Positions 1-64,000 of a stretch of 64,000 nucleotides of DNA are shown here, piece by piece. Each line of letters begins with the position of its first letter. Positions within the stretch are counted from its first letter, which is position 1. Below the pieces are notes generated by a model that saw only the letters and a program-made list of their open reading frames with translations, searched no databases and had not been told where the DNA came from. The DNA comes from Crossiella cryophila (GTDB taxonomy: Bacteria; Actinomycetota; Actinomycetes; Mycobacteriales; Pseudonocardiaceae). The position numbers were made by a program, and so were the translations under genes. The stretch is taken from the NCBI RefSeq assembly GCF_014204915.1, contig NZ_JACHMH010000001.1:5295501-5359500 (forward strand), in the 5' to 3' direction.

Positions 1-1493
1 TCGGCGACGGTGGGCACCCGGGGTTTGGTCCGGTGCGGGTCGCGGCGCACGTGCGCCAGGCCCAGGCGCAGGTGTTCGGCGTCCACGCTGACCCACTGCC
101 CGCGCAGCCGGACCAGGTTGGTCTTGGCGGCCACCAGGTCGCGCAGTTCGTCCTCGGTGAGCACCTCATCGCCGACCGAGACCGACCAGCGCAGGGTGCC
201 CAGTTCCTCCCGGCTGAGCCGTCGTTCGCCGGCGATCCGGTCGGCCGGGGCGCTGTGCGCGGACAGCCGCAGTCCGGCCCGTCGCCGACCGCCCCAGGCG
301 GCGGGCAGCTGGACCTCGAACCCGGCCTCGGTGAGCCGTTGCGCGCCGCTGACCAGGAATTCCTCGGCTTCGGCCGTGGCGAGGTCGTAGCTGCTGGGCC
401 GGGCGCCGGTGATGGCGGGCGCGAGCATGGGCAGCACGAGCGCGGCCCGGCCCAGTTCGGCGGCGAGCAGGCCCTCGGGGTCGGAGAGGAACGGGTGCGC
501 GCGGCCGGACCAGACCTCGGCCGCGGGCAGCAGCAGGCTGGGGTCGGCGGCGGCGCGCAGGTGGAAGGAGAGCTGCCAGTGGGTGCCGTCGCCGGTCTGG
601 TCGTCGGGGTCGCCGCCGGGTTCCGGGGTGGACAGGGTGCGCAGTTCGGACAGGCGCACGCACACGGTGCCCTCGCCGAGGTCGGTGTTCGTCTCGGCGT
701 CCCAGGCCGCGATGGCGTCGGCGACCACCCGGTGCGCGGTGGCGGGCAGGTCGGCCCGGCCGTCGGCGGCGCACAGCGCCCGCAGCCACACCTCGATCGG
801 GCCGTCACCGCCGGTCAGCGGCAGGTCGGCGTGCGCGAGCCGGTCCCGCACGGCGGTGTCCACCAGCACGCCGAGGGCGTCCTCGACCAGCAGTGCCGGG
901 TCCGCGCCGTCGAGCTGGGCGGACTGCTCGGCGCGGCCGATCGGGGGCAGGGCCTGGGCCAGGCGCTGGGCGGCGACGGCGTCCAGGCCGCGCAGCACCG
1001 GTCGCCAGCGGGCGTGCGCGCCGTTCCCGGCCTCGCCGACGGTGGGCAGCACCCGGCCGCGGTGGGCCAGGTCGAGGGCCAGGCGGTACACCGCGCGCAG
1101 GTGCTGCACGGAGGTGCCGTAGCGGATGCCCTCGGCCGGATCGTCGAGTTCGGAGGGGTCGATGAGGACCGCGGGCACCGACCAGGGCTGCAGGGTGACC
1201 GGTTGGTCGGTTCGGGCGCGGTGCTCGCGGGCGCCGGTGAGGTCGGGGGAGGGCCGGGGGCCGTTGGGGCGGGAGGGCAGCAGCAGGGTGACCGGGACGG
1301 GCTTGCCGGGGTGCAGCGCGGCCAGTTCGGCGGTGGGCGCGGCGAACGGGTGCGGGCGTACCGACCAGGCGGTAGGGCGCATGGCGGTGGTGGCCGGGCG
1401 GCGCGGGCTCTCCGCCCACAGCAGCAGGCCCCGGCCCGGCGACCACAGGCCGTGCACGGCCAGGGGTGCGGGCGGGCCTGCCGGTGCGGTCAT
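1..1493 (-). CDS. SNF2-family DEAD/DEAH helicase, N-terminal part (cut by window edge)
   Basis: The minus-strand frame opens with ATG at 1493 and stays open to base 1, giving 497 residues without a stop, so the gene runs off the left edge. The start (MTAPAGPPAPLAVHGLWSPG, then LLLWAESP) and the following Ala/Leu-rich region match the amino-terminal SNF2-helicase-associated region of actinobacterial SNF2-type ATPases of about 950-1,000 residues. The ATPase motifs would lie in the missing half, so the helicase call rests on the N-terminal family resemblance alone. Such proteins are cytoplasmic DNA-dependent ATPases; their role in actinobacteria is not well defined. Long plus-strand frames over this region are antisense shadows. 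Confidence 0.75.
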   Translation of the reverse strand, partial: MTAPAGPPAPLAVHGLWSPGRGLLLWAESPRRPATTAMRPTAWSVRPHPFAAPTAELAALHPGKPVPVTLLLPSRPNGPRPSPDLTGAREHRARTDQPVTLQPWSVPAVLIDPSELDDPAEGIRYGTSVQHLRAVYRLALDLAHRGRVLPTVGEAGNGAHARWRPVLRGLDAVAAQRLAQALPPIGRAEQSAQLDGADPALLVEDALGVLVDTAVRDRLAHADLPLTGGDGPIEVWLRALCAADGRADLPATAHRVVADAIAAWDAETNTDLGEGTVCVRLSELRTLSTPEPGGDPDDQTGDGTHWQLSFHLRAAADPSLLLPAAEVWSGRAHPFLSDPEGLLAAELGRAALVLPMLAPAITGARPSSYDLATAEAEEFLVSGAQRLTEAGFEVQLPAAWGGRRRAGLRLSAHSAPADRIAGERRLSREELGTLRWSVSVGDEVLTEDELRDLVAAKTNLVRLRGQWVSVDAEHLRLGLAHVRRDPHRTKPRVPTVA

Positions 1494-1636
1494 GCGGCCC
1501 AGTCTGCTCGGTCGCACTCAGCGGCCGGTCAGCAGCCGGTCATCCTGCCGTTCAGGCCTGGCTGAAACATGCTGGCCGGACGCGTTGGCCGGGTTACGGT
1601 GCCGACCGGCAACTTCGATCCAGCTCTGGGGGCACC

Positions 1637-2599
1637 ATGGACCGTCGAACCATGCTCTCGCTGGGCGCCGCCACCGCGGCCCTGGCCATGACCGGTGAGG
1701 CCGCGGCCTCGCCAGGCCCGCGCGGCCCGTCGGATGCCGCACTGGCCCGTTCGCTGGGCGGCGACTTCCGCAGCGCGCACGCCGAGGTCAACGGAACCCG
1801 GCTGCACTACGTCATCGGCGGCTCGGGCGCGCCGCTGGTGCTGCTGCCAGGCTGGCCGCAGACCTGGTGGGAGTTCCACAAGATCATGCCCGCGCTGGCC
1901 AGGCGGCACACCGTGATCGCGGTGGACCTGCGCGGCATGGGCGGCTCGGCCAAACCGGCTGGCGGCTACGACAAGAAGACCATGGCCACCGACATCCACG
2001 AGCTGATCCGCAAGCTCGGCCACCAGCGGGCCGATGTGGCCGGACACGACATCGGCGCCATGGTCGCGCAGAGCCTGGCCGCGTTTTTCCCTGCCACAGT
2101 GCGGAAACTGGCCCTGCTCGATGTCGCGCACCCGGATGAGGACCTGTACCAGCTGACCCTGATCCCGCGTCCCGGTCAGCCGTTCTTCCCGTGGTGGTTC
2201 GCCTTCAACCAGGCGCAGGGCCTGCCGGAACAGCTGATCGCCGGGCGGTCCCGGGTGCTCATCGACCACTTCTGCGACATGCTGCTGGTCAACCGCGCCG
2301 CCATCAACGACCGCGACCGGGCGATCTACGCGCACGCCTACGCCACCCCGGAGGCGGTCCGCGCGGGCAACGGCTGGTACCAGGGTTTCACGCAGGACAT
2401 CGTGGACGAGAAGTCCCACGGCAAGCTGGCCATGCCGGTGCTGGGCCTTGGCGCGGGGCCGAACTACTGGTTCCTGGCCGATCACCTGCCGCGCAAGGCC
2501 ACCGACGTGCGGGTGGTGGAGATCAAGGACTCCGGCCACTACGTCGCCGAGGAACAGCCCGCCGCGGTCACCGCCGAACTCGAACGGTTCTTCGGCTAG
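1637..2599 (+). CDS. secreted alpha/beta hydrolase, epoxide hydrolase/dehalogenase type
   Basis: A 320-residue alpha/beta-fold hydrolase. The start at 1637 is chosen because it gives a Tat-like leader (MDRRTML, a hydrophobic stretch, then EAAAS); upstream in-frame starts would bury this leader. The nucleophile elbow AGHDIGAMVA puts Asp at about residue 138, as in epoxide hydrolases and haloalkane/fluoroacetate dehalogenases rather than serine esterases. The oxyanion segment LLPGWPQTWWEF and the catalytic His in DSGHYVAEE (about residue 301) fit the same clan. Substrate unknown; export suggests a small environmental epoxide or halide. It stands alone and is followed at once by the hairpin repeat at 2612. 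Confidence 0.85.
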   Translation: MDRRTMLSLGAATAALAMTGEAAASPGPRGPSDAALARSLGGDFRSAHAEVNGTRLHYVIGGSGAPLVLLPGWPQTWWEFHKIMPALARRHTVIAVDLRGMGGSAKPAGGYDKKTMATDIHELIRKLGHQRADVAGHDIGAMVAQSLAAFFPATVRKLALLDVAHPDEDLYQLTLIPRPGQPFFPWWFAFNQAQGLPEQLIAGRSRVLIDHFCDMLLVNRAAINDRDRAIYAHAYATPEAVRAGNGWYQGFTQDIVDEKSHGKLAMPVLGLGAGPNYWFLADHLPRKATDVRVVEIKDSGHYVAEEQPAAVTAELERFFG

Positions 2600-2611
2600 C
2601 CCGTGGCCCGA

Positions 2612-2750
2612 AGTCCGGTCCGCACCTCGCCGGCGTGTTGGCCGTTGTCGTACACAGTGTTGGCCGAACTGGTACACCCTTCGGCCAACACACCGTCCAC
2701 AACGGCCAACACACCGTACGACAACGGCTAACACGGTGGCGGGTGGGTGC
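2612..2750. repeat. composite inverted repeat of 21-22 nt units, copy 1
   Basis: Starts 13 bases after the hydrolase stop. The left arm holds two units beginning GTGTTGGCC; the right arm holds the inverse units GGCCAACACACCGTCCACAA and GGCCAACACACCGTACGACA and ends in GGCTAACAC. The outer left unit pairs with the last right unit, so the whole block can fold into one long hairpin. A second, longer copy lies at 43260-43418. Both begin with the same AGTCCGGTCCGCACC just behind a plus-strand gene. It could be a bidirectional terminator, a REP-like or MITE-like element, or a protein-binding array; no transposase is nearby. Confidence 0.85.
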
Positions 2751-2784
2751 AACCAGGTACCCGCCGTATTCCGTCTGGACAGGT

Positions 2785-3258
2785 ATGCGGAAGTTCTCAC
2801 TGGCACTGGCCGGACTCGCCCTGCTCACCGGATGCGGTGGCGGTCCGGCCAGTGCCGCCTGCCCGGCCATGGCCGCGCGCGCGGGCATCGGCCTGGACAT
2901 CGAGGCACCACTGGCGGCCAAGGTCGCCAAGGCCGAACTGAACGGTGCCGACGTGCACCTGTCCGAGTCGACCAAGGCCGGCCCGACCACCTGCACGGGC
3001 GGACAGCCCGAGGACTCCTGCTCGACCGGGATGACCCGCACCGGCGCGAAGAACGCCTTCCTGGACCAGACCGGGCTGAAGCTGGAACCGACGCGGCTGC
3101 GGGTGCGGCTCACCGACACCGCGGGCGCGGTGCTGGTGGACCAGGAACTGGAGATCACGCCGAAGGAGATCTTCCCGGCAGGCGCGCACTGCGGTGGCGG
3201 CCAGCCTCAGGCCGGGGTGCTGGTCACCGCCGACGGCTCGCTGCGCGCCCGCCCCTGA
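2785..3258 (+). CDS. small secreted lipoprotein of unknown function
   Basis: 157 residues. Signal peptide MRKFSLALAGLALLTGC with lipobox LLTGC, so Cys17 is the probable lipidation site. The mature part has further Cys residues (SAACPAM, TTCTGG, DSCSTG, AHCGGG) that could form two disulfides. No family recognised. The start at 2785 is the only one that places the signal peptide at the N-terminus; the longer frame from 2191 is a shadow of the preceding gene. Transcribed alone between the hairpin repeat and the next small gene. Confidence 0.7.
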   Translation: MRKFSLALAGLALLTGCGGGPASAACPAMAARAGIGLDIEAPLAAKVAKAELNGADVHLSESTKAGPTTCTGGQPEDSCSTGMTRTGAKNAFLDQTGLKLEPTRLRVRLTDTAGAVLVDQELEITPKEIFPAGAHCGGGQPQAGVLVTADGSLRARP

Positions 3259-3378
3259 CGCACCGGCGCCCGGACCGGTCAGGAATCGAGAAGCACCCGG
3301 CCGGTCACCGGACCTAGCGTCACCTCCAGGGAAAACGCGCTGGACCACCAGCCGTGCCCGGTTCCCGAGGAGGTTTCC

Positions 3379-3597
3379 ATGAGTGCGAACAAGCGAATCC
3401 GGCAGATCCACCGCTGGCTGTCCATTGTGTTCACCGCGACCATCGTGATCACCGCCGTCGCCCTGGCCCAGGAGGACCCGGTGATGTGGCTGTCGTACCT
3501 GCCGCTGCTTCCGCTGTTCCTGCTGCTGGGGACCGGGCTGTATCTATTCGCGCTGCCCTACACCGCGAAGTGGCGGCACCGCCGCACCCCGGTGTGA
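3379..3597 (+). CDS. small two-helix membrane protein
   Basis: 72 residues with a strong ribosome binding site (GAGGAGG ahead of ATG). Two hydrophobic helices, about residues 13-31 and 36-57, are joined by the acidic loop QEDPVMW; both ends are basic (SANKRIRQIHRW and KWRHRRTPV), predicting both termini in the cytoplasm. The start RIRQIHRWLSI is reminiscent of the first helix of PepSY-type membrane proteins, but no PepSY domain follows. Function unknown. A TAGCGT hexamer about 60 bases upstream is a possible -10 element. Confidence 0.75.
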   Translation: MSANKRIRQIHRWLSIVFTATIVITAVALAQEDPVMWLSYLPLLPLFLLLGTGLYLFALPYTAKWRHRRTPV

Positions 3598-3630
3598 ACC
3601 AGGTCACCAACCCTGTCCCAGACTGGCCGC

Positions 3631-5865
3631 ATGACCGCTCCGCTGAGGCCGCTCGCGCTCAACTACCCGGCCACCAGGCAGCTCGAGGTGTTCGCCGTGG
3701 ACGACGACGGCGCGCTCAAGGTGGTCTGGAAGTCCGACAACGGCACCTGGAACCCGCCGCATCCGTTGAGCGGCAGGGGTTTCGCCGGTCCGGGCGCGCC
3801 GCTGTCCGGGGTGTACTACGAGCCTGCCGGGACCCTGGAGGTGTTCCGGATCGGCCGGGGTGCGGCGCACGGGGTGTGGAAGGCCCCGCACGTGCAGGAC
3901 CAGTGGCGGGCGCCGTTCCAGCTGGCCGCCTTCCCCGCGGTGACCGGGGACGCCCATTCCGTCGCGGTGCACTACCCGCCCGCGCGGACCCTGGAGGTCT
4001 TCGCGGTGGGTGACGACGGCGGCGTGCACGCCACCTGGAAGTCGCCGACTGTCGGCTGGCAGCCGTCCTTCCGGCTGGCCAACGCGTCCGGGCAGGCGCC
4101 GGGTGGCGCGCCGATCGCGGCCGCGCACTTCCCGCCCGCGGACACCCTGGAGGTGTTCGTGGCCGGCGGCAACGAGGGGATCATCGGCTTCTGGAAGGCA
4201 CCGCACGTCCAGCACAACTGGCAGCCGCCGTTCACCCTGCCGGGCACGGCCGGGACCGTGCCGCAGCGGGCCGGGATCGCCGCGCTGCACTTCCCGCCGA
4301 GTCAGTGCCTGGAGGTGTTCTACGTCGACAAACGAGGCGCGCTGCGGTCGATGCGGAAACCGGCCGGCGCGGCCTGGCAGGGCCCGCACCGGCTCTCCGG
4401 CGACAACTTCGCGCCGCCGGGAGCCGCGGTGACCGCGGTGCACTACCCCTCGGCCGGGCAGCTGGAGGTGCACGTGGTCGACAACCTCGGCCGGGTCTGT
4501 GTGCAGTCCAAGGCGGGCAACGGAACCTGGGCGCCCGAACCGCATCCGCTCACCGCCGACCACGGCCTGGTCAAGGGCGCCCCGCTGGCCAGCGCGGCCT
4601 ACCCGGTCAACGACCAGCTCGAGGTCTTCGCCGGTGACCAGAGCTACTTCGCCCGGATCCTGTGGAAGCACCACAACGGGATCTGGGCACCCTGCCTGAC
4701 CCCACTGGGCGCGCGCACCGGGGCCGGACCGGCGCCGACCCTGCGCGGTGAACGGGTGTCCCAGGTCTCGGCCACACCGGCCTTCCTGGACGCGGGCGCG
4801 CGCGGCATCGACCTGGGTCCGAGCACCACGCACAACGGCAGGCACTGGGTGTTCTTCGGCGATGTGCCGCGCTCCGGCCGCGGCGACGGCCCCGCGCACG
4901 ACGCCGACGCGGTGGCCTGGGCGTCCAGGCTGACTCCGGACCAGGTGAGCTTCGAGCTGATCCGGTCCGGGCGGTACTTCGCGCCGATCACCGTGCGCAG
5001 ACCGGACGGGTCACTGCTGGTCCCGCTGACCGACCAGACCCCCACCGGCGCGTTCAGCCACGGCGAGCACGCCTACGTCTTCTACCTGATCTTCGACAAG
5101 CCGGATGCCTCCGGCTACAAGGAACCCAACGCCTACCTGACCAGGACGGCGAATCCGGGTGACGGCAAGCCGTTCGAGCAGGTGTTCCGCTGGGGCGAGA
5201 ACGAGTTCTGGCAGGTGGCGCCGACGGTGGTGGACAACGCCGCGTTCGACGACCTGCCCAGCGACACCGGCCGGGGCCTGGTGCTGCTCGGCGGCGGCGT
5301 CACCGACGGCAACCAGGCGGCGGTGCACCTGGCCTGGCTGCCGCTGACCCCCGGCCAGGCGCCGAGCGCGGGCGAGATCCGCTACCACCGCGGCGCGCAG
5401 GGCTGGTCGCCGCCGGGGGAGCCCGCCGGCATGCAGCCGCTGTGGCTGCGACCGCCCGGCTACACCTCGGTGTCGCTGACCTATGTCGCCCAGGCCCAGC
5501 GCTGGATCGCGTTGTACAGCAACGCTTCCCCGTTCGGCATCGGCGGCGAGAACCGCCCCCGCGACCCGGTGGTGGCCAGGGTGGCGTCCCGGCCGACCGG
5601 TCCGTGGTCGGCCGAGATCGAGATCTTCAACCCCTGCCGGGACGGCGCCTACGCCCGGTACATGCACTGGCCCGGCATCGACACCCTGGACGAGCAGGAT
5701 CCCAGCGGACTGCGTGACGGCACCGGCTGGGCCTACGGCGCGTTCATCCTCGAACCACTCACCCAGTGGCACCCCGCGGACCGGTCGGTCACGCTGCACT
5801 ACCTGCTCTCCACCAGCCGCCCGTACCAGGTGATGCACATGCGCACCCGGTTCCCGGTCGGCTAA
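3631..5865 (+). CDS. seven-repeat beta-propeller protein with C-terminal DUF4185-like domain
   Basis: 744 residues. The first ~350 contain seven repeats of about 50 residues built on LEVF.V...G.....WK (LEVFAVDDDG, LEVFRIGRG, LEVFAVGDDG, LEVFVAGGNE, LEVFYVDKRG, LEVHVVDNLG, LEVFAGDQS). This is the pattern of PLL/fucolectin-like propeller blades, so a sugar-binding seven-bladed propeller is likely. From about residue 385 a second domain (GIDLGPSTTHNGRHWVFFGD to VMHMRTRFPVG) resembles DUF4185, a propeller-like domain of putative glycan-active proteins. No signal peptide is visible from the 3631 ATG, which is odd for such an architecture. It converges on the 5862-7475 gene with overlapping stops. 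Confidence 0.75.
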   Translation: MTAPLRPLALNYPATRQLEVFAVDDDGALKVVWKSDNGTWNPPHPLSGRGFAGPGAPLSGVYYEPAGTLEVFRIGRGAAHGVWKAPHVQDQWRAPFQLAAFPAVTGDAHSVAVHYPPARTLEVFAVGDDGGVHATWKSPTVGWQPSFRLANASGQAPGGAPIAAAHFPPADTLEVFVAGGNEGIIGFWKAPHVQHNWQPPFTLPGTAGTVPQRAGIAALHFPPSQCLEVFYVDKRGALRSMRKPAGAAWQGPHRLSGDNFAPPGAAVTAVHYPSAGQLEVHVVDNLGRVCVQSKAGNGTWAPEPHPLTADHGLVKGAPLASAAYPVNDQLEVFAGDQSYFARILWKHHNGIWAPCLTPLGARTGAGPAPTLRGERVSQVSATPAFLDAGARGIDLGPSTTHNGRHWVFFGDVPRSGRGDGPAHDADAVAWASRLTPDQVSFELIRSGRYFAPITVRRPDGSLLVPLTDQTPTGAFSHGEHAYVFYLIFDKPDASGYKEPNAYLTRTANPGDGKPFEQVFRWGENEFWQVAPTVVDNAAFDDLPSDTGRGLVLLGGGVTDGNQAAVHLAWLPLTPGQAPSAGEIRYHRGAQGWSPPGEPAGMQPLWLRPPGYTSVSLTYVAQAQRWIALYSNASPFGIGGENRPRDPVVARVASRPTGPWSAEIEIFNPCRDGAYARYMHWPGIDTLDEQDPSGLRDGTGWAYGAFILEPLTQWHPADRSVTLHYLLSTSRPYQVMHMRTRFPVG

Positions 5866-7475
5866 TCCGCGATCAGCCCCCGCAGTTCCTCCTCGGTGAT
5901 CGGCAACTGCCAGTACGGCCGGGTCAGCACGTGGTCGAACTGCCGAGTCCGGTCCGTGCGCGCCCAGCCGCCGGGCCGGACGAATTCCTCGACGACGTCG
6001 TTCTTCTTGCGCACCACCATGGTCGCGTTGCCGAGGTCGAAGGCCGCGGCCACCTCGGCGAAGATCGCCAGGTACTGGTACTCGTTGTCCCGCAGCGCGA
6101 CCGACCTGTCCAGCCGGGCCGCGTGGAATCTGATCCGGGCCATGCCCCACTCGTCCGTCTCGGCGACGGTCCAGTCCGGCTCATCCCGTTGGCGGACAAG
6201 GAAGTCCGACGGGATCCAGCCGAGATCCTCGGCGGCTTCCTCGGTGGTCCTGGTGAGTCGGATCTTGGCCACCGGACCGACCTCGCGGCTGCGGATCTCG
6301 AAGTACCGGATCTCCGCGGCCGCGAGCCTGCGGGTGATCCGCTCGATGTCGGCCCCGCCGATCGGCAGCGTGTGCGTGCTGGCCGGTTGCCTCGTCGGCG
6401 GCCAGTCACCCGGCTGCCGGAACACCTCCCACGGCCCGGTCCGGCCCGCCGGGCAACGGACCACCGAGTAGGCCCGGTCGAGATCCTTGCTGTCCGCCGC
6501 GAAGTTGAACAGCGCGAAGTGGTGCCTGCCATCGGTCACCTCGGCATGCCGCTTGCTGTTCCGCATCGCCACCCGCGTCGCGAGCGGTTCGGCCTCGCCT
6601 TCCCGCAACGGCAACGAGATCCGGTGCCCGGGGCCCAACTCCGGGACCACGTCGTAGGCCAGTTCGAGGTCGAGCACATCGGTCGCCCGGTGGAACACCG
6701 CGTACCCGCCCGCGGACCCCGCCCGATGCTGCTGGACCAGTACCGCCAACTGCTCGACCGCGTGTTCCCAGCCGACCTCCACATCCAGCCGCCCCGGCTC
6801 CGGCGCCTGGCCCAGCAGGTCCGCGGATTTCCACCGGCCGTCCCCGGTGAACACCCACTCCCGCGGTTCCCGGTCCGGCACGGTCAGCACACGGATCACC
6901 GCGGCAGCCCGGCCGTGCTCGGTGCGGAGGTGGTGGCGGTGATTCACCGCCCAGCGCCGGTCGATCTGCCGCTTGAGGTGTTCCGCCTCGGCCGCGCTGA
7001 TCGAGACGGACTCCTCGGTCCAGTCCCGGCCGGACCACAACCGGTACAGCTTGTCGGTCTCCTCCCACATCCCGTACCCGACATACTTGTGCTCCTTGTG
7101 TGGATCCGGCTGCCGGATGAGCAGGTACGCCTTGTCCAGATCGAGCACGTCCACGGTGTCCTTGAACACCGCGTGGTACTTGAACTCGACCACCTCAGAG
7201 TCATACCGCGCGCCGCGGATCACCCGCACCATCTCGACCAGGAAACCGTTGGCGTACCCCAGATTCGCCTCGCGGGCGATCCAGGTCGGCTCGTTCGGCA
7301 CTTGGCTGAGCAGGGTGGCGGGTTGCCAGTGCAGGTCGTGGGTGAAGGCTTCTTCCACCGTGCCGGTCATGCGGACGACGGCGTGCGGGAGTTGCCGGCC
7401 CTCGATGTGAATCACCGTGTAGCGGACGTTCTCGTCCTCGACGCCGCCGTAGAAGTCGCGCAGTCCCCAGTTCAT
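5862..7475 (-). CDS. unrecognised modular protein, third gene of a paralogous operon (537 aa)
   Basis: 537 residues, no signal peptide, no family I recognise. It aligns along its length with the first gene of the operon (7957-9534), and its first ~165 residues align with the middle gene (7472-7960). Recurring elements are a V.R.TGT.EE strand, a W.PS(D)LL segment, and copies of Y.a.F...DV.DL..AYL(L/V).R followed by a Trp and a closing (L/I)P(I/L)..EE. The module ends ...YWQLPITEEELRGL. The ATG overlaps the middle gene's stop as ATGA, so translation is coupled. Rich in Trp, His and charged residues: probably a soluble cytoplasmic protein. Confidence 0.7.
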   Translation of the reverse strand: MNWGLRDFYGGVEDENVRYTVIHIEGRQLPHAVVRMTGTVEEAFTHDLHWQPATLLSQVPNEPTWIAREANLGYANGFLVEMVRVIRGARYDSEVVEFKYHAVFKDTVDVLDLDKAYLLIRQPDPHKEHKYVGYGMWEETDKLYRLWSGRDWTEESVSISAAEAEHLKRQIDRRWAVNHRHHLRTEHGRAAAVIRVLTVPDREPREWVFTGDGRWKSADLLGQAPEPGRLDVEVGWEHAVEQLAVLVQQHRAGSAGGYAVFHRATDVLDLELAYDVVPELGPGHRISLPLREGEAEPLATRVAMRNSKRHAEVTDGRHHFALFNFAADSKDLDRAYSVVRCPAGRTGPWEVFRQPGDWPPTRQPASTHTLPIGGADIERITRRLAAAEIRYFEIRSREVGPVAKIRLTRTTEEAAEDLGWIPSDFLVRQRDEPDWTVAETDEWGMARIRFHAARLDRSVALRDNEYQYLAIFAEVAAAFDLGNATMVVRKKNDVVEEFVRPGGWARTDRTRQFDHVLTRPYWQLPITEEELRGLIAD

Positions 7476-7960
7476 GTGCCCTCCTGGTATCGCTGGTCGA
7501 GCCGTCGCTGGACCTGTTCGGCCTCGGCCGCGCTCACCGAGACGTACTCCTCCAGACAGTCCCGGCCGCTGGTGAGCCGGTACAGCTTGTCGCTGCCGGA
7601 CCAGGTCTGGATCCCGGTGTATTTCTGCTCGTGGTAACGCCCCCGCTCCCGCAGGAGCAGGTACGCCTTGTCCAGGTCGACCACGTCCGCGGCGTCCTTG
7701 AACACCGCGTAGTACTGCGGGTAGACCGAGGAATGGTGCCGCCTGCCGCGGATCGTGCGCACTATCGAGACCAGGTGGTCCTCGGGCCCGGTCAGCTCGC
7801 GCGTGCTCCAGTCCGACTCGTTCGGCACCCGGCTCAGCAGATCCGATGGTTCCCAGCGCAGGTTGTGGGTGAACGCTTCCTCGACTTCGCCGGTCACCCG
7901 GACCACGGCGTGTGGGAGGCGTTGTCCCGCAACGGAAATCAGCGTGTACCGGGTCGTCAT
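7472..7960 (-). CDS. single-module paralogue, middle gene of the operon (162 aa)
   Basis: 162 residues, equal to one N-terminal module of its two neighbours (RYTLISVAGQRLPHAVVRVT, then AFTHNLRWEPSDLLSRVPNE). It runs to a natural end (RRLDQRYQEGT) and keeps ATGA overlaps with the genes on both sides (7957-7960 and 7472-7475). It therefore looks like an intact short gene kept in register rather than decaying debris. A partial duplication that lost the C-terminal modules is the alternative. Function unknown. The longer frame up to 8497 is a shadow of the upstream gene. Confidence 0.7.
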   Translation of the reverse strand: MTTRYTLISVAGQRLPHAVVRVTGEVEEAFTHNLRWEPSDLLSRVPNESDWSTRELTGPEDHLVSIVRTIRGRRHHSSVYPQYYAVFKDAADVVDLDKAYLLLRERGRYHEQKYTGIQTWSGSDKLYRLTSGRDCLEEYVSVSAAEAEQVQRRLDQRYQEGT

Positions 7961-9534
7961 GCGGTCAGCCCCCGAATCTCCTCCTCGGTGATCGGCAGTT
8001 GCCATTCCGGTTGTGATCCGCGCTGGTCGAGCTGCCGGGCCCGGTCCGTCCGGGTCCAGCCGTCCGGGCGGAGGAACTCCTCGCTGACGTTGTCCTTGCG
8101 CCGCACGAGCAGGTACGCGTTGCCGAAGTCGAATGCCTCCGCCAGCTCCTCGAAGAAAGCCAGGTACTCGTACTCGTTGCCCTCCAACGCTTTCGCCCTG
8201 GCGAACTTGGCGTCGTAGAACCGATGCAGGTCCAGCGTCCCCTTGTCGTACTCGCTGACGAGCAAACGGGGGGTCTCGCGCCAGTGTTCGATGCGGTTGG
8301 ACGGGAGCCAGCCGAGGTCGTGGCTGGTTTCCTCGGTGGTGCCGGTGAGCCGGACCAGCTCTGTTCCTTCCTGGCCCGCCAGGCTGACCATGAAATAGCG
8401 GGTCTTGGCCGCCGCGATCACGCGGGTGGCCTGCTCGATGCCCTCCTCGTCGAGGGGCAAGGTGTGTGGCCAGTGCCGCTGTCTGGTCGGCGGCCACTCG
8501 CCTTCGCGCAGGAACACCTCGTACGGCCTGGTTTCGGCCAGGGGAGCGCGGATCACCGACATCACCTTGCCGAGGTCATGCATGTCCGCGTCGAGGGCGA
8601 AGTACGCGAAGTAGTGGTAGCCGTCCACCGGGGCGGCCTGCCGCTTCGCGTTCCGGACCAGGATCTGCCCGGCGAGGGCCTTCGCTTCCCTTTCCTCCAA
8701 CGGCAGGAAGATCCGGTGCTCGGGCCGGAGTTCCTGGACCACCTGGTAGGCGTTTTCCAGGTCGATCACGTCGCTCGGCTGGTGGAAGAGCGCGTAGCCG
8801 CCGGTGAGTTCGGCCCGGTTCCGCTGGACCAGTTCGGGCATCAGTTCGACGGCGCGCTGGTAGTCGATCTCCTCGGTCTGCCGACTCGGGTCCGGCGCCT
8901 CGCCCCACGCTTTCGTGTGCCACCACTCGTATCCGGTGAAGTACATCTCCCAGCCTTGCCGGTCCGGGCCCACGCCCACCCGCACCACGGCCCTCAGCCT
9001 GCCGTGCTCGGTTACGGCGTGGTGGCGCCAGTTCTCGGCGGTCTCCCGGTCGAGCCGCTGCCGGAGCCGCTCTGCCTCCTCGGGGCTCACCGGGAAGTAG
9101 CTGTAGTCGGTGACCCGGTCGGTGTTCCACTGCCCGATCAGGTCGGTCCACGACCACAGGTGGTACCCGTCGTACTTCTCCTCGCTGCGCCGATCCGTTC
9201 GCCGGATGAGCGCGAACGCGCCGTCGATGCCGGGCTCGCGCACCTTGTCGTGGCGCACCGCGTAGTAGGTGACCTCGGCCAGCTCCGAGGTCTTGCGTGC
9301 GTTGAGCACTTCCTTCGCCAGTCTTTCCGGCAGGCCTTCGGCCGACCAGGCTGAGTACTCGTGGGTGCTCCACAGTGGTTCGTCCGGCACCCGGCTCAGC
9401 AGGTCGGAGGGTTCCCAGCGCGATTCCTGGGTGAACCTCTCCTCGATCGTCCCGGTCACCCGGACCACGATGCGCGGGATTTCCCTGCCCGCAACCAGAA
9501 TCTGGATGTAGCGCGTGCTTTCCGCGTTATCCAT
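7957..9534 (-). CDS. unrecognised modular protein, first gene of the paralogous operon (525 aa)
   Basis: 525 residues. At least three related segments can be seen: N-terminal (RYIQILVAGREIPRIVVRVT, SRWEPSDLLSRVPDEPLW), central (RAVVRVGV, YALFHQPSDVIDLENAYQVV) and C-terminal (RYFMVSLAGQ, ELVRLTGTTEETSHDLGWLP, AFDFGNAYLLVRRKDN, LPITEEEIRGL). No catalytic motif, membrane segment or signal peptide. The ATG at 9534 is preceded directly by a perfect 8-bp stem with a GGGG loop (9535-9555). It overlaps the next gene by ATGA. The repeated (V/L)RLTGT.EE unit suggests binding of repeated ligands or self-assembly, but that is a guess. Confidence 0.7.
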   Translation of the reverse strand: MDNAESTRYIQILVAGREIPRIVVRVTGTIEERFTQESRWEPSDLLSRVPDEPLWSTHEYSAWSAEGLPERLAKEVLNARKTSELAEVTYYAVRHDKVREPGIDGAFALIRRTDRRSEEKYDGYHLWSWTDLIGQWNTDRVTDYSYFPVSPEEAERLRQRLDRETAENWRHHAVTEHGRLRAVVRVGVGPDRQGWEMYFTGYEWWHTKAWGEAPDPSRQTEEIDYQRAVELMPELVQRNRAELTGGYALFHQPSDVIDLENAYQVVQELRPEHRIFLPLEEREAKALAGQILVRNAKRQAAPVDGYHYFAYFALDADMHDLGKVMSVIRAPLAETRPYEVFLREGEWPPTRQRHWPHTLPLDEEGIEQATRVIAAAKTRYFMVSLAGQEGTELVRLTGTTEETSHDLGWLPSNRIEHWRETPRLLVSEYDKGTLDLHRFYDAKFARAKALEGNEYEYLAFFEELAEAFDFGNAYLLVRRKDNVSEEFLRPDGWTRTDRARQLDQRGSQPEWQLPITEEEIRGLTA

Positions 9535-9555
9535 GCGATCACCCCCAGTGATCGC
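9535..9555 (-). promoter_or_regulatory. hairpin directly before the start codon, Shine-Dalgarno in the loop
   Basis: Read on the minus strand: GCGATCAC, loop TGGGG, GTGATCGC, then ATG at 9534. The 8-bp stem is perfect, and the only purine-rich ribosome-binding candidate is in the loop/stem junction. It could be an RNA element controlling translation or a protein operator at the operon start. A further GTGATC half-site lies at about 9570. Confidence 0.5.
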
Positions 9556-9611
9556 CTAATCCTAACAAGTGATCAGGGCGAGCTGGGGGTGATGCGGGCC
9601 ACGAATGATGA

Positions 9612-9920
9612 TCAGGCGCAGTCCCAGTGCATGCCCTGCCAGCGGGCGCCGTAGCGGGCCCACTCGAAGTAGTGCTGGTGGCGCGGGGGCACGATGGTGC
9701 ACTTGCTGTCCGGGCCGTGCGCGCGGCGGACCACGTAGCTGATGTTGTTGCGGCAGTTGTTGGTCACGGTCACCCGCTGCCAGATCCCCTTGGCCGAGTG
9801 CTCGACCTTCGCGCAGTCCGGCGCCGCACTGGCGGCGGGGGCCACGGCCACCAGGGTGGCGAGGGAGAGTGTTGTTGCGGCGAGGGTGGCGAGCAGTCGG
9901 GTGGGTACGCGTCGCGTCAT
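9612..9920 (-). CDS. small secreted four-cysteine protein, possibly tendamistat-like
   Basis: 102 residues from ATG 9920, chosen because it gives a clean signal peptide (MTRRVPTRLLATLAATTLS, then VAPAASA). The mature ~70 residues hold four Cys (DCAKVEH, NNCRNN, SKCTIV, HWDC). Their spacing (about 19, 17 and 26 intervening residues) is close to that of actinomycete proteinaceous alpha-amylase inhibitors (15, 17, 27), which form two sequential disulfides in a beta-sandwich. Sequence identity beyond the cysteines is low, so the inhibitor role is only a suggestion. An unrelated small secreted beta protein is the alternative. Confidence 0.6.
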   Translation of the reverse strand: MTRRVPTRLLATLAATTLSLATLVAVAPAASAAPDCAKVEHSAKGIWQRVTVTNNCRNNISYVVRRAHGPDSKCTIVPPRHQHYFEWARYGARWQGMHWDCA

Positions 9921-9995
9921 GCGGACCAGTGTCGAACCCGGCGTGGGCGGGCACCCGGTGAACCGGGCGGAACCACCCGGCCGATACCCGGTCTG

Positions 9996-10006
9996 TCCAC
10001 AGTGGA
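9996..10006. repeat. 11-bp palindrome TCCACAGTGGA, copy 1
   Basis: Intergenic, upstream of the MerR gene. One of six exact copies of TCCAC(A/T)GTGGA in the window. Confidence 0.8.
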
Positions 10007-10134
10007 GGAGTCGCTGTCCGGATCCGGACAGCGCCGATCGGGTCAGGGGCTTGACCGTGCCGTAGCGGCATAGTTTGGACTGTTCCCTGTCGGCGCGATC
10101 GTGCCGGGGAAGCAGGGCTCGGGGAGTGACCGTC

Positions 10135-10845
10135 GTGGGCTGGAGCACCAGGCAGTTGGCCGAACTGGCCGGCACGACCGTGCGCGCGGTGCGGCACTAC
10201 CACGACGTCGGGCTGCTGGCGGAACCGGAGCGGCGGGCCAACGGTTACAAGCGGTACAGCGTGGCTCACCTGATCCGGGTGTTGCGCATCAAGCGGTTGA
10301 CCGGTCTGGGGTTGTCACTGACCCAGATCGCCGAACTGGGCGATGCCGATGAGCACCCGGAAGAGGCATTGCGCTCACTGGACACCGAGTTGGCCGAGAC
10401 CATCGAGCGGCTGCAGCGGGTGCGGGCCGAGTTGGCCCTGATCCTGCGGCGGTCCGCGCCGACCGACCTGGGTCCCGAGGTGGCCCAGGCGGTGGCCGGC
10501 ACCACGATCAGTCCCGCGGACCGGGACTTCGTGGTGGTGCTGACCCGGATCCTGGCGCCGTCGATGCTGCGGTCCTACGCGGAGATGGTGCGCAAGACCA
10601 GTTCGGACCCGGTGATCGTCGAGTTCAACAGCCTGCCGGCCGACGCCGACGAGCAGACCCGGCAGGACCTGGCCGAACGGCTGGCGCCGGTGAGCAGGCG
10701 GATGATCGAGGGCACGCCGGAGCTGAAGGACCTGTTCGCCGGTGCGCCGCTGGGTGCGGCCACCGGGCTGCAGGCGATGAGCCAGGCCATCACCGATCTC
10801 TACAACCCGGCCCAGGTCGACGTGCTGGTCCGGATGACCCGCTGA
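10135..10845 (+). CDS. MerR-family transcriptional regulator
   Basis: 236 residues. N-terminal MerR winged helix (STRQLAELAGTTVRAVRHYHDVGLLAEPERRANGYKRYS), then a dimerisation helix (about residues 75-110) and an effector domain of ~120 residues with no metal-binding cysteines, so a small-molecule rather than metal sensor is likely. GTG 10135 is preferred because GGGGAG at 10121-10126 is spaced 8 bases from it; GTG 10126 is the alternative. It may control the secreted peptidase just downstream (41-base gap, same strand). Confidence 0.85.
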   Translation: MGWSTRQLAELAGTTVRAVRHYHDVGLLAEPERRANGYKRYSVAHLIRVLRIKRLTGLGLSLTQIAELGDADEHPEEALRSLDTELAETIERLQRVRAELALILRRSAPTDLGPEVAQAVAGTTISPADRDFVVVLTRILAPSMLRSYAEMVRKTSSDPVIVEFNSLPADADEQTRQDLAERLAPVSRRMIEGTPELKDLFAGAPLGAATGLQAMSQAITDLYNPAQVDVLVRMTR

Positions 10846-10886
10846 GCCCGTCGCGGGCGAGGCAGAATCGGAAGAGGGGGAACACC

Positions 10887-12467
10887 TTGAGTGGGAGAAG
10901 ACTGCGTGTCGCCGGGATGGTCTCGGTGGTCGTGGGTGGATTGTTCGCCGGGCTGACCCCGGCGCTGGCCGAACCGGCGGCGGAGGCGCTGAACTCCACG
11001 CACATCCCGGCCCGCTACGCCGCACAGGCACTGGGCTGGCACCCGTGTACGACCGAGGAGCTGCCCGGCACGCCGCCGGGTGAGGTCGGCCTGCTGGAGT
11101 GCGCCACGTTCGCCACGCCGCGGAACTGGGAGCGGCTCTTCGAGCGCGAGGACCTGACCATCGCGGTCAGCAGGCTGCGTGCCACCGGCGTCACCACCGC
11201 CTCGGTGCTGACCAACCCGGGTGGCCCCGGCGGCCCCGGCCGGTCGCTGCCGCTGCACTTCCGCGGCCAGGACCGGCTGCGGGAACACCAGGAGGTCATC
11301 GGCATCGACTCCAGGGGCACCGGCCAGAGCACCAACATCACCTGCGGCGGGATGGCCGGTCCGGCCCCCGAGCTGGACGCGCGCAACCGGGATCCGCGCA
11401 ACCTGGACCTGCTCGTGGACGCGGTGCGGGAGGGCGCCAAGACCTGTCGGCAGGCATCCGGCGAGCTGGGATCGCTGATCAACACCTTCCAGATGACCAA
11501 GGACCTGGACCTGCTGCGGGTGCTGCTGCGCCGGCAGAAGATCAACTGGATCGGGTACTCGGCGGGCACCTGGCTGGGCGCGCACTACGCGCAGCGGTTC
11601 CCGAACCGGGTCGGGCGGTTCGTGCTGGACTCCGCGACCGAGTTCACCGCGAGCTGGCAGCAGTCCTTCGACTGGCAGCCGATGGCCTTCGAGCGGCGCT
11701 GGCGGCAGGACTTCCTGCCCTGGATCGCCCGCTATGAGGCCAAGTACCACTTCGGCGCCACCGGCGAGGCCGCCCGGCAGAACTTCGAGCAGGTGCGGGC
11801 CGCGCTCTCCCGCAAGCCGGTGGAGATCGGCGGGGTGAAGATCTACCCGAGCATGGTGGACAGCCTCATCCTGGGCTCGCTCAAGGAGAAGGCGCAGTTC
11901 CCCACCCTGGCCGAGCGGCTGGTCCAGCTCAGGACGCTGACCGAGCAGGGCGCGTCCACCAGGGCCAAGGCCGCGGCGGAGGGCCCGGTCAAGGAGGCCA
12001 TGGACAAGGTGCGGGCCCAGGCGCCGGACGCGATGCTGGCCACGCTGTGGCACACGCTGTGCAACGACGGTCCGTGGACCGGCGACCGGGAGTCGCTGAT
12101 CCGCCGCTCGCAGCAGCAGTACGACAGCGGCCTGTCCCTCTACGGCGCGGGCTGGATGAGCTTCCAGATCTGCGCGTTCTGGCCGGAGCGGCCGCGGCCG
12201 CTGCCCAAGCTGGACGGCAAGGGCGTGCCGCCGGTGCTGATCGTGCAGGCCGACAAGGACGGCGCCACCGCGATCGAGGGCGCCAGGCGGGCCCGCGCGG
12301 CGTTCCAGAACTCGCGGCTGCTGACTGTCACCGATGAGGGTGACCACGGCATCTACAGCGGCGGCAACGCCAGGGTGGACAAGATCGTCAACGCCTACCT
12401 GGTGGACGGGGTCGTCCCGGCCGATCAGAGCGTGCCCGGTATGCCACTGCCGGTCCCGGCAGGCTAG
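10887..12467 (+). CDS. secreted TAP-like alpha/beta-hydrolase peptidase
   Basis: 526 residues, TTG start with GAGGGGG ahead of it. Signal peptide to about residue 28 (FAGLTPALA). Sequence features match the Streptomyces tripeptidyl-aminopeptidase/SlpD-E family: NPGGPGGPG oxyanion loop, nucleophile elbow IGYSAGTWLG (Ser), Asp in VQADKDGAT and His in DEGDHGIYSG. The C-terminal segment CNDGPWTGD...QICAFW is the TAP-like C-terminal domain. It should release short N-terminal peptides from extracellular proteins. It is followed by a strong hairpin terminator shared with the convergent gene. Confidence 0.88.
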   Translation: MSGRRLRVAGMVSVVVGGLFAGLTPALAEPAAEALNSTHIPARYAAQALGWHPCTTEELPGTPPGEVGLLECATFATPRNWERLFEREDLTIAVSRLRATGVTTASVLTNPGGPGGPGRSLPLHFRGQDRLREHQEVIGIDSRGTGQSTNITCGGMAGPAPELDARNRDPRNLDLLVDAVREGAKTCRQASGELGSLINTFQMTKDLDLLRVLLRRQKINWIGYSAGTWLGAHYAQRFPNRVGRFVLDSATEFTASWQQSFDWQPMAFERRWRQDFLPWIARYEAKYHFGATGEAARQNFEQVRAALSRKPVEIGGVKIYPSMVDSLILGSLKEKAQFPTLAERLVQLRTLTEQGASTRAKAAAEGPVKEAMDKVRAQAPDAMLATLWHTLCNDGPWTGDRESLIRRSQQQYDSGLSLYGAGWMSFQICAFWPERPRPLPKLDGKGVPPVLIVQADKDGATAIEGARRARAAFQNSRLLTVTDEGDHGIYSGGNARVDKIVNAYLVDGVVPADQSVPGMPLPVPAG

Positions 12468-12487
12468 AACCGAGGTGGGGTAGGAGT

Positions 12488-12526
12488 CCGGCGGTTCGGT
12501 GACCTGGTCACCGGACCGCCGGCTTT
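12488..12526. terminator. bidirectional hairpin terminator
   Basis: Arms CCGGCGGTTCGGTGACC (12488-12504) and GGTCACCGGACCGCCGG (12506-12522) pair over 17 positions with one G-T wobble, followed by CTTT. It lies between convergent genes ending at 12467 and 12529. Confidence 0.8.
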
Positions 12527-12528
12527 CC

Positions 12529-12972
12529 TCACTCGGGAGCCGGAGCGCCGTTGCCCACGGCCCGCATCGCGGCGTAGGAGTCCAGGTAGTCCCGCCAGTG
12601 GGTGATCTTGCGGTCCCTGATGGTGATGATCGAGACGAACCGGTTGGCGTAGTCCGCGCCGGTGGCCACGATCTTGCCCGCGACGCCGTACTCCAGCACG
12701 ACCACCCCGGCCTCCCGGTCCTGGTGCACGGCCAGGTCGCCTGCCCAGTGCAGGCGGATCCCGTCGCCGTAGCCCGCGTAGAGCGCCATCAGCGCGGCCC
12801 GGCTGTCCACCCGCCTGGGGTAGCCGGGGATGGTGACCACGTACTCGGTGACGGCGTCGGCGGCGAACAGGTCGAAGAAGTGCGCGCCGTCGGCCAGGCC
12901 GTCCAGCCCGCGTTGGATGACGCCGAAGAACGGGTCCAGGGCGGTGTAGTCGGCGGTGTCGGTAGTTGCCAT
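12529..12972 (-). CDS. SnoaL-like (NTF2-fold) protein
   Basis: 147 residues with the compact NTF2/SnoaL-fold pattern: an N-terminal helix (LDPFFGVIQRGLDGLADG), AADAVTEYVVTIPGYPRRVDSRA, then a beta-rich half ending ITIRDRKITHWRDYLDSYAA. Proteins of this type are small-molecule isomerases, hydrolases or ligand carriers; no substrate can be named. Start 12972 is preferred to GTG 13017, which would run into the divergent WYL promoter. Divergent from the WYL regulator (65-base gap), which may control it. Confidence 0.75.
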   Translation of the reverse strand: MATTDTADYTALDPFFGVIQRGLDGLADGAHFFDLFAADAVTEYVVTIPGYPRRVDSRAALMALYAGYGDGIRLHWAGDLAVHQDREAGVVVLEYGVAGKIVATGADYANRFVSIITIRDRKITHWRDYLDSYAAMRAVGNGAPAPE

Positions 12973-13037
12973 GGCGGCACGGTAGGTCGCGACCCGGCCA
13001 GCTCCTGTCCTGGTCACGTCCTAGTCTCCCCGATGTG

Positions 13038-13988
13038 ATGAGTGCGTCGGCGCGACTGCTCCGCCTCGTGTCGGTGCTGTCCGCGCGTCCGTCGTGGACC
13101 AACCACGAACTCGCCGAGCGGCTCGACGTCACCGAGCGGACCGTCCGGCGCGATATCGCCAAACTGCGCGAACTCGGCTACGGCATCGAGTCCGGCGCCG
13201 GGCCGTGGGGCGGCTACCGGCTGCGCCGGGACAGCGCGCTGCCGCCGCTGAACCTGGACGACGAGGAGGCCCTCGCGGTGGCGGTGGCGCTGCGGGAGAC
13301 CGCGCTGACCGGGACGCTGGGCAGTGATCAGGCCGCGCTGTCGGCGTTGCTGAAGTTGCAGGGGTTGCTGCCCCGGCACATCGCCTCGCGGCTGGCCGAG
13401 TTCGACGCGGCCGTGGAGCAGACGCCGAGGGCGGGGGAGGACCCGGTGTCCTCGAAGGTGTTGCTGGAACTGGCGGGCGCCTGCCGGGGCGAGGTCCGGA
13501 TTGGACTGTCCTATCGGGACCGGCTGGATCGGGCCAGTGTGCGCGAGGTGGACCCGTACCGGTTGGTGCGCACCAGGAATCGGTGGTACCTGGTGGCCAT
13601 GGACGTGGTGCGTGGGCAGTGGCGGACCTTCCGCGCGGACCGGGTCACCGGGGTTGAGCGCACCGGGGCGCCGACCGCGATCAGCGATCCGCCGGACGCG
13701 GCCCGGCTGGTCGCGGAGATGCTCACCAGCAACTACCCGGTCTACGCGACCGTGCGGCTGGCCGTGCCGCTGCACCGGGCCCGCCAGCTCGTGCCGCCCG
13801 GCGCTGGCCTGCACGAGCCCGACGGGCCGGATGTCACGGTGATCACGTTGGGCGGCAACGACTTGGACGAGCTGGTCACCCGGCTGCTGCGGCTGGCCAC
13901 GCCGGTTCGGGTGCTCGCCCCGGCCGAACTCCGGGACGCCTTCCGGGCGCGGCTGGCCGCGTTGCTGGTGGAGGAGCCGTCCGGCTGA
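13038..13988 (+). CDS. WYL-domain transcriptional regulator
   Basis: 316 residues. N-terminal HTH (WTNHELAERLDVTERTVRRD followed by IAKLRELGYGIES), a linker, then a WYL domain with the diagnostic core RNRWYLVAMDVVRGQWRTFR plus VDPYRLV upstream. A C-terminal extension (RLVPPGAGLH to VRVLAPAELRDAF) resembles the WCX domain. Such proteins bind nucleic acid or nucleotides and activate or repress adjacent genes. Start ATG 13038 (GTG 13035 is in frame). Divergent from the SnoaL-like gene. Confidence 0.88.
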   Translation: MSASARLLRLVSVLSARPSWTNHELAERLDVTERTVRRDIAKLRELGYGIESGAGPWGGYRLRRDSALPPLNLDDEEALAVAVALRETALTGTLGSDQAALSALLKLQGLLPRHIASRLAEFDAAVEQTPRAGEDPVSSKVLLELAGACRGEVRIGLSYRDRLDRASVREVDPYRLVRTRNRWYLVAMDVVRGQWRTFRADRVTGVERTGAPTAISDPPDAARLVAEMLTSNYPVYATVRLAVPLHRARQLVPPGAGLHEPDGPDVTVITLGGNDLDELVTRLLRLATPVRVLAPAELRDAFRARLAALLVEEPSG

Positions 13989-13989
13989 G

Positions 13990-14649
13990 TCAGGCCTCGC
14001 GGACGGCGGCGATGAACTCGCGGATCCGGCCGTGGTCCTTGACGCCCTTGCTCGCCTCGACCCCGGAACTGACGTCCACCGACAGCGTGCGGCACAACGG
14101 ACGCAACGTCGTGATGCCCTCGGTGACGTTGCCCGGGGTGAGTCCGCCGCTGAGCACCAGGTGTGAGTCGGGGGCGGCGGGTAGCAGGGACCAGTCGAAG
14201 GTGCGGCCGCCGCCGCCGTAACCGGGCACGTGCGCGTCGAGCAGGATCGCCCTGGCCCGGTCGAATCGCCGGGCGAAGCCGACCAGGTCGAACGGTGGCG
14301 TGCCGGGGTCCAGGGGGATGCGGGCGGCGCGCAGGAAGGCGAGTCGGCCCTGGCCGGTGGCCGCCCAGCAGTCGGCGGGGGTCTCGTCGCCGTGGAACTG
14401 CACCAGCGCGCCGGGCACGGCCGCGGCGGCGGCGAGCACCTCGGGCGCGGGGGTGTTCACGAACAGCAGCACCGGGGTGACGAACGCGGGCAGCCGCGCG
14501 GCCAGTTCAGCGGCTTGTTCCGGGGTGACGTGGCGGGGGCTGGGCGGGTAGAGCACGAAGCCGATCGCGTCGGCGCCGGCCTCGACCGCGGCGTCCACAT
14601 CGTCCGGCCTGGTCAGGCCGCAGATCTTCACGGCTGTTCGGGTGCCCAT
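13990..14649 (-). CDS. trpF: phosphoribosylanthranilate isomerase
   Basis: 219 residues of (beta/alpha)8 TrpF. VKICGLTRPDDVDAAVEAGA carries the catalytic Cys10; AILLDAHVPGYGGGG carries the general-acid Asp at about 138; phosphate-binding loops are LSGGLTPGNV and VDVSSGVEASKGVKD. It catalyses the Amadori rearrangement of PRA to CdRP in tryptophan biosynthesis. It is not next to other trp genes here. Some actinobacteria use the bifunctional PriA for this step, so a separate TrpF is either redundant or belongs to a specialised-metabolite tryptophan supply. Converges on the WYL gene with one base between the stops. Confidence 0.93.
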   Translation of the reverse strand: MGTRTAVKICGLTRPDDVDAAVEAGADAIGFVLYPPSPRHVTPEQAAELAARLPAFVTPVLLFVNTPAPEVLAAAAAVPGALVQFHGDETPADCWAATGQGRLAFLRAARIPLDPGTPPFDLVGFARRFDRARAILLDAHVPGYGGGGRTFDWSLLPAAPDSHLVLSGGLTPGNVTEGITTLRPLCRTLSVDVSSGVEASKGVKDHGRIREFIAAVREA

Positions 14650-14757
14650 GCGGCCACACCGTACACATCGGCGCCTGCAGACCGGCGAGGGCCTGGTCTT
14701 TTCGAGCCAGGTTCCTTTCGTGGCGGTTTAAGCCAGCGTTGAATCCCCGGTGAGAAA

Positions 14758-14772
14758 AAACTGAATCAGTTT
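14758..14772. promoter_or_regulatory. 15-bp palindrome in the trpF / secreted-protein intergenic region
   Basis: AAACTGAATCAGTTT is a perfect palindrome around one central base, followed by TCGG-TCAG-TCAG-TT direct repeats. It lies in an unusually A+T-rich 278-base region between divergent trpF and the secreted-protein gene, so it is a plausible operator. Confidence 0.5.
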
Positions 14773-14927
14773 ACAGTCGGTCAGTCAGTTGCTAACGTTC
14801 CTCGCCGGGCCCCTTCGCGGCAGTGGCGAGTGCGCGGCCTCATCCTGGGGGAGGCATTTATTGTAGGGCTCTTTTTGCTGCGCCTGATTATGTATATCGA
14901 GTTCTGTTCACGTCATCAGGAGAACTC

Positions 14928-15476
14928 ATGTCATTCATGAGAAGGGCTGGTTTCCTGGCGGCCGCGGCGATGTCCGCCGCCGGGTTGGTGTCGGCCCCCG
15001 CCGTGGCGGCACCAGCTCCGGCCAAGGTCACCTCCGGCGAGTTCGTCGCCATCGCGATCAAGCCTGGAACTGCGGGAACCAAGGACGAACCGCCGCTGTT
15101 CGAGTGCCACTGGAACCACGGCGCCACCCCGGCCAGTGGCGTGGCGGCGATCAACTACTACGCGAACTTCAACTGCGGCCCCGGCCCGAACCCGCTGTCG
15201 GAAATCCAGGCCAAGATGTACTCCGGCAAGGGTCAGCTGGAACACGCCGCACCCAAGGACGGCCCGGTGTTCAACGGACCGGTGGAGAGCAAGGCCACCT
15301 TCTACGGTCCGCGCCCGGGAAGTCAGCACTACGTCCGTTCGTTGTCCAGGATCGAGCTGATCATGGACCCGGACGGCACCAAGTATTGGTGGTACCGGCT
15401 GCCCGAGGGCTGTTCCGGACTCGGCGGCTATATCGCCACCTGTGACCTGAGGACCGAGGTCTTCACCTATGCGTGA
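14928..15476 (+). CDS. secreted cysteine-containing protein of unknown function
   Basis: 182 residues. Good RBS (CAGGAG) before ATG 14928. Signal peptide MSFMRRAGFLAAAAMSAAGL cleaved around AVAAPAP. The mature domain has four Cys (FECHW, NCGPG, GCSGLG, TCDLRTE) and many Tyr/Trp residues; no family recognised. The upstream frame to 14823 has no signal-like start. Its stop is 16 bases before the GTG of the large secreted protein, so the two are co-transcribed and probably work together at the cell surface. Confidence 0.7.
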   Translation: MSFMRRAGFLAAAAMSAAGLVSAPAVAAPAPAKVTSGEFVAIAIKPGTAGTKDEPPLFECHWNHGATPASGVAAINYYANFNCGPGPNPLSEIQAKMYSGKGQLEHAAPKDGPVFNGPVESKATFYGPRPGSQHYVRSLSRIELIMDPDGTKYWWYRLPEGCSGLGGYIATCDLRTEVFTYA

Positions 15477-15492
15477 GAACGAAGGGAATTCC

Positions 15493-17772
15493 GTGCGCAA
15501 CCGACTGACCGGGGTTGTTTCCCTGGCGGCCGCCTTCACCGTGATCGCCTCCCTGGCGCCAGGGGTGGCGCTGGCCGCCGCCGCGCCCGCGGTGACCGGG
15601 TTCAGCCCGATCGGCGGTGACGCGGGCGCCAGCTTCACCATTTCCGGCAGCGGCTTCGGCACCGACACCGCCGCGGCCAAGGTGAGCATCAACGGCGTCA
15701 CCGCGACCGTGACCGCCGCCGCGGACAACAGCCTGACCGCGCTCGTCCCGGCAGGCACCGGCGCGGGCAAGGTCCAGGTGAGCACCCCGGACGGCTCCGC
15801 CAGCAGCGCGGAGGACTTCGTCATCGCGCCCGAGCGGTACAAGTTCGCCGACATCGCCTACACCAGCGGCATCCTGCCCGACTCCAAGGGCCAGCTGGTG
15901 GACATCAACGCGGCCAAGAAGATCGGCCTGATCCGCTTCAGCGGCACCGCGGGCCAGCGGGTCAGCTTCGGCTTCGACAAGAGCACGCTGAACTCCCGCT
16001 TCGACGTCAAGCCCTACCTGCCCAACGGCAAGCAGCTGCTCGTGGACGGCTTCCGGGTGGAGAAGAACTTCGCCAAGGAGGGCGGCCAGTACCTGCTGCC
16101 GCCGCTGCCGGTGACCGGCACCTACTCGCTGGTGATCGACCCGACCACGGACACCGGCGTCGGCAAGATCAACGTGATCCAGCCCAACATCAAGGACGGC
16201 GGCGTGCTCAGCCCCACCGGGGCCGCCACCAGCATCGCCTTCCACGACCCGTGGTACCAGGTCGCGCTGACCATCAACGCCGAGGCTGGCCAGGTCTACA
16301 GCCTGACCCCGACCGACTGGAACTTCCCGGCCAGCGCCCAGGTTATGGCCACCATCTTCGGCCCGGACGACCGGCAGCTGTTCAGCTCCACCCCGTTCAG
16401 CGCCCGGCCCAGCGCGTTGTCCTTCGAGGCCAAGGTGGCAGGCCGGTACCAGGTGTTCCTGGTCAGTGACAGCCTCACCGTCGGTTCGCAGCCCGGCTCG
16501 CTGGTGATCACGTTGTCGCAGAGCGTGGACGCCGGCCGGGTGGACGTCGGCGGCGCGCCCAAGCAGCTCAACGTGGCCCGGCTCGGCCAGGCGCAGAAGC
16601 TCGTTTTCGCCGGCAAGACCGGGCAGAAGCTGGGCTTCGGCATCACCGATGTCGCCCAGGGCGCGGCCATTCCCTCGCTGAGCGTGGTGGCCCCCAACGG
16701 CAAGAGCTGGCAGCTGACCCCCGGCGCGGACGCCGAGATGCCCGAGGCGCTGCCGGTCGACGGCGACTACACGCTGTGGTTCAACCCGGTGCCCAACACC
16801 GGCACCTACACGCTCTGGGGGTCCGAGGACGTCAACGGCGGCCTGCTGCCGCTCGACGGTGAGCCCGCGGAGATCTCCGTGGACCGCCCCGGCCAGAACG
16901 TGCGCTTCACCATCAACGCCACCGCCGGGCAGAAGGCCGGCCTTGGCATGCTGCACCCGTGGGGCACCGGCCTGATCGCGGTGCTGCGCGACCCGACCGG
17001 CAAGAAGCTCGTCGACATCGGCGCGCGCAACAACGTGGACTTCACCTTCCCCACCACCGGGACCTATGAGTTCCTGGCGGACCTGGGTGCGGTCTCCGGC
17101 GTCGGCACCTTCGTGCTGTCCTCGGACCTCAACAAGGGCGAGTTCAGCGACACGGTGGTGCTGCCGGTGCAGCGGGCCGGTCAGAACGCCCGCGCCACCT
17201 TCCAGGGCACGGCGGGCCAGCGGATCAGCCTCGGCTTCTCCGACACCACGCTGAACGGCCAGTACCGGGTGAAGTTGTTCCAGCCCAACGGAACCGAGAT
17301 CGGCGGCGGCTTCGGCTCGGTCTACGCCGGCCGCGACGACAAGGACATCGTGCTCCCGGTCGCCGGGACCTACGAGATCCAGCTCGACCCGACCGATGAG
17401 AACACCGGCACCGGCGAGATCAAGGTGACCCTGTCCACCGCGGTCAACGGTGGCACGCTCACCGTCGGCGGCGCGGCGGTGCCGCTGGTACTGCCGAGGG
17501 TCGGCCAGGACGGCACCCTGACCTTCGCCGGCACGGCCGGGCAGAAGCTGGCTTTGACCTTCGCGGGCAACAACTTCCAGCCCTCGAAGAACTTCCGGGT
17601 CAGCGTGCTCGGCCCGGACGGCAAGCCGCTGACCGGTCTGGACGGCAAGCTCAAGACCGACACGGCCAATCTCGCGGTGCCCGCGCTGCCCAGTGCCGGC
17701 AACTACACCGTGGTGATTGACGGGGACCGGGCGGCGACCGGCGGGATCACCGTCGGCCTGATCGCCGGCTGA
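15493..17772 (+). CDS. large secreted IPT/TIG plus PPC-like repeat protein
   Basis: 759 residues. GTG 15493 is chosen because GAAGGGA precedes it at good spacing; an ATG at 15469 overlaps the upstream gene. Signal peptide to about residue 34 (PGVALAAAA). An IPT/TIG domain follows (VTGFSPIGGDAGASFTISGS). Then come six beta-sandwich repeats, each with a G-T/E-A-G-Q-K/R strand (GTAGQRVSFGF, AEAGQVYSL, GKTGQKLGFG, ATAGQKAGLG, GTAGQRISLG, GTAGQKLALT) and a closing G.Y.l..dP element, as in pre-peptidase C-terminal domains. No enzyme domain or anchor is visible, so it is probably a shed or wall-associated adhesin or scaffold. Terminated by the 17774 hairpin. Confidence 0.75.
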   Translation: MRNRLTGVVSLAAAFTVIASLAPGVALAAAAPAVTGFSPIGGDAGASFTISGSGFGTDTAAAKVSINGVTATVTAAADNSLTALVPAGTGAGKVQVSTPDGSASSAEDFVIAPERYKFADIAYTSGILPDSKGQLVDINAAKKIGLIRFSGTAGQRVSFGFDKSTLNSRFDVKPYLPNGKQLLVDGFRVEKNFAKEGGQYLLPPLPVTGTYSLVIDPTTDTGVGKINVIQPNIKDGGVLSPTGAATSIAFHDPWYQVALTINAEAGQVYSLTPTDWNFPASAQVMATIFGPDDRQLFSSTPFSARPSALSFEAKVAGRYQVFLVSDSLTVGSQPGSLVITLSQSVDAGRVDVGGAPKQLNVARLGQAQKLVFAGKTGQKLGFGITDVAQGAAIPSLSVVAPNGKSWQLTPGADAEMPEALPVDGDYTLWFNPVPNTGTYTLWGSEDVNGGLLPLDGEPAEISVDRPGQNVRFTINATAGQKAGLGMLHPWGTGLIAVLRDPTGKKLVDIGARNNVDFTFPTTGTYEFLADLGAVSGVGTFVLSSDLNKGEFSDTVVLPVQRAGQNARATFQGTAGQRISLGFSDTTLNGQYRVKLFQPNGTEIGGGFGSVYAGRDDKDIVLPVAGTYEIQLDPTDENTGTGEIKVTLSTAVNGGTLTVGGAAVPLVLPRVGQDGTLTFAGTAGQKLALTFAGNNFQPSKNFRVSVLGPDGKPLTGLDGKLKTDTANLAVPALPSAGNYTVVIDGDRAATGGITVGLIAG

Positions 17773-17773
17773 G

Positions 17774-17817
17774 GTGGTGGGGGCGGCGCCGCCCGGTATC
17801 GGCGCCGTCCCCACCAC
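17774..17817. terminator. bidirectional hairpin terminator
   Basis: GTGGTGGGGGCGGCGCC (17774-17790) pairs with GGCGCCGTCCCCACCAC (17801-17817), 17 bp with one mismatch. It sits between convergent genes. Confidence 0.8.
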
Positions 17818-17833
17818 TGCCTGCTGGCCAGGG

Positions 17834-18943
17834 TCAGGACAGGTTCGCGCCGAGGAAGTCCACCATGATCCCCGCGACCTGCTCGGTGGACCACGGCGAA
17901 CGCGCGTTCGGATCGCCAAGGAAGGCCAGGTCGCCGTGGCCCGCGTCGCGGATCACGTACCGGGTGCTGTTCACGCCCGCGGCGACCAGGGCGTTGTGCA
18001 GCAACAGGGTTTGGCTGGGGGAGATGACGAGGTCGTTGTCGCCGTGCAGGATCAGCGTGGGCGGGTCGCCCGCGCCGGCGTGGGTGACCGGGTTGGCGGC
18101 GGTGACCTCGGCGGGGCTGGCGGCCAGGGATTTGCCGGTGGGGCCGGTGATGTAGGTGGAGATGGGGCTGATGGCGCTGGCGAAGCCCGCTTCGGCGGCG
18201 GGGCCGTAGTCGGACATCAGCTTGCTCAGGTCGGAGGCGCCGAACTTGTTGATGACGGCCTGCACCCGGCTGCTCTGGTCGAGGTGCTCGCCCCGGTCCA
18301 GGTCCGTGCAGTCGCCGGTGACGCCGGTCATCGCGGCCATGTAACCCCCGGCCGACTCGCCCCAGACAGCCACCCTGGCCGGGTCGATGCCGTAGGTGGT
18401 GGCGTTGGCGCGCAGGTAGCGGATCGCGGCGCGGATGTCGGCCAGGCCGTCGGTGTAGACCGCGCCGCTGGGCTGGACCCGGTAGTCGATGCTCGCCACC
18501 ACGTAACCGGCCTCGGCGACGAAGGTGCGCAGGTTCAGGGTCTGTTTGCGGTCGGCGGAGACGAAGCCGCCGCCGGGGAGGTAGACCACGAGGGGCTTCA
18601 GGCCCGCGGCCGCGGGGCGCTGGATGTCCAGGCGCAGTGGTTGTTCCGGGGCTGGGGTCGCGTACACGAGGTCGTTGGTGGTCTGTAGCGGTGTCCGTCC
18701 ACAGTGGATCTGGGGTTCGGTGCCGGGGCTGATCACCTTGCTGGTGCTGGTGTCCACGGGCACCGTCACCTTGTCCGGCTGGGGCATCGCCGGACCGGGG
18801 CGGGCCCGGTTCGGGGGCTGGGGACTCGCCGGGCAGGCCGTTGACGCGGCCGTGTCCTGCGGCGTCGTGGCCGCCGGGGCGCACCCGCCCAGTACCAACG
18901 CGGACGCGCAGACCAGCGCCGCAGCACACCTGATCGTGCTCAT
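17834..18943 (-). CDS. lipoprotein esterase/lipase of the alpha/beta-hydrolase (HSL-like) family
   Basis: 369 residues from ATG 18943. Lipobox LVLGGC in the signal peptide anchors it outside the membrane. An Ala/Pro-rich linker leads into the catalytic domain: YLPGGGFVSADRK (GGG oxyanion motif), AVWGESAGGYMAA (nucleophile Ser), ILHGDNDLVISPSQT (Asp) and DAGHGDLAF (His). This fits the BD-FAE/hormone-sensitive-lipase-like esterases acting on acetyl, feruloyl or carbamate esters. Divergent from the TetR gene, with a perfect palindrome between them, so TetR control is likely. Confidence 0.85.
   Translation of the reverse strand: MSTIRCAAALVCASALVLGGCAPAATTPQDTAASTACPASPQPPNRARPGPAMPQPDKVTVPVDTSTSKVISPGTEPQIHCGRTPLQTTNDLVYATPAPEQPLRLDIQRPAAAGLKPLVVYLPGGGFVSADRKQTLNLRTFVAEAGYVVASIDYRVQPSGAVYTDGLADIRAAIRYLRANATTYGIDPARVAVWGESAGGYMAAMTGVTGDCTDLDRGEHLDQSSRVQAVINKFGASDLSKLMSDYGPAAEAGFASAISPISTYITGPTGKSLAASPAEVTAANPVTHAGAGDPPTLILHGDNDLVISPSQTLLLHNALVAAGVNSTRYVIRDAGHGDLAFLGDPNARSPWSTEQVAGIMVDFLGANLS
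18698..18708. repeat. 11-bp palindrome TCCACAGTGGA, copy 2
   Basis: Inside the esterase coding sequence; exact copy of the motif at 9996. Confidence 0.8.
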
Positions 18944-18978
18944 CGCACACCTCGTTTCCTCGACTGCTCCCATCGTAG

Positions 18979-18994
18979 CGGAATAGCTATTCCG
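18979..18994. promoter_or_regulatory. TetR-type operator, perfect 16-bp palindrome
   Basis: CGGAATAGCTATTCCG equals its own reverse complement. It lies between the divergent esterase (start 18943) and TetR (start 19059) starts, the usual place for an autoregulatory TetR operator. Confidence 0.75.
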
Positions 18995-19058
18995 GTTGCC
19001 GCTGTCGAGACCGGCGTCACGCCAGCCGGGCGCCGTCGACGCGGGTAGCCTCCAGCGC

Positions 19059-22148
<3,090 letters not shown>

Positions 22149-22233
22149 GGGTCGAGAATGGCTCAGCGCGGCCGGATCAGCCAGGTACCGCCAGGGCCTG
22201 TCAGGGGGCGGGGCGGCCGGGCACGGTGGAGGC

Positions 22234-22986
22234 ATGACCCAGAACGGACTGCTGGCCGGGAAGATCGCGCTCGTCACCGGGGCCAGCCGGGGGATCGGGG
22301 CCGCGGCGGCCCGCCTGTTCACCCAGGAGGGCGCGACCGTGGTGCTGGCCGCCCGCACCGAGAGCGCGCTGCGGGAGGTGGCCGCGGACCTGCCCGGCGC
22401 CTCCTACGTGGTCGCCGATCTCGGGGAGCCCGCCGAGGCGCGGCGGGTGGTGGAGGTGGTGCTGGAGCGGCACGGCCGGCTCGACGTCGCGTTCAACAAC
22501 GCCGGGGTCGGGGTGCCGCCGCATCCGGTGGCGGAGTTCCCCGAGGAGGATTTCGACCTGGTGCTGCGGGTCAACCTCAAGGGCGTGTTCTACGCGGTGT
22601 CGGCGCAGGTGAAAGCCATGCTCGCCGGTGGAGGCGGCGCGATCGTCAACAACAGCAGCGTGGGCAGCCTGCGCGCGAACCCGGCGCTGCCCGCGTACGG
22701 GGCGGCCAAACGCGCGGTCAACAGCCTCACCGAATCGGCGGCGGTGACCTATGCGTCGGCCGGGATCCGGATCAACGCGATCGCCCCCGGGCTGACCCGC
22801 ACCGAGATGGCCGAGCAGTGGCAGGCACTCGAACCCGGCGTGCTGGACCGGATCATCGCGGCCACACCACTGGGGCGGGCGGCCGAACCGGCGGAGATCG
22901 CCGAATCGGCCGCCTGGCTGCTCAGCGACCGGGCCTCGTACGTGACCGGCGTGGTGCTGCCGGTCGCAGGGGGCGCCGCGGTCTGA
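22234..22986 (+). CDS. short-chain dehydrogenase/reductase
   Basis: 250 residues, GGAGG before ATG 22234. Classical SDR: TGASRGIGAAAARLF cofactor loop, NNAGVG, catalytic Ser in NNSSVG and Y..AK in YGAAKRAVNSL, PGLTRTEM after the active site, and C-terminal YVTGVVLPVAGGAAV. The acidic residue expected for NAD is replaced by AARTES, which suggests NADP(H). Substrate unknown; probably controlled by the divergent XRE protein. The palindrome array starts just beyond its stop. Confidence 0.9.
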   Translation: MTQNGLLAGKIALVTGASRGIGAAAARLFTQEGATVVLAARTESALREVAADLPGASYVVADLGEPAEARRVVEVVLERHGRLDVAFNNAGVGVPPHPVAEFPEEDFDLVLRVNLKGVFYAVSAQVKAMLAGGGGAIVNNSSVGSLRANPALPAYGAAKRAVNSLTESAAVTYASAGIRINAIAPGLTRTEMAEQWQALEPGVLDRIIAATPLGRAAEPAEIAESAAWLLSDRASYVTGVVLPVAGGAAV

Positions 22987-22988
22987 CT

Positions 22989-23140
22989 TCCCACCGAACG
23001 GTCGGTAGGCGATGGCGCCGCGACCGTCGCCACCTACCGAATGGTTGGTAGGCAGTCGTGCGGCGATCCTCTCCGCCCACCGAACGGTCGGTAGTCGGCC
23101 GCGTGGCGGTCCGGTCTGCCTACCGACCGTTCGGTTGGCG
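22989..23140. repeat. four palindromes at exact 43-bp spacing
   Basis: Cores at 22993-23006 (ACCGAACGGTCGGT), 23036-23049 (ACCGAATGGTTGGT), 23079-23092 (ACCGAACGGTCGGT) and 23122-23135 (ACCGACCGTTCGGT, the reverse complement of the first). Conserved flanks are CC(C/T) on the left and AG(G/T)C on the right. Each start is exactly 43 bases from the last; the ~22-base stretches between them are unrelated. The array fills the SDR/MFS intergenic space, and its last copy encodes part of the MFS C-terminal tail. The core resembles TetR-family operators. Confidence 0.9.
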
Positions 23141-24439
23141 CCGGTGAACATCGCCCGTATGTGTGGGACCAGGAGCAGGTCGCCGTCGAAGCCGAAGCCG
23201 AGCAGGTTGCCGCGCACCTGGTCGCAGTTCGGGGGTCAGGGTGGCGTAGATCGCGAGCAGTACCAGCACCACCTCGTAGACCAGCAGGGTGCCCGGCACA
23301 CCGAACGCCTCCAGCAGCAGGCCGGTCAGCGCGTAGCCCAGCGGCAAGGTGGTCTTGGAGATGAAGGTCAGGAAGCCCTCCACCTTGCCCAGGTGCTCAT
23401 TGGGCACGATGCCCATCAGGTACTTCATCTGGATCACGTTGAGCACCGCGATCTGCAGGCAGATCACGCCCCACACCAGTGCGGTGCCCCAGCCGGGCAG
23501 GTCCAGCAGCAGCAACGGGAACAGCGCCGCGGTGATCCAGTGCTTGCCGATCACGGTGGGCAGCAGGCCGAGCTTGTCCTCCAGCTTCGGCGCGAGCAGC
23601 GAGCCGACGATGCCGGCCACCGCGGCGAAGGTGAACACGGTGCCGATCTCGATGCCGGCGGCGCCGTTGTTCTTGACCAGCACGATCAGCAGCAGGCCGA
23701 TGCCGGCGAAGAGGAAGTCGCCGATGGAGGTGAGGATGGTCAGGCTGCGCAGCAGCGGCAGGCTCATCGCGATCTTGCCGCCGCCGGTCAGCTCCGCCCG
23801 CCACGCCATGGGTTCGTCCGAGCGCCGGCGGTCCGGGCCGAGCTTGGCCCGGATGCCCAGGATGCACAGTGCGATGGCCAGGAACGAGATCGCGTCGATC
23901 ATGAACGGCGAACTCGGGCCGGTGACCTCGAACATCAGCCCGGCCAGTGGCGGGGCGATGATCGTGGCGATGCCCCAGATCATCTCGCTCTGTCCGGCGG
24001 CCGCACCGAGTTTGTGCTGGCCGACGATCCGGGGCAGCGCGGCGGTGTTGGCGATCCGGTACACGGTGGCGGCGGCGCTGTTGACCACGGCCACCACGTA
24101 GAGCTGCGGCAGGGTCAGGCTGTCCAGCAGGTAGGCGATCGGGATCGAGGTGATCGAGACCATGCTCAGCACCGAGGAGCCGATCATGAGCCCGCGCCGG
24201 GAGATCCGGTCCACCAGCGCGCCCGCGGGCAGCGCCAGCAGCAGTGGCGGAATGGCCTCCACACTGCCCACCAGCCCCGCGTGCAGGGGTGAGCTGGTCA
24301 TCAGCAGCACCAGCAGCGGCAACGCGATCGCGGTGACCTCGTCACCGATCGCGCTGAGCACCGTGCCACCCCACCACAGCCGGAAGTCCCGGTTGTCCCT
24401 GAGCCGGGTCGGTCGCGCCGCGTTGGTTTCGACAGGCAC
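23120..24439 (-). CDS. MFS exporter (MFS_3/EntS-like)
   Basis: 439 residues, about 12 hydrophobic helices. Start: GTG 24439 behind AGGGACGAAG; upstream frame to 24544 is non-family. The N-terminus RDNRDFRLWWGGTVLSAIGD is typical of the MFS_3 subfamily (enterobactin, macrolide and peptide exporters), with loop motif GALVDRISRRGLM. The last ~30 residues (LRPGARQPARLRLRRRPAPG onward) are Arg/Pro-rich and lie over the palindrome array, so the C-terminus was probably extended by insertion of the array. Divergent from the small secreted peptide gene. Confidence 0.85.
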   Translation of the reverse strand: MPVETNAARPTRLRDNRDFRLWWGGTVLSAIGDEVTAIALPLLVLLMTSSPLHAGLVGSVEAIPPLLLALPAGALVDRISRRGLMIGSSVLSMVSITSIPIAYLLDSLTLPQLYVVAVVNSAAATVYRIANTAALPRIVGQHKLGAAAGQSEMIWGIATIIAPPLAGLMFEVTGPSSPFMIDAISFLAIALCILGIRAKLGPDRRRSDEPMAWRAELTGGGKIAMSLPLLRSLTILTSIGDFLFAGIGLLLIVLVKNNGAAGIEIGTVFTFAAVAGIVGSLLAPKLEDKLGLLPTVIGKHWITAALFPLLLLDLPGWGTALVWGVICLQIAVLNVIQMKYLMGIVPNEHLGKVEGFLTFISKTTLPLGYALTGLLLEAFGVPGTLLVYEVVLVLLAIYATLTPELRPGARQPARLRLRRRPAPGPTHTGDVHRRQPNGR

Positions 24440-24685
24440 CTTCGTCCCTTCCCATCCGGTCGGCACACCAAAACAGGTTTCGGGCACCACCAGCACCTTG
24501 TTTTTGATTGGCAGGTGCTCGCCCAGCACGCTGAGGGTGGCCAAGCCGGTCCTGGCCGACCCGACTTCCGTTTGGTCGGTTCGGCGTATTCCTCGACCGG
24601 CATCGGCTCGGCTAGCGTCAGCGCTGGTGCGGGCCGGTTGGCCGCACCTGTCCGGGGGGCGGCTTCGCTGATGGGGAGAAAAGCT

Positions 24686-24862
24686 GTGAACGTCAATTCA
24701 CGCTGGTCCGGTATGGCCGGGAAACTCGCTGCCGCGCTGGGCGTGGCCGTGGTCGGTGGCGTGCTCGCCGCCGGACCGGCCGCCGCCACCGACAGCACGC
24801 TCGCGGGGGCCGGGGACAAGAAGGTCGAGGTCATCAAGGCCGTGACGGCCCCGGGCGAGTAA
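24686..24862 (+). CDS. small secreted peptide precursor (58 aa)
   Basis: GTG 24686 sits behind GGGGAGAA; ATG 24671 would consume that RBS. Precursor: NVNSRWSGMAGKLAAALGVA, then VVGGVLAAGPAAATDST, a complete signal peptide with an A-x-A cleavage site. This leaves a mature peptide of only about 24 residues (DSTLAGAGDKKVEVIKAVTA, then PGE). No Cys. It has its own perfect 15-bp terminator, so it is an independent transcription unit and unlikely to be a chance frame. Function unknown; extracellular signal or wall peptide are possibilities. Confidence 0.6.
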   Translation: MNVNSRWSGMAGKLAAALGVAVVGGVLAAGPAAATDSTLAGAGDKKVEVIKAVTAPGE

Positions 24863-24879
24863 ACCCGAACGAACCTTCC

Positions 24880-24913
24880 GGAACGGCCCGTCCACGCCTG
24901 GACGGGCCGTTCC
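24880..24913 (+). terminator. hairpin terminator of the small peptide gene
   Basis: GGAACGGCCCGTCCA (24880-24894), CGCC loop, TGGACGGGCCGTTCC (24899-24913): 15 bp, no mismatch. Confidence 0.85.
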
Positions 24914-25075
24914 GCGTTTGGTGCGTTCACGCTGGGTACCCGGTCACCCGGCACCGATTGAGTGACCCCCTTACCCCCTTTCTCGCCGCGCCAAACCTCT
25001 CGGCCCGCCCCTAGCGTCGATCGCGGGTGGTGAATTCCGCCGACCAGGCGGAGCGGGGACGAAGGGCGAGATCTC

Positions 25076-28000
25076 GTGTTCAGACGCAATCAGCGGGCGG
25101 CGCTTGGCGCGCTCGCACTCGTGGCCGTGCTCCTTGGCTGGTGCACCACTGCCGGTGACCCGGCCGCGGTGGCCAGCCCGGCGGGGGAGCAGCTGCTCAT
25201 CGGCGAGGCGCAACAGCCGCCGCCGGTCCAGGTCGACGGGGCCGCGGCGCCGGTCCCGCTGGTGGTCGGGCAGAAGGTGGAACTCGCCGCGACCAAGGTC
25301 CGCCCCGACGGCAGCCGGACCGACATCAGCGCCCTCGCGCAGTGGTCCACCGGCGACCAGGCGGTCGCGACCGTGGACAAGGGCATCGTCACCGGCGCAG
25401 GGCCGGGCACCACCGCCATCACCGCCACCTACCAGGGGGTCAAGGGCTCGCGGTCGGTCAAGGTGACCAAGCCCGCCGACGGCGACCGGATGGCCAAGGC
25501 GCTGGCCACCGGCGCGCCCAAGCTGGTCACCCAGCAGGAACTGCTCGCCTACCTGCCCAAGGCCCTCGGCAAGCGGGTCTCGCTGGCGCACCAGATCATC
25601 CCGGACGGCGCGGTGATCACCTTCACCCCCGGCACCAACGCGGGGCAGATCCGGCAGCTCTCGCCGCACCTGCACCCGCTGCTGACCGGCACGCACAGCG
25701 ACGGCGAGCAGTTCCCCAACCGGGTGCTCGCCGCGGTCGGCACCTCCTCACTCAGCGAGACCAGGCTGGCCTACTTCGCGGGCAACCCGTTCGTGAACAC
25801 CTCGCTGAGCGGGCCGAACGTCCCGATGGACGAGGCAGGGATGGTCCCGCTCGTGCAGAGCACCACCGCCTGGCTGCTGGGCAAACCGGGCACCGCGGCG
25901 GCCGAACTCAGCGGCAAGATCGTCATCGCCAACACCGCCTCCTCCCGCGAGAAGCCGATGAAGGAGTTCCTGGCCAAGAACTTCCCCAAGCTGATCGTCA
26001 ACGGCGGCAACTCCGCCTACGGCGCCTGCGATTTCAAGCCCGGCACCGCGAACCCGTGCCTGACCGGCGCGGCCGCGTTGTTCGTCGGTGACGCCAGGAG
26101 TGACGACGACCCGGTGCTGCGCGCCCAGATCGAGGGGGCCTACAGCTCCGGGATCCCGTTGCTGGCCTTCGGTGAGACGAGCCGGGCCGCGTCCACCACC
26201 AACATGCTGATGCGCGACCTCGGCAGCCCGGACACCGGCACCAACTACTTCCAGCGCAACCTGGTCCGGCAGTCACCCAAGTCCGCGCAGGCCCCGGCCA
26301 AGGTGCTGGACGACCAGTTCGCCAAGGACGCCACCGAGATCGCCCGGCGGCTCAACGGAAATCCGCTGGCACTGACCGACTACAGCAAGTGCGTCGTCGA
26401 CTATGCCCTGCACGGAAGCTACCTGACGTCCTGTGTGAACGATCCGACCCCGGGAGCCGCGGCGTACATGGGCGCGATCACCCGGATGAAGGCGGCCGTG
26501 GCCGCGCTGAACGAGGCGGCGGACAACGTCTTCGCGCCGCCGAAGGTCAACGACCAGAACGAGACCATGCGGGTGCTGACCCTGCTGGCGGACAAGCAGC
26601 GCACCGGCGCCTACGGCTCCCAGCCGGGTGACAACGTGCAGCCGATCGAATACCCCATCGACCAGAAGGACACCAAGCGGATCACGCAGGCGCTCTTCGC
26701 CGACTGGTTCACGCACACCGCCTGGCCGGGCAACTCCAAGGCCTACGACCTGGGCACCGCCTGGTGCATCAGCCCAACCCAGGTGGCCGACGGCACCTGT
26801 CCGACCGTGCACTTCAACCAGCAGGGCGACAAGTCGGTGACGCTGACCTCGACCGACCTCGACGAGTGGAGCGCCACCGGCCACGACCTCATCACCGGCA
26901 GGCCGGGCACGGTCACCCTGACCAACGACCCGAACATCCCGGTGTACGTGCGCACCTTCCCGAACCGGGTGAACACCCGCACCGGGGAGGTCGAGAAGGG
27001 CGTGTCCAAGTACACCCGGCCGCAGTTCCTGGCCACCGACTGGGTGCGGCTGACCCCGAAGAAGCCGGTGACGATCAGTTCGCCCTACGGCGGACCGCTG
27101 TACATCCGGATGGACGGCACCGGCAAGAAGCCCGGGATCGGGGTGAACCTCACCTTCAACGGGATGAGCGAGCACCCGGCGGTCATGGACATGAACGACC
27201 TGGCCCAGCTGGACCGTTTCACCCAGGAGATCGCCACCACCAAGGCCTACTACACCGACCTGGTGGGCGACGGCTTCCAGCTGCACATGCCGGTGTCCCG
27301 GATCCGCAAGACGCTGGCGGCCGAAGGGCTCACCCAGCACGGCCTGACCACGTTCTACACCGGACCGAGCGGGGTGCGGAAATTCCTGCTGGAGATCCGC
27401 GACTCCTGGTACAACCAGGAAATGCGCCTGGCCGGGCTGAAGGTCATGGGCGCCAAGCTGGAAGAAACCGTGCCGAAGTCGGTGCAGGCGATCTGCGGCA
27501 GCTACAAGTTGCCGTGCCTGGACCCGGAACTCAACTCCCGCAAGGGAATCCAGCACGTCAACTTCGACCTGTACACGATGTGCGGTGACCTGTGCTCGGG
27601 GAACCCGATCGACATGGGCGGCGACGGCGCCGTGTTCCCGGTCAGCTCGGGGCTGAGCCACGAACTCGGCCACAACCTGCAACGCCAGCAGCTCAACATC
27701 CACTGGGCCGACACCGGAGCGGGCAGCGACCCCGGCAAGACCGACACCTGGACCAGCTACGTCAACCGCTCCGGCGAGACCTCCAACGACCTCTTCACCC
27801 ACTTCGTGCTGTGGAACTTCGCCCGCAAGGTCCGGCCCGCCCGCAGTGACGGCAAGGTGGACGACCCGCTGACCTGGTACTCCGAGGATGGCTTCGTCAC
27901 CCTGTTCGCCAGTCACCGCTCGGCGATGGGCAACGTGATGAAGGACGGCAAACGAGTCGTCTACGGACCCGACTGCAAGGTCCGGCAGTCCTACCCGGCC

Positions 28001-28621
28001 TCGGCGACGGCCAAGAGCACCCTCGCCGACTCGGTCTGGGGCGAAACGGGAACCTACACCAACCGGCACACCCGGCTGACCTTCTACCTGACCCTGCCCA
28101 TCCTGTTGGAGGGCAAGACAATGGCCAACGGCACCAAGCTGGACAGCGGCCCCGACATCTACACCGCGCTCTACGGCGCGGCCCGCGCCTTCACCGCCTG
28201 GGCGGCCGACGAGGCGAAGTGGAACGCGGGTCGAGCCAACCTGGGCCTCTCGCTGTACCCGTACTCCGGAGCCCCGGCCTACGGCGGGCAGAAGGTCGCC
28301 GAGATGATCGGCAACGACTTCCTGCTGGTGCAGTTGTCCCGGATCACCGGGTACGACTTCCGGCCGTACTTCGACGCCTTCGGAGTTACCTACACCAGCC
28401 TGGCCGGCAAGCAGGTCGAGGCCAACGCCCCCAGCGGCGGCCTGCAGAAGCTGCCCCTGGCGCTGCCGGTGCTCGGCCAGTTCCAGCCGCCGCTGAAGCT
28501 GACCGAGGTGCGCACGGTCGACCTGGCCGATCCGAACGCGTCCTGGCCGGGCGCGGACGTCAACGGCAGCTCGGCCCTGGAGCATGTGGACTTCACCCCG
28601 GCCCGGTGCGCGGGCAGGTGA
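25076..28621 (+). CDS. large secreted M60/ImpA-like metallopeptidase
   Basis: 1,181 residues, GTG start behind GAAGGGCGAG. Signal peptide MFRRNQRAALGALALVAVLL; the Cys after LLGW is not a canonical lipobox. Residues ~50-135 form an Ig-like Big_2 domain (VDKGIVTGAGPGTTAITATY). A long middle region resembles the N-terminal and helical domains of Pseudomonas immunomodulating metalloprotease ImpA. The M60 catalytic segment has the zinc motif HELGHN at 862-867 with surrounding SSGLS and a downstream C-terminal helical region (ALYGAARAFTAW, NDFLLVQLSRITGYDF). M60 enzymes cleave O-glycosylated, mucin-like proteins, so it likely attacks host or environmental glycoproteins. Strong terminator follows. 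Confidence 0.87.
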   Translation: MFRRNQRAALGALALVAVLLGWCTTAGDPAAVASPAGEQLLIGEAQQPPPVQVDGAAAPVPLVVGQKVELAATKVRPDGSRTDISALAQWSTGDQAVATVDKGIVTGAGPGTTAITATYQGVKGSRSVKVTKPADGDRMAKALATGAPKLVTQQELLAYLPKALGKRVSLAHQIIPDGAVITFTPGTNAGQIRQLSPHLHPLLTGTHSDGEQFPNRVLAAVGTSSLSETRLAYFAGNPFVNTSLSGPNVPMDEAGMVPLVQSTTAWLLGKPGTAAAELSGKIVIANTASSREKPMKEFLAKNFPKLIVNGGNSAYGACDFKPGTANPCLTGAAALFVGDARSDDDPVLRAQIEGAYSSGIPLLAFGETSRAASTTNMLMRDLGSPDTGTNYFQRNLVRQSPKSAQAPAKVLDDQFAKDATEIARRLNGNPLALTDYSKCVVDYALHGSYLTSCVNDPTPGAAAYMGAITRMKAAVAALNEAADNVFAPPKVNDQNETMRVLTLLADKQRTGAYGSQPGDNVQPIEYPIDQKDTKRITQALFADWFTHTAWPGNSKAYDLGTAWCISPTQVADGTCPTVHFNQQGDKSVTLTSTDLDEWSATGHDLITGRPGTVTLTNDPNIPVYVRTFPNRVNTRTGEVEKGVSKYTRPQFLATDWVRLTPKKPVTISSPYGGPLYIRMDGTGKKPGIGVNLTFNGMSEHPAVMDMNDLAQLDRFTQEIATTKAYYTDLVGDGFQLHMPVSRIRKTLAAEGLTQHGLTTFYTGPSGVRKFLLEIRDSWYNQEMRLAGLKVMGAKLEETVPKSVQAICGSYKLPCLDPELNSRKGIQHVNFDLYTMCGDLCSGNPIDMGGDGAVFPVSSGLSHELGHNLQRQQLNIHWADTGAGSDPGKTDTWTSYVNRSGETSNDLFTHFVLWNFARKVRPARSDGKVDDPLTWYSEDGFVTLFASHRSAMGNVMKDGKRVVYGPDCKVRQSYPASATAKSTLADSVWGETGTYTNRHTRLTFYLTLPILLEGKTMANGTKLDSGPDIYTALYGAARAFTAWAADEAKWNAGRANLGLSLYPYSGAPAYGGQKVAEMIGNDFLLVQLSRITGYDFRPYFDAFGVTYTSLAGKQVEANAPSGGLQKLPLALPVLGQFQPPLKLTEVRTVDLADPNASWPGADVNGSSALEHVDFTPARCAGR

Positions 28622-28627
28622 GCTGAC

Positions 28628-28659
28628 GGCAGGGTCCGGGTCGCCGCCCGGACCCTGCC
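28628..28659 (+). terminator. hairpin terminator after the metallopeptidase
   Basis: GGCAGGGTCCGGG (28628-28640), 6-base loop, CCCGGACCCTGCC (28647-28659): perfect 13-bp stem; an A-rich tract (ACAAAAAAG) follows at 28665. Confidence 0.85.
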
Positions 28660-28713
28660 GACTGACAAAAAAGTCCCGGGCGTCCTCCCGCCAGCCTGTG
28701 CGAGTATCCGAAA

Positions 28714-29343
28714 ATGCCGATCGACCCGCACCTGCTCGCGTTGTTCACGCTGGCCACCATGGTCGCCATGCTGACCCCCGGCCCGGACATGCTGTTCGTG
28801 CTCGGCTGCGGCATCAAGGGCGGTCCCCGCGCCGGCCTGTTCGCCACCGCCGGGGTGGCGGTGAGTGAGGCGGTGCACGTCGCCCTCGCCGCGGTCGGCC
28901 TGGCCGCGTTGTTCGAGGCCGCGCCCACCGCGTTCACCGTGGTGCGCATCGCGGGCGCGATCTACCTGGTCTACCTGGGCGTGCAGATGATCCGCAACCG
29001 CAACCAGGACAACCCGGACACGGTGGCTGCCGGTGGTGGCATGACCGCCCGCAAAGCCTTCCTCAACGGCCTGTTCACCAACCTGATCAACCCCAAGATG
29101 GTCACCTTCACCATCGCCTTCCTGCCCCAGTTCATCAACCCCGCCCTTGGCCAGGTCTGGCTGCAGTTCGCGATCCTGGGCGCGGTGCTGATCGTGCTGG
29201 AGTTCCTGGTGGACGGCACGGTTGGGGTGCTGGCCGGGCGGATCGGCGGCTGGCTGCGCAGGCGGCGGGCGGCCAAGCGGCGGATCGACGTGGCCACGGG
29301 CGGGATCTTCATCGGGCTGGGCGTCAAGCTGGCTGCCGACTGA
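28714..29343 (+). CDS. LysE/RhtB-family amino-acid exporter
   Basis: 209 residues with six hydrophobic helices. Family motifs: MLTPGPDMLFVLGCGIKGGPRAG near the N-terminus, GAIYLVYLGVQM in the middle, and FLNGLFTNLINPKMVTFTIA, with its conserved N-P-K, in the second half. It exports amino acids or small amines by proton antiport. RBS is weak. Neighbouring RpiR-controlled importer genes run on the opposite strand. Confidence 0.9.
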   Translation: MPIDPHLLALFTLATMVAMLTPGPDMLFVLGCGIKGGPRAGLFATAGVAVSEAVHVALAAVGLAALFEAAPTAFTVVRIAGAIYLVYLGVQMIRNRNQDNPDTVAAGGGMTARKAFLNGLFTNLINPKMVTFTIAFLPQFINPALGQVWLQFAILGAVLIVLEFLVDGTVGVLAGRIGGWLRRRRAAKRRIDVATGGIFIGLGVKLAAD

Positions 29344-29347
29344 GTAG

Positions 29348-30187
29348 CTAGTCGGCCAGGAACACCTCGCGCTGCGCCGCGGACTGCTCGAACGCCTCCA
29401 GACTCGCCTGCTGCTCCGGGGGCAGGGCGGCCAGCATCGCGTGCAGCAGGGCCGCGCACAACGCGGTGGAGGCGGCGTGGGAGTCGAAGGCGAACTGGGA
29501 GCTGACCGGGGCGGTGAGGACCAGGTCGGCGTGGTCGGTCAGTGGCGTGATGGGCTGGTCGGTGACCAGGACGGTGGTCAGGCCTACCTGTTTGGCCCAG
29601 GTCAGCGCGGACAGGGTTTCGCGGGGGTAGCGGGGCAGGGCGAAGGCCAGGACGCAGGTGGCGCCGGCGTCGACGGCTCGGGTCAGGCCGTCCTCCAGCA
29701 GTGAGCCGGGGATGTCGAGGACTCGGACGTCCAGGTGGACCTTGGCGGCGAAGTAGCCGAAGAGGTGGGCCAGGGGGGCGGAGACGCGTTGGCCGATGAC
29801 CGGGAGGGGGCGGGAGGCGGCCAGGGCGGCTGCTGCCTGGTGCAGGGGGCCGAGGTCGGACAGGCTGTCGCGGAGGGTGTGCAGGTTGCGGATTTCGGTG
29901 TCCAGCAACAGCTGGATCTCGTTGAGGGCTTCGGTGGGCGCGGGTTTGGCGGGTTGGGTGAGGACCAGGTCGCGCAGGGCTGCGCGGAACTCGGGGAAGG
30001 CGTCGAAGCCCAGGGCGAAGGCGAAGCGGGTCACCGAGGCCTGGCTGACGCCGACGCGTTCGGCCAGGTCCACGGTGCCCAGGAAGGCCGCCTCGTGCGG
30101 GTGGTCGAGCAGGTACCGGGCGATGCGCCGCTGGGCGGGGGACAGCCGTCGCCCGCCCAGCAGCTGCCGCAGTCCGGTTGAGTCCAT
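29348..30187 (-). CDS. MurR/RpiR-family regulator with SIS domain
   Basis: 279 residues from ATG 30187 (ATG 30196 is in frame, but GGGGA is spaced 9 bases from 30187). N-terminal RpiR HTH: RRIARYLLDHPHEAAFLGTV, LAERVGVSQASVTRFAFALG. C-terminal SIS phosphosugar-type fold: RPLPVIGQRVSAPLAHLFGY, LAFALPRYPRETLSALTWAK, TDQPITPLTDHADLVL. It lies downstream of, and in line with, the four importer genes (15-base gap), so it probably regulates them and perhaps the divergent lyase. The true ligand need not be a sugar phosphate. Confidence 0.9.
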   Translation of the reverse strand: MDSTGLRQLLGGRRLSPAQRRIARYLLDHPHEAAFLGTVDLAERVGVSQASVTRFAFALGFDAFPEFRAALRDLVLTQPAKPAPTEALNEIQLLLDTEIRNLHTLRDSLSDLGPLHQAAAALAASRPLPVIGQRVSAPLAHLFGYFAAKVHLDVRVLDIPGSLLEDGLTRAVDAGATCVLAFALPRYPRETLSALTWAKQVGLTTVLVTDQPITPLTDHADLVLTAPVSSQFAFDSHAASTALCAALLHAMLAALPPEQQASLEAFEQSAAQREVFLAD

Positions 30188-30202
30188 TGTGGTCATTCCC
30201 CG

Positions 30203-31120
30203 CTAGGACCCGAGTCCGTGTTGGTCCAGCCACGCCTTGGCCACGCGGTCCGGGTCTTCCTTGTCGTTGTCCACCTTGGCGTCCAGCTTGCTGAGTTCCT
30301 CGGTGGTGAGTTTGCTGTTGAGTGCGGCCAGGGCCTCGGTGACGGTGGTGTTGGCCTTGGCCTCGTTGACCAGGGGCACGATGTGTTGCGCAGGAACGAG
30401 TTTCTTGGGGTCTTCCAGGATCACCCAGTTGTTGTTGGTGATCGTGACGTCGGTGCTGAACAGGTTGGCCACCTGGATGTCGCCGCCGCGCAGGGCGCCC
30501 CTGGTGAGTGGGCCGCCGGTGTCCAGGGCCTTGAAGTCCTTGAACTCCGCGCCGTACAACTCCTTCAGCCCGACCAGGCCGACCCAGCGGGTCTTGTCCT
30601 CGGCGGGGCCGCCGAAGACCAGGTCCTTGGCGTTGGCGCGCAGGTCTTCCAGGGTTTTGAGGCCGTAGCGGGTCGCGGTCTCGCGGGTGACGACGTAGAC
30701 GTCCTTGTTCTCGGCGGCGGCGTAGGGCAGCACCTTGACGCCCTGGGGGACGGTTTTCTCCAGTGCCTGCTGGACGTCCTCGGCCGCGCTCTGGCGGGCG
30801 TTCTTGTCCAGGAACTGGAGCAGGCTGCCCTGGTACTCGGGCAGCACGTCGATGTCACCCTGTTTGAGCGCGGGCACGATGATCTCGCGGGAGCCCAGGT
30901 TCTGCTTGACCGTGACGGTGATTCCCTTGGCGCGCAACGCTCCCGCGTACAGGTGGCCGAGGATGACGTTCTCGCTGAAGTTGGCGGTGCCCACCACCAG
31001 GCCGCCGGATTTGCTCAGCGGGTTGCGCTTGGGGTCCAGCGAGGTCAGGCCGCCCGCGCAGGCGGTCACGGTGAGACCGAGGCAGGCCAGGATCGCCGCC
31101 GCGGCCAGTCGGCGCTTCAT
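30203..31120 (-). CDS. quaternary-amine ABC importer, substrate-binding lipoprotein
   Basis: 305 residues. Lipobox LTVTAC. Typical OpuAC/ProX class: VVGTANFSENVILGHLYAGA, NLGSREIIVPALKQGDIDVL, PEYQGSLLQFLD, PAEDKTRWVGLVGLKELYGA, VANLFSTDVTI. This family binds glycine betaine, choline, carnitine or related trimethylammonium compounds; EgtU-type relatives bind ergothioneine. ATGA overlap with the permease upstream. The ligand cannot be fixed from sequence by eye, but the neighbouring lyase makes a histidine betaine worth testing. Confidence 0.88.
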   Translation of the reverse strand: MKRRLAAAAILACLGLTVTACAGGLTSLDPKRNPLSKSGGLVVGTANFSENVILGHLYAGALRAKGITVTVKQNLGSREIIVPALKQGDIDVLPEYQGSLLQFLDKNARQSAAEDVQQALEKTVPQGVKVLPYAAAENKDVYVVTRETATRYGLKTLEDLRANAKDLVFGGPAEDKTRWVGLVGLKELYGAEFKDFKALDTGGPLTRGALRGGDIQVANLFSTDVTITNNNWVILEDPKKLVPAQHIVPLVNEAKANTTVTEALAALNSKLTTEELSKLDAKVDNDKEDPDRVAKAWLDQHGLGS

Positions 31121-31803
31121 GATTCGCTCCTTCGGTTGCGCAGCAACGATCCGCGCGGGGTGAGCAGGCGCTGGAGTCCACTGAGGACAAGGTCCAGCGC
31201 GATGGCCAGCACCGCGATCAGCAGGGCGCCGCCGAAGACCTGGGGCAGGTCGTTCTGGGCGAAGCCGTCGAAGACGTAGCGGCCGAAACCGCCGAAACTG
31301 ATGTAGGCGGCGATGGTCGCGGTGGCCACCACCTGCACCACGGCCAGCCGGACGCCGGTCATGATCAGTGGCACGGCCAGCGGCAGTTCGATCTGGAAGA
31401 GCACCTGCCAGCCGTTGAGGCCGGTGCCGCGGGCGGCGTCACGCACGTCGTGGTCGACCGCGGCCATGCCCGCGTAGGTGTTGGTGACGATCACCGGGAT
31501 GGCCAGCACCACCAGCGCCACGTACACCGGCCACAGGTTGAGGCCGCTGACCAGGAACACCAGGATCACCACGCCCACGGTGGGCAGCGCGCGGCCGAAG
31601 CTGCTCAGGTTGATGGCCAGGAAGGCGCCCTTGCCGGTGTGCCCGATCAGCAGGCCGATCGGCAGTGCGATCAGCACCGCGACCAGGGTGGACAGCAGCG
31701 AGTACTGCAGGTGCTCGAACAGCCGGGCCAGGATGCCTTCCGGGCCGGACCAGCGGGCGCTGTCGGTGAACCAGCCGAGTACCTCGGCGATGAACTGACC
31801 CAT
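31117..31803 (-). CDS. quaternary-amine ABC importer, permease 2
   Basis: 228 residues. ATG 31803 has AGGAGAGGG at ideal spacing; GTG 31827 is a weaker alternative. Five to six helices and the permease EAA loop (AARGTGLNGWQVLFQIELPL AVPLI) that docks on the ATPase. Starts two bases after the first permease and overlaps the binding-protein start by ATGA. Second of two non-identical permease subunits, as in OpuC/OpuB systems. Confidence 0.9.
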   Translation of the reverse strand: MGQFIAEVLGWFTDSARWSGPEGILARLFEHLQYSLLSTLVAVLIALPIGLLIGHTGKGAFLAINLSSFGRALPTVGVVILVFLVSGLNLWPVYVALVVLAIPVIVTNTYAGMAAVDHDVRDAARGTGLNGWQVLFQIELPLAVPLIMTGVRLAVVQVVATATIAAYISFGGFGRYVFDGFAQNDLPQVFGGALLIAVLAIALDLVLSGLQRLLTPRGSLLRNRRSES

Positions 31804-31805
31804 GT

Positions 31806-32441
31806 CTATCGCCCTCTCCTGGTCCACGGGGTGAGCACGTGCTGCAGGCCGACCAGGACCAGGTCGGCGATCAGTGCCAGTAGCAGGGTGAGTGCCACGC
31901 CCGCGATGACCGGCACCGCGAAATCACGCTGGAAGCCGTCGATGAACAACTGGCCGAGCGCGCCGTGCCCGATGAACCCGGCCACGCTGACCAGGCTGAT
32001 CGCCATCACCGTCGCCACCCGGACCCCGGCCATGATCACCGGCAGGGCCAGTGGCAGTTCGACGGTGAGCAGGGTGCGCAGACCGCCGTAACCCATGGCG
32101 CGGGCGGCCTCGCGGACGTGGTGCGGGACCGTGGCCAGGCCCTCGACCGTGTTGCGTACCAGCACGACCAGCGTGTAGGTGGTCAGGCCGATCACCGCGG
32201 TGACGTAGCTCAGGCCGGTCAGTGGCAGCAGCAGGATGAACAGGGCCAGCGAGGGGATGGTGAACAGCACGCCGGAGATGCCGAGGATGACGCCCTTGAG
32301 CACCGGCAGCCGCGCGGCCAGCACACCCAGCGGCAGCGCGAGCAGGAGTCCACAGAGGACGGAGATGGCGGCGATCGCGCTGTGCTCCAGGGTGGTCAGC
32401 GCCAGCTCGCTCGCGTGGTCGGGGATCCAGGACCACTTCAC
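31806..32441 (-). CDS. quaternary-amine ABC importer, permease 1
   Basis: 211 residues, ATG 32441 overlapping the ATPase stop. EAA loop AARAMGYGGLRTLLTVELPL followed by ALPVIMAGVRVATV, helices throughout, basic C-terminus (HVLTPWTRRGR). Pairs with the second permease to form the transmembrane channel. Confidence 0.9.
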   Translation of the reverse strand: MKWSWIPDHASELALTTLEHSAIAAISVLCGLLLALPLGVLAARLPVLKGVILGISGVLFTIPSLALFILLLPLTGLSYVTAVIGLTTYTLVVLVRNTVEGLATVPHHVREAARAMGYGGLRTLLTVELPLALPVIMAGVRVATVMAISLVSVAGFIGHGALGQLFIDGFQRDFAVPVIAGVALTLLLALIADLVLVGLQHVLTPWTRRGR

Positions 32442-33541
32442 GGCGTGACCACCTGGGCCCGGAATCGCGCGGCGCGCTCGTTGATCCGCTGCTGGCTGGA
32501 CACCCCGGTCACCCGGCCGTCCGCGTCCACCCGCACGGCCAGTCCGGCGGGGGAGGAGACGGTGGCGTCCAGCGCGGCCAGCAGGGTGGCCTCGGCGGTG
32601 AGCCCGGTGACCGGGACGGCCTCGGCGTCGGCCAGCGTGCCGGTGGCGGGCAGCCGGTCGGTGTGCAGCCAGCCCAGCGGGGTGCCCTGGCCGGTGATCA
32701 GCAGCAGCCAGCCGTCGGTGGCGCGGCGGGCCTCGGTGACCGTGGTGGCGGCGGTCGCGGTGGGCACCGGCTCGACCGGGACCTCGGCGAGGGTGGTCAG
32801 GGTGAGCAGCTTCAGGCCGCGTTCGGCGCCCAGGAAGTCGGTGACGAACTCATCCGCCGGCCGGGCCAGCAGCTCGGCCGGGCTGGCGAACTGCACCAGG
32901 TGGCCGCCGGTGCGGAAGACCGCGATGCGGTCGCCGAGTTTGACCGCCTCGTCGATGTCGTGGGTGACGAAGACGATTGTCTTGCGCAATTCGGCCTGGA
33001 GTCGCAGGAGTTCATCCTGCAAAAGCGTGCGGACCACCGGATCTACTGCGCCGAATGGTTCGTCCATCAGGAGGATCGGTGGATCGGCGGCCAGGGCCCT
33101 GGCCACGCCGACCCGCTGTTGCTGACCGCCGGAGAGCTGGTGCGGGTACTTCGCCGCGAGTTCCTGGGCCAGGCCGACGGTGTCGAGCAGTTCGGCCACC
33201 CGGTCCCGGATCCGGCCGCGGTCCCAGCCGAGCAGCCTGGGCACGGTGGCGATGTTGTCCCCGATGGTCCGGTGCGGGAACAGCCCGGACTGCTGGATCA
33301 CGTAGCCGATGCCCTTGCGCAACGCCGAGGCGTTGAGTTTCCGCACGTCACGGCCACCGACGAGGACCTCGCCGCTGGTCGCCTCGATCATCCGGTTGAT
33401 CATGCGCAGGGTGGTGGTCTTGCCGCATCCCGACGAGCCGACGAGGACCGTGAGCTGGCCTTCGGGCACGTCCAGGTCGAGTTCGCGCACCGCCGTGGTG
33501 CCGTCGGCGAACTTTTTGTTCACAGCCGCGAAACTGATCAA
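32438..33541 (-). CDS. quaternary-amine ABC importer, ATP-binding protein with CBS region
   Basis: 367 residues, TTG start behind AGAGG. Walker A VGSSGCGKTTTLRMI, Q-loop YVIQQSGLFPH, signature LSGGQQQRVGVARAL, Walker B ILLMDEPFGAVDP, H-loop VFVTHDIDEA. After about residue 240 there is a C-terminal extension of CBS type (WLLLITGQGTPLGWLHTDRL; GLAVRVDADGRVTGVSSQ). CBS domains gate OpuA-class importers by ionic strength or nucleotides. First gene of the operon; divergent from the HAL-family gene. Confidence 0.92.
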   Translation of the reverse strand: MISFAAVNKKFADGTTAVRELDLDVPEGQLTVLVGSSGCGKTTTLRMINRMIEATSGEVLVGGRDVRKLNASALRKGIGYVIQQSGLFPHRTIGDNIATVPRLLGWDRGRIRDRVAELLDTVGLAQELAAKYPHQLSGGQQQRVGVARALAADPPILLMDEPFGAVDPVVRTLLQDELLRLQAELRKTIVFVTHDIDEAVKLGDRIAVFRTGGHLVQFASPAELLARPADEFVTDFLGAERGLKLLTLTTLAEVPVEPVPTATAATTVTEARRATDGWLLLITGQGTPLGWLHTDRLPATGTLADAEAVPVTGLTAEATLLAALDATVSSPAGLAVRVDADGRVTGVSSQQRINERAARFRAQVVTP

Positions 33542-33565
33542 GACGATTCACCTCTTGTTAATCGT

Positions 33566-33577
33566 GAATGCGTTCAT
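33566..33577. promoter_or_regulatory. candidate operator between importer operon and lyase gene
   Basis: TGAATGCGTTCA: inverted TGAA/TTCA arms around four bases, 25 bases upstream of the ATPase start, in a local A+T-rich patch. A plausible site for the RpiR regulator. Confidence 0.4.
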
Positions 33578-33684
33578 GCAGGCTCTGTGGTGCGTCAACC
33601 GAAGTCAAGAGACCGCCCACAAAAGTTCACCACCCGGAAACGGCGGGAGACGTGGAGCCCTCGCACGCCCAGAAAGGCCGGACC

Positions 33685-35166
33685 ATGCACCTGGACGTTC
33701 CCGCCGCGCCGACCGCCGCCGTTGATCCCGTCGTGCTCACCGGGTGGTCCACCACCGCCGCCGAGGTGGTGCGGGTGGCCCGCGGGCACGTGCCGGTGGT
33801 GCTGGACGAGGTGGGCAGGCAACGGCTGGAGGCGTCCTGGCTGGCCGCCCAGCGGGTGGTGCTGCACCGCCCGGTGTACGGCCGCACCACCGGCGTCGGC
33901 GCCAACCGCCTGGAAGTCGTGGACGCGGAAAGCCTGCCGGAACACGGCTTGCGGCTGCTGCGCAGTCACGCCGGCGGGCTCGGAGGACTGCTCACCGAGG
34001 AGCAGGTGCGCGCGATGCTCGCCGTCCGGCTCAACCAGCTGCTCGCCGGCGGCGCGGGCCTGCGCCCGGCGGTGGCCGAGGCACTGGCGGCCGCGCTCAA
34101 CTCCCGGCTCTTCCCCGCGGTGCACGAGTTCGGCGCCATCGGCACCGGCGACCTGACCGCACTGGCCGAGACCGGCCTGACCCTCATCGGCGAACGCTCC
34201 TGGCTCGGCGAAGGCCCCGCCCCCGAACCGATCACCCTGGACTCCGGCGACGCCCTCGCCCTGATGAGCAGCAACGCGCTCACCATCGGCATCGCCGCAC
34301 TGGCCTGGCACGAGGCCCACCGGTTGCTCTCGGCCACGCACGTGGTGACCGCGCTGTCCTTCCTGGCCGTGGACGCCTCGCACGAGCCACTGGCCGAACG
34401 GGTGCACGCGGCCCGCCCCCACCCCGGCCAGGTCCAGACCGCCGCCGAACTACGCCGCCTGCTCGGCGACCCCCTGCACCCCGCCGCCCGCATCCAGGAC
34501 CCCTTCGGCTACCGCTGCTACCCCCAGGTGCACGGCCCCGCCCTGGACGCCGCCGCCGACCTCGGCAAGGTGCTGGGCGTGGAGATCAACGCCGCCGCGG
34601 AGAACCCCTTGATCGACGCGGAGAACGACGTGGTCTACCACCACGGTGGCTTCCACTGCGCCCACCTCGGCCAGGCCCTGGACCGGCTCCGCCTGTCCCT
34701 GCTGCACACCGCCCAGCTCTCCACCGCCCGCCTGGCCAGCCTGGTAGAACCGAAATTCACCGGCCTGCGCCCCTTCCTGGCCGACGGCGCCAGCGGCAGC
34801 TCCGGCGTGATGATCCTGGAGTACGGCGCCAACTCCGCCCTCGCCGACATGCGCACCCTGGCCGAACTCGCCAGCCTGGGCAACGCCGTGGTCTCCCGAG
34901 GCACCGAGGAACACTCCAGCTTCGCCTTCCAGTCCGCCCGCCAGTCCCTGGAAACCCTGGCCTCGTTCCGCCTGGTCCTGGCCTGCGAACTGGTCGCGGC
35001 GGTCCGGGCGCTGCGGATGCGCGGCATCGTGCCCAGGCCGGGCACGCCGTTGCGCGGGGCCTATGAGCTGGCGGCGGCGCGGCTGGACCCGAACATGACC
35101 GACCGGCAGCTCAGCCCAGACGTCGAGGCTGGCGCGGAGGTGGTGGAGCAGTTCGCCGACTGCTGA
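33685..35166 (+). CDS. histidine/aromatic ammonia-lyase family protein with altered MIO triad
   Basis: 493 residues from ATG 33685. HAL/PAL landmarks: VYGRTTGVGANR (active-site Tyr65), QDPFGYRCYPQVHG (271-284), GVEINAAAENPLID, HHGGFHCAHLGQALD, GTEEHSSFAFQSAR (Glu408-Glu409-His410). The prosthetic-group motif, normally Ala-Ser-Gly in GASGDL, reads IGTGDL (Gly153-Thr154-Gly155; codons GGC ACC GGC), and the usual NG segment is SSN. Either an MIO-like group forms from Thr or the enzyme uses other chemistry. It sits divergent from a quaternary-amine importer, so a lyase acting on a histidine betaine (ergothionase-like) is a reasonable hypothesis. A plain histidase is less likely: no hut genes are present. 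Confidence 0.8.
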   Translation: MHLDVPAAPTAAVDPVVLTGWSTTAAEVVRVARGHVPVVLDEVGRQRLEASWLAAQRVVLHRPVYGRTTGVGANRLEVVDAESLPEHGLRLLRSHAGGLGGLLTEEQVRAMLAVRLNQLLAGGAGLRPAVAEALAAALNSRLFPAVHEFGAIGTGDLTALAETGLTLIGERSWLGEGPAPEPITLDSGDALALMSSNALTIGIAALAWHEAHRLLSATHVVTALSFLAVDASHEPLAERVHAARPHPGQVQTAAELRRLLGDPLHPAARIQDPFGYRCYPQVHGPALDAAADLGKVLGVEINAAAENPLIDAENDVVYHHGGFHCAHLGQALDRLRLSLLHTAQLSTARLASLVEPKFTGLRPFLADGASGSSGVMILEYGANSALADMRTLAELASLGNAVVSRGTEEHSSFAFQSARQSLETLASFRLVLACELVAAVRALRMRGIVPRPGTPLRGAYELAAARLDPNMTDRQLSPDVEAGAEVVEQFADC

Positions 35167-35183
35167 CCGCGGACCCATCTGAG

Positions 35184-35194
35184 TCCACAGTGGA
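35184..35194. repeat. 11-bp palindrome TCCACAGTGGA, copy 3
   Basis: Intergenic, 18 bases after the HAL-family stop; here extended to GTCCACAGTGGAC. Confidence 0.8.
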
Positions 35195-35286
35195 CAGTGT
35201 CTGCCAGGTCACTTCCGTTGCCTGTTCTTACCTTGATCGGGGTGCTACCGCCGACTGAGGGGAGGGCAGGCGCGGAGGTGAGCACT

Positions 35287-35760
35287 ATGGTCGAGGTACC
35301 CAATGGCGTGCTAGGAGGCCAGGTGCTTGGCATTCAGGAGATCTCCGACCGGTTGGAGATCCAGAGTCTGCTGACGGCGTACTCGACCGCGATCGACAGC
35401 AAGGATTTCGCGGCTCTGGATGAGATTTTCGTCGAGGACGCGTTCATCGACTACACCGCGTTCGGTGGTATCGCGGGCAACTTCCCCGAGATCAAGGCAT
35501 GGCTCGCGGAGAGCCTGGCGATCTTTCCCGCCACCCAGCACCTGATCGGGAACCTGGACGTCCGGGTGGACGGTGATCGGGGTACCGGGCGGTTGATGTG
35601 CCTGAACTCGATGGTGTTGCCGGGTGCGGAGCAGCGGGTCGCGTTGCTGGGCATGTGGTACATCGACGAGTACGTCCGTACGCCGCAGGGGTGGCGGATT
35701 GCCCGGCGTGGCCAGGAGCGTAGCTGGGCGCAGGGACTCGAACTTCTGCTTCAGGAGTAG
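35287..35760 (+). CDS. SnoaL-like (NTF2-fold) domain protein
   Basis: 157 residues; GGAGG spaced 8 from ATG 35287. SnoaL_4-type pattern: DRLEIQSLLTAYSTAIDSKD, FAALDEIFVEDAFIDYTAFG, TQHLIGNLDVRVDGDRGTGR, GMWYIDEYVRTPQGWRIARR. Members are dehydratases, isomerases or ring-hydroxylating subunit relatives. It is followed two bases later by a small gene and forms a two-gene unit with it; no pathway can be named. Confidence 0.8.
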   Translation: MVEVPNGVLGGQVLGIQEISDRLEIQSLLTAYSTAIDSKDFAALDEIFVEDAFIDYTAFGGIAGNFPEIKAWLAESLAIFPATQHLIGNLDVRVDGDRGTGRLMCLNSMVLPGAEQRVALLGMWYIDEYVRTPQGWRIARRGQERSWAQGLELLLQE

Positions 35761-35762
35761 TT

Positions 35763-36002
35763 GTGAGCAGTGCGGAACCGGAATTCAGCCACTTCGCCAA
35801 CACCCGGCCTGGGCACGGGCAGTGGACGATCATCGGTGTCGCCGGGTCGGCGGATGACCCGGAGGTGCGGTCGGTGGAGATCTTCCAGGGGCCGGATCGC
35901 GATGAGCCGCGGCTGGTGCTCGCGGCGGAGGAGGTGCCGCGGTTTGTCGCGGGGCTGATCGCCACGGTCATGCCTGGTGATCTGACCGCGGAAGTGGACT
36001 GA
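35763..36002 (+). CDS. small protein of unknown function
   Basis: 79 residues, GTG start two bases after the SnoaL-like stop. No family recognised. The Trp/Gly-rich first half (HFANTRPGHGQWTIIGVAGS) and acidic second half (PEVRSVEIFQGPDRDEP) end in a hydrophobic helix (VPRFVAGLIATVMPGDL). Its position and spacing support co-translation with the SnoaL-like protein. It ends one base before the convergent PucR stop. Confidence 0.55.
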   Translation: MSSAEPEFSHFANTRPGHGQWTIIGVAGSADDPEVRSVEIFQGPDRDEPRLVLAAEEVPRFVAGLIATVMPGDLTAEVD

Positions 36003-37601
36003 TCAGCCGAGGTGGTCGCCGAGTCGTAGGCGCAGCCACAGCACCAGGCGTTCGTCCGGGTTGGCGAGGTCGAAGCCGAAGATCTGCTCGGCCTGGGCAA
36101 GCCGGTAGCGGACCGTGTTCGGGTGTACGGACAGCCGCTGGGAGGCGGTGGTGATGTCGCTGTTGGCGTTGAGGTAGGCGAGAATGGTGGACGCGTAGGC
36201 GGTGCCGTGTTCCAGGTCGTGGCTGCGGACCGCGGGGCCGAGGGCGCGGGGCAGGGCCTCGTGGGTGGCCAGGATCCGGGCCAGTGCGGACAATGCGGCG
36301 CCTGCCCACACCTCCTCGAGGGTGGCCACCTGGCAGGGTTGTGGGTCGCCCGGTCGGTCGGCGAGGGCGTGCAGGACCAGGTCGGCGTCGGCGCGGGAAC
36401 TCGCGATCGCACGCAGGCCGTGGACCTGGGAGCCGAGCGCGGCCAGGACGGGGACCCGCAACGCGGTGTGCGCTCTTCGGGCGATGTCGGCGATGAGGTC
36501 GCGGTGGGCGTTCGGTGTTGGCCCGCTTGGCAGCAGCGCGTAGACCGTGCCCTCGATCAGCGCGCAGCCGTGCCTGCCGTAGTGGGCCTCGCAGTGCAGG
36601 CTCACCAGGTCCGCCAGCCGGGTGGCGGCGTGGGCGGCGAGCACGTCCTCGGTGTCGCCGGTGGCCACGGTGAAGGCGGCCACCGCGACCGGCCGGTTGG
36701 GTTCCAGGCCGAGTCGCGGGGCCACCTCGGTGACGCTGTCCGGGTCGGCGAGCAGGCGCCGCAACAGGTCCACGCGTTGTCGCCGGGCGGCGTCGACCGC
36801 GGTGCGGGCCGCGAGCAGGTGCAGCGAGACGATGTCGGTCACGTCGGCGAGGGCCTGTTCGGCGGCGGAGTCCAGGCAGTTCCCGGCGTCGACGACCCAG
36901 ACCGAACCCAGGTGCTCCCCGCCGGCGCGGACCGCGACACCCAGCCGGGGCAGGCCGCCGGAGACAGCGGGGAATCGGCGGATTCGTGACACCTGGGCCA
37001 AAGCGCGGTACTGCTCGTCGTAGCCTGGACCGTCAGGGACCTGGAGGCCGAGGATGCCCTGGCGGCGGCCCTCGTCGATGCGCTGGCCGGGCAGGGTCGA
37101 GTAGGCGAGGATGCGCCGGTGCGGGTCCTCGATCACGGTGGCACCGCCCACCATCGCCGCGATCGCGTTGGCCAGTGCGAACAAATCACCGGTCCCCGGG
37201 GTGCTCGCGGTCCGCGCCGCGGCGGCCAGGGCGGAGGTGAGCATGGCGGCCAGGTGGTGCCAGGCCACCGATTCGTCGGCGGCGAGCAGCACCACACCGA
37301 AGCGGTGCGCGGCGGCCACCAGTTCGGTGACCGGCTCGCCAAAACTCTTCAGCACCAGGCAGGAGTGTCCGGCATCGGCTGCGGCAGCAAGGAGATCCGT
37401 GGCCTGTGCTTCCGTTGTGCCGACGCCGACCGCGAGCAGGATCGCGTCCCTGACCCGGGGAAGTGGCGCTCGGGGCTCGAAGATGAGCAGGCCCGAGACC
37501 GGTACCGGGCGCTCGGGCAGCGTGGTCAACGGGCGCAGTAGCGAAGGGCCCAGCGCGTGCAGGACCTGCCTGAGATTGGGCGCCGCGGGGTCGGGCATCA
37601 T
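36003..37601 (-). CDS. PucR-family transcriptional regulator
   Basis: 532 residues from ATG 37601 (MMPDPAAPNLRQVLHALGPS). The N-terminal purine-catabolism PucR ligand domain and GAF-like middle (FALANAIAAMVGGATVIEDP, HLGSVWVVDAG) are followed by a GGDEF-like fold and the C-terminal PucR HTH (TILAYLNANSDITTASQRLS, VHPNTVRYRLAQAEQIFGFD). A TATAGT hexamer lies only a few bases before the ATG and there is no RBS, so the transcript is probably leaderless. Divergent from the beta-lactamase-fold gene. Target unknown. Confidence 0.88.
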   Translation of the reverse strand: MMPDPAAPNLRQVLHALGPSLLRPLTTLPERPVPVSGLLIFEPRAPLPRVRDAILLAVGVGTTEAQATDLLAAAADAGHSCLVLKSFGEPVTELVAAAHRFGVVLLAADESVAWHHLAAMLTSALAAAARTASTPGTGDLFALANAIAAMVGGATVIEDPHRRILAYSTLPGQRIDEGRRQGILGLQVPDGPGYDEQYRALAQVSRIRRFPAVSGGLPRLGVAVRAGGEHLGSVWVVDAGNCLDSAAEQALADVTDIVSLHLLAARTAVDAARRQRVDLLRRLLADPDSVTEVAPRLGLEPNRPVAVAAFTVATGDTEDVLAAHAATRLADLVSLHCEAHYGRHGCALIEGTVYALLPSGPTPNAHRDLIADIARRAHTALRVPVLAALGSQVHGLRAIASSRADADLVLHALADRPGDPQPCQVATLEEVWAGAALSALARILATHEALPRALGPAVRSHDLEHGTAYASTILAYLNANSDITTASQRLSVHPNTVRYRLAQAEQIFGFDLANPDERLVLWLRLRLGDHLG

Positions 37602-37605
37602 CAAC

Positions 37606-37611
37606 ACTATA
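37606..37611 (-). promoter_or_regulatory. -10 element of the PucR gene (leaderless)
   Basis: TATAGT on the minus strand ends five bases before ATG 37601. Transcription starting about 7 bases downstream would begin at the start codon. No clear -35. Confidence 0.45.
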
Positions 37612-37744
37612 GCCGGGCGCACAAGACATTCGCGGATTCTCTGGACTGGCAACGAATGCCCGCGATCGGTGCGGCGGAGATGCTGACCGCAAGCGCATTC
37701 TGGCCGGCGCGCCGCGGGGCGGTGTCGCCGGGAAAGGAGATGCC

Positions 37745-38857
37745 ATGCGAGGCAGGCGGAAAGCCGTTGTGGTCTTGGCGATCACCACCTCTCTGCTGGT
37801 GATGCCGGTGGTGGCGGAGGCGTCGCCGCGGTGTGATGCCACGCCGATCCGGACCGCGCTGGACGCGCTGGAACGGCTTGGCGCCGGGATCGCCGTGACG
37901 GTGCGGAGTCCGCGGTGCGGCGTCCGCGGTTACGGTGTCGGCCTCGCCGACCGGTGGACCGGGCGTGCGGTCGTGGGCGATGAGCACAGCCGGATTGGCA
38001 GCAATACCAAGGCATGGACGGCCACGGTGGTGCTGCAGCTCGTCGGCGAGGGCAGGATCAGGCTCGACGAGACCGTCGATCACTACCTGCCCGGCCTCAT
38101 CCGCACCAAGCGCTACGACGCGCGCACCTTCACCGTCCGGCAGATGCTGCAGCACACCAACGGCCTGCCCGACTACCTGGAAGCACCGTTCTGGCAGAAC
38201 AAGGAACGGCGCCGCTGGGACCACACCGAGCCGGTGCAGACGGTCAGGATGGCGCTGACCCTGCCGCCGCCCGTTCGTTGGGGGACAGCGGGTTTCGCCT
38301 ACGCCAACACCAACTACAACCTGGCCGGACTGCTCGTCACCAAGGTCACCGGACGCGATATCGGCACCGAGATCAACCAGCGGATCATCAGGCGGCTCGG
38401 GCTGCGCGACACCTACTGGCCCGGTGACCGGGTCACGATCCCCTATCCGGAGCTGCGCAGTTACCCTCGGCAGTCCGGGCTGTCGGGGGACCGGACGGAG
38501 TGGAACACCTCGGAGGCGAACGCGTCCGGTTCGCTGATCTCCACCGGCGCGGACGTGACCGCCTTCTGGACCGCGTTGCTGACCGGGCGGCTACTGGCGC
38601 CCGCGCAGCTCGCCGAGATGAAACGAACTGTGCCGGACCAGCTCAGCGACGGCTACGGCCTGGGCATCGAGCGCACCCGGCTCACCCCGGACCTGATCAC
38701 CTGGGGGCACAGCGGCAGCATGCCCAGCGGTCACAAGTTCCGCAACGCCGTGACCGAGGACGGCAGGCGATCGGTGACCCTGCTGATCGGCACCGACCAG
38801 CTCGACTCGGCCGAGATCGACGCCATCATGGGCAGGCTCGTCCGCGACCTCCGCTGA
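37745..38857 (+). CDS. secreted serine hydrolase, beta-lactamase/D-Ala-D-Ala carboxypeptidase fold
   Basis: 370 residues, AAAGGAG before ATG. Signal peptide to about residue 26 (VVAEASP). Active-site motifs: S86-N-T-K89 in RIGSNTKAWTA, Y-A-N in FAYANTNYNLAG, and H-S-G in ITWGHSGSM, giving the class C/serine-hydrolase catalytic set. Such proteins are DD-peptidases, esterases or amidases; none can be singled out. Its TGA directly abuts the stop of the convergent small secreted protein (TGATCA). Confidence 0.9.
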   Translation: MRGRRKAVVVLAITTSLLVMPVVAEASPRCDATPIRTALDALERLGAGIAVTVRSPRCGVRGYGVGLADRWTGRAVVGDEHSRIGSNTKAWTATVVLQLVGEGRIRLDETVDHYLPGLIRTKRYDARTFTVRQMLQHTNGLPDYLEAPFWQNKERRRWDHTEPVQTVRMALTLPPPVRWGTAGFAYANTNYNLAGLLVTKVTGRDIGTEINQRIIRRLGLRDTYWPGDRVTIPYPELRSYPRQSGLSGDRTEWNTSEANASGSLISTGADVTAFWTALLTGRLLAPAQLAEMKRTVPDQLSDGYGLGIERTRLTPDLITWGHSGSMPSGHKFRNAVTEDGRRSVTLLIGTDQLDSAEIDAIMGRLVRDLR

Positions 38858-39160
38858 TCAGGAACCAGCGTCCTCGCCCTCGGCCACGAACCGCACCGCG
38901 GCGAATTCCCGGTCCGGGACAAGGGCACCGGCCGGGAACGCACCGCTCTTCGCGACGGCCTCGAGTGGGCCGTCGCACATCTTGAGCACGGACGGATCCG
39001 CGTCATCGACGGTGAGGTACCGGTCCGGCCAGACCGGGTTGGTGCAGTCGAAGGCGCTGATCTCGTTGGCCGCGTAGGCCGGCAGGGCGCCGAGGGCGCC
39101 GATCGCGATCGCCGAGGCGGCCAGCCCGATCATGACGCGCAGTCCCACTCGTTTGCTCAT
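38858..39160 (-). CDS. small secreted protein, NEIxA..C.NPVW family (short form)
   Basis: 100 residues from ATG 39160 (signal peptide MSKRVGLRVMIGLAASAIAI ... LPAYA). The mature N-terminus NEISAFDCTNPVWPDRYLTV matches that of the 58156 protein (NEIGALECNNPVWVDKYFII). After that the two diverge; this one keeps a Cys (KMCDG) but lacks the crystallin-like second half. Function unknown. It shares a promoter-like element with the Spo0M gene. Confidence 0.65.
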   Translation of the reverse strand: MSKRVGLRVMIGLAASAIAIGALGALPAYAANEISAFDCTNPVWPDRYLTVDDADPSVLKMCDGPLEAVAKSGAFPAGALVPDREFAAVRFVAEGEDAGS

Positions 39161-39218
39161 GTGGCCAGCCTCGCCAGCGGTGTTCGCCCGCCGCATCCGC
39201 CGGACGTCCGGAACAACC
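39161..39218 (-). promoter_or_regulatory. shared promoter-like element, copy 1
   Basis: On the minus strand: GGTTGTTCCGGACG (39218-39205), 30 bases, then GCGAGGCTGGCCAC (39174-39161) directly before the ATG. The same two blocks at the same 30-base spacing occur at 54797-54739 ahead of spo0M. Confidence 0.6.
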
Positions 39219-39247
39219 ACCCGACTGGCTGGAAGATCCCCCACCGG

Positions 39248-40477
39248 TCAGGAGGGCAGGACCTCATCCCAGGTGACCGGGAGCGCGGCGGGGCCGTAGA
39301 CGGTGGTGTCGGCCTTGAACCGGATCTCCGCCTGCGGCACGGCCAGCCGCAGGGTCGGCACCCGACAGGGCAGGGTGGCCAGCGCGGTGGTCAGTTCCAG
39401 GCGGGCGATCTGCTGGCCGACGCAGTGGTGCGGCCCGTGGCCGAAGCCGAGGTGGCTGGTGGTCCGCCGATCGATGTCCAGCCGCTCCGGCTCGGGGAAG
39501 TGCGCCGGGTCGTGGTTGGCCGCCTGAGCGGCGGCGATCACGTACTCGCCGGCGGCGATCGGCTGGCCGCCGATCTCGGTGTCCACGGTGGCCACCCGCA
39601 ACAGCCCCGCGCCCACGCCCAGCAACCGCACCAGTTCCTCGGTGGCGCCCACGGCCAGCGCCGGGTCGGCGGCCAGCCGGTCGAACTGGGTCCGGTCGGC
39701 CAGCAGGGCCAGCACGCCGTAGGTGATGGAGCTGGCGGTGGTGTCGTAGCCGGCGACCAGCAGGCCGACGGCCATCTTGGTCAGTTCCAGGTCGTTGAAC
39801 GGCTGCTCGTGTTCCCGGCCACGGGTGACCAGCACGCTCAGCACGTCCTCGCCCGGCTCGGCGCGCCGGGCCCTGACCAGGTCGGCGACGTAGTCATACA
39901 GCGGGAACTTCACCGCGTTCAGCTCGTCCACGTCGGTCCCGCCGCTGAACAGGGTCTCCGCGACCCGCTGGAACACGCCGCGGTCGGCGTAGGGCACGCC
40001 GAGCAGCCCGGCGATCACGGAGGAGGTGAGCGGCTTGGAGAACCGCTCGTGCAGGTCGACCGGCCCGGTCTCGGCGGCGAGGCCGTCCAGCAGTTCGTCG
40101 GCGGTGCGCAGCACCATCGGCCGGAACTCCTCGATCCGGCGCGCGGTGGTGATCGCCGGCGCGAACACCCGCCGGAACCGGACGTGCTCCGGCCCGTCCA
40201 TCTTGAAGAAGTCGCCCTGCTCGATGGGCGTTTCCGGCGGCATGTTGGCGAGCAGGTGGCCCGCCGAGCCGCAGCGGTTGCTGAAGCGCCGAGGGTCGCC
40301 CAGCACCTCACGGACGTCGGCGTACCGGGTGACCAGCCATGCCTCGATGCCGGTCGGGCAGGTGACCCTGGTGACCGGGGTCCGGGCGCGCAGGTCGGCC
40401 ACCTCGGGGGCTGGCCCGAACGGACAGAGGTCCTCGCGGGGAACGGGCAGGGGGCGGGCGCTCGTCGTCGCGGACAA
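39248..40477 (-). CDS. cytochrome P450
   Basis: 409 residues, TTG start with AAGGAG at good spacing. I-helix VAGYDTTASS (residues 241-250), ExxR at 281-284, heme loop FGHGPHHCVGQQIAR with Cys352. Length and motifs match soluble bacterial class I P450s that need a ferredoxin and reductase; none lies next door (the 59.5-61.6 kb ferredoxin/reductase could serve). Divergent from the condensation-domain gene, so a shared biosynthetic role is possible. Confidence 0.93.
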   Translation of the reverse strand: MSATTSARPLPVPREDLCPFGPAPEVADLRARTPVTRVTCPTGIEAWLVTRYADVREVLGDPRRFSNRCGSAGHLLANMPPETPIEQGDFFKMDGPEHVRFRRVFAPAITTARRIEEFRPMVLRTADELLDGLAAETGPVDLHERFSKPLTSSVIAGLLGVPYADRGVFQRVAETLFSGGTDVDELNAVKFPLYDYVADLVRARRAEPGEDVLSVLVTRGREHEQPFNDLELTKMAVGLLVAGYDTTASSITYGVLALLADRTQFDRLAADPALAVGATEELVRLLGVGAGLLRVATVDTEIGGQPIAAGEYVIAAAQAANHDPAHFPEPERLDIDRRTTSHLGFGHGPHHCVGQQIARLELTTALATLPCRVPTLRLAVPQAEIRFKADTTVYGPAALPVTWDEVLPS

Positions 40478-40623
40478 GGGAACTCCTTGGGCGGAAGGGT
40501 GGATACAAGATCAGGTCGGCACTATTCACCGGCTTGGCAAGGAGATCGATGTGGTTGGTGTGAACGGGCAAGGAGACTGCCCGGCTGGACGCGGGCGCTG
40601 TGGGCGCGGGTGTGCCGCGGGGC

Positions 40624-42072
40624 ATGCTGCGCACGGTGAGCACGCCGCCGCCCGCATCCTTCCCACTGTCCGCCGCGCAGGCGGGGGAGTGGTTCTGCCA
40701 GCAGCGCCAACCGGACAACCCCGGGTTCTGCGTCGCGCAGTACGTGGACATCACCGGCCCGGTGGACGTCGAACTCCTGCGTGCCGCCGTCGATCGCGTG
40801 CTGCGGGCGACGGACTCCCTGATGGTGCGCTTCACCATGGACGGCGGGCGGGTGCTGCAGGTGGTGGACCCTTCGCTGGTGGGGCCGATGCCGGTGGTCG
40901 ACCTGCGGACGGCCGCCGAACCCGAGGCCGCGGCGCACCGCTGGCTGGCGGCGGCACTCGCGCGGCCCTACGACCTGCTGACCGGGCCGGTGTGCTCCTT
41001 CGCGCTGCTGCGCCTGGCGGAGCAGCGCACCTGGCTGTACCTGCGGGCGCACCACATCGTCGTGGACGGCTTCGCCGGAGCCGTGGTCGTCCGGTTGGTC
41101 GCCGAGTCCTACCGGGCCGCCCTGACCGGTGCGGACTGGCAACCGGGCGAGCAGGGATCGCTGACCCGGATGCTCGCCGAGGAGGCGGCCTATCGCGCCT
41201 CACCCCGGTACGCGCTGGACCGCGCGCACCATCTGGCCATGGGGCGCGCCACGCCGGAGCCGGTGTCACCGGCCGGACCGCCGACGCCAGCGGCGGCCAC
41301 CTTCCGGCGGGTCACCGGTGTGGTTCCGGTGGCACGGGCCGCCCGGCTGCGGTCGCTGGCCAGGCAGTGCCGGGCCGGTCTGCCTGCGTTGCTGATGGCC
41401 GCCATGGGCGTGCACCTTGGCCGGATCACCGGCGAGCGGGCGGCGGTGATCAGCGTTCCGCTCGCCGCGCGCACGGGAGCGGTCGGGCGCGACACGGTGA
41501 CCATGATGGCCAACGAGTTGCCGTTGACGGTGCGCACCGTGCCCGGCGGCACCCTCGTGGAGTTGTTGCGGGAGACCGCCGCGAACGGCCGCATCCTGGT
41601 GCGGCACCAGCGATTCCGGTGGGACGAACTCCAGCGGGCACTGCCCGGCCGCCGCTTCGACGCCCCGCACCTCAACATCATGGCCTTCACCCCGACAGCC
41701 GGCTTCGGCGCGGCCACCGCCACCGTGCACAACCTGTCCAACGGCGCGGTGGAGGACTACTCGGTCCTGGTCTACGACAACGCGGTCGACGGTTCGCTCC
41801 AGGTGCACGTCAATGCCAACCCCGATCGCTATTCCCCACGCGCCACAGGCGATCTGCGCACCGGATTTCTCGGGGTGCTGACCGCGATCGCCGGGGCGGC
41901 GCCGGAGACCGTCGTCGACGAACTCGACCTGCCCACTATGCGGACCCGGCTGCCTGTTCGTACCCCTGGTGTTGCCTCAGAACCCCGTCCTGGCCACCCG
42001 GGGTGTGCTCAGGCGCTTCCCGGCGCGTCCGCTCTGCTAACTCTTGATCCGGACCGGCCGGCCACCGAATGA
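40624..42072 (+). CDS. stand-alone NRPS condensation-domain protein
   Basis: 482 residues. The start is uncertain; ATG 40624 is used, GTG 40636 and GTG 40600 are options. Core C-domain motifs: [15 protein letters not shown] (C1), [10 protein letters not shown] (C3, HHxxxDG at 143-149), [15 protein letters not shown] (C2 region), later [13 protein letters not shown]. The last ~40 residues after DELDLPT are Pro/Arg-rich and look non-domain, perhaps eroded sequence. No adenylation or carrier domain is attached. The panD gene follows 19 bases later, so the acceptor could be beta-alanine or a beta-alanine-derived thiol or amine. Confidence 0.85.
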
Positions 42073-42091
42073 ACAGTCTTGGAGAGGGCAG

Positions 42092-42511
42092 ATGCGACGG
42101 ACCATGCTGGGCGGGAAGATCCACCGTGCCACGGTCACCCAGGCCGACCTGCACTACGTCGGGTCGGTCACCATCGACGAGGACCTGATGGTGGCGGCGG
42201 GGATTGTCGAGGGCGAGCAGGTGCACGTCGTGGATGTCACCAATGGGGCCAGGCTGATCACCTACGCCATCACCGGTGAGCGGGGGAGCGGGGTCATCGG
42301 GATGAACGGTGGGGCCGCGCACCTGGTGCGGCCGGGGGATCTGGTGATCATTCTGTCCTATGTGGAGGTTGAGGACGCCGAGCGGGCCGGGTATCGCTCG
42401 CGGGTGGTGCACGTGGACGCCGCCAACGCGGTGCTCGCGCTCGGGAACGACGCGGCCGAACCGGTGCCGGGAGACGCCGGGCTGCGGTCCGGCGCGGTCA
42501 CCGAAGGCTGA
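42092..42511 (+). CDS. panD: aspartate 1-decarboxylase proenzyme
   Basis: 139 residues, GGAGAGGG before [23 protein letters not shown] then SVTID: self-cleavage between Gly24 and Ser25 creates the pyruvoyl cofactor. [20 protein letters not shown] and GDLVIILSY are conserved. Converts L-aspartate to beta-alanine for pantothenate. Its position behind a condensation domain, not with panB/panC, suggests a dedicated beta-alanine supply. Confidence 0.93.
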
Positions 42512-42559
42512 GCTGGCAAGGGTTTCCCGCCGCCGCGGTCCCCAGAGTCAGGAGTTCCG

Positions 42560-43258
42560 GTGCGACGACGAACTTTTCTGAGTGCTTCGGCTGGCCTTGC
42601 CGCTTCGGCCGGTACTGCTGCGGCGGGTGTGTCCCCGGCGGTGCGACCGGTGCGGTTCCAGGTGCTGATGTTCGACGGGGTGGAGGAGCAGGACTTCGTC
42701 GCGCCGGTGGAAGTGCTTGGCCTGGCGGCGAAACTCAGTCCAGGGGCGATCGCGCCGCCGGTGATGGTCAGCACCGGCTCGCCCGGGGTGGTCACCTGCA
42801 CGTACCGGACCAGGGTTGAGGTGCCTGGGGGCTGGGCGCCGGAGTCGGCCGATGTGCTGGTGGTCCCGGGTGGTGGTTACAATCTGCCGCCGTCTGGTGA
42901 GCCCCGGCCCGGGGTCCGGAAGTTGATGCGGGACAAGGAGTTCCTCGGCAGGCTGGCCAGGGTGCGGGTGCCGTTGGTGGGGATTTGCACCGGGGTCATG
43001 GTGCTCGCCGCGGCCGGGCTCACCCGTGGCCGCACGGCGACCACCCATGGCAAGGCCAAGGCCGACCTGGCCGCGCTGGGTACCACCGTGGTCGACGCGC
43101 GGGTGGTCGACGACGGTGATCTGGTCACCGGTGGTGGGGTGACCTCGGGGCTGGATGTGGCGTTGTGGCTGGTCGAGCGCTATGCGGGGGCCAGGGTCGC
43201 GCTCGCGGCCGAGGAGGTCATGGAGTACGAGCGGCGCGGCACGGTCTGGCACGCCTGA
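42560..43258 (+). CDS. Tat-exported DJ-1/PfpI-family protein
   Basis: 232 residues, GTG start behind CAGGAG. Leader MRRRTFLSASAGLAASAGTA is a twin-arginine signal. The domain VRFQVLMFDGVEEQDFVAP, VLVVPGGG, and GICTGVMVLAAAGL with the nucleophilic Cys, then THGKAKAD, matches isonitrile-hydratase/AraC-type glutaminase-like DJ-1 proteins. Export of this fold is unusual. Hairpin repeat copy 2 begins two bases after the stop. Confidence 0.88.
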   Translation: MRRRTFLSASAGLAASAGTAAAGVSPAVRPVRFQVLMFDGVEEQDFVAPVEVLGLAAKLSPGAIAPPVMVSTGSPGVVTCTYRTRVEVPGGWAPESADVLVVPGGGYNLPPSGEPRPGVRKLMRDKEFLGRLARVRVPLVGICTGVMVLAAAGLTRGRTATTHGKAKADLAALGTTVVDARVVDDGDLVTGGGVTSGLDVALWLVERYAGARVALAAEEVMEYERRGTVWHA

Positions 43259-43259
43259 C

Positions 43260-43418
43260 AGTCCGGTCCGCACCCCACCGGCGTGTTGGCCGTTGTCGTA
43301 CACAGTGTTGGCCGAACTGGTACACCCTTCGGCCAACACACCGTCCATAACGGCCAACACACCGTCCAGTTCGGCCAACACACCGTACGAGAAGGGCCAA
43401 CACGGTGGGGGGTTTTGC
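43260..43418. repeat. composite inverted repeat of 21-22 nt units, copy 2
   Basis: Same left arm as copy 1 (2612-2750), but one more right-arm unit: GGCCAACACACCGTCCATAA, GGCCAACACACCGTCCAGTT, GGCCAACACACCGTACGAGA, then GGCCAACAC. The extra unit pairs with the left-arm unit containing GGCCGAACTGG. Units have thus been gained or lost singly while pairing was kept. Starts immediately after a stop codon. Confidence 0.85.
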
Positions 43419-43446
43419 TTGACGGGGGTGGAGGTGGCTTGCTAGA

Positions 43447-43473
43447 CCTATATCAGGGTTCCTGAGATATAGG
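43447..43473. promoter_or_regulatory. MarR operator at the ech promoter
   Basis: CCTATATCAGG, GTT, CCTGAGATATAGG: near-perfect inverted repeat ending nine bases before the ech ATG. Core TCAGG-N3-CCTGA is shared with 48486-48504 and 49061-49073. Confidence 0.7.
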
Positions 43474-43482
43474 AGAGAGTCG

Positions 43483-44355
43483 ATGAGTGCTGCGATCCCC
43501 GCTGAGTCCCCGCCTGCCGTGCCTGAGCCGTGGGGGAACACCGTGCAGGTGACCTTTGATCAGGGCATTGCCTGGGTGGTGCTGGATCGGCCGAAGAAGC
43601 GCAATGCGATGAATCCGACGCTCAATGACGAGATGGTGCGGGTGCTGGACCACCTGGAGGCCGACGATCGTTGCCGGGTGCTGGTGCTCACCGGGGCGGG
43701 GGAGGCGTTCTCCGCCGGTATGGACCTCAAGGAGTACTTCCGCGAGGTGGATGCCACCGGCAGTGTGGCCGTGCAGCTCAAGGTGCGCCGGGCCAGTGCG
43801 GAGTGGCAGTGGAAGCGGTTGGCGCACTGGAGCAAGCCGACCATCGCGATGGTCAACGGCTGGTGCTTCGGCGGCGCGTTCACCCCCCTGGTGGCCTGCG
43901 ACCTCGCCTTCGCCGACGAGCAGGCGCGGTTCGGGCTCTCCGAGGTCAACTGGGGCATCCCGCCGGGCGGGGTGGTCAGCCGGGCGCTGGCCGCGACCGT
44001 GCCGCAGCGGGACGCGCTCTTCCACATCATGACCGGCGAGTCCTTCGACGGTCGCAGGGCTGCTGAGATGCGACTGGTCAACGAGGCACTGCCGGGGGAC
44101 CGGTTGCGCGAGCGCACCCGGGAGGTGGCGCTGAAACTGGCCTCGATGAACCAGGTGGTGCTGCACGCGGCCAAGCTCGGCTACCGGCTGGCCAAGGAGA
44201 TGCCCTGGGAGCAGGCCGAGGACTACCTCTACGCCAAGCTCGACCAGTCCCAGTTCGTCGACCGCGCCGGGGCCAGGGCCAAGGGGCTCACCCAGTTCCT
44301 CGACGACAAGACCTACCGGCCCGGCCTGAGCACCTTCGACCCCGGCAAGGAGTAG
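43483..44355 (+). CDS. ech: hydroxycinnamoyl-CoA hydratase/lyase
   Basis: 290 residues of the crotonase fold. GAGEAFSAGMDLKEYFREVD and VNGWCFGGAFTPLVACDLAF are characteristic of the HCHL/feruloyl-CoA hydratase-lyase branch, as are LSEVNWGIPPGG and the C-terminal DDKTYRPGL segment. It hydrates feruloyl- or p-coumaroyl-CoA and cleaves it to vanillin or 4-hydroxybenzaldehyde plus acetyl-CoA. Followed by the CoA ligase (28-base gap); the MarR-type operator is in the promoter. Confidence 0.9.
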   Translation: MSAAIPAESPPAVPEPWGNTVQVTFDQGIAWVVLDRPKKRNAMNPTLNDEMVRVLDHLEADDRCRVLVLTGAGEAFSAGMDLKEYFREVDATGSVAVQLKVRRASAEWQWKRLAHWSKPTIAMVNGWCFGGAFTPLVACDLAFADEQARFGLSEVNWGIPPGGVVSRALAATVPQRDALFHIMTGESFDGRRAAEMRLVNEALPGDRLRERTREVALKLASMNQVVLHAAKLGYRLAKEMPWEQAEDYLYAKLDQSQFVDRAGARAKGLTQFLDDKTYRPGLSTFDPGKE

Positions 44356-44383
44356 CCTGCCGGGTGGTCCTGAGGAGAAACCG

Positions 44384-45877
44384 TTGCGAAATCAGGGTTT
44401 GGGCTCCTGGCCCGCGCGTCGGGCCAGGATGACCCCGCGGGCGGTGGCCCTCCGGCACGAGGGCCGGGAGCTGAGCTACGCGGAGCTGTCCCGGCGGGCG
44501 ACCGGACTGGCGCACGGCCTGTCCGCCGCGGGCGTGCGCTTCGGTGACCGGGTCGCCTACCTCGGCCCGAACCATCCGGCCTACCTGGAGCTGCTCTTCG
44601 CCTGCGGGCTGCTCGGCGCGGTGTTCGTGCCGCTCAACTTCCGGCTCAAGGCCCCGGAGATCGACCACGCGCTGACCGACTCCGGCGCCGCGGTGCTCGT
44701 GCACACCCCGGCGCACGCCGACACGGTCGCCGCCCTGGCCGAACACCCCGGCCTGCGGCGGATCGCGGTGGCCGAGCAGTACGAGGAACTGGTGCGGGCC
44801 AAGGCCGGGGAGCCACTGGACGTCCCGGTCAGCCTCGACGACATCTGCCTGATCATGTACACCTCGGGCAGCACCGGCCGGCCCAAGGGCGCCATGCTCA
44901 CGCACGGGAATCTGACCTGGAACAGCGTCAACGTGCTGGTGGAGTCCGATCTCGCCGGTGCCGAGCGGGCGCTGATCGCCGCCCCGCTGTTCCACACCGC
45001 CGCGCTGGGCATGATCTGCCTGCCCACACTGCTCAAGGGCGGCACGGTGGTGCTGCATTCCGCCTTCGACCCCGGCGCGGCCCTGGACGCGATCGAGCGG
45101 GAGCGGATCACGCTGATGTTCGGCGTACCCACCATGTTCGCCGCGATGGCGGCGCACCCGCGCTGGCCCGAGGTGGACCTGTCCAGCCTGCGCACCCTGT
45201 TGTGCGGTGGGGCCCCGGTGCCCACCGCGATCATCCAGCGCTACCTGGACCGTGGGATCGGCTTCGCGCAGGGCTATGGGATGACCGAGACCGCACCCGG
45301 CGTGCTGCTGCTCGACCCGGCGCTGGCCCAGGACAAGATCGGCTCCGCCGGGGTGCCCTCGTTCTTCACCGACGTGCGCGTCGTCGATCCCAGCGGCCAC
45401 CCGGTGCCGCCGGGCATCCGCGGCGAGGTGATTGTCAGCGGTCCCAACGTGATGCCCGGCTACTGGCGTCGCCCCGAGGAGACCGCGACCGCGTTGCGCG
45501 GAGGCTGGTTCCACTCCGGCGACGTGGCCACGGTGGACGAGGACGGTTACGTCTACATCGTCGACCGGCTCAAGGACATGATCATCTCGGGTGGGGAGAA
45601 CATCTACCCGGCCGAGGTGGAGGACGTGATCCACGCCTTCCCCGGGGTGCAGGCCTGCGCGGTGATCGGGGTCCCTGACGAGAAGTGGGGCGAGGTCGGC
45701 CGGGCGATCGTGTTGCCGGAGAACGGTGTCGAGGTGCGGGAGGCGGAGTTGCTGGCCTTCCTGCGGACCAGGCTGGCCGGGTACAAGGTGCCCAAGTCGG
45801 TGCGGCTGGTGAGTGCGCTGCCGACCTCGGGCTCCGGCAAGATCCTCAAGCCCGAGGTGCGGAAGCTGTACTCCTGA
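44384..45877 (+). CDS. fcs: feruloyl-CoA synthetase (acyl-CoA ligase)
   Basis: 497 residues, TTG start behind GAGGAG. ANL motifs: MYTSGSTGRPKGAMLTHGNL, GYGMTETAPG, GWFHSGDVATVDEDGYVYIV, DRLKDMIISGGENIYPAEVE and the catalytic Lys in PTSGSGKILKPEVR. Activates hydroxycinnamic acids as CoA thioesters for the ech product. The ligase class is clear; the ferulate/coumarate substrate is inferred from the neighbours. Converges on the alcohol dehydrogenase gene. Confidence 0.88.
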   Translation: MRNQGLGSWPARRARMTPRAVALRHEGRELSYAELSRRATGLAHGLSAAGVRFGDRVAYLGPNHPAYLELLFACGLLGAVFVPLNFRLKAPEIDHALTDSGAAVLVHTPAHADTVAALAEHPGLRRIAVAEQYEELVRAKAGEPLDVPVSLDDICLIMYTSGSTGRPKGAMLTHGNLTWNSVNVLVESDLAGAERALIAAPLFHTAALGMICLPTLLKGGTVVLHSAFDPGAALDAIERERITLMFGVPTMFAAMAAHPRWPEVDLSSLRTLLCGGAPVPTAIIQRYLDRGIGFAQGYGMTETAPGVLLLDPALAQDKIGSAGVPSFFTDVRVVDPSGHPVPPGIRGEVIVSGPNVMPGYWRRPEETATALRGGWFHSGDVATVDEDGYVYIVDRLKDMIISGGENIYPAEVEDVIHAFPGVQACAVIGVPDEKWGEVGRAIVLPENGVEVREAELLAFLRTRLAGYKVPKSVRLVSALPTSGSGKILKPEVRKLYS

Positions 45878-45883
45878 ACGGGA

Positions 45884-46987
45884 TCAGAACAGCAGCACCG
45901 GTTTGATGGACGCTCCGGAGTGGACTGACTCGGCCGCGGCGTTGATGTCGGCGAAGTCGAATCCGGTGATCAGCTCCTCCAGCGGCAGCCTGCCCGCCTG
46001 GTACTGCGCGACCAGGAACGGGATCAGCGTCTCCGGCTCCGAATCCCCTTCGGTCACCCCGAGAATCCGCTTGCCCGCGATCAGGTCGTTCACGTCGATG
46101 GCCACCTCGGCGCCGAAGGGCGGCGCGCCGACCACCGCGCAGCCACCGCGGGCGGCCAGCGCGTCCACCGCGGTGCGCAGCACGCCGGTGTTGCCGGTGG
46201 ACTCCACCGCGTTGTCCACCCCGCGTCCGCCGGTGATCTCCCGCAGCATCGCGGGCACGTCCTGTTCCGCGGCGTTGATCGTGTGCGTGGCGCCCAGTTC
46301 GGCCGCGAGCCGCAACCGTTGCGGGAGCAGGTCGACGGCGATGATCTGGCCCGCGTTCGCCCAGGTGCCCGCGATGATCGCGGCCAGTCCGACGGCCCCG
46401 GAACCGAAGACGGCCAGGGACTGCCCGTAGGCCGGGCGCAGCGTGTTGAGCACCGCGCCGACCCCGGTCTGGATGCCGCAGCCCAGCGGGGCGAGCACCT
46501 CCAGGGGCAGGTCCGGGGCCACCTTGACCAGGCTGCGTTCGTCCACCAGTGCGCGGGTGGCGAAGCTGGACTGGCCGAAGAAGCGGCCGCCGATGCCGTG
46601 TCCGGCGCGGCTCAGGGTGTGACTGCCGTCCGCGCGGCGGCCGCCGATCAGGTTGGCGGGCAACCAGGTCGCGCAGTAGGCCGGGTGGCCGTCGCGGCAG
46701 GCGGCACAGCGGCCGCAGGAGGTGAAGGTGAGCAGCACGTGATCACCGGGCACCACCCTGGTGACCGCCGAGCCGACCTGCTCGACCACCCCGGCGCCCT
46801 CGTGTCCGAGCACCCCGGGCAACGGGAAGGGCAGGCCGCCGGAGCGCACGCTGAGATCGGTGTGGCAGAGCCCGGCGGCGACCATCCGCACCAGGACCTC
46901 GTCCGGGCGCGGCGCGTCGAGTTCGACCTCGCTGATGGTGAACGCGCCGCCCGCTTCCTCGACCACAGCGGCCTGTGCCTGCGACAT
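45884..46987 (-). CDS. NAD-dependent aryl-alcohol dehydrogenase
   Basis: 367 residues, CAGGAG before ATG. Zinc MDR: AAGLCHTDLSVRSG, GHEGAGVVEQVG catalytic-zinc region; structural zinc C..C..C.......C in TSCGRCAACRDGHPAYCATW; Rossmann loop VFGSGAVGLAAI. Closest in character to XylB-like benzyl/aryl alcohol dehydrogenases (QSSFATRALVDERSLV). It would interconvert vanillyl alcohol and vanillin. Twelve bases after the aldehyde dehydrogenase, so co-transcribed. Confidence 0.9.
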   Translation of the reverse strand: MSQAQAAVVEEAGGAFTISEVELDAPRPDEVLVRMVAAGLCHTDLSVRSGGLPFPLPGVLGHEGAGVVEQVGSAVTRVVPGDHVLLTFTSCGRCAACRDGHPAYCATWLPANLIGGRRADGSHTLSRAGHGIGGRFFGQSSFATRALVDERSLVKVAPDLPLEVLAPLGCGIQTGVGAVLNTLRPAYGQSLAVFGSGAVGLAAIIAGTWANAGQIIAVDLLPQRLRLAAELGATHTINAAEQDVPAMLREITGGRGVDNAVESTGNTGVLRTAVDALAARGGCAVVGAPPFGAEVAIDVNDLIAGKRILGVTEGDSEPETLIPFLVAQYQAGRLPLEELITGFDFADINAAAESVHSGASIKPVLLF

Positions 46988-46999
46988 CGGGAACTCCTG

Positions 47000-48457
47000 T
47001 CAGAACGGGTATTTCGGCGCGGTGGCGCGCACGGTCAGCCACTGGGTGTCGGTGAACGCCTCCAGGTTGGCGCGGGCGCCGCCGACCCGGGAGGTCCCGG
47101 AGGCGCGGACCCCGCCGAAGGGGGCGTTCGGATCGTCGTTGAAGGTCTGGTCGTTCACGTGCACCAGGCCGGCGGGCACCCGGTCGGCGATGGCCATCGC
47201 GGTGGCCAGGTCGTTGCCCAGCACACCGAGTGCCAGCCCGTACTCGCTGTCGGCGGCCAGCAGCACCGCTTCGTCCACTGTGGAGAATGGACGCACGCAG
47301 GCCACCGGACCGAAGACCTCCTCGCGGTAGGCCGGGGTGGTGGCGGTGCAGTCGGCCAGCACGGTGGGGCGGAAGAACAACCCGTCGTGCGTGCCGCCCG
47401 CGACCAGCCGGGCGCCGTCGGCGATGCTGCGATCGACCAGGTCCCTGACCCGGTTCAGCTGCTTCTGGTCGATGATCGGGCCGAGTGCGACGTCCGCCCG
47501 GAAGGCGTCGCCGACGGTGAGCGCGTCGGCCTTCTTGGCCAGCAGGGCGACGTAGTCCGGGTAGATCGACTCGTGCACCAGGTGCCTGCCGATGGCCATG
47601 CATGCCTGTCCGGAGTGGACGAAGTTGCCGAACGCGCCGCAGGAGGCGGCCGCCTCGACATCGACGTCGCCGAGTACGACCAGGGCGCTGTTGCCGCCGA
47701 GTTCGAGGTGTGTGCGGGTCAGCGTTTTCGCCGCCTGCGCGCCGATCGCGCGCCCGGCCGCGGTGGAACCGGTGAACGAGACCACCCGCACCTGGGGCGC
47801 GTCGATCAGCGCGCTGCCCACCTCGGGGCCGCCGGGCAGCATCTGCAGCAGCCCCTCCGGCAGTCCGGCCTCCTCGAAGATCCGGGCGATGAGCACGCCG
47901 CCGCAGACCGCGGTGCGCGGATCCGGCTTGAGCAGCACCGCGTTGCCCAGCGCCAGGGCCGGGGCGAGTGAGCGCATGGACAGGATGAGCGGGAAGTTGA
48001 ACGGCGAGATCACCGAGACCACGCCGACCGGAATCCGGCGCTCCACACTGATCCGGGGCATCGAGGAGTGCAGCAGTTCACCGTAGGGGGCGGTGGCCAG
48101 CGCGGCGGCCTCCCGGCACTCGCCGATCGCGGCCGTCACCTCCAGGCCGCTCTTGAACCGGGTCGAACCCGATTCGCGCACCAGCCACTCGGTGATCTCC
48201 TCGGTGTGCTCCTCGAACAGCGCGGCGGCCCGGGAGAGCACCGCGGCCCGCTGGTCCGCCGGGGTCGCCGCCCACGCGCTCTGCACCACGGCGGCCCGTT
48301 GCGCGGCCACCATCGCGTCGTCGGCGGTGGCCTGACCGACCTCGGCCAGTGCGGCGCCGGTGGCCGGTTCGACCGCCAGGTGGTCGATCCCCGAACCCTT
48401 CAGCCAGGTGCCGGTGAAGATCCGGCCGGCCCAGGTTCCATCCCCGAGCAGCGTCAT
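47000..48457 (-). CDS. vdh: vanillin/benzaldehyde-type aldehyde dehydrogenase
   Basis: 485 residues; ATG 48457 follows AGAGGAG. Aldehyde dehydrogenase features: ISPFNFPLILSMRSLAPALA, KPDPRTAVCGG, SFTGSTAAGRAIGAQAAK, LELGGNSALVVLGDVD with the catalytic Glu, and HSGQACMAIGRHLVHESI with the catalytic Cys in GQAC. This sub-pattern matches benzaldehyde/vanillin dehydrogenases. Oxidises the aldehyde made by ech to vanillate or 4-hydroxybenzoate. Operator site just upstream. Confidence 0.9.
   Translation of the reverse strand: MTLLGDGTWAGRIFTGTWLKGSGIDHLAVEPATGAALAEVGQATADDAMVAAQRAAVVQSAWAATPADQRAAVLSRAAALFEEHTEEITEWLVRESGSTRFKSGLEVTAAIGECREAAALATAPYGELLHSSMPRISVERRIPVGVVSVISPFNFPLILSMRSLAPALALGNAVLLKPDPRTAVCGGVLIARIFEEAGLPEGLLQMLPGGPEVGSALIDAPQVRVVSFTGSTAAGRAIGAQAAKTLTRTHLELGGNSALVVLGDVDVEAAASCGAFGNFVHSGQACMAIGRHLVHESIYPDYVALLAKKADALTVGDAFRADVALGPIIDQKQLNRVRDLVDRSIADGARLVAGGTHDGLFFRPTVLADCTATTPAYREEVFGPVACVRPFSTVDEAVLLAADSEYGLALGVLGNDLATAMAIADRVPAGLVHVNDQTFNDDPNAPFGGVRASGTSRVGGARANLEAFTDTQWLTVRATAPKYPF
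47274..47284. repeat. 11-bp palindrome TCCACTGTGGA, copy 4
   Basis: Inside vdh; central T, equal to the reverse complement of the TCCACAGTGGA form. Confidence 0.8.
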
Positions 48458-48485
48458 GTCGGCTCCTCTCGTCAGGTCACCCAAG

Positions 48486-48504
48486 ATGTCAGGTTCCCTG
48501 ATAT
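48486..48504. promoter_or_regulatory. MarR operator at the vdh promoter
   Basis: ATGTCAGGTTCCCTGATAT; its reverse complement begins ATATCAGGG-N2-CCTGA, matching the ech site. Lies 29 bases upstream of the vdh ATG, between marR and vdh. Confidence 0.65.
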
Positions 48505-48559
48505 TCAGTCAAGCATGGCGAAGGATCAGGTCACGGTTGGGAGGTGCCGGGCGCGCTGC

Positions 48560-49030
48560 TCAGTCGCGCCCGGCGTCGGTGTTCTCGCGCTCCCTGGCCA
48601 GTGGCGCCAGTGAGCCGATGCCGAGTTCGAGGGCCTCGCGGAACACCGCGCGCTGGCCTGGACTGAACTGTTCGAGCATGGCCCGCTCCAGTTCCAGCAC
48701 GGCGGGCCTGCACTCGGCGAGCAGTTCCCGGCCCTGTTCGGTCAGCGTGGCCAGCAGCACGCGCTTGTTGCCCAGTTGCGCCTCCCGGCGGATCAGGCCG
48801 CGCTTTTCCAAGGTCAGCACCATCTCGTGCATGGTCTGCGGGCGCAGGAACGAGCGCCGGGCCAGCTGTGCCGAGGAGGTCGCGCCACGCGCCTCCAGTA
48901 CGGTGAGCGCGGTGTACTGCAATGTGGTCAGTCCGCGCGGCCGCAGCGCGTCGTCCAGCAGCGAGCGGCTCACCAGCTCCAGCCGCTTGATCAGGTACAG
49001 GGTCAACGGCGTGCCGTCGGTGGTGGCCAT
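48560..49030 (-). CDS. MarR-family regulator of the hydroxycinnamate genes
   Basis: 156 residues from ATG 49030 (AGAGG at good spacing). Winged helix: RGLTTLQYTALTVLEARGAT, SSAQLARRSFLRPQTMHEMV, wing TLEKRGLIRREAQLGNKRVL, C-terminal dimerisation helices. Same strand as, and upstream of, vdh. Matching inverted repeats in front of ech and vdh make it the likely repressor, released by hydroxycinnamoyl-CoA as known for CouR/FerR-type MarR proteins. Confidence 0.87.
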   Translation of the reverse strand: MATTDGTPLTLYLIKRLELVSRSLLDDALRPRGLTTLQYTALTVLEARGATSSAQLARRSFLRPQTMHEMVLTLEKRGLIRREAQLGNKRVLLATLTEQGRELLAECRPAVLELERAMLEQFSPGQRAVFREALELGIGSLAPLARERENTDAGRD

Positions 49031-49060
49031 CCGCACATCCTCTCACCGCGCGCCAGGGTT

Positions 49061-49073
49061 TCAGCCTTCCTGA
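49061..49073. promoter_or_regulatory. weaker MarR-site match upstream of the marR gene
   Basis: TCAGCCTTCCTGA keeps the TCAG-N4-CCTGA core with one arm change; 31 bases upstream of the marR ATG, suggesting autoregulation. Confidence 0.45.
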
Positions 49074-49081
49074 TGATGCCA

Positions 49082-50362
49082 TCAGGAGTCCCAGATCGCG
49101 CCGTAGGCGGGGATGCCCCGGCTTTCCAGGCCGTGCACCACCTGCCAGGTGAGCTTCTTGTTGGAGATGCAGATGACCGCCTCGGCGTCGAAATCCCGGT
49201 AGGCGGCATAGGCCAGGCGCACCATGTCGGGCTTGCCGTGCTCGCCGGTGTCCCAGATCTGGGCGTCGGGCTGCACCGCGAGGATCTCCTCCACCAGGCC
49301 GTCGCCGTAGGTCAGCCGCGGGTCGCGGGTGGCCCACACCAGCCGGGCAGGCACCTCCTGGGCGAGCAGGTGCGGCAGGCAGGGGCCGATGCCGCTGCCG
49401 GTGGCCACGTAGACGACCCGGCGGAACAGGGTCTCGATGTTGGCCACACCCGCGGTGCTGATGCCCTTGACCCACACATGCGAGGGCAGGTCGTCGATGA
49501 ACCGGCCGGTCCAGTCGCCCGCACGGGAGATGGTCAGCCGGAAGCCGTGTTCGCCGGGGGCGGGGATGTTGGCGAAGGAGTGCCACTCCCGCAGCGGGGA
49601 CCGGCTGATCGCGGTGGAGGAACCGGCGAAAGGCTTGCGGCCGTGGGTGAACCGGGCGATGGCCACGTGCGGTGAGGGCCGCTCGATGGTCACCGGCACC
49701 CGGCGCAACCGGGTCCACGGCGCGAGCACGGCCGCGGTGAGCGCGAGCAGCACCCAGAACCGCGGTGTGTCCACCAGCGACAGTCCACTGTGGATGGATT
49801 GGGTGCTGGTCAGCGCCCACAGCAGGATCAGCGCGGTCCAGCCGCCGAAGCGGTGCATCAGCTCGAAGTGGTTGTGCCACTTCGCCCGCAGCCGCGGCAG
49901 CGCCAGCGCCACCATGGCGAGGAACAGGGCCACCAGCGCGTAGGCCAGGACCAGCACGGCGGCCGGTGCGCCCTCAACAGTGCTCAGGACGGTGAAACCG
50001 AGGAACCACAACGTGCCCGACACCGCGCCGCCGACGTGCAGGCCGCCGAAGTGGTAGACCTTGCCCAGCAGCCAGCGCACCCGCAGCGGCCAGGTCACCG
50101 GCGCCGCGGTGGCCAGCCGGAACAGCAGGTTGATCAGGCGCTGGCGGCGGATCAGGATGGCCAGCGCGAAGTCGGCCAGGGCGGCGTTGGCGGCGAAGTC
50201 GGCGGAGATCCCGCCGGGCAGCGCGAAACCCAGTAGCACCAGGTTGATCAGGATGACCGCGGCGGCGAGCCGGTTGTGGTGCATCAGCCGCGGGGTTTTC
50301 CACACCCGCCGCAGCGGGGGCAGGGGTTCCGGCAGCGCGATGTCGTTGACCAGCACCGTCAT
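49082..50362 (-). CDS. membrane flavin reductase, TmpL-like C-terminal half
   Basis: 426 residues; ATG overlaps the adenylation gene stop (ATGA). N-terminal half: six hydrophobic helices from about residue 30 to 225 (NRLAAAVILINLVLLGFALP, AALADFALAILI, SGTLWFLGFTVL, VLVLAYALVALFL, WTALILLWALTS, FWVLLALTAAVL), with His residues at KVYHFGGLHVGG and HNHFELMHRFGG that could hold heme. C-terminal half: ferredoxin-reductase-like, VYVATGSGIGPCLPHLL and LVWATRDPRLTYGDG for FAD/NAD(P). Likely moves electrons across or within the membrane; partner of the adenylating enzyme. Confidence 0.8.
   Translation of the reverse strand: MTVLVNDIALPEPLPPLRRVWKTPRLMHHNRLAAAVILINLVLLGFALPGGISADFAANAALADFALAILIRRQRLINLLFRLATAAPVTWPLRVRWLLGKVYHFGGLHVGGAVSGTLWFLGFTVLSTVEGAPAAVLVLAYALVALFLAMVALALPRLRAKWHNHFELMHRFGGWTALILLWALTSTQSIHSGLSLVDTPRFWVLLALTAAVLAPWTRLRRVPVTIERPSPHVAIARFTHGRKPFAGSSTAISRSPLREWHSFANIPAPGEHGFRLTISRAGDWTGRFIDDLPSHVWVKGISTAGVANIETLFRRVVYVATGSGIGPCLPHLLAQEVPARLVWATRDPRLTYGDGLVEEILAVQPDAQIWDTGEHGKPDMVRLAYAAYRDFDAEAVICISNKKLTWQVVHGLESRGIPAYGAIWDS
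49784..49794. repeat. 11-bp palindrome TCCACTGTGGA, copy 5
   Basis: Inside the membrane reductase gene. Confidence 0.8.
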
Positions 50363-51894
50363 GCCACCGCCCCCGTGCCGCGCGCGATCCGCAGCAGCCT
50401 GGCCTTGTCGATCTTGCCCCGGTCGGTGGCGGGCAACGCGGCCAGCGGGTGCACCGCGGCCGGGACGCAGTAGTACGGCAGCTCCTCGGCGATGGCGCGC
50501 AGCGCGGCGGCCGGGTCGACGGTGGCGGGCTGGACGAAGGCCACCAGCGTGCGGTCGTCCAGTTTGAGGGTGGCCGCCCTGGTGCAGCCGGGCAGGTTCT
50601 CCAGCACCGCGGACACCGAGTCCAGCTCCACCCGGAAGCCGCGGATCTTCACCTGGTCGTCGGTGCGGCCGAGGTGTTCCAGCTCGCCGTCCGGCGTCCA
50701 CCGGACCAGATCCCTGGTGCGGAACATCATCCGGCCCTCGCCGAGGAACGGATCGGCCGCGTAGCGCTCGGCGTTGAGGCCGGGATTGGCCAGGTAGCCC
50801 GCTGACACGCAGTCCCCGCCGGCCCACATCTCGCCGACCGCGCCGATCGGACAGGGGCGGTGAGACTCGTCCAGGACGTAGACGGTGTTGTTCGGGGTGG
50901 GGGTGCCGATGGTCAGCCGCTCGGCGTCGGGGTGGTGGCGCCGCATGGTGTTGACGATGGTGACCTCGGTGGGGCCGCAGCCGTTGTAGAAGGCGCAGAT
51001 CCGGGCCCAGCGGTCGGCCAGCGGGCGCGGGCAGGGCTCGCCCGCGACCGCGACCGTGCGCACCTGGGGGCACCGGGCTGGGTCGAGCGTGGCCAGGATG
51101 GTGGGGGTGGCGATCAGCACGTGCACCCGGTGCGCGATCTCCCGGATGTCCTCGCCGCGGATGAGCAGGGTGCCGCCGTGCACGAGACAGCCCAGGATCT
51201 CCCAGGCGGCCAGGTCGAAGGCGATGTTGAGGATCTGCCCGACCACCGTGCCGGGCCGGATGCCGAGGTCGCCGGGCTCGGTGCGCAGCAGGTTGGCCAC
51301 GTTGGCGTGGGTGACCACGACGCCGTTGGGGGTGCCGGTGGTGCCCGAGGTGAACAGCACGTAGCAGCCGTTGTCCGGGGTGAGGTCCACCTGTGGCGTG
51401 GTGAACTCGGTCTGTTCGGCCAGCACCGCGTCGATGTCGATCGCGGTGTGTCCACTCGGGACGGTCACCGGCTCGTCGGACTGGGTGAGCACCACCCTGG
51501 CCCTGGTGGTGGCGAGGATGTGCCGCAGGGTGGCGGGCCGGAGGATCCGGGCGTCCTGCGGGACGTAGGCCGCGCCCGCCTTGAGGGTGGCCAGGATGCC
51601 GACCACCATCGGGATGCCGCGGTGCACGACCAGCGCCACGTGCTCACCCGGCCGCACCCCCTGCTCGATCAGGCGGGCGGCCAGCCGGTCGGCCTGGTGG
51701 TCGAGTTCGGCGTAGGTCAGCCGCTGCCCGCGGTGCTCGACCGCGATCGCGGCGGGGGTGGCGGCGGCCTGCCGGGAGATCACCTCGTGCAGTGGTTCAC
51801 GTGGCACGGCACTACTGGGTCCCCAGCCGAATTGGCGGAATAATTGGCGGTCCGCGGCACTGAGTCCGAGGTTTTTTGCGCAGACGTGTACCAT
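50359..51894 (-). CDS. stand-alone amino-acid-adenylating (NRPS-like) enzyme
   Basis: 511 residues. Adenylation motifs: A3 LFTSGTTGTPNGVVVTH, in which the usual Lys of TxPKG is Asn; A4 AFDLAAWEIL, whose Asp is the alpha-amine-binding residue of amino-acid A domains; A5 NGCGPTEVTI; A7 FRTRDLVRW; A8 GRTDDQVKIRGFRVE; A10 GKIDKARL with the catalytic Lys. No carrier or thioesterase domain. Translationally coupled to the membrane reductase (4-base overlap). This reproduces, as two genes, the domain order of fungal TmpL (AMP-binding, six TM, FAD/NAD). Fifty-three bases downstream of the histidine kinase. Confidence 0.87.
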   Translation of the reverse strand: MVHVCAKNLGLSAADRQLFRQFGWGPSSAVPREPLHEVISRQAAATPAAIAVEHRGQRLTYAELDHQADRLAARLIEQGVRPGEHVALVVHRGIPMVVGILATLKAGAAYVPQDARILRPATLRHILATTRARVVLTQSDEPVTVPSGHTAIDIDAVLAEQTEFTTPQVDLTPDNGCYVLFTSGTTGTPNGVVVTHANVANLLRTEPGDLGIRPGTVVGQILNIAFDLAAWEILGCLVHGGTLLIRGEDIREIAHRVHVLIATPTILATLDPARCPQVRTVAVAGEPCPRPLADRWARICAFYNGCGPTEVTIVNTMRRHHPDAERLTIGTPTPNNTVYVLDESHRPCPIGAVGEMWAGGDCVSAGYLANPGLNAERYAADPFLGEGRMMFRTRDLVRWTPDGELEHLGRTDDQVKIRGFRVELDSVSAVLENLPGCTRAATLKLDDRTLVAFVQPATVDPAAALRAIAEELPYYCVPAAVHPLAALPATDRGKIDKARLLRIARGTGAVA

Positions 51895-51947
51895 GGCTAC
51901 TTCGTTCTGTTTCGGGCATTCGGAATTGGCCGAATGCTGCCGTATCG

Positions 51948-53042
51948 TCAGTTCAGCGGAAGTCGCAGCCGGAGCTGGTATCCGCCGTCGGCGGTGGGAC
52001 CGGCGTGGAACCGCCCGTCCAGCAGTGCGGCCCGTTCGCGCAGGCCGATGAGCCCGTGGCGGGCGCTGGGCAGGGCGAGCGCCGGCCGGGTGGGCGCGGT
52101 GTTGGTGACGGTGACGGTCAGGTCGCTGTCATCGCGCCGGAATTCGACGGTGGCCTTCGCGCCGGGGGCGTGTTTACGCACATTGGTCAATGCCTCCTGA
52201 ATGGTTCGGTAAATGGCCCGCTGCATAGGAGCCTCAATACCGGCGGGAGCGGCGCCGAGGAGTTCGGTCTCGATTCCGCTGTTGTCGATCAGCCGGTGCA
52301 GATCGGTCAGCGTGGGCTGGGGGGAGAGTTCGGATTCCGGGGTGCCGGAGGCACGCAGCAGGTTCACCATGTGCCGGAGTTCGTCCAGGGTGTTCACCGA
52401 CAGCGTGCGGATGTGCTCCACCGCCTCGCGCACCGCGGGGTCGGCGGTGCTCACCGTGACCACCCCGGCCTGCACCGCGATCAGGCTCACCTGGTGCGAG
52501 ACCACGTCGTGCATCTCGCGGGCCAGCTGGTTGCGTTCCTTGGTCAGGATGACCTGGGCGTCGACCTGCCGCTCGTACTCCCTGGCCTCCCTGACCTCCT
52601 CCAGCCGCAACGCCAGTTCGCGCCGGGTCTGCAGGAACCGCCCGAGCAGGATCGGCCCGCCCGCGGTCATCGCCGAGTCGATGATCTCGAGCACCAGGTC
52701 CGAGGCGGTGAAATCCTCGCCCGGTTCGGGAATCGGGAAGAACAGGCAGACCGTCAGGGCCAGCCCGCAGCCGATGAGCAGCCACCAGTTCCGGTACCGG
52801 GCGGAGACCGAGTAGAGCGCCACCACCGCCGCGACGTACACGTCGACGACCGCCACCGCGGGCAGCGTGGCCAGGTAGACCAGGAACGGCCAGCGGTTCC
52901 GCAGCAGCAGTGCCAGCACGGCGATCACGCTGAGCACGGTGGCGGTCGTGGTGTGCTCGGTGATCGAGCTGAGCGTCGCCTCCGCCGCGGCGACCACCAG
53001 CACCGCGATGTCGATGAGCCACCCGCGCAGCCGCTCCTTCAT
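51948..53042 (-). CDS. NarL-type sensor histidine kinase
   Basis: 364 residues. Four to five N-terminal helices (about 10-105) with short loops suggest membrane sensing; a coiled coil (about 138-165) leads to HisKA_3 with AREMHDVVSHQVSLIAVQAG (His178) and the HATPase region (AIYRTIQEALTNVRKHAPGA, HGLIGLRERAALLDG). Overlaps the response regulator by ATGA. In line with the adenylation/reductase pair, so it probably controls that pair. Confidence 0.9.
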   Translation of the reverse strand: MKERLRGWLIDIAVLVVAAAEATLSSITEHTTTATVLSVIAVLALLLRNRWPFLVYLATLPAVAVVDVYVAAVVALYSVSARYRNWWLLIGCGLALTVCLFFPIPEPGEDFTASDLVLEIIDSAMTAGGPILLGRFLQTRRELALRLEEVREAREYERQVDAQVILTKERNQLAREMHDVVSHQVSLIAVQAGVVTVSTADPAVREAVEHIRTLSVNTLDELRHMVNLLRASGTPESELSPQPTLTDLHRLIDNSGIETELLGAAPAGIEAPMQRAIYRTIQEALTNVRKHAPGAKATVEFRRDDSDLTVTVTNTAPTRPALALPSARHGLIGLRERAALLDGRFHAGPTADGGYQLRLRLPLN

Positions 53043-53704
53043 GACCGCGGTTCCTCGGCGGTGAGCAGGCCCGCGCGCTCGGCCACCAGCGCGGCCTGCA
53101 CCCGGCTGCCCACCCGCAGCTTGGTCAGGATCGCGCTCACGTGGTCCTTGACCGTGCTGGCGCTGACGTGGATCCGGGCGCCGATCTCGGTATTGGACAA
53201 CCCTTCGGCGATCAGCACCAGCACCGCGTGCTCCCGTTCGGTGAGCTGCTCGGTCAGCACCGTGGCCGCGGCCTCGGCGTCACTGCCCGCGCCCAGATAG
53301 CCCTCGACCACCGTGCGGGTGACCTTGGAGGAGAGCACCACGCCGCCCGCGGCGACGGTGCGCACCATCTGGGCGAGCTGATCGGGTGCGGTGTCCTTGA
53401 GGATGAAGCCCGCCGCGCCCGAACGCAGCGCGGTGGCGATGTACTCGTCGGAGTCGAAGGTGGTCAGCATGGCCACCACCGGCGGTGGTTTGAGCGCCTG
53501 GAGCCGGCGGAGCACGGTGAGTCCGTCCACATCGGCCATCCGGATGTCCAGCAGCACCACGTCGGGCCGGTGCGTGCTCACCTCGCGCACGGCCTGTGCG
53601 CCGGTCGAGGTCGCGACCACCTGGATGTCCCCGGCCGCCTGGAGGATGAGGCGGAAGCCCGATCGCACCAGTTCCTCGTCATCCACGACGACCACCCGAA
53701 TCAT
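53039..53704 (-). CDS. LuxR/NarL-type response regulator
   Basis: 221 residues from ATG 53704 (AAGGAG upstream); the long frame above it is not coding. Receiver domain IRVVVVDDEELVRSGFRLIL with phosphoacceptor Asp53 (VVLLDIRMADVDG) and Lys in GFILKDTAPDQL. C-terminal HTH LTEREHAVLVLIAEGLSNTE, IGARIHVSASTVKDHVSAIL. First gene of a probable four-gene unit with kinase, adenylating enzyme and reductase. Confidence 0.92.
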   Translation of the reverse strand: MIRVVVVDDEELVRSGFRLILQAAGDIQVVATSTGAQAVREVSTHRPDVVLLDIRMADVDGLTVLRRLQALKPPPVVAMLTTFDSDEYIATALRSGAAGFILKDTAPDQLAQMVRTVAAGGVVLSSKVTRTVVEGYLGAGSDAEAAATVLTEQLTEREHAVLVLIAEGLSNTEIGARIHVSASTVKDHVSAILTKLRVGSRVQAALVAERAGLLTAEEPRS

Positions 53705-53883
53705 GCCCACGCTCCTTTGTGGTCCTGTGCCGGTCCAGTGTGGCCAGCACCGGCCGTGGCGACCACCAGGCTCGCCGGGGGCGGGTGGCGGGGACCGCTC
53801 CGGGCGGCGGGGCCCCCACCACCCTGGGACACGGCAGGCGAGCTTTGGGGAGGCGGGCGCCTGCCGCGCCGGTCGGTGGGTTC

Positions 53884-54669
53884 TCAGGCGTGGTCGTGGT
53901 TCACCCGATCGCGCTCGGCGGTCAGCGCCAGCCACCCGGAGATCACCGCGGTCCAGTCACAGGCCTGCGCGTCCGCGTGCGACATCCGGAAGTGGCCGAA
54001 GGCGCTGCCCTCATCCGGGAACGGGCCGCCGCGCCGGTCGGCGGCCAGCAGCACGCACAGCTCGTGCTCGCCTGCCACGAAGACCAGTTCGACCTCGTCG
54101 ACCCGGTCCGCGAACGGGGCGGGCGAGGCGAAGGCGAATGACTGGTGGAAACCCATTTCCTGGGGCAGATCGGGCACCCGGCCGGTTGCCACGCCGACCT
54201 CGCGGAAGGAGAACCCGAGCTGGGTGAACGCCTCCAGCACCGTGTTCTGCACGGGCATCGGGTTGACCTGCACCCAGTCGAGGCCGTCCCGTTCCGCGCC
54301 GCCGGCGACCACCAGTTCGGTGCGCAGTCCCACGGCCGTGCGCGGCAGCGGCGCGCCGCCGACCGCGGTGATCGGCGTTTCCCACGGCACCGGCAGCTGG
54401 AACGGGAGGATGAGCAGCTGACCAGCTGACAGCTGGATGTCCCGGTGCAGCACCAGCCGGAAGAACTCCGCGGTGCTGCCGGGCCCGTGCTCGCCCTCCA
54501 CCTCGGCGACCAGCGACAGCGTGATCCGGCTGACCTCGGCCGCCGAGGCGCCTGCCTGGAGGTAGACCTGTCCGGTCATCGGCCTGCCCGGCACGGCGTG
54601 CGGTGAGTCGAGCCAGGTCTCGACCGAGGGGTCACTGATCCCAAATGCGCTCTGCGTCCGGTGGAACAT
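53884..54669 (-). CDS. sporulation-control protein Spo0M-like
   Basis: 261 residues, AAGGAG before ATG. Arrestin-like fold: AFGISDPSVETWLDSPHAVP, GRPMTGQVYLQAGASAAEVS, LPFQLPVPWETPITAVGG, RTELVVAGGAERDGLDWVQV; C-terminal part with VDEVELVFVAGEH. Spo0M homologues are cytoplasmic proteins affecting sporulation and cell-cycle steps in Bacillus and are common in actinomycetes. An 18-codon GTG frame just upstream (54741-54685 minus) ends at its RBS and could act as a leader. Confidence 0.88.
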   Translation of the reverse strand: MFHRTQSAFGISDPSVETWLDSPHAVPGRPMTGQVYLQAGASAAEVSRITLSLVAEVEGEHGPGSTAEFFRLVLHRDIQLSAGQLLILPFQLPVPWETPITAVGGAPLPRTAVGLRTELVVAGGAERDGLDWVQVNPMPVQNTVLEAFTQLGFSFREVGVATGRVPDLPQEMGFHQSFAFASPAPFADRVDEVELVFVAGEHELCVLLAADRRGGPFPDEGSAFGHFRMSHADAQACDWTAVISGWLALTAERDRVNHDHA

Positions 54670-54738
54670 GAACAGTCTCCTTCAGGACATGTGACACGGC
54701 CACCGCCAGGGCGAGTCAGGCCTCACCGCCTGTGCCAC

Positions 54739-54797
54739 GTGGACCAGCCTCGCTGGGCCAACCGGCGTCACACATCCCTCATGCGTCCGGAACAACC
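54739..54797 (-). promoter_or_regulatory. shared promoter-like element, copy 2 (spo0M)
   Basis: Minus strand: GGTTGTTCCGGACG (54797-54784), 30 bases, GCGAGGCTGGTCCAC (54753-54739). Same blocks and spacing as 39218-39161. Confidence 0.6.
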
Positions 54798-54943
54798 CCC
54801 CGACCGGCTGGTTGGCACCCCCGCCGGGTGGCTGGAACTCCGGCCGGTGCTTCGGCGGGCCCCGTTCCGGCGGGCGGTCGGTGTCTACGCTGAATGTGGA
54901 CGGACCCCATGTTCCCGTCCAAGTCCTTTGTGGAGAGTCCTGC

Positions 54944-56005
54944 ATGACTGATCGAATGCGTGGCCTCGCCCTGCTCGGTCAGGGCGAGGTCGGTCTGGTC
55001 GAACGGGACATCCCGGCCGCCGGGCCCGGCGAGGCCGTCGTCCGGACCACGGCCTCGCTCATCTGCACCTCCGACGTGCACGCCGTGCGCGGTGCGGTGC
55101 CGATCCCCGACGGGCGGCTGCTGGGGCATGAGAGCGTGGGGGTGGTGCACGCGATCGGCGAGGGCGTCAGCTCGGTCGCGGTCGGGGAGCGGGTGGCGGT
55201 CAACGCCATCACCCCGGACGGCACCTGCGACTACTGCCAGCGCGGATTCACCTCGCAGTGCGGCGGCCCGCTGGGCGCATACCGTTACACCGCGCGGAAG
55301 GACGGGAACCTCGCGGAGTACTTCCACGTCAACGACGCGGACTACAACCTCGCGCCGATCCCGGACGGCCTCGCCGACGAGGTCGCCGTCTACGCCTGCG
55401 ACATGCTCTCCACCGGCCTGGTCGGCGCGGAGAACGCCGACATCCCGATCGGTGGCACCGTCGCGGTGTTCGCCCAGGGCGCGGTGGGCCTCTCGGCCAC
55501 CCTGGGCGCACGGCTGCTGGGCGCCGGGCTGATCATCGCGGTGGAGGGGATTCCGGAACGGGCCGCGCTGGCCAAGCGGTTCGGGGCCGACCTGGTGCTG
55601 GACCCGGCGGCCACCGATCCGGCCGCGGAGATCCGCGCGCTGACCGGCGGTGGGGTCGACTCCGCGATCGAAGCCCTTGGCGCGCAGGCGACCTGGGAGG
55701 GCTGCATCCGGGCCACCAGGGCAGGCGGCACGATCTCCAACATCGGCTACCACGGTGCGGACGGGCCCACACTGTCGATCCCACTGGACGCCTTCGGTCT
55801 TGGCATGGCGGGCAAGAAGATCACCACCGACCTGTGCCCCGGCGGCCGCGAGCGGATGACCCGGCTGATGCGGTTGCTGGCCAACGGAAGGGTGGATCCC
55901 ACCCCGATGACCACCCACCGTTTTCCCTTGGCTGAGGCGGAAACAGCATTCGACATCATGGCGAACAAGAAGGACAACATCATCAAGCCACTGATCACCT
56001 ACTGA
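54944..56005 (+). CDS. NADP-dependent secondary-alcohol (isopropanol) dehydrogenase-like enzyme
   Basis: 353 residues, GGAGAG before ATG. Zinc MDR of the clostridial isopropanol dehydrogenase branch: LICTSDVHAVRG (Cys and His zinc ligands), LLGHESVGVVHAIGEGV, YACDMLSTGLVGAENA with the Asp zinc ligand of this branch, Rossmann AVFAQGAVGLSATLGARLLG. No structural-zinc cysteine cluster. Acts on small ketones or aldehydes. Lies 147 bases before the glycosyltransferase; shared transcription is uncertain. Confidence 0.88.
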   Translation: MTDRMRGLALLGQGEVGLVERDIPAAGPGEAVVRTTASLICTSDVHAVRGAVPIPDGRLLGHESVGVVHAIGEGVSSVAVGERVAVNAITPDGTCDYCQRGFTSQCGGPLGAYRYTARKDGNLAEYFHVNDADYNLAPIPDGLADEVAVYACDMLSTGLVGAENADIPIGGTVAVFAQGAVGLSATLGARLLGAGLIIAVEGIPERAALAKRFGADLVLDPAATDPAAEIRALTGGGVDSAIEALGAQATWEGCIRATRAGGTISNIGYHGADGPTLSIPLDAFGLGMAGKKITTDLCPGGRERMTRLMRLLANGRVDPTPMTTHRFPLAEAETAFDIMANKKDNIIKPLITY

Positions 56006-56152
56006 GAAGTCATCCCGGATGTCCACAAAGGACCGTGGCTGAATGCTGCCAGGAAGTCGTTGGGGGACAAGGTGAATGATGGCGGGAACTGGTCACGTGA
56101 TGTCGTCGATGAGCAACCTTTTCACCCGGATGGCTTGCGTATGTTGACAAGT

Positions 56153-57250
56153 ATGAGAGTTCTGTTCTCCAGCCTGCCCGCGTTCGGGCACCTCGTCCCC
56201 ATGCTTCCCTTCGCGGTCGCCGCGCGTGCCGCGGGCGCGGAGGTGGCGGTGGCCACTGCGGCCTCGAAGGCGCATGTCGTGGGAGACCTGCCGTTCATCC
56301 CGGTCGGCGCGGACTGGCCGGAACTGGCCGCTGAGCACGAGCGGCGGGGCTGGTCGCTGGACATGACCGACATCAGCGATCCCGCGGGCGTGATCGCCCT
56401 GTGCGCCGAGACCAGGGTCGACCTGTGTTTCGAGGAGGTGCTGGCGGTAGCCAAGGAGTTCCAGCCGGACCTGATCATCTCCGACGTCGCCGACCTGATC
56501 GCGCCGCTGGTGGCCACGGTCCTCGACGTGCCCTGGGCGTTCTTCAACATCACCACGACGATGCCGCCGGAGATGCACGAGAGGTTCGCGGAACGGTTCG
56601 CCTTCCAGGCCGAGGCGCGGGGCCTGACGCCGTCGCCCCCGCTGGCGTTGCTGGACGCGGTGCCGTCACTGCTGCACCTGGAAGGTCACGTGCTCGCGGA
56701 GAACCGGATCCCCATGCGCCCCAGGGCCCATCGGCCGCCGGGCGCCGAACCCGCCGTGCTGGAGCGCGGTGACCGGCGGCGGGTGCTGCTCACCCTCGGC
56801 ACCGTGGTCGACCCCGAGGCGCACCTGGCCAGGCTGCTGGCCGCGGTGTCCACAGTGGACGCCGAGATCCTGGTCACCGCCGAGGAAGTGCCGGACGCCC
56901 CGGCGAACGTCCGGTTCGTCGGGTTCACCTCGCTGGCCGACCTGCTTCCCTCGGTCGACGCGGTGGTCACGGTCGGCGGCGCCGGCACGGTCTCGGCCAC
57001 GCTGAGCCACGGCCTGCCGATGGTCATCCAGCCCGTGCTCGCCGACCAGCCCTTCGTGGCCAAGGGCGCGGCCGGCACGGGCGCGGCGATCGTGCTCGGT
57101 CCGGAGGAGACGGACCGGATCGCCCAGGCCGTCGGCACCGTGCTCACCGACCCGGCCTACCGGGACGCCGCCCGTGAGGCCGCGGTCCGGATCGCCGAAC
57201 TGCCCACCCCGCAGGTCGCGTGGGCGGAACTGCTGCGGCGCCTGCCATGA
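56153..57250 (+). CDS. GT1-type glycosyltransferase (UGT/MGT-like)
   Basis: 365 residues from ATG 56153 (MRVLFSSLPAFGHLVPM is the canonical opening; ATG 56141 is in frame). C-terminal donor site VTVGGAGTVSATLSHGLPMV followed by QPVLADQPFVAKG, a variant of the HxGxGT...P..DQ motif in which the first His is Val-Gly. Likely transfers a (deoxy)sugar to a small acceptor. Its stop overlaps the cyclase start (ATGA), so the two products probably act together. Confidence 0.87.
   Translation: MRVLFSSLPAFGHLVPMLPFAVAARAAGAEVAVATAASKAHVVGDLPFIPVGADWPELAAEHERRGWSLDMTDISDPAGVIALCAETRVDLCFEEVLAVAKEFQPDLIISDVADLIAPLVATVLDVPWAFFNITTTMPPEMHERFAERFAFQAEARGLTPSPPLALLDAVPSLLHLEGHVLAENRIPMRPRAHRPPGAEPAVLERGDRRRVLLTLGTVVDPEAHLARLLAAVSTVDAEILVTAEEVPDAPANVRFVGFTSLADLLPSVDAVVTVGGAGTVSATLSHGLPMVIQPVLADQPFVAKGAAGTGAAIVLGPEETDRIAQAVGTVLTDPAYRDAAREAAVRIAELPTPQVAWAELLRRLP
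56849..56859. repeat. 11-bp palindrome TCCACAGTGGA, copy 6
   Basis: Inside the glycosyltransferase gene, extended to GTCCACAGTGGAC. Confidence 0.8.
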
Positions 57251-58125
57251 CCGCGGTGACCGACCCCGAACTGCCGGACAACTGGGGCCGGTGGGGACCC
57301 GAGGACGAACTGGGCACGCTCAACCTGATCACCGACCAGGTGCGGGTGCGCGCGGCGGCGGAGGTGCGGATCGGCCGGTGGGCCTCGCTGGCGCTGCCGA
57401 TCACGCCCAACCCGATGATCAGCAGCCCGTTCGCGCCCACCACCGTGGACGTCTCGCCGGTGCAGCAGATGATGCAGCACACCGGGATCGGGGTGGCCGC
57501 GGACCTGATGCTGGTCACCAACCACCACGCGAACTCCACCCACCTCGACGCGCTGGCGCACTGGTCGACCGACGACCAGGTGTACCCGGGCCGTCCGCGC
57601 GCCCAGGCCGTCACCCCCGCCGGCGTCACGCACGGCTCCACCACGGCCTTCGCCGCCGGGATCGTCACCAGGGGAGTCCTGCTCGACCTGGCGCACGAGG
57701 GACCGCTGGCCTCCGGGCACGCGGTGACCGGACAGGACTTCGAGCGGGCCGAGGCGCGGCAGGGCGTCGAGGTGGGCTCGGGCGACGCGCTGGTGGTCCG
57801 GCTGGGCTGGCCGACCACCCCGGTCCCCGGCACACCGACCCCCGGCATCAGCCTCGACGCGGTGCGCTGGATGCACCGCAGGGGAGTCGCCCTGTTCGCC
57901 GGTGACCGGGGCGACGCCTACCCGCCGTTCGACCCGGTCGGCCCGTCCCCGCTGCACGGGGTCGGCCTGGGCCTGATGGCGATGCCACTGATCGACGCGG
58001 CCGGACTCGACGACCTCGCGGCGCTGTGCGCCGAACTCGGCAGGCACACCTTCCTGCTCAGCGTCGCGCCGCCGCGCGTGCACGGCCTGACCGGAGTCCC
58101 GGTCAACCCCATCGCGGTGTTCTGA
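57247..58125 (+). CDS. cyclase-family (KynB-like) metal hydrolase
   Basis: 292 residues. N-terminus NWGRWGPEDELGTLNLITDQ is typical of the larger actinobacterial cyclase-family proteins. Metal site HANSTHLDALAHW corresponds to the family HxGTHxDxxxH. These enzymes hydrolyse N-formylkynurenine, isatin or similar lactams, or close polyketide rings. Coupled to the glycosyltransferase by ATGA overlap. Confidence 0.88.
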   Translation: MTAVTDPELPDNWGRWGPEDELGTLNLITDQVRVRAAAEVRIGRWASLALPITPNPMISSPFAPTTVDVSPVQQMMQHTGIGVAADLMLVTNHHANSTHLDALAHWSTDDQVYPGRPRAQAVTPAGVTHGSTTAFAAGIVTRGVLLDLAHEGPLASGHAVTGQDFERAEARQGVEVGSGDALVVRLGWPTTPVPGTPTPGISLDAVRWMHRRGVALFAGDRGDAYPPFDPVGPSPLHGVGLGLMAMPLIDAAGLDDLAALCAELGRHTFLLSVAPPRVHGLTGVPVNPIAVF

Positions 58126-58155
58126 CCGCACCACCATTCCCGGAAAGAGGCAGTG

Positions 58156-58524
58156 ATGAGAAGAATGAGCACGCGTGTGCTGACCGTGCTGGCCATGTCG
58201 GCGGTGAGCCTCGGCACGGTCAGTGTCGCACCGGCGTTCGCGATCAACGAGATCGGCGCCCTGGAGTGCAACAACCCGGTCTGGGTGGACAAGTACTTCA
58301 TCATCGGCATCCGGAACAACGACGGCGGTTTCAAGCGCTGCTTCGCCAATGCGGGTGAGCGCTCACTCGACCAGCCCGGCGTGACGAACTTCAGTTCCGG
58401 AAACAACAAGGGCTGGTTCGAGTACGAACCGGGCGACGGCAGCCGCTACCGCCACTCGTTCGGGAAGAACCAGTCCAAGTACCAGCGGTACGGCGCGGTG
58501 GTCAAGATCCACATCGATCGCTGA
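58156..58524 (+). CDS. secreted beta/gamma-crystallin-like protein (killer-toxin-like)
   Basis: 122 residues from ATG 58156 (GTG 58153 in frame). Signal peptide MRRMSTRVLTVLAMSAVSLG to PAFA. Mature start NEIGALECNNPVWVDKYFII matches the 38858 protein. The second half CFANAGERSLDQPGVTNFSS, GNNKGWFEYEPG is a crystallin-type Greek-key pattern as in Streptomyces killer-toxin-like/SMPI-fold proteins. Could be a toxin or protease inhibitor. Thirty bases after the cyclase, so possibly part of that operon; own terminator follows. Confidence 0.7.
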   Translation: MRRMSTRVLTVLAMSAVSLGTVSVAPAFAINEIGALECNNPVWVDKYFIIGIRNNDGGFKRCFANAGERSLDQPGVTNFSSGNNKGWFEYEPGDGSRYRHSFGKNQSKYQRYGAVVKIHIDR

Positions 58525-58534
58525 CCGCGGGGCA

Positions 58535-58572
58535 GGTCGTTCCGGGCGGACCGCGCGCTGCCCGGAACGACC
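58535..58572 (+). terminator. hairpin terminator
   Basis: GGTCGTTCCGGGC (58535-58547), 12-base loop, GCCCGGAACGACC (58560-58572): perfect 13-bp stem. Confidence 0.8.
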
Positions 58573-58752
58573 CATGCCCATCGGTCGAACGCCCAGGTCG
58601 CCGGGTCGCGCTCCGGCGGGTCAGTGCATCTGGGGCACTCTGGTTGCCCACTTGTACCCGGGGCCGCGAGCAACACTTCCACCCCGGCCCGCAAGAGCGC
58701 CTAATGCACTCCCAACATCGATTCGTCGGGTGGAGTGACGGGCGGCGACAGT

Positions 58753-59577
58753 ATGCGGAAACCGGTTGAGCCGAATTCGACGGCTGGTCTTGATTCCGCT
58801 CGCGGTCGTCCCGGTGGAATTGGCCGGGTACTCGCGGCGGTCGCCCTGTGCGCCATGTTGGGCTCCTGCGGCATCAGCGCCACCTCCGAATGGAACGATT
58901 CGGTGCCGGGGGAGCGGTTTCGCGAACGCACCACCATGGACGCGCCGTTCGGGCCGCTCTATCCGGCCGACATCAGGATGCTCATCGCGGTGGCGCAGGC
59001 CGGGTTCTGGGAGATGCCGGCCAGTGAGCTGATGGCCAGGGAGAGCGCCAATCCCAGAGTGCGGGCCGTTGGCGCGCAGCTGGCCAGGGAGCACCACCGG
59101 CTCAACCAGTACAACGAGGCCGCGGCCGCCCGGCTGAACGTGCTGCTGCCCACGAGCGCCACCCCGCAGCAGAACGCCTGGCGCGAGCAGATCCAGGCCG
59201 CCACCGGGGCGGAGCGGGACCGCCGGTACGTCGGGCTGACCAGGGCCGCGCACGGCTCGGTCTACCTGCAGGTCGCCGGTGTCCGGGTGACCACGCAGAA
59301 CGACGTCGTGCGCACCATGGCCCAGCTCGCCGGGGAGTACGTCGCCCGGCACATGACCCTGCTGGAGAGCACCGGACTGGCGGACACCGACTCGCTCGCG
59401 GTGCACTCCGGCACCGATTCCCCGTACCAGCCGGTGCCCTCGCTGGTGTCGGTGCTGGCCGGTGCGGCGCTGGCGCTCGTGCTCGGCTTCGCCACCCTGC
59501 TGCTGGTCCAGCTGGGCTCCCGGCGGCGGGCCGGGGAAGTGGCAGGCGAACCCGCGGTCGGGGGTGCGATCGGATGA
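58753..59577 (+). CDS. DUF4142 lipoprotein with C-terminal membrane anchor
   Basis: 274 residues from ATG 58753 (GTG 58735 also in frame). Lipobox-like CAMLGSC at about 40-46. Central ferritin-like four-helix DUF4142 region: LIAVAQAGFWEMPASELMAR, VRAVGAQLAREHHRLNQYNE, HGSVYLQVAGVRVTTQNDVV, YVARHMTLLESTGL. Then a C-terminal helix LVSVLAGAALALVLGFATLL. Its stop overlaps the next ATG by ATGA. Histidines and Glu on the helices could bind metal or haem; role probably extracytoplasmic sensing or electron transfer with the following genes. Confidence 0.78.
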   Translation: MRKPVEPNSTAGLDSARGRPGGIGRVLAAVALCAMLGSCGISATSEWNDSVPGERFRERTTMDAPFGPLYPADIRMLIAVAQAGFWEMPASELMARESANPRVRAVGAQLAREHHRLNQYNEAAAARLNVLLPTSATPQQNAWREQIQAATGAERDRRYVGLTRAAHGSVYLQVAGVRVTTQNDVVRTMAQLAGEYVARHMTLLESTGLADTDSLAVHSGTDSPYQPVPSLVSVLAGAALALVLGFATLLLVQLGSRRRAGEVAGEPAVGGAIG

Positions 59578-60398
59578 CCGGGGACCTGTTGCTGGCCGCG
59601 GGATTCACCTCCTACGACACCGGGGTGCGTGCGGTCGCCGCGCTGTCCGGGCGGCTGGCCTACCTGTGCATGTGCCTGACCCTGTGCTGGGGCGTGCTGG
59701 TCGCCACCGGCTGGATCCGGCGGGTCACCGGGCATCAGGCACTGCGTACCGGGCACGTCCTGCTGGCCGCCTGCACCCTGGCCACCGCGACCGTGCACGG
59801 CCTGTCGATGCTGCTGCTCGACGAGCAGATCGTGGTCGGCACCCAGGTGGTGATCCCGTTCCTCAACGGCTATGTCCGGCACGCGCTGGGCATCCTCGCC
59901 TTCGACCTGATGGCGATGATCATGCTGACCACCTGGATCCACCGGATCGTCCGCTACCGCACCTGGCTGCGCTTCCACCAGATCGGCTATCTGGTGATCG
60001 CCCTCGGGGTGGTGCATTCCTGGTGGGGCGCATGGGCGAACGCCAACTTCAACCTGCTGTGGCTGGGCGGGATCACCGTGCTGGCCCCCGCGCTCGCGCT
60101 GACCGCGGTGCGGTTCCTGCCCACCAGGGTGCTGGTCCGGATCGGGCTGCTGGCCGCGGACAGCCCGGCGCGGAAGCAGGTGGACAAGGCGGCGCCGCTG
60201 AGCATCAGCGTGGACAACCAGCGTTGCCACCGCTACGGCTTCTGCCAGTCCGAGGCCCCCGAGGTGTTCCGGCTGCGTGAGGACGGACGCCTCGCCTACC
60301 GGCAGAACCCCGAGGTGGAGCACAACCGGGACGTGCTCTCCGCGGCGCGGGCCTGTCCGACGCGTGCGATCGAACTGGAGGCGGGCAAACGTGACTGA
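59574..60398 (+). CDS. ferric-reductase-like membrane domain fused to a 3Fe-4S-type ferredoxin
   Basis: 274 residues. Residues 1-190: five to six helices with paired His (LATATVHGLSMLL, YVRHALGILAF, LRFHQIGYLVIALGVVHSWW) that could hold two haems as in ferric reductases. Residues ~205-270: ferredoxin ISVDNQRCHRYGFCQSEAPE then ARACPTRAIELEAGK, a C-x5-C...C arrangement of single-cluster (3Fe-4S or 4Fe-4S) actinobacterial ferredoxins. Fusion of the two in one short protein is unusual. Overlaps the ferredoxin reductase by 8 bases. Confidence 0.82.
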   Translation: MTGDLLLAAGFTSYDTGVRAVAALSGRLAYLCMCLTLCWGVLVATGWIRRVTGHQALRTGHVLLAACTLATATVHGLSMLLLDEQIVVGTQVVIPFLNGYVRHALGILAFDLMAMIMLTTWIHRIVRYRTWLRFHQIGYLVIALGVVHSWWGAWANANFNLLWLGGITVLAPALALTAVRFLPTRVLVRIGLLAADSPARKQVDKAAPLSISVDNQRCHRYGFCQSEAPEVFRLREDGRLAYRQNPEVEHNRDVLSAARACPTRAIELEAGKRD

Positions 60399-61656
60399 GC
60401 TGCCACGAATCGTCATCGCCGGGGCAGGCCTGGCCGGGATGTGCGCCGCGGAACGGTTGCGGGAACTGGGTTTCGACGGCGAGATCGTCATCCTCGGCGC
60501 GGAACCGGGCCTGCCGACCTACCGGCCAGCCCTGACCAAACAGTTCCTCAGCGGTGAGTTCCACGAGCGGGACCTGGTGATCGCGCCCGCGCACCAGCTC
60601 GACGTGGTGTGGCGGTTCAACACCCCGGTGTACCGGCTGGATCCGTCCCGGCGACTGGTGTTCCTGCCCGGTGGCGAGGTGCTCGACTACGACGGGCTGG
60701 TCATCGCCAGCGGGGTCGAGGCCCGCAGGCTGCCCACCGGGATCCACGGCCACCCCAGGGTCACCGTGCTGCGCACCATCGCCGACGCCGCCAGGGTGCG
60801 CACGGCGCTGACGAACGTGCGCGAGCAGGTGGCGGTGATCGGCAGTGGCTTCATCGGCTGCGAGCTGGCCGCCGGCCTGCGCGCGATGGGCCACCAGGTC
60901 ACCATCGTCGGCCGGTCACCCCGGCTGATGGGCGACCTGCTCGACGACGAGCTGGGCACCCGGCTGACCGAGCTGCACCGGCGCAAGGGCGTGCGGCTCC
61001 AGCTCGGCACCGAGGTGGCGGGCTGGGCGGCGCGACCGGCAGCGGTCCAGCTGCGGTTGTCCAACGGGCGCGTGCTGTCCGCCGACCACGTGGTGGTGGC
61101 GGTCGGCTCGGTCCCCGCGGTCTCCTGGCTGCGGGACTCGGGGGCGGACCTGGCCGACGGTGTGGGGTGCGAGCCGAGCTGCCACGTGGCCGGGCTGGCC
61201 GACGTGGTGGCCGCCGGGGACGTCGCGAGCTGGCCCAACCTGCGCTTCGGCGGGCAGGCCGGCCGGGTCGAGCACTGGACCAACGCGATGGAGATGGGCC
61301 GGGCCGCGGCGGAGAGCCTGCTCAGCGGACGGGAAGGGGCGCTGCCTTACACGCCGGTGCCGCGGTTCTGGTCCGAGCAGTTCGGCCTGCAGATCCAGGC
61401 GGCCGGGATGCCGGCGCTGGGCCCGGTGCGCCGGGCGATGGACCCGGAAACCCCCGGCGGCCACACGGTTTCCGGGTTCTTCCTGGCCGACCGGCTCACC
61501 GGCGTCGTCGGCTTCGACAACACCCCCGCGGTGCTGCGGCACACCGCCGAACTGCGCAGGCGGGTGGCCACCGGCGGGCACCGGATCCCACCGCCCGCCA
61601 GGGATCGGGTGCCCGTCGGCCTGGACCCGCCGCTGTCCAGGGCGGTGCGGGCGTGA
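60391..61656 (+). CDS. NAD(P)H-ferredoxin reductase (FAD pyridine nucleotide-disulfide family)
   Basis: 421 residues, GTG start with GGAGG upstream. FAD motif RIVIAGAGLAGMCAAERLRE, NAD motif VAVIGSGFIGCELAAGLRAM, ATG-like YDGLVIASGVEARRL, VVAAGDVASWPN. Matches P450/dioxygenase ferredoxin reductases. Presumably reduces the fused ferredoxin just upstream. Could also serve the 39.2 kb P450. Confidence 0.9.
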   Translation: MTELPRIVIAGAGLAGMCAAERLRELGFDGEIVILGAEPGLPTYRPALTKQFLSGEFHERDLVIAPAHQLDVVWRFNTPVYRLDPSRRLVFLPGGEVLDYDGLVIASGVEARRLPTGIHGHPRVTVLRTIADAARVRTALTNVREQVAVIGSGFIGCELAAGLRAMGHQVTIVGRSPRLMGDLLDDELGTRLTELHRRKGVRLQLGTEVAGWAARPAAVQLRLSNGRVLSADHVVVAVGSVPAVSWLRDSGADLADGVGCEPSCHVAGLADVVAAGDVASWPNLRFGGQAGRVEHWTNAMEMGRAAAESLLSGREGALPYTPVPRFWSEQFGLQIQAAGMPALGPVRRAMDPETPGGHTVSGFFLADRLTGVVGFDNTPAVLRHTAELRRRVATGGHRIPPPARDRVPVGLDPPLSRAVRA

Positions 61657-61689
61657 TGCGGATCCTGACGGACCGGAAAGGACCACGGA

Positions 61690-61938
61690 ATGCGACCGAA
61701 CGTGCTCGCGATCTTCTCGCTCGTCGCACTGGCCGCGGCTGCCGCGATCGCGGTCCAGCAGTCCCCGAACCTCACCTCGCGGACGGCCGGGATCTCCGTG
61801 CTCGTCACCGAGGACCCGCACTACCAGTCCGCCACCGTGCCGCTGCCCTACCGGGAGCGGGCCCGGATCGCGCGGGCGCCCGCACCCGAGGAGCTGCTCG
61901 TGCCCGCGGCCGCGCACCCGCACCAGGGGGAGCGGTGA
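61690..61938 (+). CDS. small membrane-anchored/secreted protein in the redox operon
   Basis: 82 residues, GAAAGGA before ATG. One N-terminal hydrophobic helix (MRPNVLAIFSLVALAAAAAI), then an extended polar tail (VLVTEDPHYQSATVPLPYRE) ending in His/Pro/Glu-rich residues. No family. One-base stop/start overlap with DUF742 (TGATG) supports it as a real operon member. Confidence 0.65.
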   Translation: MRPNVLAIFSLVALAAAAAIAVQQSPNLTSRTAGISVLVTEDPHYQSATVPLPYRERARIARAPAPEELLVPAAAHPHQGER

Positions 61939-62600
61939 TGCGTGGCGGCCGGGCGGTCGCGCCGCCGGGGGAACGGCCGGACGGGATGGAGCCGGTCCGC
62001 TTCGGCGGCTGGTCGGACTACGGGGAGTGGGCCGACCACGACTTCCGCGACCGGTCACCGTCGGAGGAAGCGGGGCCGGGCGGCGGCAGGCCGGTCGTGG
62101 TCGAGGCGCTGACCGAGGTGACCCCGATCAGGGTGCCGGCCGAGACCGACGCGGAGTCGGGCACCCGGCGGTCCTGCCGGATCGCCCCGGCGGCCGAGCA
62201 CGAGGACGGGATCCGGTTCGAGGCAGGCGATCTGACCCTCGACCTGGATCGCACGGCCCAGCTCATCCGGCCCTACGTCCGCTCCGGCGGCCGCTCGGAG
62301 TCCAGCCACGAGCTGGAGTTCGAGACCATGATCGCCGCCGCCCGGCCCTACGCCACCCTGCCACTGCGGGAGATGAGCGCGGACGAGCGGCTGGTGTGCC
62401 GCACCTGCGCGCTGCCGCAGTCGGTGGCCGAGATCGCGGTGGCCATCGAGGCGCCGCTCGGCCTGGCCCGCACGATCATCAGCGACGGCATCGACAAGGG
62501 ATACCTGCTGGTGCACAGCATCTCGGGCCCGACAACCGGCGGCCTGCCCTCGCTGGAGCTGCTGCGGCGCCTCTACGCCGGACTCGCCCGGCTGATCTGA
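61938..62600 (+). CDS. DUF742 protein (conservon CvnC-like)
   Basis: 220 residues. The C-terminal ~115 residues are DUF742: TAQLIRPYVRSGGRSESSHE, LEFETMIAA, CRTCALPQSVAEIAVAIEAP, LGLARTIISDGIDKGYLLVH. DUF742 proteins form the third member of actinobacterial conservons (kinase, roadblock, DUF742, GTPase). The N-terminal ~100 residues are an acidic low-complexity extension longer than usual. No roadblock gene lies upstream; redox genes do. Confidence 0.88.
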   Translation: MRGGRAVAPPGERPDGMEPVRFGGWSDYGEWADHDFRDRSPSEEAGPGGGRPVVVEALTEVTPIRVPAETDAESGTRRSCRIAPAAEHEDGIRFEAGDLTLDLDRTAQLIRPYVRSGGRSESSHELEFETMIAAARPYATLPLREMSADERLVCRTCALPQSVAEIAVAIEAPLGLARTIISDGIDKGYLLVHSISGPTTGGLPSLELLRRLYAGLARLI

Positions 62601-62623
62601 ACCCCACGGCTGACGGAGGCACG

Positions 62624-64000
62624 ATGAACAGAGACCAGGCGCGAGGACAGGGCAGGCTGCTGCTGCTCGCCTTCGTCCTGCTGTGCGCCCTGCAGTTCGC
62701 CACCGTGGCCGCCGCCGCGTCCGGGACTCCCTGGTCGCGCTGGATCGCGCCGGCCGTCGGTGTGGGCTCCCTGCTGCTGGGCGCGCTGATAGCCGTTGGC
62801 GCGCGGCGGTTGTGGCACTCGATGGACACCCTGCGCGCCGAGGTGGACGAACTGTCCGCGCGCCGGCTCTCCGAGATCGTGGGCGAGGTCGTGGACGGGC
62901 GGGATCCCGAACGCGTCGGCCTGGAGCTGCCCAACCCCACCGACGGCAAGCTGGCCATGCTCATCGACGACGTCCGGCAGGTCTGCACGCACGCGGTGCA
63001 GCTGGCCACCAAACACGACGAGATCCGCTCCGGCTACTCCGAGGTCTTCGTCACCATGTTCCGGCGCACCCAGTCCCTGCTGCTCCGCCAGCTGCAGATC
63101 ATCGAACAGCTGGAGGCTGGCGACCGCAGCTCGACCGACCTGAACCGGCTGTTCCAGCTCGACCACCTGGTCACCAGGATGCGGCGCAACAACGAGAACA
63201 TCCTGCTGCTCTCCGGCACCGAACTGGTCCGCAAGACCAAGGAGCCGGTCCCGGTCGGCGACCTGCTGCGCGCGGCGATCTCGGAGATCGGCTCCTACCA
63301 ACGGGTCCGGATGCTCGACACCCCGGCGGTGCGGGTGTCCAACACCGCGGCCGGTGACCTGATCCGGATCGTGGCCGAGCTGCTGGACAACGCCACCTCC
63401 TTCTCCGCACCCGACCAGCAGGTCACCGTCAAGGCCGAACTGGGCCGCCACCACGGCCTCTCGATCGGGGTGTTCGACAACGGGATCGGCATGTCCGATG
63501 AGGACCTGGACCGGGTGAACCGGCAGCTGCGGCGGCTGGGCTCGGAGGAGATCGCGCGCACCCGCCGGGTCGGGCTGCTCGTGGTCGGCAGGCTGGCTGG
63601 CAAGTACGGGATCCGGGTGGAACTCTTCGGCGGCAACACCGTCACCGGGGTCTCGGCGCTGATCACCGTGCCGAGTTCGGCGTTGCTGGAGGAGGACGAG
63701 GTGCGGGCCGCGCTGCCCGGCGATCCGCGCCGGGGCCTGACCCAGGGCGCGGGCGGCGTGCCGGCGGAACGGCCGGACGCCGCGGTGCTGGTGACCACCA
63801 CGCTGCGGCGGGCCGAGTCCGAGGCGAGAACGCCGGTGCGGGCCAGTTCCCGGCGGCAGTCCTCCTGGTACAGCAGGTCCAGGACGCCGGTGCGGGCGGG
63901 CCAGGCGTGGCGGGATTCCGCCGAGGTGGTCGCCAAGGTGCACGCGGGAGTCTCCGGTGAGCTGCCGATCCGGGTGCCCCAGCGGGCCGCGCCGGAGTCA
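62624..64000 (+). CDS. conservon-type (CvnA-like) histidine kinase, 3' end cut by window
   Basis: 459 codons from ATG 62624 to the window end without a stop. Two helices (about 10-32 and 41-61) enclose only a few residues, so the large extracellular nitrate-sensor-like domain of typical CvnA is missing. The cytoplasmic HAMP-like region leads to LFQLDHLVTRMRRNNENILL (His181), then HATPase motifs AELLDNATSFSAPDQQV and GVFDNGIGMSDEDL. Follows DUF742 by 23 bases; the usual conservon order (kinase first) is reversed here. Roadblock and GTPase genes may lie beyond the edge. Confidence 0.87.
   Translation, partial: MNRDQARGQGRLLLLAFVLLCALQFATVAAAASGTPWSRWIAPAVGVGSLLLGALIAVGARRLWHSMDTLRAEVDELSARRLSEIVGEVVDGRDPERVGLELPNPTDGKLAMLIDDVRQVCTHAVQLATKHDEIRSGYSEVFVTMFRRTQSLLLRQLQIIEQLEAGDRSSTDLNRLFQLDHLVTRMRRNNENILLLSGTELVRKTKEPVPVGDLLRAAISEIGSYQRVRMLDTPAVRVSNTAAGDLIRIVAELLDNATSFSAPDQQVTVKAELGRHHGLSIGVFDNGIGMSDEDLDRVNRQLRRLGSEEIARTRRVGLLVVGRLAGKYGIRVELFGGNTVTGVSALITVPSSALLEEDEVRAALPGDPRRGLTQGAGGVPAERPDAAVLVTTTLRRAESEARTPVRASSRRQSSWYSRSRTPVRAGQAWRDSAEVVAKVHAGVSGELPIRVPQRAAPES

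Follow-up and report, generated by a model that had tools for sequence, protein, structure and literature searches.

A Ras-like signalling system apparently encoded together with a membrane electron-transfer chain and peroxide-handling proteins in operons of a few actinomycetes

A locus of Crossiella cryophila bears on what conservons sense and on the way in which signals reach a CvnA kinase that has no outer domain. The stretch analysed here (the window) comprises 64,000 nucleotides of contig NZ_JACHMH010000001.1. A sequence-only reading of its last part had described six genes separated by overlaps or short gaps, with a DUF742 gene preceding the kinase gene, and had suggested that a redox chain stands in the place of the kinase's sensor.

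Layout of the operon

All six genes were found on the + strand of the window. Three junctions overlap, by 4, 8 and 1 nt, and the other two have spacers of 33 and 23 nt, which leaves scant space for internal signals. The unit is larger than first described. It runs beyond the window end, where the kinase gene is followed in the same genome (L007) by the roadblock and GTPase genes that the earlier reading had proposed to look for, and then by genes for a thioredoxin and a peroxiredoxin. In all, ten genes lie contiguously on this strand, the largest gap being 33 nt. The features are as follows (coordinates past 64000 are L007 positions plus 57000).

58535..58572, + strand: G+C-rich hairpin without a T-run, immediately 3' of the preceding gene; probable upstream operon boundary
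58753..59577, + strand: DUF4142 protein (Pfam PF13628, E 2.3e-12); alternative start GTG 58735
59574..60398, + strand: fusion of a Ferric_reduct membrane domain (Pfam PF01794, over cut-off) and a ferredoxin (PF13370)
60391..61656, + strand: FAD-dependent ferredoxin reductase (Pfam Pyr_redox_2, E 3e-51)
61690..61938, + strand: small membrane protein (82 aa), hydrophobic helix at its N-terminal end; no match to a Pfam or NCBIfam family
61938..62600, + strand: DUF742 protein, CvnC-type (Pfam PF05331, E 1.6e-18)
62624..64000, + strand: CvnA-type HATPase kinase (HATPase_c, E 7.6e-11); the gene ends at 64444
64444-64887, + strand, beyond the window: roadblock protein (Robl_LC7, E 4.8e-18)
64916-65527, + strand, beyond the window: Ras-like GTPase (ATP_bind_1, E 7.8e-30)
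65553-65933, + strand, beyond the window: thioredoxin (Thioredoxin, E 8.6e-19); a TTG start at 65544 is possible
65933-66481, + strand, beyond the window: peroxiredoxin (AhpC-TSA, E 7.3e-39)

A scan of the operon for sigma-70-type promoters returned 0, and a terminator scan returned 3 against 3.3 expected, which is chance level. The upstream hairpin folds strongly (58525-58585, -45.1 kcal/mol; z -5.08; equalled by 0 of 200 shuffles) and, as a putative terminator, probably sets the operon apart from the upstream gene. Judged from this arrangement, the ten genes are probably expressed as one transcript.

HATPase_c, Robl_LC7, DUF742 and ATP_bind_1 all score over cut-off in contiguous genes, as expected of a conservon; the Ras Pfam model stays below its cut-off on the GTPase (20.0 of 21.6 bits). 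The unit is a conservon (AGPS) in which DUF742 is shifted ahead of the kinase and redox genes lie on both flanks. It has the kinase, roadblock, DUF742 and Ras-like GTPase in common with conservons that carry CvnF (GAF) or CvnE (P450), and it resembles these also in combining a sensorless kinase with extra genes. However, it holds ten genes rather than five, DUF742 precedes the kinase instead of following kinase and roadblock, and the extras are an electron-transfer chain, a thioredoxin and a peroxiredoxin; by Pfam, none of the ten proteins belongs to a P450 or GAF family. The redox genes are a third accessory type of AGPS, two such types, P450 and GAF, being described in the available text of PMC13343842, from which the words ferredoxin, thioredoxin and reductase are absent. 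No description of a conservon-plus-redox unit was found in the literature searched.

The membrane domain of the fusion resembles the NOX/ferric reductase superfamily (e.g. SpNOX). Its haem histidines, H61/H75 and H135/H148, have the spacing of NOX2 (positions as given in an excerpt of PMC3591440), and all 46 distinct fusion relatives have the same H-x13-H and H-x12-H pattern. Full-length NOX/FRE proteins carry a C-terminal FAD/NADPH dehydrogenase, whereas the fusion carries a ferredoxin there and the FAD reductase is a separate protein, which is related to proteins of solved structure, among them dioxygenase ferredoxin reductases and putidaredoxin reductase. This C-terminal domain is a P450-type ferredoxin, probably of the [3Fe-4S] type. 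Its matches of known structure are ferredoxins, including several that serve P450s, and it resembles M. tuberculosis FdxE and the ferredoxin part of a CYP51 chain (PDB 6mcw) in sequence and in a C-x5-C...CP motif; unlike these, it is fused to a haem membrane domain, in an operon without a P450.

The DUF4142 protein has a lipobox-like LGSC, a ferritin-like helical bundle and a hydrophobic helix at the C terminus. Its AF2 model (mean pLDDT 80.8) gave weak Foldseek matches to DUF305, YciF, CopM and others (best E 2.7e-3), and neither this model nor that of the fusion (mean pLDDT 73.8) found a match reaching E 0.001. In a comparison of 33 DUF4142 sequences, D73, H200 and E205 were the sole candidate metal ligands without variation, so that no metal site could be named.

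Distribution, inheritance and the kinase outer region

The unit is present at thirteen loci, in Crossiella, Amycolatopsis, Saccharothrix and Kribbella (L076, L100-L102 and L104-L106, which share contigs with counted loci, were left out of the counts). At every one of them the redox trio (DUF4142, fusion and reductase) is followed by DUF742, kinase, roadblock and GTPase, so that the unusual place of DUF742, observed earlier in the window, is a constant feature (13/13). It occurs in 0 of 10 ordinary conservons having all four genes, all ten of which keep the canonical order of kinase, roadblock, DUF742 and GTPase. The association is beyond chance, and the order is retained across the four named genera and two families. 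Searching 390 family genomes (E up to 1e-40) gave 14 DUF742 genes of the redox type, 3 standing alone and 11 in a conservon, and the trio lies beside all 11 of the latter. Within this clade, relatives thus do not separate the redox genes from the conservon, the outcome that the sequence-only reading had named as speaking against it, and the linkage is well supported.

Pairwise, trees of seven gene families have 6-10 of 10 splits in common (fusion and DUF742, 10; fusion and kinase, 9), against a mean of 0.34 and a maximum of 3 after label shuffling. The Kribbella locus groups with two loci of the genus Saccharothrix in all seven trees. Given this broad agreement of the trees and the presence of the unit in a single one of 38 Kribbella genomes, the unit apparently moves between genomes as a whole.

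Not all members are equally constant. The thioredoxins have a CxxC (10/10) and the peroxiredoxins a C-x4-C (8/8), but both genes are absent in L068, L107 and L108 and the peroxiredoxin gene also in L069 and L081; hence, neither is essential to the unit. The DUF742 N-terminal motif GGWxxYxEWAxxDFRxR is invariant across ten aligned redox loci. A thiol relay through DUF742, roadblock and kinase was considered and set aside, as redox-clade-specific cysteines in these proteins are few and weakly enriched (3 of 94 clade-specific positions; P 0.035, uncorrected, in one clade). The small membrane protein was recognised by profile in 9 of 13 redox loci; the proteins in its position have 148-172 aa in L068, L069 and L081 and 82-136 aa in seven sensorless loci, but since the profile misses the former, no weight is given to the difference.

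In the window kinase, hydropathy predicts helices at residues 12-30 and 41-59; the 10 residues between them leave no space for an outer domain, in agreement with the earlier description of a kinase lacking its external sensor. Ordinary conservon kinases have 256-331 residues between the helices (8 of 11 measured; L011, L129 and L134 were missed by the motif pattern and dropped). Among the redox loci, nine kinases of thirteen have no outer sensor, and these form a single clade (100/100) inside the redox clade. The other four have 132-268 residues of outer region beside the redox genes, with NIT in three. The redox chain thus does not simply occupy the sensor's place, as had been proposed, since these four loci have both. 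As the four keep a large outer region, sensor loss probably came after the union of redox genes and conservon, and it appears to be derived within a clade already carrying the trio.

Redox genes beside ECF sigma genes

The first sample of 46 distinct fusion loci contained, besides the 13 with a conservon, 33 others. At 29 of these, an ECF sigma gene is oriented divergently, no more than about 2.7 kb away. A zinc-finger anti-sigma gene is present at 28 of these 29 loci and DUF4142 also at 28. Eight of 16 loci read later likewise have the redox genes beside a divergent ECF sigma gene, without a conservon. The order of DUF4142, fusion and reductase does not differ between the two kinds of loci (the ECF loci in Amycolatopsis and others); at the ECF loci the regulator is an opposite-strand sigma pair, not a G-protein system. 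L146 and L147 have fusion-like and reductase genes with neither partner in the stretch read.

A promoter-like element, GAACC-N15/17-CGTA, is aimed at the redox genes at 28 of 29 ECF loci and at 8 of 8 further ones (the motif search was done by group, as related Amycolatopsis sequences dominated an ungrouped one). Beside an ECF sigma gene, the redox genes thus look like a regulated output, judging by these sequence elements. At the conservon loci the element is absent (0/13), as is an adjacent ECF gene (0/13; L107 has one 9.4 kb off, on the far side). Upstream of the conservon version, the best common word pair occurs at 5 of 13 loci, where shuffles reach 4-5, and aligning the upstream regions of all loci but L103 (12 of 13) revealed nothing common. 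The parts, the operon layout, the apparent inheritance as a block and the two alternative partners (sigma pair or conservon) can be read from the genomes compared.

Input or output of the G-protein system

The redox-conservon operon suggests that bacterial Ras-like switches have an input (or output) of a new type. We propose an actinobacterial G-protein system with a built-in membrane electron-transfer module and a thioredoxin/peroxiredoxin pair, and infer its electron path, cofactors, signalling direction, output and order of events. The FAD reductase would take electrons from NAD(P)H and hand them to the ferredoxin domain of the fusion in the cytoplasm, from where two b haems would carry them to an acceptor outside the cell; the membrane-anchored, ferritin-like DUF4142 protein would sit on the outer side. 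CvnA activity would be set by the redox state of the chain or by its electron flux, perhaps read via thioredoxin and peroxiredoxin, in a manner resembling the activation of CvnA8 by its accessory protein CvnF8. The kinase would shift the GTPase between its GDP and GTP forms via roadblock (GAP-like) and DUF742 (GEF-like). The change of partner would have come first and sensor loss second. According to the available text of PMC13343842, CvnA kinases devoid of an outer sensor come with accessory proteins, one of which, CvnF8, binds CvnA8 and stimulates it.

This explanation as a whole, with the chain setting the activity of the sensorless kinase, is the one we lean towards, at somewhat under even probability. 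The probable loss of the sensor after the union speaks for an input role of the chain, like the one published for CvnF8; the four loci with a large outer kinase region speak against it, as does the fact that the redox genes are commoner without a conservon. Alternatively, chain, thioredoxin and peroxiredoxin could be stress-response effectors whose expression the G-protein system controls, the conservon having replaced the ECF sigma/anti-sigma regulator. The resemblance of the redox genes to a sigma target elsewhere, with divergent sigma gene, anti-sigma gene, DUF4142 and an element that the conservon loci lack, favours such an output, and LuxR-type regulators follow some redox conservons. However, a common transcript alone does not confer control, no promoter motif is common to the conservon versions, and sensor loss would be left unexplained; we regard control of the chain by the conservon as a substantial possibility, though not a probable one. 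The full history, in which a conservon captured an ECF-controlled redox module and a NOX-like, ferredoxin-fed chain became, with thioredoxin and peroxiredoxin, the sensor of a Ras-like GTPase, is put forward tentatively, as a substantial possibility that is less likely than not in its entirety.

A loop in which the G-protein system both controls the chain and is informed by it would draw on the evidence for either direction and on the inheritance of all parts as a block, but no observation separates it from the one-way readings, and we consider it improbable. It is less probable still that the redox genes serve general metabolism (e.g. ferric reduction or a P450) and have only a promoter in common with the conservon. 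The ferredoxin domain does resemble P450 ferredoxins, yet no P450 is encoded among the ten genes, and the identical order at thirteen loci, the largely congruent trees and the apparent transfer of the whole unit argue for a closer tie. The occurrence of redox genes without a conservon would also suit chance neighbours mistaken for one unit, an explanation that conserved order and gene trees contradict and to which we give almost no weight. The same redox genes occur in three settings, beside a sigma pair, beside a kinase that keeps its sensor and beside one that has none, and this natural series makes the question of input directly testable in cultured actinomycetes.

The ten-gene operon and its redox proteins

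All six genes that the sequence-only reading had assigned to this operon (DUF4142, the ferric reductase–ferredoxin fusion, ferredoxin reductase, a small membrane protein, DUF742, and a CvnA-like kinase) were found in the window with the domains named for them. Roadblock and GTPase genes, which that reading had suggested looking for past position 64000, are indeed present when the locus is extended (L007; L007 positions plus 57,000 give window positions): the kinase ends at 64444 and is followed by roadblock, Ras-like GTPase, thioredoxin (with a WCGPC motif), and peroxiredoxin genes. Neighbors among the ten genes overlap or are separated by at most 33 nt, and the upstream boundary is marked by a strong hairpin that has no T-run. 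Small proteins with signal peptide-like N termini flank the operon.

G000:C1:5295501–5359500, forward strand: the window, on the single contig of a 10.06-Mb genome
Window 58153–58524: flanking small protein
L007:11069–11515 and L007:11583–11987: flanking small proteins

The fusion carries the histidine pairs H61/H75 and H135/H148, a four-histidine pattern kept in 46/46 distinct fusions. Their spacings, 14 and 13, are identical to those of the heme ligands H101/H115 and H209/H222 of NOX2, as numbered in PMC3591440. Matches of the membrane part to solved structures were weak (SpNOX and NOX5), and the C-terminal part, a C-x5-C...CP ferredoxin, matches solved ferredoxins, several of which are P450 partners. 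The reductase resembles ferredoxin reductases of dioxygenase and P450 systems. The DUF4142 protein has a lipobox-like LGSC motif; its model shows a ferritin-like bundle and a helix at the C terminus. Because of these families, we propose that electrons would pass from NAD(P)H through FAD, Fe–S, and two hemes to an acceptor outside the cell. Among solved structures, the peroxiredoxin is best matched by chains of Mycobacterium tuberculosis Rv2238c (AhpE), but the operon protein has a second cysteine five residues past the first.

Occurrence and inheritance of the redox conservon

A fusion protein search of 298 genomes of the order gave matches in 26 genomes, at 37 places. The first sample comprised 46 distinct loci: 21 of these places, 22 of 23 named loci (the omitted one being a duplicate contig), and three additional loci not counted before. 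The other 16 places formed the second sample.

DUF4142, fusion, reductase, DUF742, kinase, roadblock, and GTPase occur together in 13 of the 46 loci.

Redox conservon loci (n = 13): L007, L043, L063–L069, L081, L103, L107, L108

All ten genes are present in eight of these loci. Peroxiredoxin is missing from L069 and L081, and L068, L107, and L108 have neither thioredoxin nor peroxiredoxin. No conservon was found at the 16 fusion places of the second sample. Redox-type DUF742 matched in 14 of 390 family genomes (E up to 1e-40), 11 matches being inside redox conservons and three solitary; among the genomes listed in this search, the unit is present in 2/5 of the window's own genus. The solitary proteins (L109, L110, and L111) share a similar N-terminal GW..YQ.WA.HDF motif, and no conservon genes were recognized near them. 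The redox conservon is rare, since a class-wide sample gave a single match in 394, namely the window's own genome.

In FastTree trees of seven of the unit's genes, any pair has 6 to 10 of 10 splits in common (fusion versus DUF742, 10/10; fusion versus kinase, 9/10), compared with an average of 0.34 and a maximum of 3 after label shuffling. Kribbella antibiotica belongs to the Kribbellaceae, in another order. It groups with Saccharothrix carnea and L107 in all seven gene trees and is the only one of 38 Kribbella genomes with redox-type DUF742 (E up to 1e-35). Transfer of the unit as a whole block is the simplest reading.

Judged by titles and the openings of abstracts, none of the open-access papers listed describes the redox conservon, and an open-access search for conservon together with NADPH oxidase gave no paper. 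Of 183 papers with two of DUF4142, ferric reductase, and ferredoxin, the ten listed did not mention DUF4142.

An ECF sigma pair as alternative partner

In 29 of the 33 non-conservon loci of the first sample, an ECF sigma gene lies close to the redox genes and points away from them; the sigma/anti-sigma pair is absent from L057, L059, L083, and L084. A zinc-finger anti-sigma gene is seen in 28 of these 29 (all but L051), DUF4142 in 28 (all but L060), and the reductase in 28 (the L079 contig ends before it). Sigma and anti-sigma assignments were checked by Pfam and NCBIfam in L055. A secreted-repeat lipoprotein, which may belong to the same pathway, lies between the sigma gene and DUF4142 in L047, L049, L051, L054, L055, L056, L058, L061, and L062 (Lipoprotein_15, as checked in L055). 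Two further fusion-type loci of the window's genome adjoin ECF sigma genes.

G000:C1:8081623–8082447: fusion-type locus L051, beside an ECF sigma gene
G000:C1:8991984–8992577: fusion-type locus L060, beside an ECF sigma gene; no DUF4142 match, fusion profile matching in the membrane part only

A two-part element, GAACC-N-CGTA, which is similar to mycobacterial SigL promoters, occurs in 8 of 9 groups of ECF loci, and shuffles reach at most 5. Its strict form is directed at the redox genes in 28/29 ECF loci (the miss being L044) and 0/13 conservon loci, at a density across both of 0.028 per kb and strand. Because the element was learned from ECF loci, the shuffles and the conservon loci serve as its controls. 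The second sample is a partial independent test, many of its places being closely related to first-sample loci: eight of 16 have a divergent pair within ~2.4 kb, all with the element; four have the pair 6.4 to 6.6 kb upstream of the fusion and the element ~1.5 to 1.7 kb upstream; and four lack the pair, L158 among them nevertheless having the element. Where the pair is distant (L160–L163), DUF4142 lies ~2.7 kb from the fusion with other genes between, a looser neighborhood form. The anti-sigma factor of SigL, RslA, is described as a redox-sensitive zinc protein (PMC2877774).

In the fusion tree (n = 46), the 13 conservon loci form one side of a branch (100/99), recovered in 100% of 200 bootstrap trees of a bootstrap that was not fully settled, and are placed among ECF-linked loci. 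Parsimony suggests that the partner changed from ECF to conservon, a direction we only infer because the tree was rooted at its midpoint.

Kinase sensors and the direction of signaling

By hydropathy, the two helices of the kinase are separated by 3 to 12 residues in nine of the 13 redox conservons and by 132 to 268 in the remaining four, compared with 256 to 331 in ordinary conservon kinases (8 measured of 11). The kinases of L068, L069, and L081 have a NIT domain over the Pfam cut-off; a Pfam search found none in that of L108. Nested in the redox clade (100/100), the nine kinases without an outer sensor make up a clade of their own (100/100); loss of that sensor thus probably postdates the union with the redox genes.

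According to two papers, CvnA7 to CvnA13 have fewer than 20 residues between helices and conservons 9 to 12 carry P450 genes (PMC8510531); accessory CvnE (P450) or CvnF (GAF) genes go with CvnA proteins without an outer sensor, CvnF8 is a binding partner of CvnA8 that raises the ATPase and autophosphorylation activities of this kinase, and relatives of roadblock are GAPs and those of DUF742 likely GEFs (PMC13343842). The sensorless kinase is common to these systems and the present one, whereas the accessory protein is a P450 or GAF protein there and a redox chain here; the chain fits the published pattern as a third accessory type.

The sequence-only reading held it plausible that the redox state of the chain is the signal. 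The published pattern speaks for the chain as an input, but the four sensor-bearing loci and the sigma-target appearance of the redox genes elsewhere count against a simple sensor, and we therefore put the chain as input to the sensorless kinase at somewhat short of an even chance. That same appearance favors the redox genes as a controlled output of the G-protein system, which we hold with less confidence, as a tentative alternative. That the chain is both input and output seems improbable.

One or two LuxR-type regulator genes follow some redox conservons (L066 and L108; also downstream in L043, L064, L065, and L103). The matching gene of the window's genome, L007:10069–10542, had no Pfam match. 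These regulators are candidate outputs of the redox conservons.

L066:17374–18746: LuxR-type regulators, GerE confirmed for both by Pfam
L108:10638–11904: LuxR-type regulator(s), downstream of the redox conservon
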